Shown here in pieces: positions 1 through 64,000 of a DNA stretch of 64,000 bases. Under the pieces are notes generated by a model. It saw only the letters and a list, made by a program, of their open reading frames with translations. It was not told where the DNA came from and made no database searches. Source of the stretch: Bacteroidales bacterium (lineage in GTDB: Bacteria; Bacteroidota; Bacteroidia; Bacteroidales; WCHB1-69); NCBI GenBank assembly GCA_016290295.1, contig JAEETJ010000004.1:74546-138545 (forward strand), in the 5' to 3' direction. The stretch's first letter is position 1. Each line of letters starts with the position of its first letter. Both the position numbers and the translations under genes were made by a program.

Positions 1-169
1 GCGTATCCACGCCTTTGTGGCCAACAGCGTACTTTACCGTCCCGAAATACTTCCCAACGAAACTGTTTCATACAGGATTCCCGATGAAGGACATGGCACT
101 TTGCAGGTCAACGTAGGTGCCACCTGGAAAATCAACTTTTTGAAATATTTACCCGAAAGATTAAAATAA
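1..169 (+). CDS. C-terminal fragment of a membrane/outer-membrane type protein (truncated by window start)
   Basis: Open frame from base 2, ...RIHAFVANSVLYRPEILPNETVSYRIPDEGHGTLQVNVGATWKINFLKYLPERLK, stop TAA at 167-169. Confidence 0.5.
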   Translation, partial: RIHAFVANSVLYRPEILPNETVSYRIPDEGHGTLQVNVGATWKINFLKYLPERLK

Positions 170-178
170 CAAAGCAAT

Positions 179-1429
179 ATGGCACCCTTCAATTTCAGAA
201 ACAACAATATTCTGCATCAGATTTACCGAATTTCCAGAAATAATGTCATGCATTATATGGTGAGGGCATACCGCCGTACCCATGAGCTGGTCATCTTTCT
301 GGTTATCTTTTTCGGCTTTTTCATCGGCTTGTCCATTCCCATGGGCTTGCCGAACATGCTGAACACCTTCATGAACACGGCCTATCATCTGCTGCTCGAA
401 ACAGTTTTCTACATCATGGCCATCACCGTGATGACAGGTGCCATCAGCAAGCTGTTTGTGGAGTTTGGTGTGGTAGTGCTGTTGGAGAAGATGCTGAAAC
501 CGCTGATGAAGCCACTCTACAACCTGCCCGGCGTAGCCTCTTTAGGCGCTGTGATGACCTTTCTGAGCGACAACCCTGCCATCATCACCTTGTCGAAGGA
601 CAAGACCTTCAGACAGTATTTCAAGCAGTATCAGATGGCCTCTTTGACCAACTTCGGCACCTCCTTTGGCATGGGTTTGGTGGTTGTGGCTTTCATGACT
701 GGTCGCGGCTATGGTAGTGGAGCATTAGTCGGTTTGGCCGGCGCTTTCATTGGCAGTATTGTCACCACCCGTATGATGCAGTACTTGACACTGAAATCCT
801 ATCCGGAATTGGATTCTCCGATGCCAGGAAACCTTGCGGAACCCACAACCGAAAAAATTGAGAATATTGATAAAGCACAAGTCGCACAAGGAAATCTGGA
901 AGAAGAAGAGAAAAAAGGCCCATTTTTGCGCACGTTGAACGCCATGTTGGACGGTGGCAAGAGCGGTGTGGAGATTGGCTTATCCATCATCCCTGGTGTG
1001 CTGATCATCTCCACCATTGTAATGATGATCACATTCAATGCCCCTGCCGACGGCTATACCGGCGCAGCCTACGAAGGTGTACCCGTATTGCCCTGGTTAG
1101 CCTCCAAAATAGACTTTATTTTCCAATGGCTCTTTGGTTTCGACCATCCCGAACTGATAGCCTTCCCGATTACCGCCTTAGGAGCTGTAGGCGCCGCCAT
1201 CGGTCTGATTCCTGCCTTTGATACTTCTGGTTTGATTACCGCCAACGCCATTGCCGTATTCACCGCCATGGGCATGTGCTGGAGCGGTTTTCTGAGCACC
1301 CACACCGGCATGTTGGACTCTCTCGGCTACCGCAAACTGATATCCAAGGCCATTATCTCCCACACTATTGGCGGCCTCATCGCCGGCATATCAGCGCACT
1401 GGTTGTTTGTGCTGGTGTCGCTGATATAA
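179..1429 (+). CDS. Nucleoside-recognition (Gate) domain multi-TM membrane protein
   Basis: 416 aa ORF with multiple TM segments and Gate-like motifs (SLGAVMTFLSDNPAIITLSKD, TGMLDSLGYRKLISKAIISHTIGG); start may be the internal Met at MHYMVRAYRR. Confidence 0.7.
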   Translation: MAPFNFRNNNILHQIYRISRNNVMHYMVRAYRRTHELVIFLVIFFGFFIGLSIPMGLPNMLNTFMNTAYHLLLETVFYIMAITVMTGAISKLFVEFGVVVLLEKMLKPLMKPLYNLPGVASLGAVMTFLSDNPAIITLSKDKTFRQYFKQYQMASLTNFGTSFGMGLVVVAFMTGRGYGSGALVGLAGAFIGSIVTTRMMQYLTLKSYPELDSPMPGNLAEPTTEKIENIDKAQVAQGNLEEEEKKGPFLRTLNAMLDGGKSGVEIGLSIIPGVLIISTIVMMITFNAPADGYTGAAYEGVPVLPWLASKIDFIFQWLFGFDHPELIAFPITALGAVGAAIGLIPAFDTSGLITANAIAVFTAMGMCWSGFLSTHTGMLDSLGYRKLISKAIISHTIGGLIAGISAHWLFVLVSLI

Positions 1430-1665
1430 AGCATAGTGGGAAAAAACTCTAAATTCTCCGAAAGATCTACCGTCTATGCCAAAATCTGGCATAGACAAAA
1501 ATGGCACTTTTTCACACGTATGTGGTTTCACATAGAAAAAACGACCACTTTTTTGTTAAAATATACCAGTTTAACATATTGGCTTTCAATAAAATAATTT
1601 TCAAAAGGGCTTGATTTTGCATTTTGGTTTTTGTATCTTTGCGGCTTCATTAAATAGTAAATTAT

Positions 1666-2328
1666 ATGGAAACTGAAACTGCATTGAAGCCTATAGAAAG
1701 TACCATTGAGACCATCCGCTCCCGAATATACGAAATAAGAGGGCGAAAGGTGATGCTTGACCGGGACCTCGCTGATTTGTATAACGTAGAGACCAAACGG
1801 TTGAATGAAGCAGTAAAAAGGAATATGGAACGATTTCCTCCTGATTTTATGTTTCAATTGTCGAAGGACGAATTTCAGAATTGGAGGTCGCAAATTGCGA
1901 CTTCCAATAGTTTGATGTCGCAAACCGCGGTTTCAAATACAATAAAGATGGGGATGCGAAAACAGCCGTTCGCTTTTACAGAATTAGGAGTTTCTATGCT
2001 TAGTTCAGTATTGAACTCCAAGGAGGCTATCCAAATGAACATCAATATTATGCGGGCGTTTGTACTGATGCGGCAGGCATTGTCGGAACTGTCGGCAACC
2101 AATTCGCGGGTGGAACAGCTTACAAGACGTGTTGATGACCTTAGCCATTATGTTGATGACATTCTTCGTGACCAGAACGACATCAACGAAGCCACGACCC
2201 TGCAAATAGACCTTATTCAAGACTCTTTGGCGGAACTTCATGCGGAAAAAACGGAACGTGACGAGGAGAATTCTCGCAGGAGAATCGGATTTCGGATTGA
2301 AAAGGAAGAGACAGCCGCAAAACAGTAG
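1666..2328 (+). CDS. ORF6N domain-containing protein
   Basis: VMLDRDLADLYNVETKRLNEAVKRNMERFPPDFMFQLS...FAFTELGVSMLSSVLNSKEAIQMNINIMRAFV is a typical ORF6N signature. Confidence 0.85.
   Translation: METETALKPIESTIETIRSRIYEIRGRKVMLDRDLADLYNVETKRLNEAVKRNMERFPPDFMFQLSKDEFQNWRSQIATSNSLMSQTAVSNTIKMGMRKQPFAFTELGVSMLSSVLNSKEAIQMNINIMRAFVLMRQALSELSATNSRVEQLTRRVDDLSHYVDDILRDQNDINEATTLQIDLIQDSLAELHAEKTERDEENSRRRIGFRIEKEETAAKQ
1880..1908. repeat. 29-bp intragenic palindrome in ORF6N gene
   Basis: ATTGGAGGTCGCAA-A-TTGCGACTTCCAAT, 14-bp arms with one mismatch. Confidence 0.85.
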
Positions 2329-2488
2329 CTACAGTTTCATGTCGCACCCAGTTCGCTCACTTGTATAGTTTCTGGTAGTGCGTACTTCCTAAACCCGAAT
2401 TCTTTTCAGTCCAAGGCTTCCTCTATCGAGAGGTGCAAGAGATTAAGGGAGTGGTGGAAAAATCATAGAAATACGCCATGGCACGTCA

Positions 2489-3484
2489 CTACTCTAATAT
2501 CCTATTCACCGCTTCTATAACACGCTCGGGAGAAATGCCTGTCAGGCAGCGATAATCACCATATTTACAGGGGTTGTTGCCATAGATGCTGCAGGGGCGG
2601 CATGGAAGGTCTTCCTGTATCACATTGTCCATCGACTGGCCCCAACCCAAGAAGCCAGCTAAAGGATGCGTGGCACCCCAGACACTTACCACAGGAACGC
2701 CTGCCAATGAAGCCAGGTGCATATTGCCACTGTCCATGGCTAACACAAGTCGCAGACGGCTCATCAGCCGCAGTTCCTCGCCCATGTCGGCCAAGCGGCC
2801 CACCACAGACTCCACATTCGGGTATTTTTGTTCCCACTGTTCCATCAAGGCTTTTTCTTCCGCACCTGCGCCAAACAGATAGACATGCAGATGTTTGGAG
2901 AGTTCTGCCACCACCTGCTCTAACTTATCCAAAGGATAAACCTTTCCCTGATGGGCAGCGAAAGGAGCCACGCCGATGGCATTTTCTTTTGCAATCGCTT
3001 CATTTCCAAACAACGAAAACGGCTGATGCCAGTCTATCCGCACTGGATAGCCCAACTCCGCCAGCACCTGCTGATAACCCTCGAATGATGTACGCTGCTG
3101 AGTCTTCACCTTCGCCTTGATAAAGTTTTTCCGTTGGCGTCGGTCCTTATCAAAATAGGCCGTCGGTATTCCATCCAGTCTAAAGAAATTTCTTAAACAA
3201 ATGGTTCTCAGTACATTATGAAAATCCGCAATAGCACAGGGTTGCAAAGTCTTCAACTCTTTATAAAGCCTTCGGATTCCCGGCAAGCCCTTGTAATTCT
3301 TCAGATTCACCCCGACAAACGACACATTCTGTGGCAGCATTCGCATTACGGGTCCCACGTAGGGACGGCTCACCACCGTGATTTGCAAATCGGGATATTG
3401 CCGGGCCAAAGCATCAATCACAGGCACCGACATCAGAATATCGCCCAAAGCGGAAAAACGGAAAATGAGCAGATGCGGTTTCAC
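2489..3484 (-). CDS. Glycosyltransferase family 9 (heptosyltransferase-like)
   Basis: RFSALGDILMSVPVIDAL... and LVLAMDSGNMHLASLAGVPVVSVWGATHPLAGFLGWGQ. Confidence 0.85.
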   Translation of the reverse strand: MKPHLLIFRFSALGDILMSVPVIDALARQYPDLQITVVSRPYVGPVMRMLPQNVSFVGVNLKNYKGLPGIRRLYKELKTLQPCAIADFHNVLRTICLRNFFRLDGIPTAYFDKDRRQRKNFIKAKVKTQQRTSFEGYQQVLAELGYPVRIDWHQPFSLFGNEAIAKENAIGVAPFAAHQGKVYPLDKLEQVVAELSKHLHVYLFGAGAEEKALMEQWEQKYPNVESVVGRLADMGEELRLMSRLRLVLAMDSGNMHLASLAGVPVVSVWGATHPLAGFLGWGQSMDNVIQEDLPCRPCSIYGNNPCKYGDYRCLTGISPERVIEAVNRILE

Positions 3485-4086
3485 TTTTTGCCGTATAAAA
3501 CAGGATTAGTGCTGGGGTCATTGTACATTTTCATCTGCTTGTACACACGCATGTACTTGCGTCCCGCCTCGAAATCTGCCAACAGCTGATCAATAGCGGT
3601 ACTCAGGTCCACCTGCTGCTGCAACAATACATCCAGTTTTTGCTGGCACAGCTGCCGGTGTTCCTCGCTGGCATCCTGACGTTCCACCTGCTCACGCATG
3701 TGATAGATTTTCAGTGCCAAAATACTCAAACGGTCCACAGCCCAAGCAGGACTTTCCGTGTTGATGGTGGCATTTTCGGCCACTTTCACCTCATGATATT
3801 TCGTATAAAAATAGCTGTCGATAGTCTCCACCAGATCCGTGCGTTCCTGGTTGCTACGGTCAATCCGTCGCTTCAGTGCCAAGGCTTCCACCGGGTCGAT
3901 ATTCGGGTCACGGATAATATCTTCCAGATGCCACTGCACCGTATCAATCCAGCATTTCAAGTACAAATCAGCCTCAATACTGCCAGCGGAATATGGATTT
4001 CGAATCGGAGCATCCACATTGTCCGTCTGATGATAATCCTTAATGACCTGCTCAAAAATCGGGTTCGCCAAAGCTGTAAATGTCAT
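3481..4086 (-). CDS. DUF4254 domain-containing protein
   Basis: MTFTALANPIFEQVIKDYHQTD...RNPY..GSIEADLYLKCWIDTVQWHLEDIIRDPNI; start reassigned to 4084-4086 rather than the ORF-track start at 4248. Confidence 0.75.
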   Translation of the reverse strand: MTFTALANPIFEQVIKDYHQTDNVDAPIRNPYSAGSIEADLYLKCWIDTVQWHLEDIIRDPNIDPVEALALKRRIDRSNQERTDLVETIDSYFYTKYHEVKVAENATINTESPAWAVDRLSILALKIYHMREQVERQDASEEHRQLCQQKLDVLLQQQVDLSTAIDQLLADFEAGRKYMRVYKQMKMYNDPSTNPVLYGKK

Positions 4087-4182
4087 ATCGTCAGTTTTAT
4101 TAATACAAAAAAGCAAAATTACAAATAAAAACGACATCTCATAAAAAAAATTGCCGTACATTTGCAACAAATTTTTCAACTC

Positions 4183-5838
4183 ATGATTACAGTAGATATT
4201 CAAAACACCAATAAAACCCTGACCATTCCTTTTGGAATGACGGTACAACAGTTAGCAAAAGAAGAAAATATCCGTTTGGAATACCCTGTTATGGGGGCAC
4301 TTATCAACAACAAGGTACGCGAGTGTGCCTATCGAATTCACAAGCCCTGTACGGTGCAGTTTTTCGACATGACCTCTTCCTACGGACATCTTATGTACAC
4401 CCGTTCGGTCTATTTTATCTTGTATAAAGCCGTCAAAGAAACCCTGCCTAAATATGTGAGACTTAAGATTTTACACTCCATTTCAGGTGGAAAATACTGC
4501 GAATTGGACAATTTGGATCAGCCACTCGACCAAGCTCTGGTCAGCCGACTGTATAAACGCATGCGGGAAATCGTGGAAAGTAACATTCCCTTCGAAAGAG
4601 TGGAACTTCCTTCCAAAGAAGCCGTTCAACTGTTTAAGGATGAAGGACTTGAAGACAAATACGAGTTGTTACGCAACCGCACCCGCATCTACACGTCCAT
4701 TTACAAGTTAGGAGATACTGTCAACTATTATTTCGGCAATTTAGCACCCTCAACAGGGGTCATTCATTTGTTCGGTCTGGAGTTATACGAATCGGGAATG
4801 TTGCTAAAAGTACCTCAACCACAGCATCCTACCACCCTTTCGCACACCCATCAGGTGCCCAAATTGTTTTCTGTTTACCAAGATTACAAAAAATGGGCCA
4901 ACACTATCGGCATACCCTATGTTTACAATGTGAACAAAAAAATAGCCGAAGGCAAAATCCAAGACACCATCCTCATTACCGAAGCCTATCACGAGAAACT
5001 TTTAGCAAAAATCGCCGACCAGATTCACGAGCGTAAATCCAAGGTGGTGCTCATCAGCGGACCGTCCAGTTCAGGAAAAACCACGACCTGCAAGCGCTTG
5101 TCGGTGCAGTTGGGCATTTTAGGCTACGATCCTGTGCAAATTTCCGTGGACGATTTCTTTGTGGAACGCGAAGAGACTCCCAAGGATGAAAACGGAGAAT
5201 ACGACTTCGAGTCTGTGGATGCCATTGATCTGAAGCTGTTTAACGACACGCTGAACCGCCTGCTGCAAGGCGAGGAGGTGCCGCTGCCCACTTTCGATTT
5301 TTCCGCTGGCAAAAAAATTTGGAAAGGCAATACCATACAGCTGCGTCCCAACTCCATATTGGTGATAGAAGGTATCCACTGCCTGAACCCCCGTCTGACC
5401 GAACAAATTGATGACAACATCAAATTCAAGCTATTCGTGTCGGCTCTCACTTGTATCTCCATCGACCGACAGAACCCTATTCCTACAACAGATAACAGAC
5501 TGATACGTAGAATTATACGAGATTACAACTACCGTGGGTATTCGGCTCAGCAGACCATCAGTCGCTGGCCCAGCGTGCGTCGTGGCGAGAACCGCAACAT
5601 CTTCCCTTTCCAAGAGAATGCTGACGCCATGTTCAATACCTCACTGATTTGCGAAATGGGCGTACTGAAGAAATACGCTATTCCCATTCTGTTGGCCGTA
5701 CCAGAAAACTGTGTTGAATTTGCCGAGGCCTACCGACTGCTGAAATTCCTGTCGTATTTCAAGGTAATTCAAGAAGAGAACATCCCCGGCACCTCCATCT
5801 TGCGCGAATTTGTCGGCGGTAGTAAATTCAAATACTAA
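4183..5838 (+). CDS. TGS-domain nucleoside (uridine) kinase family protein
   Basis: N-terminal TGS-like region, Walker A ISGPSSSGKTTTCKRLSVQL, DDFFVEREETP, uridine kinase C-terminus; ATG at 4183. Confidence 0.8.
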   Translation: MITVDIQNTNKTLTIPFGMTVQQLAKEENIRLEYPVMGALINNKVRECAYRIHKPCTVQFFDMTSSYGHLMYTRSVYFILYKAVKETLPKYVRLKILHSISGGKYCELDNLDQPLDQALVSRLYKRMREIVESNIPFERVELPSKEAVQLFKDEGLEDKYELLRNRTRIYTSIYKLGDTVNYYFGNLAPSTGVIHLFGLELYESGMLLKVPQPQHPTTLSHTHQVPKLFSVYQDYKKWANTIGIPYVYNVNKKIAEGKIQDTILITEAYHEKLLAKIADQIHERKSKVVLISGPSSSGKTTTCKRLSVQLGILGYDPVQISVDDFFVEREETPKDENGEYDFESVDAIDLKLFNDTLNRLLQGEEVPLPTFDFSAGKKIWKGNTIQLRPNSILVIEGIHCLNPRLTEQIDDNIKFKLFVSALTCISIDRQNPIPTTDNRLIRRIIRDYNYRGYSAQQTISRWPSVRRGENRNIFPFQENADAMFNTSLICEMGVLKKYAIPILLAVPENCVEFAEAYRLLKFLSYFKVIQEENIPGTSILREFVGGSKFKY

Positions 5839-5855
5839 GCTGAAAACACTATTCG

Positions 5856-7277
5856 ATGCTTTTCAACTCGATAGAATTTCTGATTTTCTTCCCGATAGTC
5901 ACCCTGCTGTTCTATCTGCTTCCGCATAAGTTCCGCTGGCTACTTCTTTTAGCTGCCAGCTGCTTCTTCTATATGTGGTTCATTCCCAAATATATACTCA
6001 TCTTACTGATAACGATTCTAATAGACTATACGGCAGGTCTCCTGATTTTCAAATGGAAAGACTCACCCTCGAAGAAGAGGACATGCCTGATTGTCAGCAT
6101 TATATCCACTTGTGCGGTTCTGTTTATCTTCAAATACCTCAACTTCTGCAGTGCCAATTTGGTAGCTTTAGCCCAACATTTCGGCTGGTCGCACCCGCAG
6201 CAGGTACTCAATATCGCCCTGCCCATCGGTCTGTCATTCCATACCTTCCAGAGCCTAAGCTATGTCATCGAGGTATATCGTGGACATCAAAAAGCGGAAC
6301 GTCATTTCGGCTACTACGCCCTGTACGTCATGTTCTATCCGCAATTGGTCACGGGTCCCATTGAGCGCCCGCAGAACCTGCTCACTCAGCTGCATCGCGA
6401 GAAGAAACTGCAATACGACAATATCGCTAACGGACTGAGACTCATTCTTTTCGGCCTCTTTCTGAAGATGGTGGTGGCCGACAATTTGGGTGCCTATGTG
6501 GACCAAATTTATGAAGACCCTCATGCTTTCAGCAGCGCTGATATTCTGTTGGGCATGATATTCTATTCCTTCCAGATTTACGGCGACTTCTTCGGCTATT
6601 CCTCCATTGCTTTGGGCTGCGCCTTAGCCATGGGATTCACGCTCATTGACAACTTCAAAACCCCATATCTGTCAGACAGCATTCAGGAATTCTGGCGCAG
6701 ATGGCACATTTCCCTCTCCACCTGGTTCCGCGACTACCTGTACATTCCCTTGGGTGGCAACCGTGTCAGCATTCCCCGTTGGGCGCTCAACACGCTGATA
6801 GTGTTCACCGTATGCGGCATCTGGCATGGTGCCAACTGGACCTTTATGATTTGGGGCTTCGCCTACGGGGTGTTACTCTGTCTGGAAAGGCCGCTCCGCA
6901 GTATTCATATCTTCGATAAAATCAGCAGTAAAAGCGGAAAAAGCATTCTCAAAGGACTCAACATCCTCAAAACTTTCATCATTGTCACCTTTCTCTGGAG
7001 TATTTTCCGTGCCCCATCTTTCGACAGCCTGCATCAACTGTATTCCGCACTCTATCATAACTTTACCCAGCCCATGCAACTACAGATCAGCACCATTGTA
7101 TGGGTAGCCCTGATACTTTTCATACTTCTGGATATTCTGATTCGCCAAAGCCGCTTTGACCAGTGGTGCAGCCAGAAAACCGGCCTTGTACGCTGGAGTA
7201 TTTATGCTCTGATGATTTTCGCCATCATCGTATTTTCATCCGTCCAACAATATCCGTTTATTTATTTCCAATTCTGA
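5856..7277 (+). CDS. MBOAT family O-acyltransferase
   Basis: FFPIVTLLFYLLPHKFRWLLLLAASCFFYMWF...TGPIERPQNLL...EFWRRWHISLSTWFRDYLYIPLGGNR...GIWHGANWTF. Confidence 0.9.
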   Translation: MLFNSIEFLIFFPIVTLLFYLLPHKFRWLLLLAASCFFYMWFIPKYILILLITILIDYTAGLLIFKWKDSPSKKRTCLIVSIISTCAVLFIFKYLNFCSANLVALAQHFGWSHPQQVLNIALPIGLSFHTFQSLSYVIEVYRGHQKAERHFGYYALYVMFYPQLVTGPIERPQNLLTQLHREKKLQYDNIANGLRLILFGLFLKMVVADNLGAYVDQIYEDPHAFSSADILLGMIFYSFQIYGDFFGYSSIALGCALAMGFTLIDNFKTPYLSDSIQEFWRRWHISLSTWFRDYLYIPLGGNRVSIPRWALNTLIVFTVCGIWHGANWTFMIWGFAYGVLLCLERPLRSIHIFDKISSKSGKSILKGLNILKTFIIVTFLWSIFRAPSFDSLHQLYSALYHNFTQPMQLQISTIVWVALILFILLDILIRQSRFDQWCSQKTGLVRWSIYALMIFAIIVFSSVQQYPFIYFQF

Positions 7278-8305
7278 TGAAAGAGAACACCAAAAATACC
7301 CTTCGTAAAATTGGCATGAAGTTGTTGCTGCTGATAGCGGTATTGGCGGTTTTGGACGTGCTATATTATTACACCTATTACCCTAAAGACCTGAAAGAGC
7401 AATGTTCGCTGATAAACTTATCGCAAAAGCCGGCTCTTGAAGGCGGTGACATCATATACTTAGGAGAATCCTCCAACCATTCATTCTGCGAAGCCGACAG
7501 CGACCAACGTTATATCTGTATGATGCTGGATGACCTCCTACCCGACCATAAAGTTTGCAATTTGGCCAAAGATGCCTGCCATGCCGGCGTTTTCTATGAT
7601 ATCATGTGGAATATTCCCCAGGAAAGCGCAGTCAAGACCGCTGTTGTCACCGTCAACATGCGCTCCTTCTCCAGCGAATGGATTAACTCCGATTTGGAGA
7701 CAGCTTTGCAGAAAGAGCAGGTATTGATGAAACAAGCCCCAGCTCTATACAAGCGCCTATTGCTGGCATTCAAGGGATATACCCACTGGACCGAGGAAGA
7801 ACGAGGACATAAAGTACGGAAAGATCTGAAAAGACAACGATTCAATATACCCGATTTCCCTTATCACAACGCCTCCGAATGGGACCGTGCTCTCGGTAAA
7901 AGCGGCATGTTATTTGATGGGACCTACCCTTCTTGGGACACCATCGCCTTGGCGTGCCACTACATCAAGGATTTCGCCTATCAACTGGATGACAAGAACC
8001 CTCGTATCAAGGACTTTGACAGAATTGTAAAGCTGTGCCAAGAAAGAGGTTGGAAACTGGTTTTCAATATTTTAGCCGACAATATGGATCAGATTGAAGC
8101 TTTGGTAGGACCAGAATTGCCTCAGTTGATGAAACAGAACAACCAATACATCATGGATCGTTATCAGTCACAGGGTGTTACTGTGATTGACAACTACAAT
8201 GTCGTACGTGATGCGGACTTCTTTGAGCGCGATTTTCCGACAGAGCATTACACCCAGACTGGCCGTCTGACGATTGCCCGAAATATCGCAGAGGCAATTA
8301 GATAA
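7277..8305 (+). CDS. Hypothetical membrane-anchored partner of MBOAT (SGNH/DltD-like)
   Basis: ATG at 7277 overlaps the MBOAT stop; N-terminal TM, GDIIYLGESSNHSFCEAD, C-terminal EHYTQTGRLTIARNIA. Confidence 0.55.
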   Translation: MKENTKNTLRKIGMKLLLLIAVLAVLDVLYYYTYYPKDLKEQCSLINLSQKPALEGGDIIYLGESSNHSFCEADSDQRYICMMLDDLLPDHKVCNLAKDACHAGVFYDIMWNIPQESAVKTAVVTVNMRSFSSEWINSDLETALQKEQVLMKQAPALYKRLLLAFKGYTHWTEEERGHKVRKDLKRQRFNIPDFPYHNASEWDRALGKSGMLFDGTYPSWDTIALACHYIKDFAYQLDDKNPRIKDFDRIVKLCQERGWKLVFNILADNMDQIEALVGPELPQLMKQNNQYIMDRYQSQGVTVIDNYNVVRDADFFERDFPTEHYTQTGRLTIARNIAEAIR

Positions 8306-8677
8306 TTAGATAATTAGCAAATTAGTTAATTAGTTGATGGAACAATTATATCTGTATTATCCCTTTTAGTCTTGTTGAAATTTCTATTTTTGGCCAGAGA
8401 ATTTTAGCATCAGCTATGGTCTCTCCCTTTCGCGGCGGTTGGCAATACACTTCGGTGCACACGAGCCACTCGCCGCGACCAAATAAACAATCCATAACTC
8501 GTCCTATGCGTCGGTTGCGGTTACACCGCAATTTCGGCCGCATCGCGGCACGCGCCGCATAGCAAATGATGAACAGAAATGTATAACAGCGTGCCAGAGG
8601 TACGCTCCTACTACAATCAAATTATCTGGTATGAAATCAAAGGTTAGAAGAGATTTTAAATTCTTAGCTTTCAGTTC

Positions 8678-10231
8678 TTAATTCATCTCGATATCCCAAA
8701 CGATAATTTTGCGTTGGAGTATGGCTTGGCGACCATGGACAGCATCGCCTTGTATTGTTTCAGCCTTGGAACTTCCGTATGGCAATTCTTTAATAATCAG
8801 TTGTTTTTGTTCAATATAGCGTCTTAAAACCCCACCATTGTAGGCCTTTAACTCATTGAGCAATGAGACAATGCGGCGCTGCGACAAATGCCGGTTATAA
8901 TCGGAATTATGGAGAGAGCTGGCATAGCCTTCAATGCTCAAGGTAATACGTTGTCCCTGTGCCAAACGCTCCTCGACAAACGAAAGCAACTGCTGTACCT
9001 TTGAACGACAAGCCGCTAATGAATCATCGAAGAAACTTTCCAACCACTGTTTTTCCTCCGCATTGACCGCTGCAGCAAGATACTGTGCTTTCTGACGGCC
9101 ATACTCCATCTGCAAGGCAGCATATCGGGCTGTGGTTGTGTCTTTTAAGGTTTTAGGGTCGGGCTGGTCATTGTCGAAGTAAAGGTTGAGCGGGAAGAAA
9201 TCTTTAATGACCATGAGGACTGAATCTTGGCTGACTTCCAACGTGTCTTTTTCTTTTAACAAATTTTCCCAACGGTAAATATCATTACAGCAGGTATCTT
9301 CCCAATGCGTAGCGTCATAAGGCCGGTTGGACGACAAATATCCAGACTTACCATTCTGATTTACAGCAAAATAAATATCATTCTCCTCGGAATTAAGTGG
9401 AACACCCATATTTACTGGGGTCGTCCAACTGCACAAACCACCCTGACTGCGGAAGATGTCATAGCCTCCAATTCCAGGCCATTCGTCAGAACTGAAATAC
9501 AGCGTATTTGTGTGCACATCGTAAAAGGGGGTCACCTCATTACCCGCCGTATTGATGCCGTTACCCGCATTAATAGGAGTCTCATACTTTCCATTTTTAC
9601 AAATAGAAAACCAGATATCCATATCACCCTGGCCATTAGGGCGATTCGACACAAAATATAGTACCGCATAATCCTCCAATTCCGCCAGAAAAGGCTGGGT
9701 ACTGCTAAAATCCTTGCCATTGATGTCGCTGCCCAGCAATTCCGCTTTACCCCATTTACCCTTTTGCTTGTGACTTTCGTACAAATCACACACAAGTTCT
9801 TCATTTACAGTTCTGTAGCAACGAGAAAACACCATATAATCCTGGGCCTTGTTGAAACAGAAATTCGGATGATAATATTTCCCTTTATTAATCACCGAAG
9901 GTAAAGTTTTAACATTCAAATAGTTATCATCTTTATAATCAGCCTGATAAATCTTGCTGGACCAATGCGTATCGAAGAATAGTTCATTGTCATCATCCAC
10001 TTCCGAACGCATGGAGGAGAAGAAAAAGAGCGAATCGGAGAGCAAAAGCGGGTTGTATTCAGAGAAAGGGCTGTTGATATTGTCGGGAAGGCGGGTAATT
10101 GTGTAGGGCAAGTTGTGTTTTTTGATGCTATCCGCCAATGCTTTGCGTTCCGCCAACGACAGGCCATTCTGAGCCGACATCGTTCCGATGCAGAACACAC
10201 AGAGCAGAAGCGTGCAAACCAAAAATTTCAT
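8678..10231 (-). CDS. PD40/WD40-like repeat plus OmpA C-terminal domain protein (PorE/T9SS-type partner)
   Basis: Signal peptide MKFLVCTLLLCVFCIGTMSAQ; YFVSNRPNGQGDMDIWFS, LYFSSDEWPGIGGYDIFRS, GYLSSNRP; OmpA-like RLAQGQRITLSIEGYASSLHNSDYNRHLSQRRIVSLLNEL. The 42 upstream residues of the ORF track translate an intergenic repeat. Confidence 0.75.
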   Translation of the reverse strand: MKFLVCTLLLCVFCIGTMSAQNGLSLAERKALADSIKKHNLPYTITRLPDNINSPFSEYNPLLLSDSLFFFSSMRSEVDDDNELFFDTHWSSKIYQADYKDDNYLNVKTLPSVINKGKYYHPNFCFNKAQDYMVFSRCYRTVNEELVCDLYESHKQKGKWGKAELLGSDINGKDFSSTQPFLAELEDYAVLYFVSNRPNGQGDMDIWFSICKNGKYETPINAGNGINTAGNEVTPFYDVHTNTLYFSSDEWPGIGGYDIFRSQGGLCSWTTPVNMGVPLNSEENDIYFAVNQNGKSGYLSSNRPYDATHWEDTCCNDIYRWENLLKEKDTLEVSQDSVLMVIKDFFPLNLYFDNDQPDPKTLKDTTTARYAALQMEYGRQKAQYLAAAVNAEEKQWLESFFDDSLAACRSKVQQLLSFVEERLAQGQRITLSIEGYASSLHNSDYNRHLSQRRIVSLLNELKAYNGGVLRRYIEQKQLIIKELPYGSSKAETIQGDAVHGRQAILQRKIIVWDIEMN

Positions 10232-10251
10232 CCGATAATACATCAATTTAT

Positions 10252-10347
10252 ACAATTCACAATGCACAATGCACAATTCACAATCCCTATCCACTATCCC
10301 CTTATCTCTATCCCCCTGATCACTGACCACTGACCACTGGCCACTAC
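10252..10347 (+). repeat. Three consecutive heptamer arrays
   Basis: (AATKCAC)x4, degenerate CTATCCM run, (TGACCAC-like)x4: TGATCAC TGACCAC TGACCAC TGGCCAC. Confidence 0.8.
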
Positions 10348-12620
10348 ATAATATCAAACGGACAAGGCTCCTTGCCCAGCTTAGTAATGCGTTTCCGCTT
10401 AAACACGTAATTCAAAGACAGTTCCAGTCCTCCACGGGCATGGTTAGCGGGAACCAAACTCGACAAAGTAATGTCGTAACTAAGCCCTAAGCGCAGCCGT
10501 TGCCACTCGAAAAAAAAATCCAAAATCAGTGCGTCATTCCATCGGTAAAAGGCACCTCCCCCGATGGAAAATACCACTGTATAACTGTTTTTCATCTGAA
10601 AATACTCCACATTGGTGCCGAAAACCACCTCGTAAAACTGCTTCTGCACCTCAGCATAAACCGCAGGCTGTAGGGCCACATCATCCACCACACGAATAGT
10701 GGAAAGAAAATAAGCATTAATATTGAGTGGCAGGCGTGTCGCACGGTCGTTGAAAGCCTGATTAGGCTGCGTTAAATGCTTGACATTCACGCCAATTGTA
10801 TAGCGGTCGGTCTTGTTGGGAGAGAAATTCCACAAGGCCCCTGCCCCACAATCAAAAAAAAAGACTTTCTCTTTACCAAAATTCTCTGACACAGGATTTT
10901 CAGAGCTGAAAATATTGTTCACAAACTGCTCATCGAAGGTCATAGCACTATAGTTGATGCTGCGCTGGATAAAGCCGAAATACATGCCTATGCCCAACTT
11001 ATGCCTACTTTTGCGGCCTATTGCCTTCATGTAGGACAGGCTCACGTAGGGCTGCACGCTATTATAGCGCGAGTCGCCCGTATAATCGCAGTTGACATTC
11101 ACACCAACGCTGAACTGCTGCCGATGTTGCTGGTCACGTATCACCGGCACATCGCCATAGACGCTGAAATGAACGTAAGGCTTTGTGACAGAGAGCCATT
11201 GTGTTTTCTGGTTGGCGCCGAAGCGAAATAAACCGTCATAGCAACCCGTCTGTGCCGGATTCAGCTCCAACGGTGCAGTATAGAATTGCGAATAGTGCAT
11301 ATCCTGGGCGAAACAGAAACGGAAGCTGAACAAGGAGATAAGTAACAGAATTATATACTTGTACTTGTCTTTCCAGCAATTTTTCAGATAGCGGCGCAAC
11401 TCATTCTCGCGGGTATTGTTACCTGGCTCATAAAATTTCTTTCCGCTAATAGCTTCCGGCAGGAACTCCAAGTCGGCAAAGTTACCTGCATATTCATGGG
11501 CATATTTGTAGCCATCATGATAGCCCAGCTCCTTCATCAGCTTGGTGGGTGCGTTGCGCAAATGCAAAGGTACGGGCAGATCGCCAGTCCTTTTTACCCA
11601 TGCAATCGCCTCATCAATAGCCATATAGGAGGCATTGCTCTTTGGCGAACAGGCCAGATATACAGCGGTTTGCGACAACACAATACGAGCTTCAGGCATG
11701 CCGATATGGTGCACCGCCTGAAAGCAATTGTTCGCCAGTAGCAAGGCATTGGGGTTGGCATTGCCAATATCCTCGGAGGCGAGGATGATCATACGGCGGG
11801 CGATAAACAGGGGATCTTCGCCAGCCACCAGCATACGCGCCATCCAATACACCGCCGCATTCGGGTCGCTGCCGCGCAACGACTTGATAAAAGCCGAAAT
11901 GATGTCGTAATGTTGTTCGCCTTTCTTATCGTAAATGGCCAGATTCTTCTGTATAACCCTTGTTACCAAGTCATTGGTAATCACCAGCAAGCCATCTGTA
12001 GGCGGTGTGGCCATTGTCACCAACTCGATGGCATTGATGAGTTTACGAGCATCGCCACCGGAATAGCGCATCAGTGCCTCCACCTCCTTAAAATCTATGC
12101 GGCAGGACAAGTGCTCCTCCAGATAGCTTTTCGCTGATTGGATAATCTTCTCTAAATGAGACTTCTCTAATGATTTCAGCGTATAAACCTGACAACGGGA
12201 CAACAACGGAGAGATAACCTCGAATGAAGGATTCTCGGTAGTGGCACCTATCAGGGTCACCACACCACGCTCCACAGCTCCCAGCAGAGAATCCTGCTGT
12301 GACTTGCTGAAGCGGTGGATTTCATCGATAAAAAGGATAGATTTCTTCTCGGATTTTTCCGCCTTATCCAAAATCTCACGAATATCTTTTACCCCGGAAC
12401 TGATGGCACTCAGCATATAGAAATCCGCACCAGTCACCTCGGCAATCAGCAGGGCCAGCGTAGTTTTGCCAACGCCTGGAGGACCCCACAAAATCATGGA
12501 GTAAATGGTGTCATTCTCCAACGCTTGCCGCAACACTCCACCAGGCCCCATCAGGTGTTCCTGCCCGATGTAAGCATCCAAGGTCTTAGGTCTCAATATT
12601 TCGGCAAGGGGCTGTTGCAT
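10344..12620 (-). CDS. In-frame fusion: RarA (replication-associated recombination AAA+ ATPase), residues ~1-422, plus PorP/SprF family T9SS outer-membrane protein, residues ~423-758
   Basis: N-terminal GQEHLMGPGGVLRQAL...LWGPPGVGKTTLALLIAE...FIDEIHRFSKSQQD...GATTENPSFEV; C-terminal AQDMHYSQFYTAPLELNPAQTGCYDGLFRFGANQKTQWLSVTKPY. Uninterrupted 758-aa ORF. Confidence 0.8.
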   Translation of the reverse strand: MQQPLAEILRPKTLDAYIGQEHLMGPGGVLRQALENDTIYSMILWGPPGVGKTTLALLIAEVTGADFYMLSAISSGVKDIREILDKAEKSEKKSILFIDEIHRFSKSQQDSLLGAVERGVVTLIGATTENPSFEVISPLLSRCQVYTLKSLEKSHLEKIIQSAKSYLEEHLSCRIDFKEVEALMRYSGGDARKLINAIELVTMATPPTDGLLVITNDLVTRVIQKNLAIYDKKGEQHYDIISAFIKSLRGSDPNAAVYWMARMLVAGEDPLFIARRMIILASEDIGNANPNALLLANNCFQAVHHIGMPEARIVLSQTAVYLACSPKSNASYMAIDEAIAWVKRTGDLPVPLHLRNAPTKLMKELGYHDGYKYAHEYAGNFADLEFLPEAISGKKFYEPGNNTRENELRRYLKNCWKDKYKYIILLLISLFSFRFCFAQDMHYSQFYTAPLELNPAQTGCYDGLFRFGANQKTQWLSVTKPYVHFSVYGDVPVIRDQQHRQQFSVGVNVNCDYTGDSRYNSVQPYVSLSYMKAIGRKSRHKLGIGMYFGFIQRSINYSAMTFDEQFVNNIFSSENPVSENFGKEKVFFFDCGAGALWNFSPNKTDRYTIGVNVKHLTQPNQAFNDRATRLPLNINAYFLSTIRVVDDVALQPAVYAEVQKQFYEVVFGTNVEYFQMKNSYTVVFSIGGGAFYRWNDALILDFFFEWQRLRLGLSYDITLSSLVPANHARGGLELSLNYVFKRKRITKLGKEPCPFDIM

Positions 12621-12632
12621 TTTTTATTATTT

Positions 12633-12730
12633 AGAGGAGTGCTTTGCTGGGAGTCTGCATTCATGCAGAGGGGAGTTTCGGGCTGTGCCCTCAAGGGGAT
12701 TCTCGCGCTATGCGCTCGAGGGGAGTTTAG
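12633..12730 (+). repeat. GGGGAGTYTC hairpin-unit array A
   Basis: ggagtctGCATtcATGCagag / gggagtttcGGGCtgtGCCCtcaag / gggattctcGCGCtatGCGCtcgag. Confidence 0.8.
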
Positions 12731-12736
12731 CGAAAA

Positions 12737-13849
12737 TCAATTTTCTATATAAGTGACTTTTTTCTTTTTCAGTTTTGAGAATGAATTAATACCAATTCTT
12801 AAAGAGAAAATATGAGAATACAAGGCGATAGAGACATCGCCGATATCCGTAAAAGCGTAATCAATAGCGACAATATCCTTGATATTGAGGCCCACGCCCA
12901 GATTAATCTGGCAGGTCACCTTGGTTTTATTGTCGAAATCCGTCTCCTTCTGGAAATTGCCGATACCGGCACGCAAAGCTACAATTTTCTTGTAGGCGAA
13001 CTCCATTCCAAAATGCGGATTAAAGGTGAAATATTTGGTACTCAAGATATTATCTCTTCTTCCATCAAAAGTAAAATCCGTATTCAAGGCGAAAGTTGCG
13101 TTAAAGCCCTTTCCCAGTTCAACATATTTAGCGCCACCCATAATCAACTGGGGCACTGTCACTTCCAAAGAATTTTCTGGTATCTCGTTGCCCGTTTGCA
13201 GAAACACTTCCTTTACACGGTCGGTCAAGGTATAACTCCAAGCATTGAAAGTACCTGTACCATCTTGCAGCATTACTCCTACCTGCCATCCTTTATTCAC
13301 ATACTGCAGGCCAAAGTCCAATCCGAAGCCCCAAGCACCGGCAAAGTCACCGATACGACGACGGATGATTTTGGCGTTACCCCCCACAGACAAGCCCTTC
13401 ACTTGTTTGAAGTTATAGGCAAAACTCAGCAGGAAAGCATTGTCGGCAGCAGAGAAATAGGAGATGCGGTCATAATCGATATTGCCGTAATTATCAATCA
13501 GTTCAGTGGTATTCATAATATTATCCACTCCAAAGCGGATATAGCTGAAGGCCACGGTGAACGAAGAGTCGATTTTATATGCCGCGCCAGCATAATCATA
13601 TTTGGAGATACCCGCAAAATACTCGGCATGCATGGCGGACAGTTGCAGTTTCTGCTGCATTCTGCCCAAGCCTGCAGGGTTCCAGTAGGCAGCCGTCACA
13701 TCATCGGAAATGGCCACCATGGAATTGGAAAATGCCAAACCTCGCGCTCCGACACCCAATGAGAGAAATGCATTGCTGTACTTCGCCGTTTGTGCATAAC
13801 TTGCTACAAACAGCCCGAAAATCAACAACAAAGCAACTATTTTTCTCAT
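12737..13849 (-). CDS. PorV/PorQ family protein (T9SS-associated beta-barrel)
   Basis: Signal peptide then SLGVGARGLAFSNSMVAISDDVTAAYWNPAGLGRMQ. Confidence 0.8.
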   Translation of the reverse strand: MRKIVALLLIFGLFVASYAQTAKYSNAFLSLGVGARGLAFSNSMVAISDDVTAAYWNPAGLGRMQQKLQLSAMHAEYFAGISKYDYAGAAYKIDSSFTVAFSYIRFGVDNIMNTTELIDNYGNIDYDRISYFSAADNAFLLSFAYNFKQVKGLSVGGNAKIIRRRIGDFAGAWGFGLDFGLQYVNKGWQVGVMLQDGTGTFNAWSYTLTDRVKEVFLQTGNEIPENSLEVTVPQLIMGGAKYVELGKGFNATFALNTDFTFDGRRDNILSTKYFTFNPHFGMEFAYKKIVALRAGIGNFQKETDFDNKTKVTCQINLGVGLNIKDIVAIDYAFTDIGDVSIALYSHIFSLRIGINSFSKLKKKKVTYIEN

Positions 13850-13875
13850 CTGAAAATATTATCTCATATTAATTG

Positions 13876-13904
13876 CAAAGATACGGAAAATTTCAATTAG
13901 CAAA
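13876..13904 (-). promoter_or_regulatory. Bacteroidota promoter TTTG-N17-TATCTTTG upstream of PorV/PorQ family gene
   Basis: Minus strand TTTG CTAATTGAAATTTTCCG TATCTTTG. Confidence 0.72.
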
Positions 13905-13981
13905 GTAGTTAATTAGCAAATGTGCAAATTGTATAGCTTCTACAAGCAAAGTTGCATAAAACAGAGCGGCATAAATAGACA

Positions 13982-14012
13982 AAAAAAGGCGGACACAAAA
14001 GTCCGCCTTTAC
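13982..14012 (-). terminator. Intrinsic terminator of eno
   Basis: AAAAAAAGGCGGACacaaaaGTCCGCCTTTAC; T-run on minus strand. Confidence 0.85.
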
Positions 14013-14044
14013 AATATCTTCGGTCAAAAATCGTCAATTTTCAA

Positions 14045-15352
<1,308 letters not shown>

Positions 15353-15377
15353 TTAAGTGTTTTAATTTTAAAGTTTG

Positions 15378-15406
15378 CAAAGATACGATTTTTTTCAATT
15401 AGCAAA
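15378..15406 (-). promoter_or_regulatory. Bacteroidota promoter TTTG-N17-TATCTTTG upstream of eno
   Basis: Minus strand TTTG CTAATTGAAAAAAATCG TATCTTTG, same 29 bp as at 27268-27296. Confidence 0.75.
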
Positions 15407-15468
15407 TTAGTTAATTAGCAAATTAGTTAATTACCAATGAGACAATGTGCTAATCTGCCAATTATTTT

Positions 15469-15550
15469 GGGGAGTCTCACTGCGTTCGAGGGGAGTGACG
15501 CTATGAATGCGTCAATGGGGAGTCTCGCACTACGTGCTCGAGGGGAGTTT
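15469..15550 (+). repeat. GGGGAGTYTC hairpin-unit array B
   Basis: ggggagtctcactgcgttcgag / gggagtGACGCtatgaatGCGTCaat / ggggagtctcGCACtacGTGCtcgag / gggagttt. Confidence 0.8.
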
Positions 15551-15709
15551 GGTTGTGCACCGCATGTCGGTCTTGCCCCCGCACGAATGAGATATAGAGG
15601 CTCCTGCACCTCACAGTTGCATAGGTTACTGTAGCTAAGACTAAGCACGATATATTTCTAAAAGGAACTTCGCGACTGAAAGAAGTGTAAAGGTTCCTGA
15701 AAGCTGCTA

Positions 15710-16681
15710 TTACAATAACCCCAATATGGTTTCAGGAGCAATATTCATCTCGGTGACTGCACAAAGACCAGCCCCCATGTCTTTTACGCTGGCACCGAGG
15801 AAATGGACTTTGTCGTCAATAATAAGAAAACGATCATGATGGCGGTAAGGAAGCTGAACGAACTCAATCGAGGGATATTGCTCGTTATGCTTTTTGAGGT
15901 CTGTAAGAAATTGCTCGCTATAGCGAGTATGGATGGTAGCCGTAACACCTTCGGCACGTTTGGTGAGCATACTTAGCACACGGTCATCTACGAAGTTATC
16001 GATCAGTATGATTCGGTTTTTGGCACTTCGAACCAGGTCTGAGACGTATGCCCATGCATCCCACACACAACCAGTAGGGAAGATTTGTTCGGAAAGCATC
16101 TTAGGCGAGTTCTGTTCCATTGTATCGAGAATGGCATCAATCTTTTCGTCGGTCTCGATTTGATGTTTCTCAAGGTGGGCAATACGCATCAAAATGCCTG
16201 CGTTTTGTGCAAGATATTTTCGCATTGCAACAAAAGCATCGATGATTCTGATACTAGTTTCAATGGCTCTATTGTTGGTTAGAACTGACGGTAGCATAGA
16301 CACACCATAGACAGTAAAAGCGTAAGGTGTCGTTGTAGAATGTTTCAAGGATTTGAACCGGTCACAATTTGTGACCAGTTCCGTCATTTCAACTTTCGTC
16401 AACTGAAATCTGTATCTCTCTGGAAATCGTCCAATGTTTCTTCTTACCTGCTGATTTAACTGCTTTGTTGTAACGTTATAAATCACAGCCAAGTCTCTGT
16501 CTATCAGTACTTGTGTTCCTCGAATTGTTAAAATGAGATTCTCTATTTCATATTGACTGGGGATGATTTCGTTATGCTCGAGGTGGTCACAATTTGCAAC
16601 CATCTCTACGTCTACGGACTGGTTGTGATTTGCGACTAATTCGATTGCACGTTGTTCTTTCTTGTCCTTTTTCTTTGCCAT
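15710..16681 (-). CDS. ORF6N domain protein with C-terminal phospholipase D-like domain
   Basis: ORF6N motif VLIDRDLAVIYNVTTKQLNQQVRRNIGRFPERYRFQL; C-terminal RIILIDNFVDDRVLSML...HHDRFLIIDDKVHFLGASVKDMG. Start MAKKKDKKEQ at 16681. Confidence 0.8.
   Translation of the reverse strand: MAKKKDKKEQRAIELVANHNQSVDVEMVANCDHLEHNEIIPSQYEIENLILTIRGTQVLIDRDLAVIYNVTTKQLNQQVRRNIGRFPERYRFQLTKVEMTELVTNCDRFKSLKHSTTTPYAFTVYGVSMLPSVLTNNRAIETSIRIIDAFVAMRKYLAQNAGILMRIAHLEKHQIETDEKIDAILDTMEQNSPKMLSEQIFPTGCVWDAWAYVSDLVRSAKNRIILIDNFVDDRVLSMLTKRAEGVTATIHTRYSEQFLTDLKKHNEQYPSIEFVQLPYRHHDRFLIIDDKVHFLGASVKDMGAGLCAVTEMNIAPETILGLL
16355..16381. repeat. 27-bp intragenic palindrome in second ORF6N gene
   Basis: GAACCGGTCACAA-T-TTGTGACCAGTTC, 13-bp arms with one mismatch. 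Confidence 0.85.
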
Positions 16682-17068
16682 AAGCACTCTGTTTCTATCC
16701 ACAAAATTACAACATTGGAAACGAAAAAACAATAGCAAAACACATGCTAATCACATAAAAATCAAAAGTTTAATAAATTGCACTTTCCATTCAAAAAATG
16801 GACAAAAATATGCGAAAAAGTGCAAAATGGAAGGAAGGATGTTATGGAATTGAACCTAAGGTGTAAGGGACAGTTCTGAATATTTGGAAGTATTTAGGTG
16901 GGTAATTTACGGTTGCCGTGATACGACAGACCTACAAGGTATTACAAGATATGCATATCTGATACGGACGCATTCGATGCGTCCCTACATTTGTTCCTTG
17001 AAAGATAGATTGCCTAATGCCAGGACACCGCGTGCGTAGGCCATGCCGACATGCGGTGTGCAACCATA

Positions 17069-17171
17069 CTTCCCTCGAGGGCGTAGCACGAGACTCCCCT
17101 CGAACGAAGTGAGACTCCCCTTGAGCATGAAATGCGAAACTCCCCTTGAGTGCATCGCCCGAAACTCCCCC
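17069..17171 (-). repeat. GGGGAGTYTC hairpin-unit array C (opposite orientation)
   Basis: Minus strand: gggggagtttcgggcgatgcactcaa / ggggagtttcGCATttcATGCtcaa / ggggagtctcacttcgttcgag / gggagtctcgtgctacgccctcgag. Confidence 0.8.
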
Positions 17172-17202
17172 AAAATAATTTGCACATTTGCCAATTAACT
17201 AA

Positions 17203-17231
17203 TTTGCTAATTAAAAAATTGTGTATCTTTG
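17203..17231 (+). promoter_or_regulatory. Bacteroidota promoter TTTG-N17-TATCTTTG upstream of TM1266-type regulator/hydG
   Basis: TTTG CTAATTAAAAAATTGTG TATCTTTG. Confidence 0.75.
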
Positions 17232-17313
17232 CCACGCAAAACTGAGAAGCGGATTTATCTTCTTCAAAGTAAGCAGACTTATCAATAAACATCTAATCCA
17301 AAGGAAGTTACTA

Positions 17314-17574
17314 ATGGAAAAGAGAATAGGAACAGTCAGTATCCTGATTTCATACACCAGCGTTGTACCCGAAGTGAACCGGATTTTATCCGATTTTGGT
17401 GCTATGATTATCGCCCGCCAAGGCGTGCCCATGCACCAACACGGCTTCAACATCATTACTTTGATTATCGAAGGCACCACCGACGAGCTCAGCAGCCTCA
17501 CCGGCAAACTGGGACGTTTGCAGGGCGTGGAGGTGAAGTCGATGCTGGCGAAAACCAAGACAATTAACAGTTAA
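17314..17574 (+). CDS. TM1266 family iron-only hydrogenase system putative regulator
   Basis: MEKRIGTVSILISYTSVVPEVNRILSDFGAMIIARQGVPMHQHGFNIITLIIEGTTDELSSLTGKLGRLQGVEVKSM; located directly upstream of hydG. Confidence 0.75.
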   Translation: MEKRIGTVSILISYTSVVPEVNRILSDFGAMIIARQGVPMHQHGFNIITLIIEGTTDELSSLTGKLGRLQGVEVKSMLAKTKTINS

Positions 17575-17609
17575 CAATTAATAATTATAAATTATAAACT
17601 ATAAATTGC
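17561..17609 (+). repeat. Heptamer array
   Basis: ATTAACA GTTAACA ATTAATA ATTATAA ATTATAA ACTATAA ATTG. Confidence 0.75.
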
Positions 17610-17614
17610 AAGAT

Positions 17615-19015
17615 ATGGATGCATCAAAGAAATTCAAAAACTTCATCAACAGGGAGAAACTGTATGGTTTGATTGAAGGAGCAGCGCCTACAGAGGCTGA
17701 GCTTCAGCAGATTCTGAACAAGGCATTGGAACTGAAAGGCCTTGGTTTGGAAGATGTTGCCGCCTTATTGAGAGTTACCAACCGTGACCAGATTTACGAA
17801 ATCATGGAGACCGCCAAGAAAGTGAAACAGGACATTTATGGCAAGCGATTAGTGCTCTTCGCCCCTGTTTACACGGGTAACAAGTGCGTCAACAACTGTG
17901 TATATTGCAGCTTCCGCCGCGACAACCACCTCATCAAGCGCAAAATCCTGAACATGGACGAAATCGCTACCGAGGTGAAGACCCTGCTGCGTGACGGCCA
18001 TAAACGTATCCTGCTGATTTGCGGCGAAACCCCCGCCAACGATATCAACTACATCTGCGAGGCTATCAGAACCACCTACGCTGTAAGAGAAAACGGTCAG
18101 TACGTGCGCCGTATCAACGTGGAGTTAGCCCCCATGTCCGTAGAAGATTTCCGCAGACTGAAAGCAGAGAAAATCGGTACTTACGTGTGCTTCCAAGAGA
18201 CCTACGACCCCATTCTGTACAAGGAATACCATCCGGCTGGCTCTCCCAAGGCAGACTACGAAAACCGTCTGTTGGTGATGGACCGCGCCATGGAAGGCGG
18301 CATCGACGATGTAGGTTTGGGCGTACTGTTCGGCTTGGCCGACTACCGCTTCGAAATCTTGGCTTTGATGGAACATGCCCACCATTTGGAAGAAGCTTTC
18401 GGCTGTGGCCCGCACACCATCAGTTTCCCGCGTATCGAACCCGCCGAAGGTGCTCCACTGCCAGACAATATCCCACACAAAGTCAGCGACGACGACTTCA
18501 AGAAAATCATCGCCATCATCCGTATCGCCCTGCCTTACACTGGTATCATCTTGAGTACCAGAGAGAACGACGATATGAGAACTGAGCTGTTCAACTACGG
18601 TATCAGCCAGATTTCCGCCGGTTCAAGAACCAACCCCGGTGCATACGCTTCCGAAGAAGAGCACACCGGCAGCCAGTTCCAGCTGGGCGACCACAGAACC
18701 TTGGATGAAGTGGTTTCCGGAATGATTGATGCGGGTTACATTCCCTCGTTCTGCACCGGATGCTACCGCAAGGGACGTGTCGGCCACGACTTCATGGACC
18801 TCGCCAAACCCGGCTTAATCAAGGAATTCTGCATGCCCAATGCCCTTTTCACCTTCCGCGAATACCTCAACGATTTCGCTTCTCCTGAAACCAAAGAAAA
18901 AGGCTACAAACTGATGAAGGAGCTCATCGCAGGCGTGGAGAAACCCACCCTCAAGAAGACCATCGAGACCAATGTCGCCAAGATTGACGAAGGCGAAAGA
19001 GACATCTATTTATAG
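17615..19015 (+). CDS. hydG: [FeFe] hydrogenase H-cluster radical SAM maturase HydG
   Basis: Radical SAM CVNNCVYC, RRINVELAPMSVEDFRRL, YHPAGSPKADYENR, C-terminal CTGCYRKGRVGHDFM. Confidence 0.92.
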   Translation: MDASKKFKNFINREKLYGLIEGAAPTEAELQQILNKALELKGLGLEDVAALLRVTNRDQIYEIMETAKKVKQDIYGKRLVLFAPVYTGNKCVNNCVYCSFRRDNHLIKRKILNMDEIATEVKTLLRDGHKRILLICGETPANDINYICEAIRTTYAVRENGQYVRRINVELAPMSVEDFRRLKAEKIGTYVCFQETYDPILYKEYHPAGSPKADYENRLLVMDRAMEGGIDDVGLGVLFGLADYRFEILALMEHAHHLEEAFGCGPHTISFPRIEPAEGAPLPDNIPHKVSDDDFKKIIAIIRIALPYTGIILSTRENDDMRTELFNYGISQISAGSRTNPGAYASEEEHTGSQFQLGDHRTLDEVVSGMIDAGYIPSFCTGCYRKGRVGHDFMDLAKPGLIKEFCMPNALFTFREYLNDFASPETKEKGYKLMKELIAGVEKPTLKKTIETNVAKIDEGERDIYL

Positions 19016-19030
19016 AGGGGGGGACAATGC

Positions 19031-19073
19031 ATAATTAACAATTAATAATTAATAGTTAATAGTTAACAATTAG
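19031..19073 (+). repeat. Heptamer array
   Basis: ATTAACA ATTAATA ATTAATA GTTAATA GTTAACA ATTAG. Confidence 0.75.
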
Positions 19074-19112
19074 AATTCAGAAAAAAGACCTTATTGTAAT
19101 TTGACATGATAG

Positions 19113-19145
19113 AAAGCGTGCGTCTCTTCGGGGACGTGCGTTTTT
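19113..19145 (+). terminator. Intrinsic terminator downstream of hydG with C(UUCG)G tetraloop
   Basis: AAGCGUGCGUCUC-UUCG-GGGACGUGCGUUUUU pairs with G-U wobbles, then T-run. Confidence 0.7.
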
Positions 19146-19191
19146 CTTTTCTCCAAAGCACTCCTTTATTTTTCAATAAAAAAGATAATTC

Positions 19192-21306
19192 TTAGGCTGT
19201 TTTCTTTCTATTGAATAAAATCAAAATGAAAGCAAGGACAGCCACAACACACTGTATCACAAAAGCGATTTTACAGTCACGACGGTCATAATAGAATCTT
19301 ATCTGATGTTTTCCCTCTGGCACATCCACTGACATCATTGCCTTATTCATCACATTGATTTGCAAGGGAATACCATTATCCATTTCAGCCTTCCAGCCAG
19401 GATACCACATTTGTGCCAACACCATGGGCCGACTTTCCGTCGTAAACGTCTGTAACAATGCCTCACCAGGCTTGAATTCCACAAATTCAGCCTTCGCCTC
19501 CGTCTCATAATGAGTCGTTAACGCGTTGTCACCACGGCTCTTTGCCGTTATCTTTGATGTGTACGCGGTATCTACCGACAGCCACTGGGGTTCATCAGAA
19601 TAGACTATTTCAGAAGGGAAGAAAACAGCACGGGGCAGATACAACAATTTATCATCCTCTATATACATCTGTATCATCTCCTGATGTGTCTTCAACTTGA
19701 ACGGATCACGGCTTGCCCATTCAATTTTCTTCGCAAAACAGCCTATGTTCTGCCACATAAAACCATAATCCTGTTCATGTTGCATTCTTTCGCAGGAGGT
19801 CACCTCTTGTGGCAGCGGATAATCATGGGGCACTGTCGCCAAAATCTCCGCAAACTGCGCATTGGTGTAATTCTTTTGAAAACCCGTGGAAGACAGGCAA
19901 AGCCATGCCATGACCACCAAATCCATAAGCAAGGCTGTTGCCAATATGGGCTGAGCATCCTGTTTCTTTCGCCACAGAAGAAACGCCACCACAAGCATCA
20001 AAACCAAATAAAACAGCGATTGCAATATCCAATGAATGCTGTTTGTGCTATTCTTCTGCCACTGAGACCAATTCATACTGACATGATAAACCACCACTGC
20101 AAGATACATTGCTCCAAGAAGCAAGATAAAAACCATAAAAAATTTCTTGTATCTATCAAAATTCGTCCATAAGGCCTCACAACCCAAAGTTGCCACTACC
20201 AAGATAGAGACCACCACAAAGCATCTGAAGATAGTCTGATACCTCAACATATTGATAAACGGCAGGTGGTATGCGATTTTATAGATCGGCAACTGGCTCC
20301 CGAACGACCATAGCAAACACAAAATACCCCAACACAAAAAGAGCCACACGTTGACATTCTTTCGCTGGAACAAACCCACCATAAAGAAGAACACCGTAAA
20401 CAAACCCACAAACACCGACCTCATGGAAATATCCAAGCTCATCCACTCACGGCTATAACTGGCCATCCAAGGAAAGAACATGGACAACAAGGCTTTTGGC
20501 GTGTATGCCATCGCTGTCGCCTGCTCGTAGGTCAAGCCATCACCCCTAGTAACATAATTCATCGCTTCCATGTAAGAAAGCATGGAAGGTAATGACAGCA
20601 AAACTAATGCGACAGCCGAAACGCCTAAAAACAAACATACTCTCTTAAACCTTCCGAACTCTTTATGTGCTATCATACTGATAATATGAGCAATAGCAAA
20701 AACAATAAAGAAGTAGAAGAGGATAAAACAAAAGCCCGAATAGCCACCCGTGAACATCAATGACAAAGCCAAGGCAAAACACATGGCGTTTTTGAGCGAA
20801 GGGGTCTCAAAAATCCTAAGCATATAATTTAAAGCCCACGGCAGCCATGCCAAAGCTATAATCCATGAATAATGCTGGGTGTTTCCCGTAAAAGGACCGG
20901 ACAGCATGTAGCAGCATGCTATCAGGAAACAGACCACTTCGCGTTTGGAAAAGCATTGTGCCAGTTTGTAGAAGCCCCAACCTGCCATGAAGACATGGAA
21001 AATAAACTCCACACTCCAAAAGTATGAATTATAATGGCCCACCAAAGCAAGCAACCAAAACGGGAGATAAAAAATCGAGGACTGCGGATCCGCATGAGCC
21101 GGAATACCCATCGAGCGATAGGGGCACCAAAAAGGCCACACCCCGTTTTCCAGGGTATTCATCATGAACCAACGAGAGGGGAAAAACTCATCGGCAAAGT
21201 CATATATCGGAGCAAAAATCAGCGTACCAAAACAAGCCAAAACACTGATTATCAGCAAATAAAAAACATACTTGTTTTGCTCAAAAAATTTTCTCACCTT
21301 GTACAA
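19192..21306 (-). CDS. YfhO family membrane protein
   Basis: 704 aa, many TM helices, C-terminal LAQMWYPGWKAEMDNGIPLQINVMNKAMMSVDVPEGKHQIRFYYD. Confidence 0.75.
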   Translation of the reverse strand: MYKVRKFFEQNKYVFYLLIISVLACFGTLIFAPIYDFADEFFPSRWFMMNTLENGVWPFWCPYRSMGIPAHADPQSSIFYLPFWLLALVGHYNSYFWSVEFIFHVFMAGWGFYKLAQCFSKREVVCFLIACCYMLSGPFTGNTQHYSWIIALAWLPWALNYMLRIFETPSLKNAMCFALALSLMFTGGYSGFCFILFYFFIVFAIAHIISMIAHKEFGRFKRVCLFLGVSAVALVLLSLPSMLSYMEAMNYVTRGDGLTYEQATAMAYTPKALLSMFFPWMASYSREWMSLDISMRSVFVGLFTVFFFMVGLFQRKNVNVWLFLCWGILCLLWSFGSQLPIYKIAYHLPFINMLRYQTIFRCFVVVSILVVATLGCEALWTNFDRYKKFFMVFILLLGAMYLAVVVYHVSMNWSQWQKNSTNSIHWILQSLFYLVLMLVVAFLLWRKKQDAQPILATALLMDLVVMAWLCLSSTGFQKNYTNAQFAEILATVPHDYPLPQEVTSCERMQHEQDYGFMWQNIGCFAKKIEWASRDPFKLKTHQEMIQMYIEDDKLLYLPRAVFFPSEIVYSDEPQWLSVDTAYTSKITAKSRGDNALTTHYETEAKAEFVEFKPGEALLQTFTTESRPMVLAQMWYPGWKAEMDNGIPLQINVMNKAMMSVDVPEGKHQIRFYYDRRDCKIAFVIQCVVAVLAFILILFNRKKTA

Positions 21307-21309
21307 TTA

Positions 21310-22065
21310 TCAGATAATTTCTATTGATGAAGCCTCCACCCAGCCTTTTTCTCCGTTGGGTAATTTGATTTCCACCCAAGTGCCTACCCTATCGGTAACA
21401 GCCACTTTCAGTCCTTCGTGAATAACGAACAAACTTGTACCCGACTCATTCGGTGTTCCTTTGGCATTCACCACCGACTGCATCACGATAGCTTCCGGCT
21501 GGTTGACATAACGCTTGTTTTCTTTCGAGGCAAAAATCAATGAAAAGATAGCGATTAGCAAAGATATAAATGCCAATGACACAGCCGTCACACTCAGCCA
21601 GCGACGACGTGAAGCCAGCATCAGGGCTATCGAAAGGGCAAAGATTGCTCCAAAAACGACGGCCATTACCGCCCAGCCCGTCACCGTCATGCTTTTGGAA
21701 AGGCCATTCCACCAGCGCACGATAAACAATTCTGGCAATACTTCTATCTTATCAGTAATCTGCAAGTTAGCGTATGTGATATTATGTTTGATATCCTCGT
21801 TGGAAGGGTCTAAACGCAAGGCTCTTTCATACCACAACAAGGCATCTGCCGTTTGTTTGGCTTTAAAATAGGCATTTCCCAAATTATAATACAAGATAGC
21901 CCCTTCATTACCATGGTCTATTATCTCCTGGTAACAATCAATAGCCAAATCATAATCTCCATTCTGATATGCTGTATTGCCTTGCTGCATCAACGAATCA
22001 TCGACAGAGGCAAAAGTAAAAAAGCTTGCTGACAAAAGTGCGATAAAAGCAATTATTCTTCTCAT
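21310..22065 (-). CDS. TPR and SH3 domain protein, BatE-like
   Basis: Signal peptide, TPR (GNTAYQNGDYDLAIDCYQEIIDHG), two TM, SH3-like tail (VIHEGLKVAVTDRVGTWVEIKLPNGEKGWVEASSIEII); adjacent to batD. Confidence 0.75.
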   Translation of the reverse strand: MRRIIAFIALLSASFFTFASVDDSLMQQGNTAYQNGDYDLAIDCYQEIIDHGNEGAILYYNLGNAYFKAKQTADALLWYERALRLDPSNEDIKHNITYANLQITDKIEVLPELFIVRWWNGLSKSMTVTGWAVMAVVFGAIFALSIALMLASRRRWLSVTAVSLAFISLLIAIFSLIFASKENKRYVNQPEAIVMQSVVNAKGTPNESGTSLFVIHEGLKVAVTDRVGTWVEIKLPNGEKGWVEASSIEII

Positions 22066-22075
22066 AACCAATTAT

Positions 22076-23923
22076 TTATCTTCTTTCTATCTTAGTCATA
22101 AAATCATGGGCCCGCTGATACATGTCATTCATCATTTGCGAGCTGTCGCCTGGTGCGAAACGGGCAAACTCGCACTGGTTCAGGGTTTCCAAAAATTCCT
22201 TCACAGATTCCTCATTCACATGTTTTTCTTTCAGTTTTTCCTCTACAGTATCCATCGAAAGCTGTGACAATGGGATATGGAATTTGTCGCTCATATAGCC
22301 CCACAGCACCTGTGATATTTCCACGTAAAACTCCTCTTTCTGACCTGCTTTCAGCAGCTGACCTGCACGTTTCAAGCGCTTCTTGGCCACCTTATTAGCC
22401 CGTTTATCTTTCAACAGGACCACATTCTGCTTGGTTTCCATCGTTTTTCTCCAAATGATGACAAAAATTATCAGGAGCAGGAAAGGCAGTATCATACCCA
22501 CATAAAACCATGGTGAACCAAAGAATTCGCCACGTTTGGGATGGAAAGCGTTACCGTTGGTTTTGATAAAACGTATATCCTTTGAGAGGAATTTAATATC
22601 TTTTTGATTGGAGGAGGATGTTGTTATGCCACCACCTTTGCCTTTTTCCACCTTCATCTTGTAGCTGTCGGATGTCAAAGTTTTATAGCTATGCGATTTG
22701 AGGTCGAAATACGAGAAAGAAGCGGCAGGAATGGTGAACTCGCCAGGCTCACGAGGGATGAGGATATACTCAAAAGTACGGCTGCCCGTCACAGTATTGC
22801 CACGGGTATTGATATTGTCGGTAATTTTCGGATCGGTCACGTCAAAGTCGGCGGGGAATTCAATCATCGGTGCTTCCACATGCTGGAGATTGCCAGTTCC
22901 GCTGACGGTAATGGTCAGATTGGCTGCGTCATTGGTTTTCAGTTCATTACGGCTCAAATTGGAACTCATCGTGAAATTACCCACCAGACCGCTGAAATCC
23001 TCTGGCTGATTAGCTGTCGGCAGTGGTTTGCAATTGAGTACTACGCTATTAGACTTCAGGTCCAACTCATAATCCTGCGCATACTGACGTCCACCGAAGA
23101 ACATATCGAAGGGATCATTGCTCTGTTGGGTATAGATAACACGGGCCAAAAAGCCGATTTCGAAAGGCGTAACCGTAATCTTACCTGATTTCTGCGGGAA
23201 CACAGCTGTACGGCGGACTTCAAAAACCGTAAACTTCTTTCCATCAACGACTTCTGTCGTACGAGGTGCATCAGCATCCGGATTGCCCAAAGTATAAGAC
23301 CAAAGTCCGCTCTGGGTAGGCGCATTGACGGAAGTCACCTGATATCCGCCATTGACACTGGGGCCGACATACAACTTATGGGTAATAATGACCTGCTCAC
23401 CCACGTATGGATTGCTGTTGGAGCAATAGGCTTTTACATACACATCCCGTTTGTCGAAACCTTGCGACTGCTGTGCACGCTGTTGGGACTGGCCTCTTCC
23501 AGTTCCGGCTGCAGCGTTTCCTCCGCCACCACCTTCTACCACATTGATAGTCACAGCATTCGACTTCACTTGATTGCCATTGACGGAAAACACCACCCCA
23601 GGGATAGTAAAACTGCCAACTTTATTGGCTGCCAAAGTATATGTAAAGGTATAAGACGAAGATCTGGTCACTTTCCCATTCATAATGCTGGTGTTAGAGG
23701 AAAATGACTGGCTAGGACCATTCAGCACATCAAAATCAGCAAAATTAGTGCTTAGCATCTTCGACGGTTCCTCATTCAGGGTCACCTGATAACGGAATGC
23801 CTGCCCCACTCCAACCTCGGAAGGAGCCTTGGCGGTACAGGACACCTGTGCCCAAACAGAAATGCAAAAAACTGAAAATAAAACTGTTAGAAATATTTTG
23901 AGGGCAGTTATATATTTATTCAT
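22076..23923 (-). CDS. batD: BatD family protein
   Basis: Signal peptide; VGQAFRYQVTLNEEPSKMLSTNFADFDVLNGPSQSFSSNTSIMNGKVTRSSSYTFTYTLAANKVGSFTIPGVVFSVNG. Confidence 0.85.
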   Translation of the reverse strand: MNKYITALKIFLTVLFSVFCISVWAQVSCTAKAPSEVGVGQAFRYQVTLNEEPSKMLSTNFADFDVLNGPSQSFSSNTSIMNGKVTRSSSYTFTYTLAANKVGSFTIPGVVFSVNGNQVKSNAVTINVVEGGGGGNAAAGTGRGQSQQRAQQSQGFDKRDVYVKAYCSNSNPYVGEQVIITHKLYVGPSVNGGYQVTSVNAPTQSGLWSYTLGNPDADAPRTTEVVDGKKFTVFEVRRTAVFPQKSGKITVTPFEIGFLARVIYTQQSNDPFDMFFGGRQYAQDYELDLKSNSVVLNCKPLPTANQPEDFSGLVGNFTMSSNLSRNELKTNDAANLTITVSGTGNLQHVEAPMIEFPADFDVTDPKITDNINTRGNTVTGSRTFEYILIPREPGEFTIPAASFSYFDLKSHSYKTLTSDSYKMKVEKGKGGGITTSSSNQKDIKFLSKDIRFIKTNGNAFHPKRGEFFGSPWFYVGMILPFLLLIIFVIIWRKTMETKQNVVLLKDKRANKVAKKRLKRAGQLLKAGQKEEFYVEISQVLWGYMSDKFHIPLSQLSMDTVEEKLKEKHVNEESVKEFLETLNQCEFARFAPGDSSQMMNDMYQRAHDFMTKIERR

Positions 23924-24017
23924 ATCTTCAATACTTAGGTCAAGAAAAATAACGATGCAAAAATACAAAAATTGTGCGTGTTGATTCAAAAAAACGTTTA
24001 AATTTGCACCAACGCAA

Positions 24018-24983
24018 TTGAAAAAACAACCCTTTAAAAATCAACTTCTTATGAATTCAGACGTAGCATTAGTTTCCGGCGGAGCCAACCGAATGTTAGC
24101 CGAGAAAATTGCCGAGCATTTGGACATGCAATTGTTATCCGTTGATATTCCGCATTTTAAGGATGGGGAAATTCAAGTGTATTACAATGAGACCATCCGT
24201 GGCAAGCATGTGTTCATTATCCAGCCCACCTTTGCCCCTGCCGAGAACATCATGGAGCTATTGCTGCTGATAGATGCCGCCAAACGTGCATCAGCATACA
24301 AAATCATTGCTGTCATCCCCTATTTCGGCTATGCTCGTCAAGATAGAAAGGACAAGCCCAGAACTTCCATCGGTGCCAAACTGATGAGCAACCTGCTAAC
24401 TGCAGCCGGAGTGGACCGTGTCATCACCATGGACCTGCATGCCGACCAGATTCAGGGATTCTTTGAGATACCGGTGGACCACCTCTTCTCTTCCAATGTA
24501 TTTTTGCCATACATCAAGAGTCTGGAATTGGACAACCTCTGCATCGTTTCTCCCGACACTGGCGGTACCAAACGTGCTTCTACTTACGCCAAGGCCCTGA
24601 AATGCGACTTGGCTATTGGTTACAAGCAAAGAGCCAAACAAAATGTGGTAGCAGACCTGCAAATCATTGGTGATGTGAAAGATAAGAACGTCATCATTGT
24701 GGACGACATCATTGATACAGGTGGAACCTTGTGCAAAGCTGCCGCTCGCTGCAAGGAAGCTGGCGCCAAACGCGTGCTCGCCATGTGTGCCCATGGATTG
24801 CTTTCCGGCAGTGGCATGGACAATGTGGAGAACTCCGCTATCGAGAAGCTGATCATCACCGATACCATTCCGCTCAAACGCCCCTCCGAATCCATCGAAG
24901 TGGTTTCCGTTGCCAAACTGTTGGCTGAAGTTATCAAGAGCGTCATGGAGAAGACTTCCATTTCATCACATTTTGACGTATAG
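24018..24983 (+). CDS. prs: Ribose-phosphate pyrophosphokinase
   Basis: YFGYARQDRKDKPR, TMDLHADQIQGFFEIPVDHL, VIIVDDIIDTGGTLCKAA; ATG start alternative at 24051. Confidence 0.93.
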   Translation: MKKQPFKNQLLMNSDVALVSGGANRMLAEKIAEHLDMQLLSVDIPHFKDGEIQVYYNETIRGKHVFIIQPTFAPAENIMELLLLIDAAKRASAYKIIAVIPYFGYARQDRKDKPRTSIGAKLMSNLLTAAGVDRVITMDLHADQIQGFFEIPVDHLFSSNVFLPYIKSLELDNLCIVSPDTGGTKRASTYAKALKCDLAIGYKQRAKQNVVADLQIIGDVKDKNVIIVDDIIDTGGTLCKAAARCKEAGAKRVLAMCAHGLLSGSGMDNVENSAIEKLIITDTIPLKRPSESIEVVSVAKLLAEVIKSVMEKTSISSHFDV

Positions 24984-25027
24984 TATTAATTAGCAAATTA
25001 GTTAATTAGCAAATGTGCAAATTTTTT

Positions 25028-25107
25028 AGGGGAGTCTCACTTCGTTCGAGGGGAGTTTCGCTGTGCTCAAGGGGAGTCTCGCATTTCATGCTCGAGGGGA
25101 GTTTTTT
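25028..25107 (+). repeat. GGGGAGTYTC hairpin-unit array D
   Basis: ggggagtctcacttcgttcgag / gggagtttcgctgtgctcaag / gggagtctcGCATttcATGCtcgag / gggagttt. Confidence 0.8.
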
Positions 25108-25168
25108 GGGATTTTGAATTAAAAATCTCATAGCTCATTGCCCAACGCTCATTAGCAAAAAATAATAT

Positions 25169-26215
25169 ATGGAACAAGAAGTAAATCCCAAAGTTGAGGA
25201 GCTGAAAGAGTTAGGAAAGTTTGGCTTGATCAAGCTTTTAGGCGAGAAATTCAGCCACTACAATTCTTCAACGCTGACTGGTATTGGGGAAACCGCCACT
25301 GTCGTTGCCCACGGCAATACTGACAGCGTTATCAGCAGCAAACTTTTCATCGAGAACATCCATTTCGACCTCACCTACGTACCCCTCAAACACCTGGGTT
25401 ACAAGACCATAACCGTTGCCGTAGCGGATATCGTCGCCATGAATGCCCTGCCCAAGCAAGTGCTCATTAACATTGCCATCTCCAACCGTTTTTCCTTGGA
25501 GGCGGTGAATGAGCTGACCGACGGCATGCAGCGTTGCTGTGACAGATACAGCCTTGATTTGGCTGGCTTGGACTTGTGTTCTTCACAAACGGGTTTGACT
25601 ATTACCGTGACCGCCATTGGCGAAGTAGAGGACAAAAGCTTGGTACAGCGTGTGGGTGCCAAAGAGAATGAACTCATCTGTGTATCAGGTGATTTGGGAG
25701 CTGCATATACGGGACTGATATTATTGGAACGAGAGAAAAAGGTGTTCGAAGTCAACCCTAACGAACAACCTAATTTAGAGGAATATAGTTATCTGTTGGA
25801 ACGCCAGCTGAAACCAGAGCCCCGTGTGGATATCATCCAGAACTTGCAAAAAGCAGGTATCACCCCAACCAGCATGACAAATGTTTGCGATGGTTTGGCC
25901 TCCGCATTGATTCACCTGTGCAAGGCCTCGAAAGTGGGTTCAGTGGTGTTTGAAAACAAGCTTCCCGTTGATATGCTTACTTTCAAAACCTTGAAAGACA
26001 TGAATATCGTTTCCACTACCATTGCCCTCAATGGCGGAGAGGATTACGAGTTGCTCTTTACCGTTGCCCAAAAGGATTACGAGGCACTGAAAAACGTAGA
26101 GAACGTGTCTGTTATTGGCTACATCAAAGAAGAAGCTGCAGGCAATCAGCTGATAACCAACGATGACAGGCAGATTGAACTGCGGGCACAAGGGTTTGGA
26201 GAAGTTAGGGATTAG
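25169..26215 (+). CDS. Thiamine-monophosphate kinase (ThiL)-like protein with substituted active-site motifs
   Basis: Full-length alignment by eye to Bacteroidetes ThiL (HFDLTYVPLKHLGYK, ICVSGDLGAAYTGL, LNGGEDYELLFTV) but GIGETATV and SSKLFIEN replace the usual GIGDDAAV and xxDLLxEG. Confidence 0.75.
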   Translation: MEQEVNPKVEELKELGKFGLIKLLGEKFSHYNSSTLTGIGETATVVAHGNTDSVISSKLFIENIHFDLTYVPLKHLGYKTITVAVADIVAMNALPKQVLINIAISNRFSLEAVNELTDGMQRCCDRYSLDLAGLDLCSSQTGLTITVTAIGEVEDKSLVQRVGAKENELICVSGDLGAAYTGLILLEREKKVFEVNPNEQPNLEEYSYLLERQLKPEPRVDIIQNLQKAGITPTSMTNVCDGLASALIHLCKASKVGSVVFENKLPVDMLTFKTLKDMNIVSTTIALNGGEDYELLFTVAQKDYEALKNVENVSVIGYIKEEAAGNQLITNDDRQIELRAQGFGEVRD

Positions 26216-26255
26216 TGAATAGGGGTTAGTAGGGACGCACTGCGTGCGTCCGTAT

Positions 26256-26325
26256 GGGGAGTTTCGCACTTCGTGCTCAAGGGAAGTCTCACTTCGTTCG
26301 AGGGGAGTGCTACGCAAGGGGAGTA
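26256..26325 (+). repeat. GGGGAGTYTC hairpin-unit array E
   Basis: ggggagtttcGCACttcGTGCtcaag / ggaagtctcacttcgttcgag / gggagtgctacgcaag / gggagt. Confidence 0.8.
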
Positions 26326-26366
26326 TAATTTGGATTTGTAATTTTGAATTAAAACTAAAAAATATC

Positions 26367-27119
26367 ATGAAAAACGTATTCATTACCGGTGCCACCAGTG
26401 GTTTTGGTGAAGCCATCGCATACAAATTGGCCCAGCACAATGTCAACATGATCATTACTGGTCGTACAGAAAACAAATTGAAAGAAGTGGCTCAAAAGAT
26501 TGAGAGTACCACACAAAGCAAGGTGCTGACCTTGGCTTTTGATGTGCAGGACTATGACCAGTGCGAAAAAGCCATCAACAGCATTCCTGAGGCTTTCAAG
26601 CCCATTGACGTATTAGTGAACAACGCTGGTTTGGCCGTTGAGTTGAACCCCGTCAATGCCGGAGCCATCGAGGACTGGGAACGTATGATCAACACCAATA
26701 TCAAGGGTTTGCTGTATGTCACCCGCCTGATTTCTCCTCAGATGATTGAGCAGAAGAAAGGCCACATCATCAACATCGGTTCCACCGCCAGCCATGAGAT
26801 TTATTATGGTGGCAACGTATATTGCGCCACCAAACATGCGGTTTTGGCTCTTACCAAGGGTATGCGTACCGACTTCTTGCCTTACGGCATCAAGGTTTCA
26901 CAAATTTCTCCCGGTGCTGCCGAGACCAACTTCTCTGTGGTACGCTTCCATGGCGACCAGGCCAAGGCCGACAAAGTATATGAAGGTTATGACCCCTTGG
27001 TAGCAGAAGACATCGCCGATGTGGTGGACTTTGTGCTGACCCGCCCCGCCCATGTATGCCTCAACGAGATCATCATGACCCCGACGGCACAGTTTAATGG
27101 GACAATCGTGAGAAAGTAA
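26367..27119 (+). CDS. SDR family NAD(P)-dependent oxidoreductase (YdfG-like)
   Basis: FITGATSGFGEAIA, LVNNAGLA, NIGSTAS, YxATKHA; ATG 26367. Confidence 0.88.
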   Translation: MKNVFITGATSGFGEAIAYKLAQHNVNMIITGRTENKLKEVAQKIESTTQSKVLTLAFDVQDYDQCEKAINSIPEAFKPIDVLVNNAGLAVELNPVNAGAIEDWERMINTNIKGLLYVTRLISPQMIEQKKGHIINIGSTASHEIYYGGNVYCATKHAVLALTKGMRTDFLPYGIKVSQISPGAAETNFSVVRFHGDQAKADKVYEGYDPLVAEDIADVVDFVLTRPAHVCLNEIIMTPTAQFNGTIVRK

Positions 27120-27280
27120 CAGGTTACAGGGGACAGGTTACAGGGGACAGGTTACAGAGAACTAAGAATTAAAAACTAAGAACTAAAAACAATTCAACAA
27201 TTCAACATTCTTAACTCTTAATTCTTAGTTCTTAATTTGCTAATTTGCTAATTTGCTAATTAACTAATTTGCTAATTGAA
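27119..27280 (+). repeat. Composite heptamer arrays followed by octamer array
   Basis: ACAGGTT ACAGGGG ACAGGTT ACAGGGG ACAGGTT ACAGAGA; ACTAAGA ATTAAAA ACTAAGA ACTAAAA; TTAACTC TTAATTC TTAGTTC TTAATTT; then (AATTTGCT)n. Confidence 0.85.
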
Positions 27281-27296
27281 AAAAATCGTATCTTTG
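27268..27296 (+). promoter_or_regulatory. Bacteroidota promoter TTTG-N17-TATCTTTG upstream of GT2 gene, -33 inside 8-bp repeat
   Basis: TTTG CTAATTGAAAAAAATCG TATCTTTG. Confidence 0.75.
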
Positions 27297-27319
27297 CATT
27301 TTTAATTCATACATAGAAT

Positions 27320-28330
27320 ATGAAACAGTTGGCCATTGTGATATTAAATTGGAACGGAAGACATTTTCTGGAGAAATTTCTTCCGACATTGCTGGCCAAT
27401 TGTAACGAAAACAGCGAAGTAGTAATTGTGGACAACGCCTCCACCGACGATTCCATTGATTTTCTCAAAACCAATTATCCCCAGCTTCGAATTATCATCA
27501 ACGAGGAAAATTACGGTTTTGCCAAGGGTTACAATGTGGGCTTACGTCAAATAGAGGCCAAATACTACTGCCTGCTGAACTCCGATATTGAGGTTACCCC
27601 TAACTGGACCGAAGCGGTTATTGAACAGATGGAAGCAGATGAGCGGATTGCCGCTGTGCAGCCCAAATTATTGGCCTATCACAATCGTACACAATTCGAG
27701 TATGCAGGGGCCGCTGGAGGATTCATCGACAAATACGGCTACCCCTTCTGCCGCGGTCGCTTCTTTGACGTGTTGGAAGAGGATAAAGGCCAGTACGACA
27801 ATGAGATGCAAATTTTCTGGGCCACAGGAGCAGCCTTGTTCGTCCGCAGTGACATTTACCATCAGTTGGGCGGCTTAGACGATGACTTTTTCGCCCACAT
27901 GGAGGAAATCGACTTCTGCTGGCGTATCAACAATGCGGGCTACAAAATCATGTTCAACCCCAAAGCTGTTGTCTATCATATCGGAGGCGGAACCCTGCCC
28001 AAAGAGAACTCTTTCAAGACTTACCTCAACTATAGAAACGACCTGTTCCTATTGCTCAAAAACCTGCCCAAACGGAGACTATTTATTACCTTTTTCATCA
28101 GGTTCTTCTTGGATATTCTGGCCGCCTTTGTTTTCCTGATGCAGGGCCACAAGAAAGATTTCACCGCCGTATTCCGTGCCATGAGAGCTTTCTGCAAAGG
28201 TTATCGCAGCATGAAACAAAAACGAGGTCAAATCTCAGAAGAGGCTTTCCGCATGACCTACCCCCACTCCATCGTTTTCGCCAGGTTTATCAAAGGAAAG
28301 AAATATTTTGACGGGAGAGAGCTTTCCTAG
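27320..28330 (+). CDS. Glycosyltransferase family 2
   Basis: LAIVILNWNGRHFLEKFLPTLL, VDNASTDDSIDFL, NSDIEV, HMEEIDFCWR. Confidence 0.9.
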   Translation: MKQLAIVILNWNGRHFLEKFLPTLLANCNENSEVVIVDNASTDDSIDFLKTNYPQLRIIINEENYGFAKGYNVGLRQIEAKYYCLLNSDIEVTPNWTEAVIEQMEADERIAAVQPKLLAYHNRTQFEYAGAAGGFIDKYGYPFCRGRFFDVLEEDKGQYDNEMQIFWATGAALFVRSDIYHQLGGLDDDFFAHMEEIDFCWRINNAGYKIMFNPKAVVYHIGGGTLPKENSFKTYLNYRNDLFLLLKNLPKRRLFITFFIRFFLDILAAFVFLMQGHKKDFTAVFRAMRAFCKGYRSMKQKRGQISEEAFRMTYPHSIVFARFIKGKKYFDGRELS

Positions 28331-28397
28331 GGGATAGGGGTTAGGAAATAGATTTCAAAATTAATAATCATAAACAATAAAATTCAAGATTGTCACC

Positions 28398-29183
28398 ATG
28401 GAAATTTTCAGCATATTTTATAATTATCTCCTATGGATTATGACCATCCTGGGGGTTATTGTTTTCATCATATTGCAATTTATCACGCCCGCATACGGCA
28501 TGACCTATAATAACCGATGGGGTAATTCGGTAAGAAGCAAGACAGGTTGGTTTATCATGGAAATTCCCGTTTTTGCGGCAATGTTGATCATGTTCCTCAT
28601 CTCCCTGAAATATGGTCACGGCTTTAACTGGGTGACTTTCACCATGTTCTGTTTCTTTGAAATACACTACCTCCAACGCTCTATCATTTTCCCATCACTG
28701 ATGAAAGGCACCAGCAAGATGCCTATCTCCATCATTGTTGTAGGCGTGTTCTTCAATACCTGCAACGCCCTGATGCAAGGCGGATGGCTGTTTTACCTGT
28801 CCCCCGCCGACTACTACCCCATCAGCTGGTTCTGGTCACCGCAGTTCATCATCGGCACCTTCCTCTTCTTTTTAGGAATGGTCATCAACCTGTCCGCTGA
28901 CCGCATTATCCGTGCTTTAAGAACAGACAAAAACGACAACAATTATTATATCCCTTACGGCTGGCCCTTCAAGAATATAAGTTCTGCCAATTATTTCGGT
29001 GAGATTTTAGAATGGGTGGGATTTGCAGTTCTCTGCTGGTCAATGGCTGGTTTAGTGTTTGTCATCTGGAGTTTCGCCAACATCGTGCCCCGCTCCAAAG
29101 CCGTGTATGAGCGTTATACCCAGTTCTTCGGTGAGGAGTTCACCAAACTGAAGAGATATAAAATTTTCCCGTATATATACTAA
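28398..29183 (+). CDS. Steroid 5-alpha-reductase-like (3-oxo-5-alpha-steroid 4-dehydrogenase family) membrane protein
   Basis: C-terminal YIPYGWPFKNISSANYFGEILEWVGFAVLCWSMAGLVFVIWS...ERYTQFFGEEFTKLKRYKIFPYIY matches the SRD5A C-terminal signature. Confidence 0.85.
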   Translation: MEIFSIFYNYLLWIMTILGVIVFIILQFITPAYGMTYNNRWGNSVRSKTGWFIMEIPVFAAMLIMFLISLKYGHGFNWVTFTMFCFFEIHYLQRSIIFPSLMKGTSKMPISIIVVGVFFNTCNALMQGGWLFYLSPADYYPISWFWSPQFIIGTFLFFLGMVINLSADRIIRALRTDKNDNNYYIPYGWPFKNISSANYFGEILEWVGFAVLCWSMAGLVFVIWSFANIVPRSKAVYERYTQFFGEEFTKLKRYKIFPYIY

Positions 29184-29270
29184 AACGGAAAGTTGAAAAC
29201 TGAAAACTGAAAATTAGCACATTAATCAATTTGCTAATTTGCTAATTTCTTTGTATTTTTGCCGCCGTAT

Positions 29271-29345
29271 TTGAAAGGGGTGCTTAACAGCTGAGATCAT
29301 ACCCAATGAACCTGATACGGATAATGCCGGCGAAGGGAACAATTG
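29271..29345 (+). promoter_or_regulatory. TPP riboswitch (THI element)
   Basis: GGGGTGC-ttaacag-CTGAGAtcatACCCaatGAACCTGATacGGATAATGCCggCGaAGGGAA matches the TPP aptamer core. Confidence 0.95.
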
Positions 29346-29405
29346 CAGTAATCTTACTTATTTCAACCTCTTTCGTTTTTAGTATTAACCTTAAAACGGA
29401 AAGAA

Positions 29406-31715
29406 ATGAAGTATTTCGCAAAACAAAAACAAAACTCTTCCTCAAAGAGGAAACCCAAATTCTTTAATGTTGCCATAATCTGTCTGCTGGCTATGCTGGC
29501 CGGAATGCTGGGTGTACATGCCCAAAGCCTTCCCGACTCGCTGAGTCCCATCATGCTGGAGGGTATCGGTGTAAGCTGGACTAAATCCAGCGGCGAGGAG
29601 ATGTTCTCCGCCACCAGCATCAACAAGGATGAAATCAACAGCAACATGGGTAATGGCAGTATCAACAACTTATTTGAGCTGGTACCATCTATGATTACCA
29701 CCTCCGATGCGGGAACCGGCATCGGCTACACTTACATGCGTATCCGCGGTATCGACCAGACCCGTATCAACGTTACCATCAACGGCATAGCCCTTAACGA
29801 TGCTGAATCCCAGGGGTCCTGGTTCGTGAATGTACCCGACTTCGGTGCCAAAGTACAGAACCTGGATGTGCAACGCGGTGTTGGTACCTCCAATAACGGA
29901 TCCGCCGCTTTCGGTGCTACCATGAATTTTGGGACATTGGACAATTCCCACCAGCGTTTCTTTGAAATTAGCAGCACTGTTGGTTCGTTCAACACCTTCC
30001 GCAATTCCGCCACTTTCGGCACTGGATTGATTGGCGATGTCTTCGCCGCCACCATCTCCTATTCCAATGTACTGAGCGATGGTTATATTAACTTCTCTTC
30101 CGCCAAATTACATAGCCTTTTCTTTTCCAGTGATTTCTATCTGAAAAACAAAAAGAAAAACAAAGACTACGGCAAACTGAAGCTTAATATATTATATGGT
30201 AACGAAAAAACCGGTCTGGCATGGAACGGTGTGCCCTCCTATATGCTCGACAGCAACCGTCGCTACAATAATTGCGGCGAATTTTACGATGCTACCGGAA
30301 TGAAACACCATTATTCCAACGAAACCGACAATTACCAACAACTTCATACACAGCTGTTTTATGACTACAACAAACGTATAACCGACCGAAACCTTCTCAA
30401 AGTGAATGTGGCAGGACATTTCACCCGCGGCATTGGCTATTACGAACAATACAAACAGGATAAGAAATACTCCAAATACGCCTTGGACAACCCAATCGTT
30501 GGAGAGGATACCATACGTCGTGGCGATTTTGTAACCCGCAAATATCTGGACAATTATTTTTATGGCATGACCTTTAACATTAAACAATCTTTCCTGAAAG
30601 TGGGCAAGAATGGAATCAACAACCAGCTGTCATGGTCAGTAGGTGGTGGTCTGAACCACTACGACGGAAAGCACTACGGAACCATCGAATGGGCCCAATA
30701 CGGCGGTGTGCCATACAACTACCACTGGTACGACGGCAAAGGCGACAAAACACAATTCAATGTATATGGTACTTTGGACTATAGCCAAGGCCGCTGGTAC
30801 ACTTACATCGACCTACAATACAGAATGATAAACTATGTCATCGCGGGTACTGATGATGAATTGACAGATATAGGCCAAAAATACCTATGGCACTTTTTCA
30901 ACCCCAAAGCCGGCGTAAGTGTGGACCTGGACAAGAACAGACACCACAGCCTGTATCTCTCTTTGGCTCGCTCGCAGCGTGAACCCACCCGCAGCGACCT
31001 TACCGACAGCCGTCAGGATAAAAGACCCGTACCGGAAACCCTGTACGATGTGGAATTTGGCTATCGTATGAAATACAACAAGTATGCCTTCAACGCCAAC
31101 ACCTACTTCATGTACTATGACAAACAGCTTGTACTTACAGGGGAGATCAACAACGTGGGTGCTGCCATCATGACCAATGTGGATAAAAGCTACCGTCTTG
31201 GTATCGAGTTGATTTCCGCATACCGCCCCGTCAAATATTTCACTTGGAACATCAAAGGAACTTTCAGCCTGAACAAGATACTGGATTATACCGAATATGT
31301 GGATGATTGGGATAATGGCGGACAGGTGGTCAAACATCTCGGCACCACCGACATTTCCTTCTCACCAAACATTGTGGCCTCCAACGAATTCATTGTGACC
31401 CCCGTTGACAACTTCAATATAGCCCTGACCACCCAGTTTGTGAGCCGCCAGTACCTCGACAACAGCAGTAACAAGGCATACTCGCTGAAGCCATACTGTG
31501 TCACCAATCTGAACCTCAGCTACTGTTTCCACACCAAGCCAGTGAAAGACATTGAGTTGTTCTTCCGCATCAACAACCTCTTCAACGCCAAATACGAAAG
31601 CAACGCATGGATTTATCGGTACATTTACGAAGGCGTTGAGTGCGTCGATGATGGCTACTTCCCGCAGGCCACGATTAACTTTATGGGTGGGGTGAGGATT
31701 AAATTTGCAAAATAG
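29406..31715 (+). CDS. TonB-dependent outer membrane receptor (probable thiamine uptake)
   Basis: Plug motifs NLFELVPSMITTSDAGTGIGYTYMRIRGIDQTRINVTINGIALND; TonB barrel C-terminus; preceded by TPP riboswitch. Confidence 0.88.
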   Translation: MKYFAKQKQNSSSKRKPKFFNVAIICLLAMLAGMLGVHAQSLPDSLSPIMLEGIGVSWTKSSGEEMFSATSINKDEINSNMGNGSINNLFELVPSMITTSDAGTGIGYTYMRIRGIDQTRINVTINGIALNDAESQGSWFVNVPDFGAKVQNLDVQRGVGTSNNGSAAFGATMNFGTLDNSHQRFFEISSTVGSFNTFRNSATFGTGLIGDVFAATISYSNVLSDGYINFSSAKLHSLFFSSDFYLKNKKKNKDYGKLKLNILYGNEKTGLAWNGVPSYMLDSNRRYNNCGEFYDATGMKHHYSNETDNYQQLHTQLFYDYNKRITDRNLLKVNVAGHFTRGIGYYEQYKQDKKYSKYALDNPIVGEDTIRRGDFVTRKYLDNYFYGMTFNIKQSFLKVGKNGINNQLSWSVGGGLNHYDGKHYGTIEWAQYGGVPYNYHWYDGKGDKTQFNVYGTLDYSQGRWYTYIDLQYRMINYVIAGTDDELTDIGQKYLWHFFNPKAGVSVDLDKNRHHSLYLSLARSQREPTRSDLTDSRQDKRPVPETLYDVEFGYRMKYNKYAFNANTYFMYYDKQLVLTGEINNVGAAIMTNVDKSYRLGIELISAYRPVKYFTWNIKGTFSLNKILDYTEYVDDWDNGGQVVKHLGTTDISFSPNIVASNEFIVTPVDNFNIALTTQFVSRQYLDNSSNKAYSLKPYCVTNLNLSYCFHTKPVKDIELFFRINNLFNAKYESNAWIYRYIYEGVECVDDGYFPQATINFMGGVRIKFAK

Positions 31716-31718
31716 TTA

Positions 31719-31861
31719 ATGTGCTAATTAACAATGTGCTAATGTGCCAATTATTAATTAGCAAATACGCAAATAAAATCAACACATCAACAAACAAAAC
31801 ATTTTTCACCCATAGTTCTTAAATCCATTAGCACATTGGCACATTAACTAATTAGCACATT
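31719..31861 (+). repeat. Inverted pair of octamer arrays between TonB receptor and PnuC-type gene
   Basis: AATGTGCTAATTAACAATGTGCTAATGTGCCAA ... TTAGCACATTGGCACATTAACTAATTAGCACATT are near reverse complements. Confidence 0.75.
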
Positions 31862-31867
31862 GAAATC

Positions 31868-32461
31868 ATGGATACCTCAACCCTCATCGAATACATCGGC
31901 GTAGCCATCGGCTTTGCCTATCTGATATTGGAATACAAAGCCTCGTTCTGGCTGTGGCCGGTAGGGATACTCATGTCTCTGTTTTACATTGTCATTTTCT
32001 TCCAGTCGAAATTCTATGCTGATGCAGGTATATATGCTTACTATTTAGGGGCCAATTTATACGGATTAGTCGAGTGGCGCAGAAACAGTCGAAAAACCTC
32101 GGAAAAATCCATTGAGATGCCCATCACGCACACACCGAAAGGCAAGATTCTCCCGCTAACACTCATTGGCATATTGATATGGGCGGCATTGTGGCTATTG
32201 CTCAGCCACCTCACCGACAGTCCTGTACCTTTTGGCGATTCTTTCACCACTGCTTTGAGTGTGGTGGCCATGTATCTATTAGCCAAGAAGCACATTGAGC
32301 ACTGGTGGTTATGGGTGGTAGTCAACCTCGTATCCACTGGACTTTACGCATGGAAAGGACTCTACCCCATGGCAGGCTTCTTTGCATTCTACACAATTAT
32401 TGCCGCCATGGGATATTTCAACTGGCGGAAAGAGATGCGGGATCAGGTAACTACCGCATAA
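31868..32461 (+). CDS. PnuC-family transporter (PnuT-type thiamine transporter by context)
   Basis: VAIGFAYLILEYKASFWLWPVGILMSLFYIVIFFQSKFYADAGIYAYYLGANLYGLVEWR; follows TPP-riboswitch TonB receptor. Confidence 0.85.
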   Translation: MDTSTLIEYIGVAIGFAYLILEYKASFWLWPVGILMSLFYIVIFFQSKFYADAGIYAYYLGANLYGLVEWRRNSRKTSEKSIEMPITHTPKGKILPLTLIGILIWAALWLLLSHLTDSPVPFGDSFTTALSVVAMYLLAKKHIEHWWLWVVVNLVSTGLYAWKGLYPMAGFFAFYTIIAAMGYFNWRKEMRDQVTTA

Positions 32462-32607
32462 GACAAGGCATTCGGACCAATTCGGACCAAACAACTTATT
32501 AATCAAGTCTTTATTTTTGCAGCGTGATTGATTCAAGAAAATCAGTCACGCTGTTTCTTTATGTTGTGCGACATATCAATTTCAATATTAACCAAAATTT
32601 CAAAACT

Positions 32608-33102
32608 ATGAAAAAACTATTATTATCCGCAATGTTTGTTGCCGTGACAATTATTATCATATCATGCGGCAACAAAAAAGAAAAAATAGAAACCATCGAA
32701 GAAACCATCGACTGGGCCTATAATGACGACAATTCCAGCGAGACGGTTGAGTATAGCAGTTCCTCCAGCAGTAGCTCTACCGACTGGGATGCGATTCTGG
32801 ATGACTACGAAAAATACGTGGATGAAAGTATCGAATTGTATAACAAAGCCAAGCAGAACAAAACCAAATCCACCATACAACAACTAGAAAGACTCGAAGA
32901 CCAGCTTGGCGACCTTTCAGAGAAAATCGAGAAGGCTTCCAGTAACATCAGCACTTCCCAACTACAGCGTTTTAACAAAATCACCAGTAAATACGCCAAT
33001 GTGATGTACAAAATAAGTGATATAATTGATGATTTTGACGATGATGATTATGGCTTCAGCAGTTTCGGCAATGATGACGATGACGATGACGACGACTGGT
33101 AA
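32608..33102 (+). CDS. Hypothetical lipoprotein with Ser-rich linker and Asp-rich C-terminus
   Basis: Lipobox MKKLLLSAMFVAVTIIIISCG; SSSSSSSS; C-terminal NDDDDDDDDW. Confidence 0.7.
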   Translation: MKKLLLSAMFVAVTIIIISCGNKKEKIETIEETIDWAYNDDNSSETVEYSSSSSSSSTDWDAILDDYEKYVDESIELYNKAKQNKTKSTIQQLERLEDQLGDLSEKIEKASSNISTSQLQRFNKITSKYANVMYKISDIIDDFDDDDYGFSSFGNDDDDDDDDW

Positions 33103-33200
33103 CAAATATATTTCTTTCAAATATTGGATAAAAATATGATGATACGCCCTAATTAAAAACCTTTTTACAATCAAAACAAATAACTAAAAATCAACAAATT

Positions 33201-33527
33201 ATGACAGAACAAATCAATCTTCAACAAAATGCGCCCAACGCAGTGGCATCATTGGTATTGGGAATCCTATCCATCGTAACCGGCTGTTTCTTTGCAGGAC
33301 TGATCCTCGGTATTATCGGAGCTGTTCTTGCATCAAACGGCATGAAATCCTACATGTTAAACCCCACTGCCTACAAAGGAGAGGGCATGCTCAGAGCTGG
33401 CAAAACACTCTCTATCATCGGTATCGTTTTAAGTAGTGTCAGCATCGTTTTTGCCATTATCTCTGCCGTCGCACTGGGTGGAAGTCTTTTCTTTTTTGAA
33501 GACATTTTAGATGTATTAGACATATAA
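33201..33527 (+). CDS. DUF4190 domain-containing protein
   Basis: NAVASLVLGILSIVTGCFFAGLILGIIGAVLA...GMLRAGKTLSIIGIVLS. Confidence 0.75.
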   Translation: MTEQINLQQNAPNAVASLVLGILSIVTGCFFAGLILGIIGAVLASNGMKSYMLNPTAYKGEGMLRAGKTLSIIGIVLSSVSIVFAIISAVALGGSLFFFEDILDVLDI

Positions 33528-33844
33528 TGAGCAGCCTACAAGAATTCGCAGAATGGTTTTCAGGGCACCAACTGCCATGTGTCTGGAAACATTATTTTGG
33601 CATCGACTGTCCATTTTGCGGATTCCAAAGAGCAATAATCGCATTGTTACAGGGTGATATTTGGAAGAGTATCACCCTTTTTCCTGCCTTGCTGCCTATG
33701 TCAGTCACTGGACTATTATTCCTCATTTACTTCATTTTTTCAGTTCCAAAACTAAAAAAAACGCTCAATATCCTTTTGATTGCGGATTTATTAATCCTGA
33801 TTGCCCATTGCATCTTCAAAAACATCATTCATTACTGCTGCTGA
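33527..33844 (+). CDS. DUF2752 domain-containing protein
   Basis: LPCVWKHYFGIDCPFCGFQRAIIALLQGD; overlaps the upstream DUF4190 gene by one base. Confidence 0.8.
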   Translation: MSSLQEFAEWFSGHQLPCVWKHYFGIDCPFCGFQRAIIALLQGDIWKSITLFPALLPMSVTGLLFLIYFIFSVPKLKKTLNILLIADLLILIAHCIFKNIIHYCC

Positions 33845-33918
33845 CAAGTAGTATTCGGACCAATTCGGAAAGATTTTGTAACTTCTTTTTTTCGTACTTT
33901 TGCCAAAAATAAAACTAT

Positions 33919-34491
33919 ATGAACGACCAAGAAAATAATATTATGCTGCTGCGCCAGATGGTGGAAGAGTCGGTGTCGCGGAAGATGAAAACACCAGCTG
34001 ATTTCCAGTTCCTCACCGGTGTTATCCAGGAACGATGTCGAGAGACCCTCGGCGTGACCACCCTCAAGCGCATCTGGGGCTATATTGACGGCTACGACAC
34101 GCTACGTTTCTCCACCCTCTCCCTCCTTGCCCGCTGTGTGGGCTTTCGTGACTGGGACGACTTCGTTGAGAATCACAATGGCAAAGGAGAATCGTCGAAT
34201 TTAGTACTTGGACGCTCGCTATACGCTACAGATGTGCCCATGGACGAACAGCTGACTATTACTTGGGCACCCGACAGGCGTGTGCTGCTACAACATAACG
34301 GGAACGGATATTTCACCGTGATAGAAAGCGAAAACTCCAAACTGAAACCCGACGACAGCTTCCACTGTACCTGTTTTATCATCGGACAACCGCTCTATTT
34401 GGACCACTTTGTACGGGGAAACAAGCCACCCACACTATTTGTGGTGGGCAACAAGGGGGGACTTACCAATGTTGAGCGGAAAAAAAGTTAG
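33919..34491 (+). CDS. Hypothetical protein with possible N-terminal HTH-like region
   Basis: 190 aa ORF preceded by TACTTTTGCC-type -7; TTLKRIWGYIDGYDTLRFSTLSLLARCVGF. Confidence 0.6.
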   Translation: MNDQENNIMLLRQMVEESVSRKMKTPADFQFLTGVIQERCRETLGVTTLKRIWGYIDGYDTLRFSTLSLLARCVGFRDWDDFVENHNGKGESSNLVLGRSLYATDVPMDEQLTITWAPDRRVLLQHNGNGYFTVIESENSKLKPDDSFHCTCFIIGQPLYLDHFVRGNKPPTLFVVGNKGGLTNVERKKS

Positions 34492-35864
34492 AAATCCTTA
34501 TTAAATTTCCGTATGGATTTTTTCTCTAAAGTTGGCTGAATTGTATCTATTATTTTATTTTGTCTCTCAAGAATTTTCTCCTCGTAATAAGACTTCAATT
34601 GCATTTCCATTTTCTCACACTGCGGAATCTTTTGAATGACCGATGAAACCACCTGATCTTTCTTATAGAATCCACTCTTAAGAGGTTCACGGAACTGCAT
34701 TTCACCACCGGCATCTGTCAACTCGGAAGGGCTCAAAGATTTATCAGGTATCGTCTTCTCCCATTTAGAATACCAATCCCACCAAGGCTTGAACATTGAA
34801 TCCAGTTTCTTGTCTATCATGCGCCGAGCCTCCTTCTCAAAATACAAATCATCTTGATTATCAATGTTTTTTTCTTTCAAAGTCTTTGAAGGAGATGACT
34901 CTGAAAGGTCTTCCAATGGTGATACAGCCTGTGTAGATTCATCAATTGGGAGTTGTTGTTCTATATTTGTATCTGAGGATTTCTGAATAATCAAATCTTC
35001 AGTAACAGGGATTATCTCAGTTTCCTCTTTCGACTGATGGAAGAATAACCAAAACCCTATCACCAGACACAACAATAAACTGGCAAAAACAAGCATCAAA
35101 CGACGAGAACGGTGCTGCATGCTTTGCCAAATTTCCTCCGCATGTTGAAAACGTTTTTCCCTGTCCTGATGCGTGCATTTGCGGGCAACGCCACCATAAC
35201 GATTAGGAAAAAGCTGGCGAAGAATGATGCCAAAGGCATAAATATCTGCACGGTTGTCGAGAGGTACATTGCCTTTCACCTGCTCGGGAGCTGCATACTT
35301 GTTGGATCCCGCCGGTTGCTTGAGCACCCCATGATAATCGCTATCCGCCAAACCAAAATCTATCAGCTTAACATTCTGACCGTTACGGGTAATCAGAATA
35401 TTATCGGGTTTCAGGTCGCGATGGATAATCTGAAGGCTGTGATAGTAAGACATGGCATCCAACAGTTCCTTCACAATTTTCAGGCGAATCTCCTGAGATG
35501 GTCGCTGTGCAAAAAACTCTTTTAAGGTGATGCCATCCACATATTCCATCACAATGCACGGTCCGACTACCGGGTCAATCTCCTTGCTAATAGTATGCAC
35601 AATGTTGGGATGTTCCATCTGAACCCCCAATTCAAACTCTTTATTCAGCAACTCAAGATAAATGACCTCTTGTTGGTGTTCTGGTTTCAATCCTTTCAAT
35701 ACAAACCATTTACCATAGCGCTGGGCCTTAAAAAGACAGTTAAAGCCACTTGATGGAATCTCGGTATATGAGGTGAACACATTCGAGATATTCTCGAATG
35801 AGGAGATGATTTCACCGGAAGAAGAAGACTCGCCAATATCCATCACATAATATTTAATCTGCAA
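34488..35864 (-). CDS. Eukaryotic-like serine/threonine protein kinase with one TM helix
   Basis: HRDLKPDNILITRNG, LIDFGLADSD, GSNKYAAPEQVKGN, DIYAFGIILRQL; TM segment LMLVFASLLLCLVIGFWLFF. Confidence 0.9.
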   Translation of the reverse strand: MQIKYYVMDIGESSSSGEIISSFENISNVFTSYTEIPSSGFNCLFKAQRYGKWFVLKGLKPEHQQEVIYLELLNKEFELGVQMEHPNIVHTISKEIDPVVGPCIVMEYVDGITLKEFFAQRPSQEIRLKIVKELLDAMSYYHSLQIIHRDLKPDNILITRNGQNVKLIDFGLADSDYHGVLKQPAGSNKYAAPEQVKGNVPLDNRADIYAFGIILRQLFPNRYGGVARKCTHQDREKRFQHAEEIWQSMQHRSRRLMLVFASLLLCLVIGFWLFFHQSKEETEIIPVTEDLIIQKSSDTNIEQQLPIDESTQAVSPLEDLSESSPSKTLKEKNIDNQDDLYFEKEARRMIDKKLDSMFKPWWDWYSKWEKTIPDKSLSPSELTDAGGEMQFREPLKSGFYKKDQVVSSVIQKIPQCEKMEMQLKSYYEEKILERQNKIIDTIQPTLEKKSIRKFNKDF

Positions 35865-35952
35865 AAATAATTTTTTTTTTCATTTTGCTGCAACGTTTTT
35901 GGAGTTTTATGCGTCATGTAAAATGACAGGGCCCGTGTTTTTATTTTTGTTG

Positions 35953-35990
35953 AACCCCTTCTTGACCGCATTGTCAGAAGGGGTTTTTAT
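35953..35990 (+). terminator. Plus-strand intrinsic terminator-like hairpin in a divergent intergenic region
   Basis: AACCCCTTCTtGAC-cgcatt-GTCAGAAGGGGTTTTTAT. Confidence 0.7.
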
Positions 35991-36050
35991 TTACATATAG
36001 TGACATCGTTAATTGATTTTTTCCGTATCTTTGCTTTTTAATTCAATGCA

Positions 36051-37325
36051 ATGAATATCATGGAAAAACTGTATCAACTGTATAAACAACACCCACGCAT
36101 CTGCACCGACACACGGAACATTATCCCCGACTCATTATTTTTCTGCCTGAAAGGAGAGAATTTTAATGGCAATAACTTTGCCACCCAAGCATTGGAAGCT
36201 GGTGCCGCATACGTGGTGACCGAACGTCAGGATTTGAAGGACAATCCCCGCTGTGTTGTGGTAGATGATAGTCTGAAAACCTTACAGCAATTAGCCAGAT
36301 ACCATCGCCAACAGCTACAAATTCCAGTTATTGGCATTACGGGTACCAATGGCAAAACCACTACCAAAGAGCTGGTAGCCGCCGTGCTGTCAAAGAAATA
36401 CAATATCTGCTATACCCAAGGCAACCTGAACAACCATATCGGGGTGCCCCTCACCCTGCTCAGCATCCATGATGAGCATGAGATGGCTATTGTGGAGATG
36501 GGAGCCAACCATCCGGGCGAAATCGCAGACCTTTGCACCCTGTCGATGCCCAATTACGGTCTCATTACCAATATCGGCACCGCCCATATCGAAGGCTTCC
36601 TTTCCAAAGAGAATATCATCACCACCAAGAAAGCCCTGTACCGCAGTGTTATGGACTGCAAGGGTACTTTGTTTGTCAATATTGATGATGATATCCTTAC
36701 AAAAGATTTGGATTATCAACCCGTCATAACCTACTCCACCGAAAAAACAGCGAATGTCAACGGTCACATCGTTCGCAATGACGGCCTTATCAGCATCGAG
36801 CTGTTCGGAAAGGAGGTGAACACCCAGCTTACAGGTGCTTACAATTTGTATAATATGCTGGCGGCGGCGACAGTTGGACAGCATTTTGGAGTGAGCGAAG
36901 AGGACATTTGTGCCGCCATCGCCCAGTACCAGCCTGCCAACCACCGCTCGCAAGTGGAGCACAAAGGCTGCAATACCATCATCGCCGACTATTACAACGC
37001 CAATCCCACCAGCATGACCGCGGCCCTGCAAAACCTTATCGGCATTAATCACCCGCACAAAGTGGCCATTATCGGCGACATGCGCGAGTTAGGCAGTGTC
37101 AGCTACGAGGAACACGCCCGCATCATCAAATTATGCCAAAACCATCAGATTGAGACCTATTATGTCGGCAGCGAATTCCGGAAGCATCTGGATAATCATC
37201 CGCATAGTTTCATCAATGTGGAGGATGCTAACCAATATTTCGAGCAAAACCCGCTCAATAATGCCCTGATTCTGGTAAAAGGTTCGCACAGCATTCATTT
37301 AGACAAACTCATACTGCTGCAATAA
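36051..37325 (+). CDS. murF: UDP-N-acetylmuramoyl-tripeptide--D-alanyl-D-alanine ligase
   Basis: VIGITGTNGKTTTKELVAAVL, MGANHPGEIADLC, DYYNANPTSM. Confidence 0.93.
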   Translation: MNIMEKLYQLYKQHPRICTDTRNIIPDSLFFCLKGENFNGNNFATQALEAGAAYVVTERQDLKDNPRCVVVDDSLKTLQQLARYHRQQLQIPVIGITGTNGKTTTKELVAAVLSKKYNICYTQGNLNNHIGVPLTLLSIHDEHEMAIVEMGANHPGEIADLCTLSMPNYGLITNIGTAHIEGFLSKENIITTKKALYRSVMDCKGTLFVNIDDDILTKDLDYQPVITYSTEKTANVNGHIVRNDGLISIELFGKEVNTQLTGAYNLYNMLAAATVGQHFGVSEEDICAAIAQYQPANHRSQVEHKGCNTIIADYYNANPTSMTAALQNLIGINHPHKVAIIGDMRELGSVSYEEHARIIKLCQNHQIETYYVGSEFRKHLDNHPHSFINVEDANQYFEQNPLNNALILVKGSHSIHLDKLILLQ

Positions 37326-37363
37326 TATTTTTTACAGCGAAACAGCAAATACACTCCTGCGAC

Positions 37364-38524
37364 ATGAATCATCCTCCACTAAAATATCACCATGTCATCG
37401 GCATCATGTCAGGCACATCATTAGATGGGCTGGATTTGGCGTATTGTGTGTTTGGGGAGGAGGGTAAAAAGGTTTATAAAGACCTTAAGGACATTAATGA
37501 CAAAGAAGAAAGAGATAGAGAGAACCAGAGCTGTATTTCTGGCAATAGTTGTTGGGAGTATGAGGTGCGCAAAGCTATTACGGTGCCCTACCCTGAAGAG
37601 CTGAGTCAAAAATTGGCGCAGGCCATGAGCCTGTCGGGCTATGAGTTAGCGTTACTCCACAACGAGTTAGGACGCTATATCGGCACGCAGGTCAACGAGT
37701 TTATGGCTGATTTTGCCGAAGAGGTGGAGCTAATTGCCTCACACGGACATACTGTTTTTCACCGCCCCGACTTAGGTATGACCCTGCAAATTGGTAGCGG
37801 AGCAGACATTGCCGCCATTTGCGGAAAGCCCACAGTCTGCGACTTCCGCACATTAGATGTTGCCTTAGGCGGACAAGGTGCGCCCTTGGTACCTATCGGC
37901 GACGAACTACTGTTCGGCCAATACGACATTTGTCTGAATTTAGGCGGCATCAGCAACCTTTCATATCGGGCAAACGGGCAACGCAAGGCCTACGACATTT
38001 CGCCCTGCAATATTGTGCTGAACCAGCTGGCCCGGCAAATGGGCAAAGCCTACGATGCCGACGGTAATATTGCCCGAAGCGGTCAGATCAACACCTCTCT
38101 TTTGGAACAACTCAACCAATTAAATTACTATAAGCAACTAGGAACCAAATCTTTAGGAAGAGAGTGGATTGACTCGGAATTCTTTCCTATACTAAACAAC
38201 TGTCATCTATCTGTTCCTGATCAGATGCGGACCGTGTGCGAGCATATCGCCTTTCAAATTGCAGAAGCCTGCAACTCCTCCGGTGGCAAAACCTTGCTCA
38301 TCACAGGCGGTGGTGCGCATAACGCTTTCCTCATCGACCTCATCCGTGAGAAATTCCACGGGCAGGTTATCATCCCCGATGACAAGACCATCGATTTCAA
38401 AGAGGCCATCATCTTCGCCTTTTTGGCTTTCCTCCGTGCCAATGGTTTGCCCAACTGCCTTGCTTCGGTCACTGGAGCGAGGAGGGACTCGTGCGGAGGA
38501 GGAATATACGGAGTTGACAGTTGA
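37364..38524 (+). CDS. anmK: Anhydro-N-acetylmuramic acid kinase
   Basis: IGIMSGTSLDGLDLAYCVF, ASHGHTVFHRP, CDFRTLDVALGGQGAPLVPIGDELLF, LNLGGISN. Confidence 0.92.
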   Translation: MNHPPLKYHHVIGIMSGTSLDGLDLAYCVFGEEGKKVYKDLKDINDKEERDRENQSCISGNSCWEYEVRKAITVPYPEELSQKLAQAMSLSGYELALLHNELGRYIGTQVNEFMADFAEEVELIASHGHTVFHRPDLGMTLQIGSGADIAAICGKPTVCDFRTLDVALGGQGAPLVPIGDELLFGQYDICLNLGGISNLSYRANGQRKAYDISPCNIVLNQLARQMGKAYDADGNIARSGQINTSLLEQLNQLNYYKQLGTKSLGREWIDSEFFPILNNCHLSVPDQMRTVCEHIAFQIAEACNSSGGKTLLITGGGAHNAFLIDLIREKFHGQVIIPDDKTIDFKEAIIFAFLAFLRANGLPNCLASVTGARRDSCGGGIYGVDS

Positions 38525-38673
38525 CAGTTGACAATTGACAATTAATAATTGATAATTTATAGTTGAGATTAAGAATTCAAAAATCAAAAATCAAAATTCA
38601 AATCCAATTTCTTAACTCTTAATTCTTAGTTCTTAATTCAATTAGCACATTAGCACATTGACAATTAGCACAT
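38509..38673 (+). repeat. Composite heptamer arrays followed by octamer array (anmK-murB intergenic)
   Basis: GTTGACA GTTGACA GTTGACA ATTGACA ATTAATA ATTGATA ATTTATA; AAAAATC AAAAATC AAAATTC; TTAACTC TTAATTC TTAGTTC TTAATTC; (ATTAGCAC)n. Confidence 0.85.
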
Positions 38674-38674
38674 T

Positions 38675-39682
38675 ATGAAGAATATAATTTCCCCTTCACT
38701 GAAAGATTACAACACCTTCCACATCGACTGCCAATGTAAGGAATTGCTGATTGTGGAAAATGACCAGGATATTGATGAAGTGTTTCAACACAAGGTCTTT
38801 CACCAGCCTTACCTGATGATTGGCGAAGGGAGCAACATCCTTTTCACCAAAGATTTCGAGGGAACCGTCATTCGATTGGCCACAAAGGGTATAGAGATTG
38901 TCAATGAAGACGATAAGTCTGTGTATGTCAGGGCGGCGGGAGGCGAGAACTGGTCCGATTTTGTACGCTTCACCATCGAGCACGAACTTTACGGTGCTGA
39001 GAATCTCATTGGCATCCCTGGCTTGGTAGGCAGCTGCCCCGTGCAAAACATTGGTGCCTACGGCAGCGAGGTGAAGGAGATCATTTATCAGGTAGAAGGC
39101 CATTATCTTCCCGAGGGGGAACCTTTTGTTTTTTACAATGATGAATGTGAGTTTGCCTATCGGGATTCCATTTTCAAGAATAAACTGAAAGACCGTTGCT
39201 GGATTACCCATGTGGTTTTCAAACTCGGCAAAGAAAAACATTTCCAACTGAGCTACAAACAATTAGCCGACAATCTGGCCTCCTTTGGCTCTGAATTGAC
39301 CTTGGAAAAAGTAGCCAACACTGTGTTGAACATCCGCAACAGCAAGCTACCCGATATCACCAAGGTGGGTTGTGCCGGCAGCTTCTTCAAAAACCCCATC
39401 GTCAGTGAAACAAAATTTGCGGAACTTTCTGCCAAATTTGACGACTTAGTTCACTACCCTGCCCCTAATGGCATCAAATTGGCAGCCGGACAACTGATAG
39501 AAAAATGCGGTTGGAAAGAGGTCAGAAAAGGTGATGTCAGCGTATATCCCACACAGGCGTTAGTTATCGTCAATTGGGGAAATGCCAAGGGTTTCGAGGT
39601 CGTTGAGTACTACCAGAAAATCATCCAATCGGTAGAAGAAAAATACGGAATACGCATTGAACCCGAGGTCAGAATTGTGTGA
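38675..39682 (+). CDS. murB: UDP-N-acetylmuramate dehydrogenase
   Basis: NTFHIDCQCKEL, GEGSNILFTKDFEGTVIR, GIPGLVGSCPVQNIGAYGSEV, CAGSFFKNP. Confidence 0.93.
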   Translation: MKNIISPSLKDYNTFHIDCQCKELLIVENDQDIDEVFQHKVFHQPYLMIGEGSNILFTKDFEGTVIRLATKGIEIVNEDDKSVYVRAAGGENWSDFVRFTIEHELYGAENLIGIPGLVGSCPVQNIGAYGSEVKEIIYQVEGHYLPEGEPFVFYNDECEFAYRDSIFKNKLKDRCWITHVVFKLGKEKHFQLSYKQLADNLASFGSELTLEKVANTVLNIRNSKLPDITKVGCAGSFFKNPIVSETKFAELSAKFDDLVHYPAPNGIKLAAGQLIEKCGWKEVRKGDVSVYPTQALVIVNWGNAKGFEVVEYYQKIIQSVEEKYGIRIEPEVRIV

Positions 39683-39779
39683 TAAAAAATATTTTCGCAG
39701 GAATACTTTTTGTATTAAAAAAAATTGTATTTTTGCAAACTCAAATTCAGAGAGAACAAAATAGAAAAAATTTAGTGTT

Positions 39780-39968
39780 ATGGCAAAGAAAAATAAAGAA
39801 GCAAGACAACAGGTCATCTTAGAATGCACCGAACAGAAAGCCAGTGGCGTTCCGGGTATGTCAAGATACATCACCACTAAAAACAGAAAAAACACAACTG
39901 AAAGATTGGAATTAAAGAAATACAATCCCTATCTGAAACGTGTTACCGTTCACAAAGAAGTTAAATAA
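39780..39968 (+). CDS. rpmG: 50S ribosomal protein L33
   Basis: VILECTEQK...[40 protein letters not shown]. Confidence 0.93.
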
Positions 39969-39984
39969 TAAAAATCTATAGAAA

Positions 39985-40140
39985 ATGGCAAAGAAGGTTG
40001 TTGCAACATTGAAAAGAGAAGGTGGCGTAGCTTATACCCGCGTGGTTAAAATGGAACGCTCACCCAAAACTGGAGCCTACACTTTCAAGGAAGCTGTAGT
40101 TGAATCCACCAACGTAAAAGACTTTTTGGCTAAAAAGTAA
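39985..40140 (+). CDS. DUF4295 domain-containing protein (51 aa, below ORF-track cutoff)
   Basis: MAKKVVATLKREGGVAYTRVVKMERSPKTGAYTFKEAVVESTNVKDFLAKK; placed between rpmG and ftsY. Confidence 0.85.
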   Translation: MAKKVVATLKREGGVAYTRVVKMERSPKTGAYTFKEAVVESTNVKDFLAKK

Positions 40141-40160
40141 TATTTTGTTTTCATGGTTAA

Positions 40161-40197
40161 AAAAAGCTGGAAGATCCCCTCTTCCGGCTTTTTTTTT
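40161..40197 (+). terminator. Rho-independent terminator after rpmG-DUF4295
   Basis: aGCTGGAAGA tcccc TCTTCCGGCT TTTTTTTTT. Confidence 0.85.
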
Positions 40198-40222
40198 GCT
40201 GTCAAGTCAGAACACAACTACC

Positions 40223-40250
40223 GTAGAGACGTGCCATGGCACGTCTCTAC
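40223..40250. repeat. 28-bp perfect palindrome (REP-like)
   Basis: GTAGAGACGTGCCATGGCACGTCTCTAC equals its own reverse complement. Confidence 0.85.
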
Positions 40251-40315
40251 AAAAATAATCATGTAGGCTGAATCATATTCGGAGATTTTTATGTAACTTT
40301 GCAAAAATTTGTGTC

Positions 40316-41275
40316 ATGGGCTTTTTTTCTATATTTTCCAAAGAAAAGAAAGAGGAATTAAACAAAGGTTTGGAGAAATCCAAAGAGAGCTTCTTCGCGA
40401 AGCTCGCCAAAACTGTAGTCGGTAAGTCAAAGGTAGATGATGATGTGCTCGACAATCTGGAGGAAATTCTGGTTACCTCCGATGTAGGCGTTGAAACTAC
40501 CCTGAAAATCATCGACCGTATTGAAAAACGCGTATCAAAAGATAAATACTTAGGTACCAGTCAATTAAACACCATACTACGGGAAGAGATAGCTGGACTG
40601 TTGTTGGAAAACGACATGGAAGGCAAGCAGGATTTCACGCTTCCGGAAGACAAGAAACCTTACATCATATTAGTAGTTGGTGTCAATGGTGTGGGCAAAA
40701 CCACCACCATCGGAAAGTTGGCTTACCAATTCAAGAAAAAAGGCTACTCTGTGATGTTAGGTGCCGCCGACACCTTCCGTGCCGCCGCCATCGAGCAGTT
40801 GGAAGTGTGGGCTGAACGTGCCAATGTTCCCATTGTGACACAAAAAATGGGTTCCGACCCTGCCGCTGTCGCTTACGACACCGTTGCTTCCGCTTTAGCC
40901 AAAGGCTCCGATGTGGTGCTGATTGACACCGCTGGCCGTCTGCACAACAAAATCAACCTGATGCACGAGCTGACCAAAATCAAGAATGTCATCCGCAAGC
41001 TCGTACCCGACGCTCCCCACGAAGTGCTGTTGGTATTGGATGGTTCCACGGGCCAAAATGCCATCGAGCAAGCCCGCCAATTTACCGCTGCAACAGAAGT
41101 CAATGCACTGGCTATCACCAAATTGGACGGAACAGCCAAGGGTGGCGTGGTCATCGGCATATCAGACCAATTCCAGATACCCGTCAAATATATCGGCGTA
41201 GGCGAGAAAATCGAGCAGCTGCAAGTCTTCAACCGTCTTGAATTCGTCGATTCCCTGTTTCCCGAGCAAGAATAA
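40316..41275 (+). CDS. ftsY: Signal recognition particle receptor FtsY
   Basis: GVNGVGKTTTIGKLAYQF, DTFRAAAIEQL, DTAGRLHNKINLM, TKLDGTAKGGVVIGI. Confidence 0.96.
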   Translation: MGFFSIFSKEKKEELNKGLEKSKESFFAKLAKTVVGKSKVDDDVLDNLEEILVTSDVGVETTLKIIDRIEKRVSKDKYLGTSQLNTILREEIAGLLLENDMEGKQDFTLPEDKKPYIILVVGVNGVGKTTTIGKLAYQFKKKGYSVMLGAADTFRAAAIEQLEVWAERANVPIVTQKMGSDPAAVAYDTVASALAKGSDVVLIDTAGRLHNKINLMHELTKIKNVIRKLVPDAPHEVLLVLDGSTGQNAIEQARQFTAATEVNALAITKLDGTAKGGVVIGISDQFQIPVKYIGVGEKIEQLQVFNRLEFVDSLFPEQE

Positions 41276-41281
41276 GTCTGC

Positions 41282-42163
41282 ATGAACATCACCATTGACA
41301 AGGATTCGGGCTTTTGTTTCGGGGTGATCAACGCTATCCGAACCGCGGAGGAATATCTCTCCCAGCATCAACATCTGTATTGTCTCGGTGATATTGTACA
41401 CAATAATGAAGAAGTTAAACGATTAGCCTCCAAAGGTTTGGAGGTCGTTTCCAACGAACAGTTTGCTCAGTTGCGTGACACTACCGTGCTCATACGCGCC
41501 CATGGCGAGCCACCCGAGACCTATCAATTAGCACAAAAAAACAATATTACCCTGATTGATGCCACCTGCCCTGTTGTGCTTCATCTCCAGAAAAATATCA
41601 AGAAAAAATATGAAAGTAATGGGGAACAACAGCAAATTCTGATTTTCGGCAAGAAAGGTCATGCGGAAGTCACCGGCTTGTTGGGACAAACGCAGCGCAA
41701 TGGTATTGTCATTTCCTCTGCCGAAGACCTTGACCTCATCGACTATACCAAACCAGCAGCACTATATTCCCAGACCACACAGAGTTTGGAAGACTATTTC
41801 CAACTGATAGACACTATCAAACAACGATATGCAGCCCTTCAGCATGAGGAAATGTTTGAATATCACGACACCATCTGCCGACTGGTCGCCAATCGTTCAC
41901 AGCATATCCGCGAGTTTGCCAGTCAGCACGACATCATCTTATTTGTCTCCGGTGAGAAAAGCTCTAACGGCTTATATCTCTATGATATCTGCAAGAAAAG
42001 CAATCCTCGCACCTACTTTATCTCTCGTATCGAGCAGCTGCAACAATACCAATTTCAGCCTGATGAAAGCATCGGCATCTGCGGCGCCACCTCCACGCCC
42101 ATGTGGCTAATGGAAGAAATCAAACAGGTTATCCTCAACAACACCCTTTCATGCGAAAAATAG
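41282..42163 (+). CDS. ispH: 4-hydroxy-3-methylbut-2-enyl diphosphate reductase
   Basis: SGFCFGVINAIRTAEEYL, IRAHGEPPETYQLA, DATCPVVLHLQ, GICGATSTPMWLMEEI. Confidence 0.93.
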   Translation: MNITIDKDSGFCFGVINAIRTAEEYLSQHQHLYCLGDIVHNNEEVKRLASKGLEVVSNEQFAQLRDTTVLIRAHGEPPETYQLAQKNNITLIDATCPVVLHLQKNIKKKYESNGEQQQILIFGKKGHAEVTGLLGQTQRNGIVISSAEDLDLIDYTKPAALYSQTTQSLEDYFQLIDTIKQRYAALQHEEMFEYHDTICRLVANRSQHIREFASQHDIILFVSGEKSSNGLYLYDICKKSNPRTYFISRIEQLQQYQFQPDESIGICGATSTPMWLMEEIKQVILNNTLSCEK

Positions 42164-43614
42164 GCTTACTTTCTTTGCTATTACTGTGCATTCTTTGCCT
42201 TATCGCCTGCCATCGGCAAGATACATCGGCAGAGCAGCCAGTTCCATGTCATGATTTTGTCTATATTGAGCAAGACCATTTCATGCTTAACGGTGAGCCT
42301 TGGTTCCCGCTGATGATGAACTACAAAGCGTTGTTCAGAGTGAAAGGCTTCTCCGCACGGGTATCGCCCGACGCTTACTATCACAGCAATCTGTCCGAAG
42401 ATTTCCGACGCATCTCTGACATGGGTTTTAACAGTATAAGAATATGTTTGGATACCATTCCCGAAAAGAGTAACCATAAAGCACTGTACCGGGCTGCAGA
42501 ACGAATGTTAGACACAGCACAACTATACCATCTGAAAGTGATGTTGCTCATTAAACGCCCCTTGGACAGCGAGCTGGAAATCTTTACCGTGGGATTGCTC
42601 AAGCATTTGGCCCATCATCCAGCACTTTGGGCTTACGATTTTTTCAACGAACCCTTATATTTCGATCCTGTTGACCACCGTGATAAAAAAGAAGCCTATA
42701 AGATAGTCAAAAAATGGCGTACTATGATGAGGAAAAATGCACCTCACCAGCTATTCACTATCGGTTTTGCGGAGCCCATAGAGGTTTTTGAATGGGATCC
42801 CACCTATCTTCCCGTCGATTTCGTGTCTATTCACACCTACAATCCTCTGCGAATTGCCAGCGAGATGCGTTGGTATAGTGACCATTGCAAAGGGAAGCCC
42901 TGGATGGTAGGTGAAACTGGACTGCCAGCCGACAATGTGCGTGTAAGCTATGAAGAGCAAAGGCAATTCCTGCGACAGACTTACACCCTTGCACGACAAT
43001 ACAACAGTGCCGGCTACGGCTGGTGGTACTATCGCGATAATCCCGATGCCCATGTCTTCGAGGGACAATATACTGGTCTGATTAATCCTGACGGCCAAGA
43101 CAAGCCTGCCGCAATGGAAGTATGTAAGCTAAAAGACATTCCCATTCCCGCCGATGACCATAGCCTACCCCCCAACTATTACAACATGCTGGGCTACAAC
43201 AACATTGTCTTACATGGAACGATAAAAGACGCTGATACAGATCAAGGAATCTGCGGAGCCCTCATACGCGGTTGGACCAAGGACTGGATTGGCATGAACA
43301 CCTATACCGATGAGGATGGCCACTTCACACTATACAGCAATGATTTCAATGTGCATTTCGAATTGTCAGCCCCGGGCATGGAAAACATCCGGTTTCACAG
43401 GGATGACATTGAATACCACTTTACCAGCATAGAAGCGGAAGAACAATGGTCGTTTGAATCACTGCCCCAACAAGACTTGGAATATCACAGCATCGATTAC
43501 CATGACTTCTTAGACGGAGATAGCATGACCTTGCATTTCAATCCCAAACACTTCAATCAAAGCAAGATAGAAGGCGAATTAGGAGTGATAAAAATTAGCA
43601 AATTAGCAAATTAG
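42151..43614 (+). CDS. Cellulase-like (GH5-type TIM barrel) lipoprotein
   Basis: Lipoprotein signal LLLLCILCLIACHRQ; MGFNSIRICLD, AYDFFNEPLYF, WMVGETGLPADN (two candidate catalytic Glu); ATG at 42151 overlaps ispH. Confidence 0.7.
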   Translation: MRKIGLLSLLLLCILCLIACHRQDTSAEQPVPCHDFVYIEQDHFMLNGEPWFPLMMNYKALFRVKGFSARVSPDAYYHSNLSEDFRRISDMGFNSIRICLDTIPEKSNHKALYRAAERMLDTAQLYHLKVMLLIKRPLDSELEIFTVGLLKHLAHHPALWAYDFFNEPLYFDPVDHRDKKEAYKIVKKWRTMMRKNAPHQLFTIGFAEPIEVFEWDPTYLPVDFVSIHTYNPLRIASEMRWYSDHCKGKPWMVGETGLPADNVRVSYEEQRQFLRQTYTLARQYNSAGYGWWYYRDNPDAHVFEGQYTGLINPDGQDKPAAMEVCKLKDIPIPADDHSLPPNYYNMLGYNNIVLHGTIKDADTDQGICGALIRGWTKDWIGMNTYTDEDGHFTLYSNDFNVHFELSAPGMENIRFHRDDIEYHFTSIEAEEQWSFESLPQQDLEYHSIDYHDFLDGDSMTLHFNPKHFNQSKIEGELGVIKISKLAN

Positions 43615-43642
43615 CAAATTAGTTAATTAGTTAATGTGCTAA
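43589..43642 (+). repeat. Octamer (ATTAGCAA) array overlapping the 3' end of the GH5-like gene
   Basis: aaaattagcaaattagcaaattagcaaattagttaattagttaatgtgctaatg; encodes the C-terminal SKLAN and stop. Confidence 0.75.
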
Positions 43643-43648
43643 TGAAAT

Positions 43649-43675
43649 ATGCGGTGGAACCGCAACCGCCGCATA
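43649..43675 (-). repeat. TATGCGGCGGTTGCGGTTNCACCGCA element
   Basis: Minus strand TATGCGGCGGTTGCGGTTCCACCGCAT; related copies at 43704-43732, 8505-8532, 59505-59532. Confidence 0.75.
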
Positions 43676-43738
43676 GATAACAGGTGTTAGGAAGTAGCAA
43701 TAGTTTGCGGTGGAACCGCAAGCCCCGCATAGATGCGG

Positions 43739-44668
43739 TTATTTCAAATATTCATTGATTTTATCTAACACGATACCGATGCGAATATCAAAGGCTTCGC
43801 GAGTGGCATAGCCCACATGCGGAACCAAAACACAGTTCGGTGCATCGAATAATTCATGGTTTTGGGGAAGCGGCGGTTCCTTTTCAAACACATCAATACC
43901 AGCACCAGCCAAACGATTTTCCTTCAGGGCAATAGCCAAAGCATCCATATCCACCACATTACCACGAGCGGTATTAATCAGTACTGCTGATGCTTTGCAT
44001 AAGGCCAATTTTTCGGCTGAAATCAGGTGATGGGTTTCAGGGTTCAGCGGCACATGCAGAGAAATGATATCCGACTCGCGCATCAGCTGGTCCAATTCCA
44101 CATAGTGGAAGGTATCGCTTTCCAATTCGGCGTATTTGGTACGACTCCATGCCAAAATCTTACAGCCAAAACACTGCAGCAACTCTGCAGTTTTACGACC
44201 AATGGCACCCGTTCCAACAATACCGACAGTTTTTCCCGACAATTCGCGTCCCAGGAAATTTCTGCGGCTAAGGCAATTACGCGTATCGGCGTCCAAAACG
44301 GTAATATGGCGATACACGTCCAGCATCAGACCAATAGCGAGTTCGGCCACAGCAACAGTCGCATAACCAGCAGCATTTTTGACCACGATATTGTGAGTCT
44401 GGCAATAGGCCATATCGATATGATCGAGACCAGTGAAAGCCACAGCCAGCATTTTCAGTTTCGGACAGCGGCACATCACGTCAGCCCCCAATTTGATATT
44501 GGAGATGATGACAATATCCGCATCAGCCATACGTTCGGCCAATACTTCAGGATTTTCGTTTCTGTCGGGGAAACAGACAAATTCATGCCCGCGGCAGGCG
44601 AAATCGGCGGCCAGTTGTTCAGCCAAGGCCGGGGTGATGCCAATGGGTTCTACAGCGGTGATTTTCAT
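43739..44668 (-). CDS. D-2-hydroxyacid dehydrogenase (NAD-dependent)
   Basis: GKTVGIVGTGAIGRKTAELLQCFGC, INTARGNVVDMDAL, GAGIDVFEKEPPLP. Confidence 0.9.
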   Translation of the reverse strand: MKITAVEPIGITPALAEQLAADFACRGHEFVCFPDRNENPEVLAERMADADIVIISNIKLGADVMCRCPKLKMLAVAFTGLDHIDMAYCQTHNIVVKNAAGYATVAVAELAIGLMLDVYRHITVLDADTRNCLSRRNFLGRELSGKTVGIVGTGAIGRKTAELLQCFGCKILAWSRTKYAELESDTFHYVELDQLMRESDIISLHVPLNPETHHLISAEKLALCKASAVLINTARGNVVDMDALAIALKENRLAGAGIDVFEKEPPLPQNHELFDAPNCVLVPHVGYATREAFDIRIGIVLDKINEYLK

Positions 44669-44673
44669 ATTCT

Positions 44674-44721
44674 TGTTTATTTGTTGATTTGTTTAATCGT
44701 TTTTTCGTTTAGGCGTTAAGA
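44674..44721 (+). repeat. Degenerate octamer array upstream of 2-hydroxyacid dehydrogenase
   Basis: TGTTTATT TGTTGATT TGTTTAAT CGTTTTTT CGTTTAGG CGTTAAGA. Confidence 0.6.
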
Positions 44722-44802
44722 CATGCACTTCGTGCATTCGTTAAGACAGAACTTTTCCCCGCCTCCACATCGTGACATTTCTTTATTTTTCCTCACAAAC
44801 AA

Positions 44803-44836
44803 AAAAAACGCTTTGCAAAGAAAGCGTTTTTTTTAT
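44803..44836. terminator. Bidirectional intrinsic terminator (downstream of rplS)
   Basis: AAAAAAAACGCTTT-gcaaag-AAAGCGTTTTTTTT. Confidence 0.8.
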
Positions 44837-44862
44837 TATGAAAACACAAAGATTCAAGGATT

Positions 44863-45216
44863 TTAACCTCTTTTTTCTTTGATACGTGCTTTCTTACCAG
44901 TGAGGTTACGCAGATAGAAAATGCGTGAACGGCGAACAACACCGTGTTTGTTCACCACGATATCGGAAATCAGAGGAGTTGCGAAGGGGAAAATTCTTTC
45001 TACGCCAACACCGCCTGAAATTTTTCTGATGGTGAAAGTTTTGGTTACTCCGGTGCCTGCAATTTGCAAAACAACACCCTGGAATTGCTGAATACGCTCT
45101 TTGGAACCTTCAACGATTCTGTAAGAAACGGTGATGGTATCGCCTGCCTTAAATTTCGGGAACTCCTTAACAGTCACGAAATTATCTTCTACATACTGAA
45201 TCAAATCTTGTTTCAT
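44863..45216 (-). CDS. rplS: 50S ribosomal protein L19
   Basis: FKAGDTITVSYRIVEGSKERIQQFQGVVLQ...TFTIRKISGGVGVERIFPF. Confidence 0.97.
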   Translation of the reverse strand: MKQDLIQYVEDNFVTVKEFPKFKAGDTITVSYRIVEGSKERIQQFQGVVLQIAGTGVTKTFTIRKISGGVGVERIFPFATPLISDIVVNKHGVVRRSRIFYLRNLTGKKARIKEKRG

Positions 45217-45491
45217 CTCTCTATTTTTTTATTTTATTTTTCTCTTCTTATTTTGGGGTTGCAAAAATACAAAAAATTTTAATACACAATACACTATTTC
45301 AATTTTTTACAAAACAATTTTCCTATTTCAAAAACGACACCCGTTTTTCTTCTTAAAATGCGCATTTATTATTCCACATTATGCCGCAAAACAAAGCATT
45401 CCCATCATCTTCAAATTACCAAAATATTAAAGTCATTTTTTTATTGTATAGAATAAATATTTTTTGTAGCTTTGCAAAAATTTATCCTAAA

Positions 45492-47438
45492 ATGAGCTAT
45501 ATAGAATTTGACAAAACAGAATTGGTCAATATTCCCTTCTCGAAGAAAAAGGAAATCGTCCGCTGCAGCCGTACCGGAGCCTTCGCTTCCACCACGTTGC
45601 TCGGCCTTAACACCCGTAAATATCACGGTTTGTTCATCCTTCCCCAAGAGAATGTTGACGGTGAACGCCATGTTTTGGTGTCCTCTCTGAATGAAAGCAT
45701 CATTATCGACGATATGGAGTTCCACCTTGGCATGCACCAGTACAAAGGTGGTATTTATGACCCGAAAGGCAACAAATATTTGCAAAAATTCAACGCCGAC
45801 ATTATTCCGGTTTACCATTTCCGCGTCGGCCACTTTAATTTCACCAAAGAAATACTTTTCTCTGACACTTCGGAGCGTATCATCATCAAATACACCATTC
45901 TTGATGATTTTGAATCCGCCTCCTTCCAGTTCCAACCGCTTTTGGCCTTCCGCCAGATTCATCAGCTAACCCACAAGAACGACCAGGCCAACACGAGTTA
46001 TGACGAGGTTAAAAACGGTGTAAAATATTGTCTATACGACAAATACACACCCATTTACCTGCAATGTTCCGAAGCTATCGACTATCAGCATGCACCAGAC
46101 TGGTTCTACAATATTGAATATGAAGAAGAACTCAATCGAGGCTACGAAGGACACGAGGACTTGCTGAAGCTTGGGCGTATCAATGTGCCCGTCAAGAGCA
46201 AGGAATTGTATTTCACCATCGGCACCAGTCCGATTGAACCCGAAGAAATTGCTGAAGTCTTCAACAGCACCTTGGATGGGCACCGCAGTCGTAACAGTTA
46301 TTTGAACTGTCTGAAGAACGCCGCCGAGCAATTCATCATCGAGCGCAACGGCAAGACACAGATTATCGCTGGTTACCCATGGTTCGGCCGCTGGGGCCGT
46401 GACACTTTCATCGCCGTACCAGGACTTACACTGTCGGTGGTCAAGAAACCAAAAGTTTGCAAGACCATTATCGACGACATGCTGTCGGAGATGAAAGACG
46501 GATTATTCCCCAATATTGGCAGTGGCGACCAGGCCGCCTACAATTCCGTGGACGCACCCCTGTGGTTCTTCCGCGCTTTGCAGCAATACGCCTCTTATAC
46601 CCGCACCGAGAAGAAAATCTGGAAAGAATACGGTCCTGTAATGCAGTCCATCCTCAACGCCTACCGCAATGGATCGCTGTACAATATCAGGATGTTGGAT
46701 AACGGACTCATCTATGCTGGCAATGAGCATGTGGCCCTCACCTGGATGGATGCAGTGGTGAATGGTGTTCCCGTCACCCCTCGTACTGGTTGTGCAGTAG
46801 AAATCAACGCCCTGTGGTATAATGCTATACAATTCAGCCTCGAGGTGGCACGACTGGCCAAAGACAAAGCTTTTGTGGAAGAATGGGAGCCGCTGGCCAA
46901 GAGTTTCCCCGACACCTTCAAAGCCACTTTCTGGTCAAAGGAAATCGGCTATCTCGCCGACTATGTCAATGGCGACTACAAGAATTTCCAGGTGCGTCCC
47001 AACATGATGATCGCGGTATCATTGCCCTACGCTCCTATCAGCGAAAAAATCAGGCAACTGGTGCTGAAGAAAACCTGCGAAGAGTTGCTGACGGAAAAAG
47101 GTATCAGAACGCTGTCGCCCAACGATCCCGACTACAAGGGACATTACGAGGGCAACCAAGCCGAACGTGACGCCGCCTACCATCAAGGTAGCTGCTGGCC
47201 CTGGTTGCTGGCACCATTCTGCGACGGCATGCTCAGTGTCTATGGCCAAAATGCTGTTTCTGTCTTAGAGAAAATTTTCTACAATTTCGACAACTGCATG
47301 AAAGACTATGGTATCTCCACCATTTGTGAAATTACCGATGGAGACCCGCCATACAAACCCAACGGCTGCTTCTCACAGGCATGGAGTGTGGCCGCACTGC
47401 TGTATCTCAAATGGAAAATCGACACAGCAAAAAAATAA
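45492..47438 (+). CDS. Glycogen debranching enzyme (amylo-alpha-1,6-glucosidase)
   Basis: RTGAFASTTLLGLNTRKYHGLFI, GYPWFGRWGRDTFIAVPGLTL, TWMDAVVNGVPVTPRTGCAVEINALWYNA; ATG at 45492. Confidence 0.9.
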   Translation: MSYIEFDKTELVNIPFSKKKEIVRCSRTGAFASTTLLGLNTRKYHGLFILPQENVDGERHVLVSSLNESIIIDDMEFHLGMHQYKGGIYDPKGNKYLQKFNADIIPVYHFRVGHFNFTKEILFSDTSERIIIKYTILDDFESASFQFQPLLAFRQIHQLTHKNDQANTSYDEVKNGVKYCLYDKYTPIYLQCSEAIDYQHAPDWFYNIEYEEELNRGYEGHEDLLKLGRINVPVKSKELYFTIGTSPIEPEEIAEVFNSTLDGHRSRNSYLNCLKNAAEQFIIERNGKTQIIAGYPWFGRWGRDTFIAVPGLTLSVVKKPKVCKTIIDDMLSEMKDGLFPNIGSGDQAAYNSVDAPLWFFRALQQYASYTRTEKKIWKEYGPVMQSILNAYRNGSLYNIRMLDNGLIYAGNEHVALTWMDAVVNGVPVTPRTGCAVEINALWYNAIQFSLEVARLAKDKAFVEEWEPLAKSFPDTFKATFWSKEIGYLADYVNGDYKNFQVRPNMMIAVSLPYAPISEKIRQLVLKKTCEELLTEKGIRTLSPNDPDYKGHYEGNQAERDAAYHQGSCWPWLLAPFCDGMLSVYGQNAVSVLEKIFYNFDNCMKDYGISTICEITDGDPPYKPNGCFSQAWSVAALLYLKWKIDTAKK

Positions 47439-47495
47439 CCGCAGCGAAGCTGCTTTATTCAATTTGATTACAAAATCTATAAAAAGGAAATACTG

Positions 47496-48770
47496 ATGAA
47501 AGTTCTAATGTTTGGATGGGAGTTTCCCCCGCACATCGCTGGTGGTTTGGGCACAGCCTGTTATGGCTTGACCAAGGGACTGGCAGTAAACGGGGTGGAT
47601 GTCGCTTTCGTCATGCCCAAAGCCTCTGGCGACGAGGACCAGAGTCTCATCAAAATCATCAATGCCAGCGACGTGGAAGTTGACCCTCGCTTCTCCCCTT
47701 TCTTTACGCAAGGCGGCGAAACCACCTATATCCAAGTCAACTCACAGATGATACCCTACGTCGGCTTGGACGACTATTACAATGTCATTAACCAGATTGA
47801 CAGCGGCATATTCATCTCTGGCGACAAGCGCAGATACGAGTTCTCGGGCCGTTACGGCAGCAACTTGATGCAGGAAGTGGACCGTTATGCGGAAGTAGCC
47901 GCCGAAATTGCCAAGCATGAGCAATTTGACGTCATCCATGCCCACGACTGGCTGACCTACAAGGCCGGTATTGCTGCCAAAAAGGTCAGCGGAAAGCCGT
48001 TGGTGGTGCATATCCACGCCACGGAATACGACCGTTCCGGAGAACACAATATCAACGACATCGTCTATGGCCTCGAACGCTATGGCATGAGCGAGGCTGA
48101 CATGGTTTGCGCCGTCAGCGATCTGACCCGCCGCATCGTCATTGAGAAGTACCATATTCCTGCCGACAAGGTGGTGACGCTGCACAACGCTGTGGTTCCC
48201 AACGACAAAACCGTGGAGCGCGAGAAGAATGTCAAAGAGAAGATTGTCACCTTCTTAGGGCGTGTCACTTTCCAAAAAGGTCCCGAATACTTCGTGGAGA
48301 CCGCTCGCAAGGTGCTGGAGAAAGATCCCAACGTGCGCTTCGTTTTAGCTGGTGACGGTGACATGATGCCGCGCATCATCGAGCGTGTGGCTGAGTTAGG
48401 CATTGCCGACCGTTTCCACTTTACCGGCTTTTTGCGTGGCAGCGACATCGACAAGATGTTCGGCATGAGTGATGTATACGTCATGCCTTCTATCTCTGAG
48501 CCATTCGGTATTTCACCCCTCGAAGCCATGCGAGCCGGTGTGCCCGTGGTCATCTCCAAGCAGTCGGGTGTTGCCGAAGTACTGCAATACGCCATCAAAG
48601 TCGATTTCTGGGACATTGATGCTACTGCCGATGCCATCTACGGTCTGCTCCACTACCCTGCCCTGTCCAAACTCTTTGTGAACAAAGGTAAAGAGGAAGT
48701 GGACAACCTGAAATGGGAAAATGTAGCCCGCAAGCTCAAAGATATATATACCAAAGTAGTCAATAGATAA
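47496..48770 (+). CDS. Glycosyltransferase (glycogen/starch synthase family)
   Basis: MFGWEFPPHIAGGLGTACYGLTKGL, VIHAHDWLTYKAG, FLGRVTFQKGPEYFVE, MPSISEPFGISPLEAMRAGVPVV. Confidence 0.9.
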   Translation: MKVLMFGWEFPPHIAGGLGTACYGLTKGLAVNGVDVAFVMPKASGDEDQSLIKIINASDVEVDPRFSPFFTQGGETTYIQVNSQMIPYVGLDDYYNVINQIDSGIFISGDKRRYEFSGRYGSNLMQEVDRYAEVAAEIAKHEQFDVIHAHDWLTYKAGIAAKKVSGKPLVVHIHATEYDRSGEHNINDIVYGLERYGMSEADMVCAVSDLTRRIVIEKYHIPADKVVTLHNAVVPNDKTVEREKNVKEKIVTFLGRVTFQKGPEYFVETARKVLEKDPNVRFVLAGDGDMMPRIIERVAELGIADRFHFTGFLRGSDIDKMFGMSDVYVMPSISEPFGISPLEAMRAGVPVVISKQSGVAEVLQYAIKVDFWDIDATADAIYGLLHYPALSKLFVNKGKEEVDNLKWENVARKLKDIYTKVVNR

Positions 48771-48795
48771 CAATAACTCTTTCAAATACAATACC

Positions 48796-49995
48796 ATGCA
48801 TAACATTTGCTTCCATTTTCATATCAGCCAACCGTTCCGTTTGAGAACGTACCGCTTTTTCGACATCAACCAACATCATCAATATTTTGATGACTATCAA
48901 AACAGTTACCTAGCCAACCGTTTGGCCGAACGATGCTACCTTCCCGCCAACGCCATGCTGCAGGAGCTTATCGCCAAATACGGTGACAAGATAAAGGTAA
49001 GTTTCAGTATCGCGGGAAGTTCCATTCACCTTTTCCAGCAATACTGTCCCGAAGTGATTGAGAGTTTCAAGAAACTCATTGCCACCAAAAACGTGGAAAT
49101 CACGGGCAACACTTACACCCACAGCCTTGCTTCGTTATACAACAAAACCAGCTTTATGGAGCAGGTGAAGTTGCAGGAAAAACTGCTGAAGGAAGTGTTC
49201 AAGGTACGCCCCACCTCATTCTGCAATACTGAAATCATCTATTCAGACGAGATTGGCGAATGGCTGCACGAGGCTGGTTACGATGTGGCACTGACCGAAG
49301 GTGCCCGCCATATTTTGGGTTGGAAGAGCCCTTGCTATCTTTACTGCAATCCCTTCCAGACCGACCTGAAACTGCTGCTCAGAAGCTACCGTCTGTGTGA
49401 TGATATCACTTTAAGATTCGAGGAAAAAGACTGGGATGGCATGGGATTAACCGCTGACAAATACATCAGCAACCTGAACAAGATTCCCGATGACGCGCCT
49501 TTCATCAATCTTTATTTCGATTATGAAACCATTGGCGAGTACCACACCGCCGACACTGGTATTTTCGACTTCTTCAAATCACTATTTTCTCAATTGGCAG
49601 AGAGCGACAACTACCGTTTCATCACGCCGAAGGAAGTCAACAGCATGCAAGTTCCCTGTTCCACCATGCATGCCCCCTGGCCCATTTCTTACTCTGGGGA
49701 CGAGAAAGACACGGCCGAATGGTTGGGTAATGACTTGCAGCAAGAAGCTTTCAATCAGTTATTTAAATTAGAAAGTCTGTACAAGAAATCAAAAAATAAA
49801 GTAGCTAAGGAAAACTGGCTGCAACTGCAGGCTGCCGACCACTTCAACTTCATGAGCACCAAGTGGTTTGCCCATGACAGTGTCCGCAGAAATTTTGATG
49901 TGTATCCATCTCCTTATCAAGCATTTATAAACTTCATGAATGTATTGAATGATGTAAAGCTGCAATTGGAGACCAACCCCGAAAAGAAAGCTTAA
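48796..49995 (+). CDS. Glycoside hydrolase family 57 (alpha-amylase-like)
   Basis: NICFHFHISQPFRLR, FCNTEIIYSDEIGEWLHEAGYDVALTEGARHILGW, YFDYETIGEYH. Confidence 0.88.
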   Translation: MHNICFHFHISQPFRLRTYRFFDINQHHQYFDDYQNSYLANRLAERCYLPANAMLQELIAKYGDKIKVSFSIAGSSIHLFQQYCPEVIESFKKLIATKNVEITGNTYTHSLASLYNKTSFMEQVKLQEKLLKEVFKVRPTSFCNTEIIYSDEIGEWLHEAGYDVALTEGARHILGWKSPCYLYCNPFQTDLKLLLRSYRLCDDITLRFEEKDWDGMGLTADKYISNLNKIPDDAPFINLYFDYETIGEYHTADTGIFDFFKSLFSQLAESDNYRFITPKEVNSMQVPCSTMHAPWPISYSGDEKDTAEWLGNDLQQEAFNQLFKLESLYKKSKNKVAKENWLQLQAADHFNFMSTKWFAHDSVRRNFDVYPSPYQAFINFMNVLNDVKLQLETNPEKKA

Positions 49996-50137
49996 ACAGG
50001 GGCTACAAAAAATCAAGAAAAAACTTCCAAAAAAAGATGGAGGTAAGGAAATTTTTCGTATTTTCGTAAGCTAATTTTTTATCCGTATAAGAAAGAACAT
50101 TTTAACCAAAATTACTAACACATAAAAAATTAAAATT

Positions 50138-50365
50138 ATGGCATTTAAAGGAGCATTAGTCATCAACACTGAAAAGTGTAAAGGTTGCGAAGTGTGCATC
50201 ACGGGATGTCCGCAGAACCCCGCCTGTATTGCACTTTCGAAGAAAGTAAATGCAAAAGGTTACAACTACCTTGAGGTGGTCAATGCCGACGCGTGTATTG
50301 GCTGCGCCAACTGTGCAGTCATCTGCCCCGACGGCGTTATCGAAGTTTACCGCGCCAAAGAGTAA
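50138..50365 (+). CDS. 4Fe-4S ferredoxin subunit of 2-ketoacid:ferredoxin oxidoreductase (delta)
   Basis: KCKGCEVCITGCPQ...DACIGCANCAVICPDGVIEVYRAKE. Confidence 0.88.
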   Translation: MAFKGALVINTEKCKGCEVCITGCPQNPACIALSKKVNAKGYNYLEVVNADACIGCANCAVICPDGVIEVYRAKE

Positions 50366-50419
50366 CCGCGGACAGAAGCAAGAAAAAACAAAACAATTAA
50401 CAACTAAACAAATTACAAA

Positions 50420-51499
50420 ATGGCAAAAGAATTAAAATTAATGAAGGGTAATCAAGCCATTGCTGAAGCTGCCATTCGTATGGGCTGCGACGGTTATTTC
50501 GGATATCCTATCACTCCGCAGAGTGAGGTTCTCGAACACCTGATGGCTGAAAGACCATATCTGACAACCGGCATGGTTGTGCTTCAAGCCGAAAGCGAGC
50601 TGGCCTCCATCAACATGGTTTACGCTGGCGCATCCACTGGTAAACGCGTTATGACTTCTTCTTCCTCTCCCGGTTTCTCCTTGATGCAGGAAGGTCTGTC
50701 CTACATTGCTGGCGCCGAGCTGCCCGCATTGTGTGTTAACGTCGTTCGTGGCGGCCCAGGTCTGGGTACCATCCAGCCTTCACAGTCCGACTATTTCCAG
50801 ACCACCAAGGGTGGCGGTCATGGTGACTACAGACTGATCACCTTGGCTCCCGCTTCCGTACAGGAAATGTACGACTTTGTGGAACTCGGTTTCGATTTGG
50901 CTTTCAAATACAGAAACCCCGCCGCTATCCTTTCTGACGGTGTTATCGGTCAGGTAATGGAAAAAGTAATGGTTGACGACTACAAACCACGCTGGACCAA
51001 CGAATATATCGAAGAACATTGCCCCTGGGCCGCTACTGGTCATCGTGCTGGCGGCAAGAGCACTATCGTCACTTCTCTTGAACTCGAAGCTCTGAAACAA
51101 GAGGCTATCAACGAGAGAATCCAAGCCAAATACAGAAAATGCGAAGAAGAAGACGCTCGCCACGAAGCTATCCAGTGCGACGATGCAGAATACCTGTTCG
51201 TAGCTTACGGCTCCGCTGCTCGTATCTGTATGAAAGCCATGGAATTGGCACGCGCCGAAGGCATCAAAGTCGGTTTGGTACGTCCTATCACCCTGTGGCC
51301 CTTCCCGACCAAAGCTGTGGCTGAAATCGGTGGCCGCATGAAGAAAATCCTTAGCGTTGAAATGAATGCTGGCCAGATGATCGAAGACGTGAAACTGGCA
51401 GTGAATTGCAACGTTCCCGTTGAGCATTACGGCCGCTATGGCGGTGTCATCCCAACCCCGGTTGAGATTTTCGAAGCTTTGAAAAAAATGGTAAAATAA
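50420..51499 (+). CDS. 2-ketoacid:ferredoxin oxidoreductase alpha subunit (VorB-like)
   Basis: GNQAIAEAAIRMGCDGYFGYPITPQSEVLEHL, TSSSSPGFSLMQEGLSYIAGAELP. Confidence 0.9.
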   Translation: MAKELKLMKGNQAIAEAAIRMGCDGYFGYPITPQSEVLEHLMAERPYLTTGMVVLQAESELASINMVYAGASTGKRVMTSSSSPGFSLMQEGLSYIAGAELPALCVNVVRGGPGLGTIQPSQSDYFQTTKGGGHGDYRLITLAPASVQEMYDFVELGFDLAFKYRNPAAILSDGVIGQVMEKVMVDDYKPRWTNEYIEEHCPWAATGHRAGGKSTIVTSLELEALKQEAINERIQAKYRKCEEEDARHEAIQCDDAEYLFVAYGSAARICMKAMELARAEGIKVGLVRPITLWPFPTKAVAEIGGRMKKILSVEMNAGQMIEDVKLAVNCNVPVEHYGRYGGVIPTPVEIFEALKKMVK

Positions 51500-51518
51500 T
51501 TTAATTAGCATTGAAATT

Positions 51519-52361
51519 ATGACAAGAGAAGATATTATCAAACCCGAAAATTTAGTGTACAAGCGCACCTCTGTTTTGAAGGATGCCACCATGCACTACT
51601 GCCCAGGCTGCGGACACGGTACTGTTCACAGAATCATCGCCGAGGTGATTGAAGAAATGGGCATTCAGGACAACGTCGTCGGTATTTCACCGGTAGGCTG
51701 CTCTGTTCTGGCTTACAATTATTTTGATGTTGACTTCGTGGAAGCCGCCCACGGCCGTGCTCCCGCCTGCGCATCAGCCATCAAACGTCTGCGCCCCGAT
51801 ACTTTCGTATTCTCATATCAGGGCGACGGTGACTTGGCTTCTATCGGTTGCGCCGAAGTAATGCACGCCTGCAACCGTGGCGAGAACATCACCATGATCT
51901 TCATCAACAACGGTATTTACGGTATGACCGGCGGTCAGATGGCTCCCACCACCCTTGAGGGTATGGAAACCGTGACTTGCCCCTATGGCCGTGACCCCGA
52001 AATCATGGGACACACCATGCGTTTGACCGAAGCATTGGCTCAGCTGCCCGGCACTTACTATGTGACCCGTCAGGCTGTTTACACTCCCGCTTTGGCCCGT
52101 AAATGCAAGAAAGCTATCCGTCAGGCCTTCGAGAACCAGAAACTCAACAAGGGCGTTTCTTTCGTGGAAGTTACCTCTAACTGTAACTCCGGCTGGAAGA
52201 TGACCGCTGTTCAGGCCAACAAATGGATGGAAGAAAACACACTGAAATACTTCCCGCTGGGCGATATGAAAGTGGATGGCAAATTCGATCCTAAGTTCAT
52301 CGAACGCGTCGCTACCTTCGACCAACCCAATGAGACACTTTATTCATTGAGAAAAAAATAA
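51519..52361 (+). CDS. 2-ketoacid:ferredoxin oxidoreductase TPP-binding beta subunit
   Basis: HYCPGCGHGTVHRIIAEVI, HGRAPACASAIKRLRPD, YQGDGDLASIGCAEVMHA, INNGIYGMTGGQMAPTT. Confidence 0.9.
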   Translation: MTREDIIKPENLVYKRTSVLKDATMHYCPGCGHGTVHRIIAEVIEEMGIQDNVVGISPVGCSVLAYNYFDVDFVEAAHGRAPACASAIKRLRPDTFVFSYQGDGDLASIGCAEVMHACNRGENITMIFINNGIYGMTGGQMAPTTLEGMETVTCPYGRDPEIMGHTMRLTEALAQLPGTYYVTRQAVYTPALARKCKKAIRQAFENQKLNKGVSFVEVTSNCNSGWKMTAVQANKWMEENTLKYFPLGDMKVDGKFDPKFIERVATFDQPNETLYSLRKK

Positions 52362-52382
52362 TAACCTTAAATTCACAAAGCA

Positions 52383-52934
52383 ATGACAGAAGAAATAATT
52401 ATAGCAGGCTTCGGCGGTCAAGGTGTACTCTCAATGGGTAAAATCCTGGCTTACGCCGGCATTATGCAAGACAAGGAAGTCAGCTGGCTTCCCTCCTACG
52501 GACCTGAAATGCGTGGTGGTACTTCTAACGTAACGGTGATTTTGAGCGACGAGCGTATCTGCTCTCCTTATCTGAACCAGTTCGACACCGCCATCATCCT
52601 GAACCAGCAGTCCATGGACAAATTCGAAAGCTCAGTAAAACCCGGTGGTCTGTTGATTTATGACCCGAATGGTATTTCCCACCACCCCACCCGTAAAGAC
52701 ATCAACATCTATCAGGTGGCCGCTGCTGACAAAGCCAGCGAACTGGGTATCTCAAAGCTGTTCAACATGATTGTGCTGGGTGGTTTCCTCAAGGTGAAAC
52801 CCTTGGTAACCCCTGAAATGTTGCACAAAGGTTTGGAAAAATCTCTGCCCGAACGTCACCACCACCTCATTCCCAAGAACGAGGAAGCAGTGGAAATCGG
52901 CAAAGGTTTGCTGAAACCTTACCACACCCTGTAA
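52383..52934 (+). CDS. 2-ketoacid:ferredoxin oxidoreductase gamma subunit
   Basis: IIIAGFGGQGVLSMGKILAYAGIMQDKEVSWLPSYGPEMRGGTSNV. Confidence 0.9.
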   Translation: MTEEIIIAGFGGQGVLSMGKILAYAGIMQDKEVSWLPSYGPEMRGGTSNVTVILSDERICSPYLNQFDTAIILNQQSMDKFESSVKPGGLLIYDPNGISHHPTRKDINIYQVAAADKASELGISKLFNMIVLGGFLKVKPLVTPEMLHKGLEKSLPERHHHLIPKNEEAVEIGKGLLKPYHTL

Positions 52935-52971
52935 TCGGTTGGGCGGATAAATGTTCGCCCTATCCATACTG

Positions 52972-53000
52972 AAAAAAGCCCGCAACTGCGGGCTTTTTCA
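52972..53000 (+). terminator. Intrinsic terminator after oxidoreductase operon
   Basis: AAAAAGCCCGCAactGCGGGCTTTTT. Confidence 0.88.
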
Positions 53001-53087
53001 TTTAATGGACGCATGCTACGCGTACCAATAATTTACGGCTGCCACAATGTGACAGCCCTACAATCCTATCGTGTCTGAACACATTTA

Positions 53088-53492
53088 TCACGCGCACACC
53101 TCTTTGGGTAACAATATGGCACAACGGTCGATGATGACATTGGCATACTCGAAACCCGAATCACAAGTCTTCTTGTTTTTCGTACCGTCATAACCCATGT
53201 ACAAATGCATGGTCTCATAGCCGGCCACAATCGCCGCTAACAGTTTCCGATCGCGCTGGCCTGCTGCCTCCTTATACTTGTCTATTGACGGACGGCCTTT
53301 CCCCTTACGGATGTTCAGCAATGCATCAAGGGCTATCAAGCAGCCATTCCATAGGGTGTTGCCTGCCATTTTAATGTACTTCCCATCAGTATAAATCTTC
53401 AATTCAGGATCATAATTGGCTTCTATGATTACCTTTTCCGCATTGGCCACATATCTTCGGGCCTCTGCTATAGGATCTTTTAATTCTTTCAT
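53088..53492 (-). CDS. DUF5618 family protein
   Basis: MKELKDPIAEARRYVANAEKVI..A..D...Y.D.KYIKMAGNTLWNGCLIALDALL. Confidence 0.7.
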   Translation of the reverse strand: MKELKDPIAEARRYVANAEKVIIEANYDPELKIYTDGKYIKMAGNTLWNGCLIALDALLNIRKGKGRPSIDKYKEAAGQRDRKLLAAIVAGYETMHLYMGYDGTKNKKTCDSGFEYANVIIDRCAILLPKEVCA

Positions 53493-53590
53493 AGCTGAAT
53501 ATTCGTTTTTCTGTTTATACTAATTCCCTTATCTGCCGGGCATCCTATTCTGCTCAACTAGATTTGTCTCGGCAGAACTACTCCACAGCA

Positions 53591-54121
53591 TTAGAACACT
53601 TCCCTGTTTTTTGGTTTTTCTAAAGAAAACATCCCATCGCTGAGAGGAGAAAGCACATATAGTCCCTTGCGTTGGGCATATTTGTCTGAGCCATTGGCGA
53701 AGCGCATAGCCGCAATGGCCGCATATATTTTCTTACCTTCGAACTCATGAAAGATCTCCTTGAAATGTTTCATTTTTCTGAGAAAGTAGTCAACATCCTT
53801 CTTAAAACATGTCGTCTTCACCTCCACAGCTACGGCTTCCGTTTTGTTGCATAACAGCGCATCCACCTCCATTTCTTCCTCTCCAGCCTTCTCGCGACGA
53901 GAACCCTCGTAGGTATGGTCAATGTCAATTCCCTCAGCTTTGAAGACTTTCAGTGCCGCTGGCTTACAAAGATCTTCTATCATCTTGCCAAATTCATTCG
54001 TAAAGCCCCCATAGCGCTTATTGGCTTCCTCAATTTGTTGTTCGGCGAACAAAAGATTCATAGGTAACAAATAGTTATATAGGCATCCCAAAGCATCTCG
54101 CATAAAGGAACAAAGAAACAA
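53591..54121 (-). CDS. PD-(D/E)XK nuclease-like (DUF3782-type) protein
   Basis: EEEMEVDALLCNKTEAVAVEVKTTCFKKDVDYFLRKM (D...ExK core); start possibly the internal MNLLFAEQQ. Confidence 0.6.
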   Translation of the reverse strand: MFLCSFMRDALGCLYNYLLPMNLLFAEQQIEEANKRYGGFTNEFGKMIEDLCKPAALKVFKAEGIDIDHTYEGSRREKAGEEEMEVDALLCNKTEAVAVEVKTTCFKKDVDYFLRKMKHFKEIFHEFEGKKIYAAIAAMRFANGSDKYAQRKGLYVLSPLSDGMFSLEKPKNREVF

Positions 54122-54187
54122 AAAGAGGCCGACATTAGATTTTTTGTCGGCCTCAATGCCATTATACTCTGCAAAAAATAGGAAAGT

Positions 54188-57100
54188 CTAGTCACGAAGA
54201 CATCTGACAGATAAGCCACAATATTTCATTACTTGTTCATTGCTCATAGTAGCACGGTTGTACCATAGGGACAAATAACAAGCAAATCCACTACCAATTT
54301 CGGTAGCACTCCATAAACACGCGCATCCACCAAGTTGGTTATAATAAATGAAAAAACCAACAGGGAAGGCAGAAAAGCCAGTGGAATTATTGGAATCTTG
54401 GTCATTGCCCACTGTACAAGTTTCAGAATAAGTATTCCACCCACTGGGGGAAGCTAAAGACTTGGCAATATTAGTATTATTAGAGCCACAAATATGGTAC
54501 ATGGAGAGATAATTGGCCAATTGCGTCCATTCAGTACTGCTTGGCACATGCCAACCATTGGGGCAAACGCCTTGCACCCCACTAGGATTAGTTGAGGACG
54601 ATGAGGCATTATGCATAACGGCAGTCCAATTGTATAGATAGCCATAAGTGGAAACACTGTCTGGAATCCCATAAGGATAATAGAGAAAAGCCGAATCGCT
54701 ACTATAGGTACTGCCACCAAGAGGAATACTTGTACCATCGGCATAATGCGTGGTGCGAAGATTCTCCCTCATCCAACATTGATTGCCTATCTGCACAGTA
54801 TTGTATATATTGTTATCATAATCGGTCACTGATGGGACATCAGGACAGGCTTGTGGACTGCAAGGAGTGGTAAAAATCACTTGATTGCCGTAGGCTGTTC
54901 CCACGCTATTAGTGGCGTATGCACGCACGTAATAACTGGTTCCAGCAGCCAAACCTGTAATATTGCTAGAAAAGCTACCCGTGCCACCACCGTCAACTGA
55001 ATGACTATCTGCCAATGTGGGCAACGGCAAAGTACTCCAACACACACCACGGGCTGTCACATCGGCGCCACCAGTAGAGGTAACAATTCCACCAGATATG
55101 GCAGAGGTCAGAGACAGTTGAGTATAGACAGCTGAGGTAATTACAGTAGGAACGACAGGATCTTGTTCTTCATCAAGAAGACAACGAACGGAGATTGCAT
55201 TATCCTTATCAACATCACCATTATATACAATGGCATCATAATAAATGAGGCTATGACCAAAAACTTTACTATTACTGTTCTCGGTAGCACTCCAATAGCT
55301 CACATAATCGCCGAAAGTAAAGTAATTTCCCAGGGCGTAAAAGCCAGCAGGTAGAGCCGAGAAACCAGTGACATTGTTGGTAGTACGGTCATTGCCAATG
55401 CTGCAAGTTCCATCATGGGTATACCACCCTCTGGTAGCGGCCAAGGACTTGGCGATATAACTTGTGTTGGAATTGCACACATTCTCACTTTGAGAGGAAA
55501 CAAAGTCGAACAGTTGCATCCATTCCGCCTCACTTGGCACATGCCAGCCTTCAGGACAAATACCTTGAACTCCGCTACGATTGACTGAAGAGGAAGTTGA
55601 AGGATGTATCACGGCAGTCCAATTGTAAAGGTAACCATAGGTGGCAACAACACTATGGTCGTTGTCTGGATTGTATCGATAAGGTGTACTATTGGAATAA
55701 GTGTTTCCCATGGCTATTTCTGTCCCATCGGAATAATGTTCAGTACGAAGGTTCTCACGCATCCAACATTGATTGCCTATCTTCACAGTATTGTATATAT
55801 TGCCATCGTAATCCGTCACTGATGGAATGTCCGGACAAGCCTGTGCATACGCTGAACCACTCACATCCCTTATGCATCGTACTGAAAATCCATAGATATT
55901 AACAGCTTCTCCGATGAATACGGAAGAAGAGTTGTATACGAGAGTGCTTACATAAGCTTCGCTAGTGGGGTTCGTAGTACTCCAGAAATGGGCTTCTTCA
56001 CCAAAACCATAGGTGTAACCATTTCTACTATAAGCACCTGCTGGCAAAGCCGAAAAGAATGTGGTATTGTTGGTGGAAAGGTCGTTACCTACAGTACACG
56101 GCCCCGAATAAGTATGCCATCCTATGGTGTCCGCCAAAGACTTTGCTATACCATCACAGACATATTCGTCCTGTTCTGAAACATAATCCACCAATTGCAT
56201 CCATTCATCTGCACTCGGCACATGCCAACCCGTTGGACAAACCCCCTGAACCCCACTTGGGTTGTTAGTAGATGTAAGCACAGCGTTCAATGCCGCTTTC
56301 AAATTATAGAGATAGCCATAAGTATAGACATTATTTGTGTCATTGTTAGGAACGTAACGGTAGCCAACATTATGACTTGTAGTACTTCCAACAGGAATAC
56401 TTGTACCATCAGCATAATGTGTGGCACGCAGGTTTTCCCTCATCCAACACTGTTCTCCAATCAGCACCGTGTTATATATATTACCATCATAATCTGTCAC
56501 CGTGGGAGTGCCTGGACAAGCTCTTCCTATGGCAGACTGGAATCGCAAGGTTAAAAATTGGGAATCGTGCTGAGTTTGAGTAATATGTTCACTTTCGAAC
56601 TCCACCCCATCAATGATAACATACCCTACATACTCCATCATGTCGCCCAAAACAAATGTTTGATTTGTGCTTCCTTTCATTGCCTTGCCCAAGTCTAGCT
56701 TATAGCTGAGAGTCTGCCCCTCATATTCAATCATACTGCTTCCTCCATTACCTTTGCTTACCATTTTGATGCTGGCAGAGTATTTGCCTGACTGAGCATG
56801 TAGGAAATAAACCTGCGCATTGGGCAAGGACAACCTAAACCGATGCGTTCCGTCACTCAACAAGCCTTCATAACGGACAAGTTCTTTTCCCGACAAGTCG
56901 GAAACCCACAATGTAGTCCGACCTGCTTCAGCTTTATGCAATTGTACCGTAGTGATTCCATCAAAAGGATTAGGAATATTCTGCTCCAATGAAAAAACAT
57001 TTGCTACATGTTCAGCAATACGCGTAGAATTTTGCATCTCCAAGACAGTGTCAGGCCAATAAATGGTTTCCGTCCAATTTCTGCTCAAGTTGCTTATCAC

Positions 57101-57226
57101 TACCCGATTCAATCGCAGATATCTACCACTTGTGTCTTGACCTGAGAAAGTCAAGGTGACTACTTGCTGAGCACACAAAATCATACTTGTCAAACATATT
57201 GCAACTAAAAACAATAATCTTTTCAT
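54188..57226 (-). CDS. Secreted protein with three FISUMP domains, one Fn3-like domain and an N-terminal sorting-domain-like module
   Basis: Signal peptide MKRLLFLVAICLTSMILCAQ; three copies of ACPxxPxVTDYDxNIYNTVxIGxQCWMRENLRTxHYxDGT...GVQGxCPxGWHVPSxxEW. Confidence 0.88.
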   Translation of the reverse strand: MKRLLFLVAICLTSMILCAQQVVTLTFSGQDTSGRYLRLNRVVISNLSRNWTETIYWPDTVLEMQNSTRIAEHVANVFSLEQNIPNPFDGITTVQLHKAEAGRTTLWVSDLSGKELVRYEGLLSDGTHRFRLSLPNAQVYFLHAQSGKYSASIKMVSKGNGGSSMIEYEGQTLSYKLDLGKAMKGSTNQTFVLGDMMEYVGYVIIDGVEFESEHITQTQHDSQFLTLRFQSAIGRACPGTPTVTDYDGNIYNTVLIGEQCWMRENLRATHYADGTSIPVGSTTSHNVGYRYVPNNDTNNVYTYGYLYNLKAALNAVLTSTNNPSGVQGVCPTGWHVPSADEWMQLVDYVSEQDEYVCDGIAKSLADTIGWHTYSGPCTVGNDLSTNNTTFFSALPAGAYSRNGYTYGFGEEAHFWSTTNPTSEAYVSTLVYNSSSVFIGEAVNIYGFSVRCIRDVSGSAYAQACPDIPSVTDYDGNIYNTVKIGNQCWMRENLRTEHYSDGTEIAMGNTYSNSTPYRYNPDNDHSVVATYGYLYNWTAVIHPSTSSSVNRSGVQGICPEGWHVPSEAEWMQLFDFVSSQSENVCNSNTSYIAKSLAATRGWYTHDGTCSIGNDRTTNNVTGFSALPAGFYALGNYFTFGDYVSYWSATENSNSKVFGHSLIYYDAIVYNGDVDKDNAISVRCLLDEEQDPVVPTVITSAVYTQLSLTSAISGGIVTSTGGADVTARGVCWSTLPLPTLADSHSVDGGGTGSFSSNITGLAAGTSYYVRAYATNSVGTAYGNQVIFTTPCSPQACPDVPSVTDYDNNIYNTVQIGNQCWMRENLRTTHYADGTSIPLGGSTYSSDSAFLYYPYGIPDSVSTYGYLYNWTAVMHNASSSSTNPSGVQGVCPNGWHVPSSTEWTQLANYLSMYHICGSNNTNIAKSLASPSGWNTYSETCTVGNDQDSNNSTGFSAFPVGFFIYYNQLGGCACLWSATEIGSGFACYLSLWYNRATMSNEQVMKYCGLSVRCLRD

Positions 57227-57314
57227 AAGAGTTAATATGTTCACATTTTAGGAGTTTGAAGTTCTTAGGGAATCAAGTTTTTCCCAAAATATCGTCCTAT
57301 ATAATTTTATTTCA

Positions 57315-57349
57315 AAAAAAGGCAAATGCCAGAATATTCTGGCATTTGC
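57315..57349 (-). terminator. Intrinsic terminator of mscL (28-bp perfect palindrome plus T-run on minus strand)
   Basis: aaaaaaaGGCAAATGCCAGAATATTCTGGCATTTGC; palindrome 57322-57349. Confidence 0.75.
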
Positions 57350-57414
57350 GGTTAGAAAAACTTATCTTTATTGCGGCAAATATAGCACTTAATTCGGAAA
57401 TGTTTTTCTGTCTC

Positions 57415-57849
57415 TTATTTCTGTTTCAGCAGGTCTCTGATTTCGGTCAACAGAACTTCTTCCTTAGTGGGTTCTGGTTCTGCGGGAGCTGCGGGAGCTT
57501 CTTCCTCTGGTTTTTTCACCATATTGGAAGCTTTGTTGATCAGCTTAATCACCAAGAAAATACAGAAAGCAACGATGAGGAAATCTACTGTTGTCTGAAT
57601 AAAGTTACCATAATTCAGCGTAACAGCCTCTTTGACTACTTCCTCACCATTCATGACGGCAGGTCTTAATGTTGCTGAAAGGGTCGTAAAATCGACATTC
57701 CCGATTAAAGCACCAATCAATGGCATCAGAAGGTCATTGACTAATGAGGTTACAATTTTGCCGAACGCACCACCGATGATAACACCGATAGCCATGTCCA
57801 TAACATTGCCTTTCATGGCAAATTCCTTAAATTCTTTGAAAAAACCCAT
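57415..57849 (-). CDS. mscL: Large-conductance mechanosensitive channel
   Basis: [40 protein letters not shown]. Confidence 0.96.
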
Positions 57850-57910
57850 AGTGTATAAATTTAGTTAGTAAATAAAAATGATTTTCGTTATAAATGCTTC
57901 GGCAAAATTA

Positions 57911-57949
57911 AAAAAAAAACTCTCTTGTTGTACACAAAGAGAGTTTTTA
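57911..57949 (-). terminator. Intrinsic terminator of the ribosomal protein operon
   Basis: aaaaaaaAACTCTCTTtgttgtacacaAAGAGAGTTttta. Confidence 0.8.
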
Positions 57950-57978
57950 TTTTAAAGAAAATCTCAAGAACGTGCTGA

Positions 57979-58470
57979 TTATTCAGCGGCAGGAGCTTCT
58001 TCAGTAGCGGGAGCTTCAGCAACTGGAGCCTCAACTTCAGCCTTGGGAGCTGATTTCTTGCTACGTCTTGTTCTGGTGGTTTTCTTCTTGGTTTCGGTGG
58101 TGGTGTAAGTTTCATTGTAATCCACCAATTCGATGATGCACATTTCTGCGTTATCACCTTTTCTGAAACCGGTTTTCAGAATACGGGTATAACCGCCTGG
58201 ACGGTCAGCCACCTTCTGGGAAACTTCTCTGAACAGTTCGCTAACGGCGAATTTGTTGTGCAGGGAAGCGAAAACCATACGTCTTGAGTGAGTGGTGTCA
58301 TTCTTGCTGCGCGTAATCAACGGTTCCACAAATTTCTTCAACTCTTTAGCCTTGGCCAGAGTGGTATGGATGTGTTTATGCATGATCAGTGAAGCAGCCA
58401 TATTGGACAGCATGGCAGCTCTATGCGCGCTTGTTCTTCCTAAATGATTGATTCTTTTAGCGTGTCTCAT
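57979..58470 (-). CDS. rplQ: 50S ribosomal protein L17 with Lys-rich/Ala-Glu-rich C-terminal extension
   Basis: [29 protein letters not shown]...[25 protein letters not shown]. Confidence 0.97.
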
Positions 58471-58475
58471 GATTC

Positions 58476-59471
58476 TTAATCCTTATCTAATTTATACTTT
58501 GATACATTCATTCCAAATTCCAGACCTTTCGACTTCACCAAATCTTCCAATTCGGCCAAAGATTTCTTACCGAAATTTCTGAACTTCAACAAATCGCTCT
58601 TATGAATAGCAACGAGGTCTCCCAAAGTCTCCAACTCAGCGGTTTTCAAGCAGTTCAACGCACGAACTGACAAATCCATATCCACCAGTTTTGACTTCAG
58701 AATCTGACGGGTCAGCTTAGAAGCATCGTCAAATTCCTCATTGGAAACGCTGGTTTCCGGAGAGTCAACAGCAATCTTCTCGTCTGAGAACAAGGCAAAG
58801 TGCTGGATTAAAATCTTAGCTGCTTCTTTCAGAGCATCTTTCGGATGGATAGAACCATCGGTGTCGATGTCAAGCACCAACTTCTCGAAGTCGGTACGCT
58901 GTTCAACACGGTAATTCTCAACGGCATATTTCACATTCTTGATAGGAGTGTGAATAGAGTCGATGGTAATTACACCGATGCCTTCGTGCAGTGATTTGTT
59001 CTCTTCAGCGGGCACATAGCCACGACCCTTATCGATAGTGATTTCCATAGAAAGCACTACTTCGGGTTCCATGCGGCAGATGAGCAAATCGGGATTCAGC
59101 ACTTGGAAATAGTTCAAGAAACGGTTCATATCGCCAGCAGTGAATTTGTCCTGACCGGAGATAACGATTTTTGCAGTTTCCGAGTTGTTGTTCTCGATTT
59201 TGTTTTTGAATCGAATCTGCTTGAGGTTAAGGATGATGTCGGTAACATCTTCCATAACACCCTGGATAGAGGAAAATTCCTGCACCACGCCTTCGATTTT
59301 GATGGATGTGATGGCATAGCCTTCGAGCGAGGAAATTAAAACACGACGCAAGGCGTTTCCAATGGTCATACCGTACCCTTGCTGCAGGGGGCGGAACTCA
59401 AACTTACCATGGAAGTCGTCGGCTTCGATCATGATAACCTTGTCGGGCTTTTGAAACGTTAAAATTGCCAT
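58476..59471 (-). CDS. rpoA: DNA-directed RNA polymerase subunit alpha
   Basis: [47 protein letters not shown]-terminal ...[25 protein letters not shown]; start 59469-59471. Confidence 0.97.
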
Positions 59472-59562
59472 TTCTATTTTGTTTTTATTGTTATTTACTT
59501 TTTTTATGCGGCGATTGCGGTTATTCCGCAATACCATGTTAACTCCTGGCTTTCAATCACCA

Positions 59563-60168
59563 TTATTTGGAGTACAATTCAACGATAGCCTGTTCGTTGA
59601 TAGTTTCAGGAATTTCCTCTCTTTCAGGATAATTCATGAATTTGCCGCTCATCATATTGCCGTCCCATTCCAACCATGAGAAGGTATTGGTTTTACCGCT
59701 CAATGAGTTGGTGATCACTTCCAGAGATTTTGAACGTTCGCGAACTGCCACGATGTCTCCAGGAACGAGCAGAGCTGAAGGAATATTGCAGATCTGACCA
59801 TTCAGAAGGATATGTCTGTGGCTCACCAGCTGACGTGCAGCGGCTCTTGAAGGAGCAATACCCAAACGGAACACCACATTGTCCAAACGTGATTCGATGA
59901 GTTTCATCAAGTTCTGACCAGTGATACCTTTCTTACGGGCAGCAGCGTGGAACAATTTTCTAAACTGACGTTCCAGAATACCGTAGGTATATTTTGCTTT
60001 CTGTTTTTCTTGCAGCTGCATACCATATTCTGATAATTTTGAACGTCTTCTGGACTGACCATGCTGTCCGGGAGGATAATTTTTGTGTTCAAAATATTTG
60101 TCAGCTCCATAAATAGGTTCATGGAACTTTCTTGCAATCTTGGTTTTAGGTCCTGTATATCTTGCCAT
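59563..60168 (-). CDS. rpsD: 30S ribosomal protein S4
   Basis: [15 protein letters not shown]...[32 protein letters not shown]. Confidence 0.97.
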
Positions 60169-60209
60169 TTTCTTGCTATTTTAAGGTTCTTTATACTGAT
60201 TTTGATAAA

Positions 60210-60599
60210 TTATACACGTCTGCGTTTTGGAGGACGGCAACCATTGTGCGGAAGTGGAGTCACGTCGGTGATTTCTTCCACCATGATACCGGCGGCGTGA
60301 ATAGTTCTGATAGCGGATTCTCTACCACCACCAGGTCCCTTTACAAAAACCTTAACTTTTCTTAAGCCAAGATCATAGGCGACTTTAGCACAATCCTGGG
60401 CAGCCATCTGAGCTGCATAGGGAGTGTTTTTCTTGGAGCCTCTGAATCCCATCTTACCAGCGGAAGACCATGAAATAACTTGGCCGTCGCTGTTGGTGAG
60501 GGAAACAATAACATTATTGAACGACGCATAAACGAAGGCCTTGCCCATTGCATCAATTCTAACAACTTTTTTCTTTGTTGATTTGGTATTCTTTGCCAT
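60210..60599 (-). CDS. rpsK: 30S ribosomal protein S11
   Basis: [40 protein letters not shown]...[11 protein letters not shown]. Confidence 0.97.
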
Positions 60600-60625
60600 A
60601 ATACTATTTCCTGATAATCAATTAA

Positions 60626-61000
60626 TTACTTAGTTGCTTTCTTCTTGTTTGCAACAGTTTTCTTACGACCCTTACGAGTACGTGCGTTGTTCTTGGTACT
60701 CTGTCCACGTAACGGTAAACCGATACGATGACGAATGCCTCTGTAGCATCCGATGTCCATCAGACGCTTGATGTTCATCTGAACTTCCGAACGCAAAGCA
60801 CCCTCTACCTTCATCTCGTTGATCATTCCACGGAGTGCTGCCAACTCATCATCATTCCATTCATTTACCTTTTTGTCATGGCTGATACCGGCTTTGTCCA
60901 AAATACTAGCTGCAGTGCTGCGGCCAATACCATAGATGTAAGTCAAACCGATGACGCCTCTTTTGTTTTTCGGTAAATCAATACCTGCAATTCTTGCCAT
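60626..61000 (-). CDS. rpsM: 30S ribosomal protein S13
   Basis: [30 protein letters not shown]...[25 protein letters not shown]. Confidence 0.97.
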
Positions 61001-61033
61001 AGCTTAAAATCTATTTTTTAATGTTAATACTTA

Positions 61034-61150
61034 TTATCCTTGACGTTGTTTTTCTTTCGGGTTCTTTTTGTTGATAACATAGACCACGCCGTGTCTTCTG
61101 ACCACCACGCAATCTTCCGATCTCTTTTTAACTGAAGCTCTTACTTTCAT
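61034..61150 (-). CDS. rpmJ: 50S ribosomal protein L36 (38 aa, below ORF-track cutoff)
   Basis: [38 protein letters not shown]. Confidence 0.93.
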
Positions 61151-61164
61151 CTCTAATATTATTT

Positions 61165-61386
61165 TTATGATTTATGTCTGAATGTGATACGTCCTCTGGT
61201 CAAATCGTAAGGTGATACCTCAACCTGCACCTTGTCACCGGGCAGAATCTTGATATAATGCAGTCTCATCTTTCCTGAGATGGTCGCGATGATCACATGG
61301 CCATTTTCCAGCTGGACACGGAACATAGCGTTTCCTAAGGATTCGATGACGACACCGTCTAATTCAATGGATGATTGTTTTGCCAT
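61165..61386 (-). CDS. infA: Translation initiation factor IF-1
   Basis: [73 protein letters not shown]. Confidence 0.96.
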
Positions 61387-61398
61387 ATCTTGATTCAA

Positions 61399-62202
61399 TT
61401 ATATTTTCTCTTCTGTCCCCAACACTTCCCCGATGAACTTGTATGTTGATAAAACTCTGGTACCGTTTTTGGTGATGGCGATTTGGTGTTCATAGTGCGC
61501 CGCGGGTTTATGGTCCATGGTTCTGATGGTCCATTCGTCGCGTTCGCAGTAGATCTTGCGTGAACCCATGGTAATCATCGGTTCGATGCAGATGACCATG
61601 CCCTCACGCAATCTGTCACCCTTGCCAGGTTTGCCGTAGTTGCACACATCCGGTTTCTCGTGCATGTTTCTGCCGATACCGTGTCCGCACAACTCGCGAA
61701 CAACCCCGTAGCCGAACGACTCGCAATAAGTCTGCACGGCATGGCCGATATCACCGGTAGTATTCCCCGCAACTGCGGCAGCTATTCCACGATAGAGAGA
61801 CTCTTTGGTACGTTCCATCAGCAGTCTTTTCTCCTCCGACACATGTCCCACCGCAAAGGTGTAGGCATAGTCGCCGTGATAGCCGTTCAGGTATGCTCCA
61901 CAATCCACAGATATGATATCTCCTTCATTGAGCACCATTCCCTCTTTAGGAATACCGTGGACCACCACATCGTTTACCGAGAGGCAGAGAGAGGCAGGAA
62001 AACCGTTATATCCTTTGAAGGATGGCACACCGCCGTTGTCTCTGATGTAGGTTTCCGCAATTCTGTCGAGATAGAGCAACGGAACTCCCGGTTTGATGTA
62101 CTTGGCCACTTCGGCCAGAGTTTTTCCAACAAGCAAAGAACTTTTTTGTATTATTTCAATTTCCTCTTCGCTTTTCAAGCGAATCTTGTTAAACATATTC
62201 AT
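61399..62202 (-). CDS. map: Type I methionyl aminopeptidase
   Basis: GYNGFPASLCLSVNDVVVHGIP, ISVDCGAYLNGYHGDYAYTF, GHGIGRNMHEKP, TIRTMDHKPAAHYEHQIAIT. Confidence 0.95.
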   Translation of the reverse strand: MNMFNKIRLKSEEEIEIIQKSSLLVGKTLAEVAKYIKPGVPLLYLDRIAETYIRDNGGVPSFKGYNGFPASLCLSVNDVVVHGIPKEGMVLNEGDIISVDCGAYLNGYHGDYAYTFAVGHVSEEKRLLMERTKESLYRGIAAAVAGNTTGDIGHAVQTYCESFGYGVVRELCGHGIGRNMHEKPDVCNYGKPGKGDRLREGMVICIEPMITMGSRKIYCERDEWTIRTMDHKPAAHYEHQIAITKNGTRVLSTYKFIGEVLGTEEKI

Positions 62203-63557
62203 TAGTAAGCACCGCCGCTGTAGCGACCTTTAATTCTGCCGGATTTTGTCAAGCCGTCGTAATGTCTCATCAACAAATGGCTTTCGATTTGCTGAAGAGT
62301 ATCCAGAACAACACCCACCATAATCAACAGAGAGGTACCGCCGAAGAACTGAGCGAACTGTTGGTTCACACCGAACAATCTCACGATAGCGGGCAGGATG
62401 GCCACGATAGCCAAGAAGATAGAGCCCGGGAGGGTGATTTTTGACATGATACCTTCAATCAGTTGGGCAGTTTGTTTACCAGGTTTCGTACCGGGGATAA
62501 AACCACCGTTCTTCTTCAGGTCTTCAGAAATCTGCTGAGGATTGATGGTGATAGCGGTATAGAAATAGGTAAACAGGATGATCATGAGGAAGAACACAAT
62601 GTTGTATCCCCATCCGTTATAATCAATGAAGCTGTGCCAGAAACCGCTGGTTGACTGTTCGGTAACAGAAACGAAAGTCAAGGGGAGGAACATGATAGCC
62701 TGAGCGAAGATGATGGGCATAACGCCAGCAGCATTCACTTTCAAAGGCAGGAAGTTTCTCACACCACCATACTGTTTGTTACCCACAATTCTTTTAGCGT
62801 ACTGAACAGGAACACGACGTGTACCCTGAACGAGCATGATACAGAAAGCAATGATCAGCATCATAATCACCAACTCGAGGATGAAGATGATAGGACCACC
62901 GTTCATATCACCGATACGTGAGCTGAACTCAGCTTTCAGAGCGAAAGGCAGACGGGCGATGATACCGATCATGATGATCATGGAGATACCGTTACCGATA
63001 CCATTGTCGGTGATACGCTCACCCAGCCACATGATAAACAGGGTACCTGAAATCAAGAGGATAAAGGAGGTGACGGCAAACACTGACAAGTGACCAACCA
63101 CCGGGGTAAGCATAGTCGGAGAGATAGCACCGCTGAACTGACCTTGGATCTGAGCGATATAAGCGGGGCCTTGGATAGCGACCACTGCCACAGTCAGATA
63201 ACGGGTAATCTGGTTCAGTTTCTTTCTACCGCTCTCGCCTTCTTTCTGCAGACGCTGGAAATAAGGAACTGCCAGAGTCAGCAACTGGATAACGATAGAT
63301 GCAGAGATATAGGGCATGATACCCAATGCGAAGATAGAGGCATTGGAGAATGCACCACCTGAGAACAGGTCCAACATACCCAGCAGACCTTCCTGAGCCG
63401 ACTTGGTAAATGCTGAGAGGGCACCGGGGTTGATACCCGGAAGCACCACGTGAGCTCCCAAACGATAGATCAGGATGATAAAGAGGGTATAAAGAATTCT
63501 CTTTCTCAGATCCTCGATTCTAAAAATGTTTTTTATGGTCTCGATAAATTTTTTCAT
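62202..63557 (-). CDS. secY: Protein translocase subunit SecY
   Basis: RILYTLFIILIYRLGAHVVLPGINP, LGIMPYISASIVIQLL, LKVNAAGVMPIIFAQA. Confidence 0.97.
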   Translation of the reverse strand: MKKFIETIKNIFRIEDLRKRILYTLFIILIYRLGAHVVLPGINPGALSAFTKSAQEGLLGMLDLFSGGAFSNASIFALGIMPYISASIVIQLLTLAVPYFQRLQKEGESGRKKLNQITRYLTVAVVAIQGPAYIAQIQGQFSGAISPTMLTPVVGHLSVFAVTSFILLISGTLFIMWLGERITDNGIGNGISMIIMIGIIARLPFALKAEFSSRIGDMNGGPIIFILELVIMMLIIAFCIMLVQGTRRVPVQYAKRIVGNKQYGGVRNFLPLKVNAAGVMPIIFAQAIMFLPLTFVSVTEQSTSGFWHSFIDYNGWGYNIVFFLMIILFTYFYTAITINPQQISEDLKKNGGFIPGTKPGKQTAQLIEGIMSKITLPGSIFLAIVAILPAIVRLFGVNQQFAQFFGGTSLLIMVGVVLDTLQQIESHLLMRHYDGLTKSGRIKGRYSGGAY

Positions 63558-63589
63558 GAGATGTAATATAAGTATTATTTACATTTGTA

Positions 63590-64000
63590 TTATTCAGCTG
63601 CGGGAGCGTCAACTTTTTCACCGATCACGGTAATCTGACCACCGGCGTTATTGATGGCAGCCTTAGCGGTTTCTGAGAAAGCGTGTGCGCTCACTTTCAA
63701 AGCGGCTTTCAGTTCGCCTTTGCCCAACACCTTGATCAAAGCGTTTTTCTTAGCCAGACCATTAGCCTGCAATACTTCGGGGGTAATTTCTTTCACGCCC
63801 TTGTTATCTGCCAGGTTCTGGAGAGTGCTGATGTTGATGGCGTTATATTCCACACGGTTGATATTCTTGAAACCTCTCTTAGGCATGATTCTGTAGATAG
63901 GCATCTGACCGCCTTCGAAACCGATTTTGCGGCTGTAACCTGATCTGGACTGGGCACCTTTATGACCTCTTGTAGAAGTACCGCCTTTACCTGATCCTTG
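63590..64000 (-). CDS. rplO: 50S ribosomal protein L15 (N-terminus beyond window)
   Basis: Frame continues to window edge: [46 protein letters not shown]... Confidence 0.95.

Follow-up and report, generated by a model that had tools for sequence, protein, structure and literature searches.

A RarA–PorP fusion conserved in a family of Bacteroidales is probably a polyprotein processed at an internal signal peptide

FbcH, the cytochrome b-c1 precursor of Bradyrhizobium, is a polyprotein that is split by signal peptidase. In the case of the anti-sigma factor RsiP, signal peptidases cut outside the membrane, and this cut precedes the site-2 cleavage (PMC8844934). In both systems, the site used by signal peptidase follows an internal signal or a membrane segment and lies outside the membrane, and the cut parts a cytoplasmic or membrane-side N-terminal portion from an exported C-terminal portion, as it would also do in the RarA–PorP protein described here. 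The portions themselves are of another kind: in FbcH or RsiP, a membrane protein or anti-sigma factor forms the N-terminal portion, whereas RarA–PorP begins with a soluble DNA-repair ATPase and continues into an outer-membrane barrel. Escherichia coli RarA (3pvs) is alike in the AAA+ core, the AAA_assoc_2 and MgsA_C domains, and all four motifs checked, but it ends there, and an export signal and a barrel are present only in the fusion. PorP is a 14-stranded barrel, and in P. gingivalis, PorP and PorE were found in complex with type B CTD cargo (PMC9143113). The fused barrel resembles PorP/SprF proteins and PorP–PorE pairs in its family models, its 14 predicted strands, its PorE-like neighbor, and its Q-rule site, but it follows RarA without a start codon or n-region of its own, and it is a paralog and not the PorKLMN-adjacent PorP. 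RarA proteins of the PRK13341/NF009881 type also carry a C-terminal extension in one chain; these models, 599–736 long, aligned over the RarA part only, and the extension has no match to the PorP part. To our knowledge, no internal signal peptide is known for this type of RarA. A RarA–PorP fusion was not described in the literature that we searched.

The fusion is encoded on a 64,000-nucleotide stretch of a Bacteroidales genome (the window; contig JAEETJ010000004.1), where a single ATG-initiated frame of 758 codons, without any internal stop, extends on the minus strand from 12620 to 10344. This agrees with a preliminary description of the window, made from the sequence alone, which had reported an uninterrupted 758-residue frame with Y422 at 11355–11357; the codon (11357–11355 on the minus strand) specifies the last residue of the RarA part. 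The proposed order of RarA and PorP/SprF domains was likewise borne out by Pfam and NCBIfam matches above cut-off: Pfam detected AAA, AAA_assoc_2, MgsA_C (residues 249–414), and then PorP_SprF (residues 436–737), all far past the cut-off. The RarA/MgsA part (residues 1–422; 11355..12620, minus strand) is a complete AAA+ ATPase with an MgsA_C domain, for which E. coli RarA (PDB 3pvs; phmmer E=8.9e-111) is the best relative of solved structure. The same structure was the top Foldseek match (E=6e-28), with low TM-scores, as the model has multiple domains and modest confidence. The mature PorP/SprF-type barrel (residues 439–758 including the stop codon; 10344..11306, minus strand) reached 113.6 with PF11751 (cut-off 22.3), and 153.5 and 156.5 bits with TIGR03519 of NCBIfam (cut-off 90.55). 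In the AlphaFold2 model (pLDDT 71 and pTM 0.41 for the whole model), the barrel half, for which a FadL-like fold of 14 strands would be expected, has 14 beta-strands with pLDDT values mostly between 65 and 92, and helices at residues 403–417 and 419–431 span the junction with low local confidence. No second RarA was found in the genome to which the window belongs, and the fused copy is its only rarA.

Downstream of the fusion lies a PorE-like/CHU_0125-like gene of the OmpA family (8678..10357, minus strand; these are frame bounds, and the true start is unsure), which adjoins the fusion in most relatives checked for synteny. Between the two genes, at 10250–10345, there are short tandem-like repeats (ACAATTCACAATGCACAATGCACAATTCACAAT; CTGACCACTGACCACTGGCCAC). 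The upstream neighbor is a PorV2 gene of the PorV/PorQ type (12737..13849, minus strand; NF052325, E=1.1e-137), which occupies this position in the window's genus only. On contig C23, PorKLMN is accompanied by its own PorP; the genome also encodes full-length SprA and, on contig C72, a further PorP-like gene. The fused barrel was considered as the core PorP of the type IX secretion system and rejected, as a different PorP-family gene precedes porKLMN on C23; with another PorP-like gene on C72, the fused barrel is a third PorP-like paralog that is not linked to PorKLMN. It probably serves a subset of cargo. The CTD hits of the type IX system in this genome comprised 75 of type A (73 above cut-off) and 17 of type B (13 above cut-off), which is a large number of cargo proteins for a genome of 3.2 Mb.

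The preliminary description had suggested a search for the same architecture in related genomes, and of 104 genomes from the family, 59 carry the in-frame junction. They are distributed over 9 of 17 genera, with 58–98% protein identity, and include contigs that cut off one end and one genome with a stop codon in the RarA N-terminus. All nine genomes of the window's genus have the fusion, with 80–98% identity to the window, and in other families of the order (393 genomes, 207 genera) there was no match at E <= 1e-200. The named records are uncultured Bacteroidales, many of them from the rumen, other ruminant gut compartments, or horse faeces. All fused loci, possibly with one exception, derive from metagenome assemblies; judged by its name, the record OttesenSCG-928-B11 would be a single-cell genome. 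Both halves are under purifying selection, as the pN/pS values within the window's genus are 0.077 for RarA and 0.16 for the PorP barrel, and the Walker A, Walker B, sensor 1, and GDAR motifs are intact in 57 of 57 fused proteins. An assembly or sequencing error, or a very recent loss of a stop codon in this strain, had been offered as an explanation in the preliminary description. We regard this as practically negligible, since the identical junction is shared by tens of assemblies that different studies produced independently and is conserved across nine genera, which excludes chance or sequence error, and no support for an error or recent stop loss was found at the locus. The fusion is virtually certain to be real, and the earlier proposal of a genuine fusion that needs processing is supported. 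In one metagenome assembly (L045/L072, G072), a TAA at about RarA codon 15 breaks an otherwise intact fusion.

Relatives in which a stop codon and a separate porP start divide the two halves had been named as evidence that would speak against the fusion. Such relatives do exist, and they do not refute it, since they mostly nest inside the fused clade and thus read as secondary fissions. In the RarA tree, all fused rows and some split ones fall into one clade (SH-aLRT 99), and the RarA and PorP trees agree that most split forms are nested within the fused clade. In genus g8, several split lineages adjoin fused sisters in both trees (L103/L105 and L109; L102/L112 and L100; L108 and L099), with L099, L100, and L109 present in the PorP tree only. 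In the split relatives, RarA terminates with the tail residues seen in the fusion, a stop codon is located exactly after a KYxY motif, and porP follows with its own start and signal peptide. For groups that were named after inspection of the trees, AU tests rejected a clade made up of the fused rows only (p about 1e-106), and a clade of the fused rows together with the split rows of genus g8 was not rejected (p 0.57). The simplest account of these sequences is one old fusion and, later, several fissions, as all fused junctions agree to the residue and the AU tests fit. Independent fusions are unlikely given the residue-identical junction. The origin requires no more than a chance fusion of neighboring genes, and the repeated fissions show that the fused state is not required. 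Three split loci (L023, L123, L126) have no porP nearby and may represent an outgroup or a loss. In the split loci L102, L103, L105, and L109, the rarA–porP gap of about 0.8–2.7 kb contains a toxin–antitoxin-type insert. This is HigB with an HTH partner in L102 and a Gp49-like toxin with an HTH partner in L103, with the families confirmed in both cases, and similar frames are present in L105 and L109; in L103, L105, and L109, a frame 5' of porP resembles a remnant of the HigB C-terminus. The gap of L112 contains other frames.

The junction was compared in 57 different fused ORFs. The KYxY motif is invariably followed by 16–19 residues with a hydrophobic core (L019 aside), a small residue, and Q (57/57), and the residue at position −1 of the predicted cut is A in 42, G in 10, S in 3, and T in 2 of them; in L019, the predicted site is LQA|QD. 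In Bacteroidetes, substrates of signal peptidase I as a rule have Q behind the cleavage site (PMC5837995), and the signal peptide was predicted from motif and hydropathy. In the window, the core and cleavage region comprises residues 423–438 (IILLLISLFSFRFCFA; 11307..11354, minus strand), with a predicted signal peptidase I cut at A438|Q439. The arrangement is not that of an N-terminal Sec signal peptide with its own start codon: the signal sequence is internal, the start is unconserved, and the porP-like half has no n-region, the KYxY end of RarA directly abutting the hydrophobic core. The RarA end in the fused ORFs follows the consensus RENELRxYLxxCWxxKYxY, with a tail net charge of +2 to +4 in all relatives, and this basic tail (residues 405–422 in the window, ENELRRYLKNCWKDKYKY; 11355..11408, minus strand) probably replaces the PorP n-region in an internal Sec signal peptide. 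Programmed slippage at the T-run of the core was also considered and is not general, as 17 of 57 loci, mostly of one genus, have a run of 10 T, and the window's genus has 3–5 T. In one member of the fused lineage (L106, RGIG6723), an 11-T run in the hydrophobic core causes a one-base frame shift where close relatives have 10 T, which may reflect slippage, mutation, or an assembly error.

On this basis, we propose, with a probability of about 65%, that RarA–PorP is a polyprotein processed at its internal signal peptide. The fusion, which is fixed in one lineage of uncultured Bacteroidales, would be translated into a single chain, of which the RarA portion would fold in the cytoplasm, and the internal signal would be targeted co-translationally and inserted by Sec in an N-in/C-out orientation. 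Signal peptidase I would then cut before Q439, the freed barrel would proceed to the outer membrane, and RarA would retain a short C-terminal hydrophobic membrane anchor, which a site-2 protease of the RseP type may later trim to give soluble RarA. Signal peptidase I and an RseP-type protease are both encoded in the window's genome. The polyprotein is favored by a single open frame with the same open junction in 59 of 104 genomes, by the conserved cleavage site with Q at +1 in 57 of 57 ORFs, by the basic tail, by the purifying selection on both halves, by the nesting of most split forms in both trees, and by internal starts that are not conserved. It has to be weighed against this that tethering to the membrane would be unusual for a replication-fork protein such as RarA, and that the repeated fissions show the fused state to be dispensable. 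That both parts are intact and in frame would also suit an uncut full-length fusion as the working protein, with RarA at the inner membrane, or a cleavage elsewhere; we consider this very improbable, as a link of about 16 residues is unlikely to hold an outer-membrane barrel and a cytoplasmic ATPase together across the periplasm, and as the Q of the cleavage site is conserved in all 57 cases. Hardly better are the prospects of a cytoplasmic protease that cuts the KYxY tail before export and leaves PorP to be exported via a normal N-terminal signal peptide: KYxY is indeed invariant, but RarA normally ends with it in split and unfused relatives as well, and its conservation therefore needs no protease.

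The more serious competitor, although clearly the less probable one, is internal initiation, in which porP would be translated alone from non-AUG or lineage-specific codons in the 3' end of rarA, perhaps from a promoter inside rarA, and the RarA–PorP read-through would be a by-product. The window has no ATG or GTG near the junction, as the preliminary description had noted; the TTG at 11333–11331 that it gave as the only one is accompanied by a second in-frame TTG at 11399–11397 (L408; 11397..11399, minus strand), located 15 codons ahead of the hydrophobic core. This second codon, which is unconserved in relatives, is the sole plausible internal start near the junction and the candidate in the window; initiation there would yield a normal-looking signal peptide (MRRYLKNCWKDKYKY-IILLL...). 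Across the relatives, this leucine is encoded by TTG, CTG, CTT, CTC, or TTA. TTG at this Leu-15 position is somewhat frequent (24 of 57 loci, the window and 23 of 56 others, against 14.7 expected), whereas TTG at Leu-11 is rare (7 against 14.7 expected), and the rows behind these counts are not independent. Together with a slightly lower synonymous change over the RarA tail (codons 401–420) in the window's genus, the Leu-15 excess makes lineage-specific internal starts possible. In E. coli, a promoter that serves the next gene is located within rarA (PMC9012371), and an internal transcript from within rarA is thinkable by analogy; a promoter and terminator scan gave numbers near chance. A conserved internal start codon was rejected on the codon tables of the 57 loci. 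Between 20 codons ahead of the core and position +2, ATG and GTG are absent in 33 of 57 loci, and ATG, GTG, and TTG are all absent in 12, whose nearest in-frame start lies within RarA by 29 to 61 codons. Nor are starts enriched overall, as 45 loci have one of the three codons near the junction and 43.8 are expected from each gene's own codon use. Moreover, RarA, which lacks a stop codon of its own, would still be produced only as a fusion. Of the earlier idea of internal initiation, a conserved start is disfavored and lineage-specific starts may exist, and it is the weaker branch since no start codon is conserved.

Why the fusion has been kept in many lineages may have to do with the anchor: it is conceivable, albeit doubtful, that the fusion was retained for its tethering of RarA at the inner membrane, with one anchored RarA for each PorP barrel exported. 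If this were true, envelope export and replication-fork repair would be coupled in amount and place, and the site-2 protease would set the amount of freed RarA. Gene callers and domain annotation would be prone to treat RarA–PorP as an error; it is probably a naturally occurring bacterial polyprotein of long conservation, in which a DNA-repair ATPase of the cytoplasm and an outer-membrane protein are joined. RarA–PorP offers a direct test of a cleavable signal peptide behind a folded domain of 420 residues, a test of whether a membrane-tethered RarA works, and a test for the cost of the fused state in genes that have been repeatedly fused and split within one clade.
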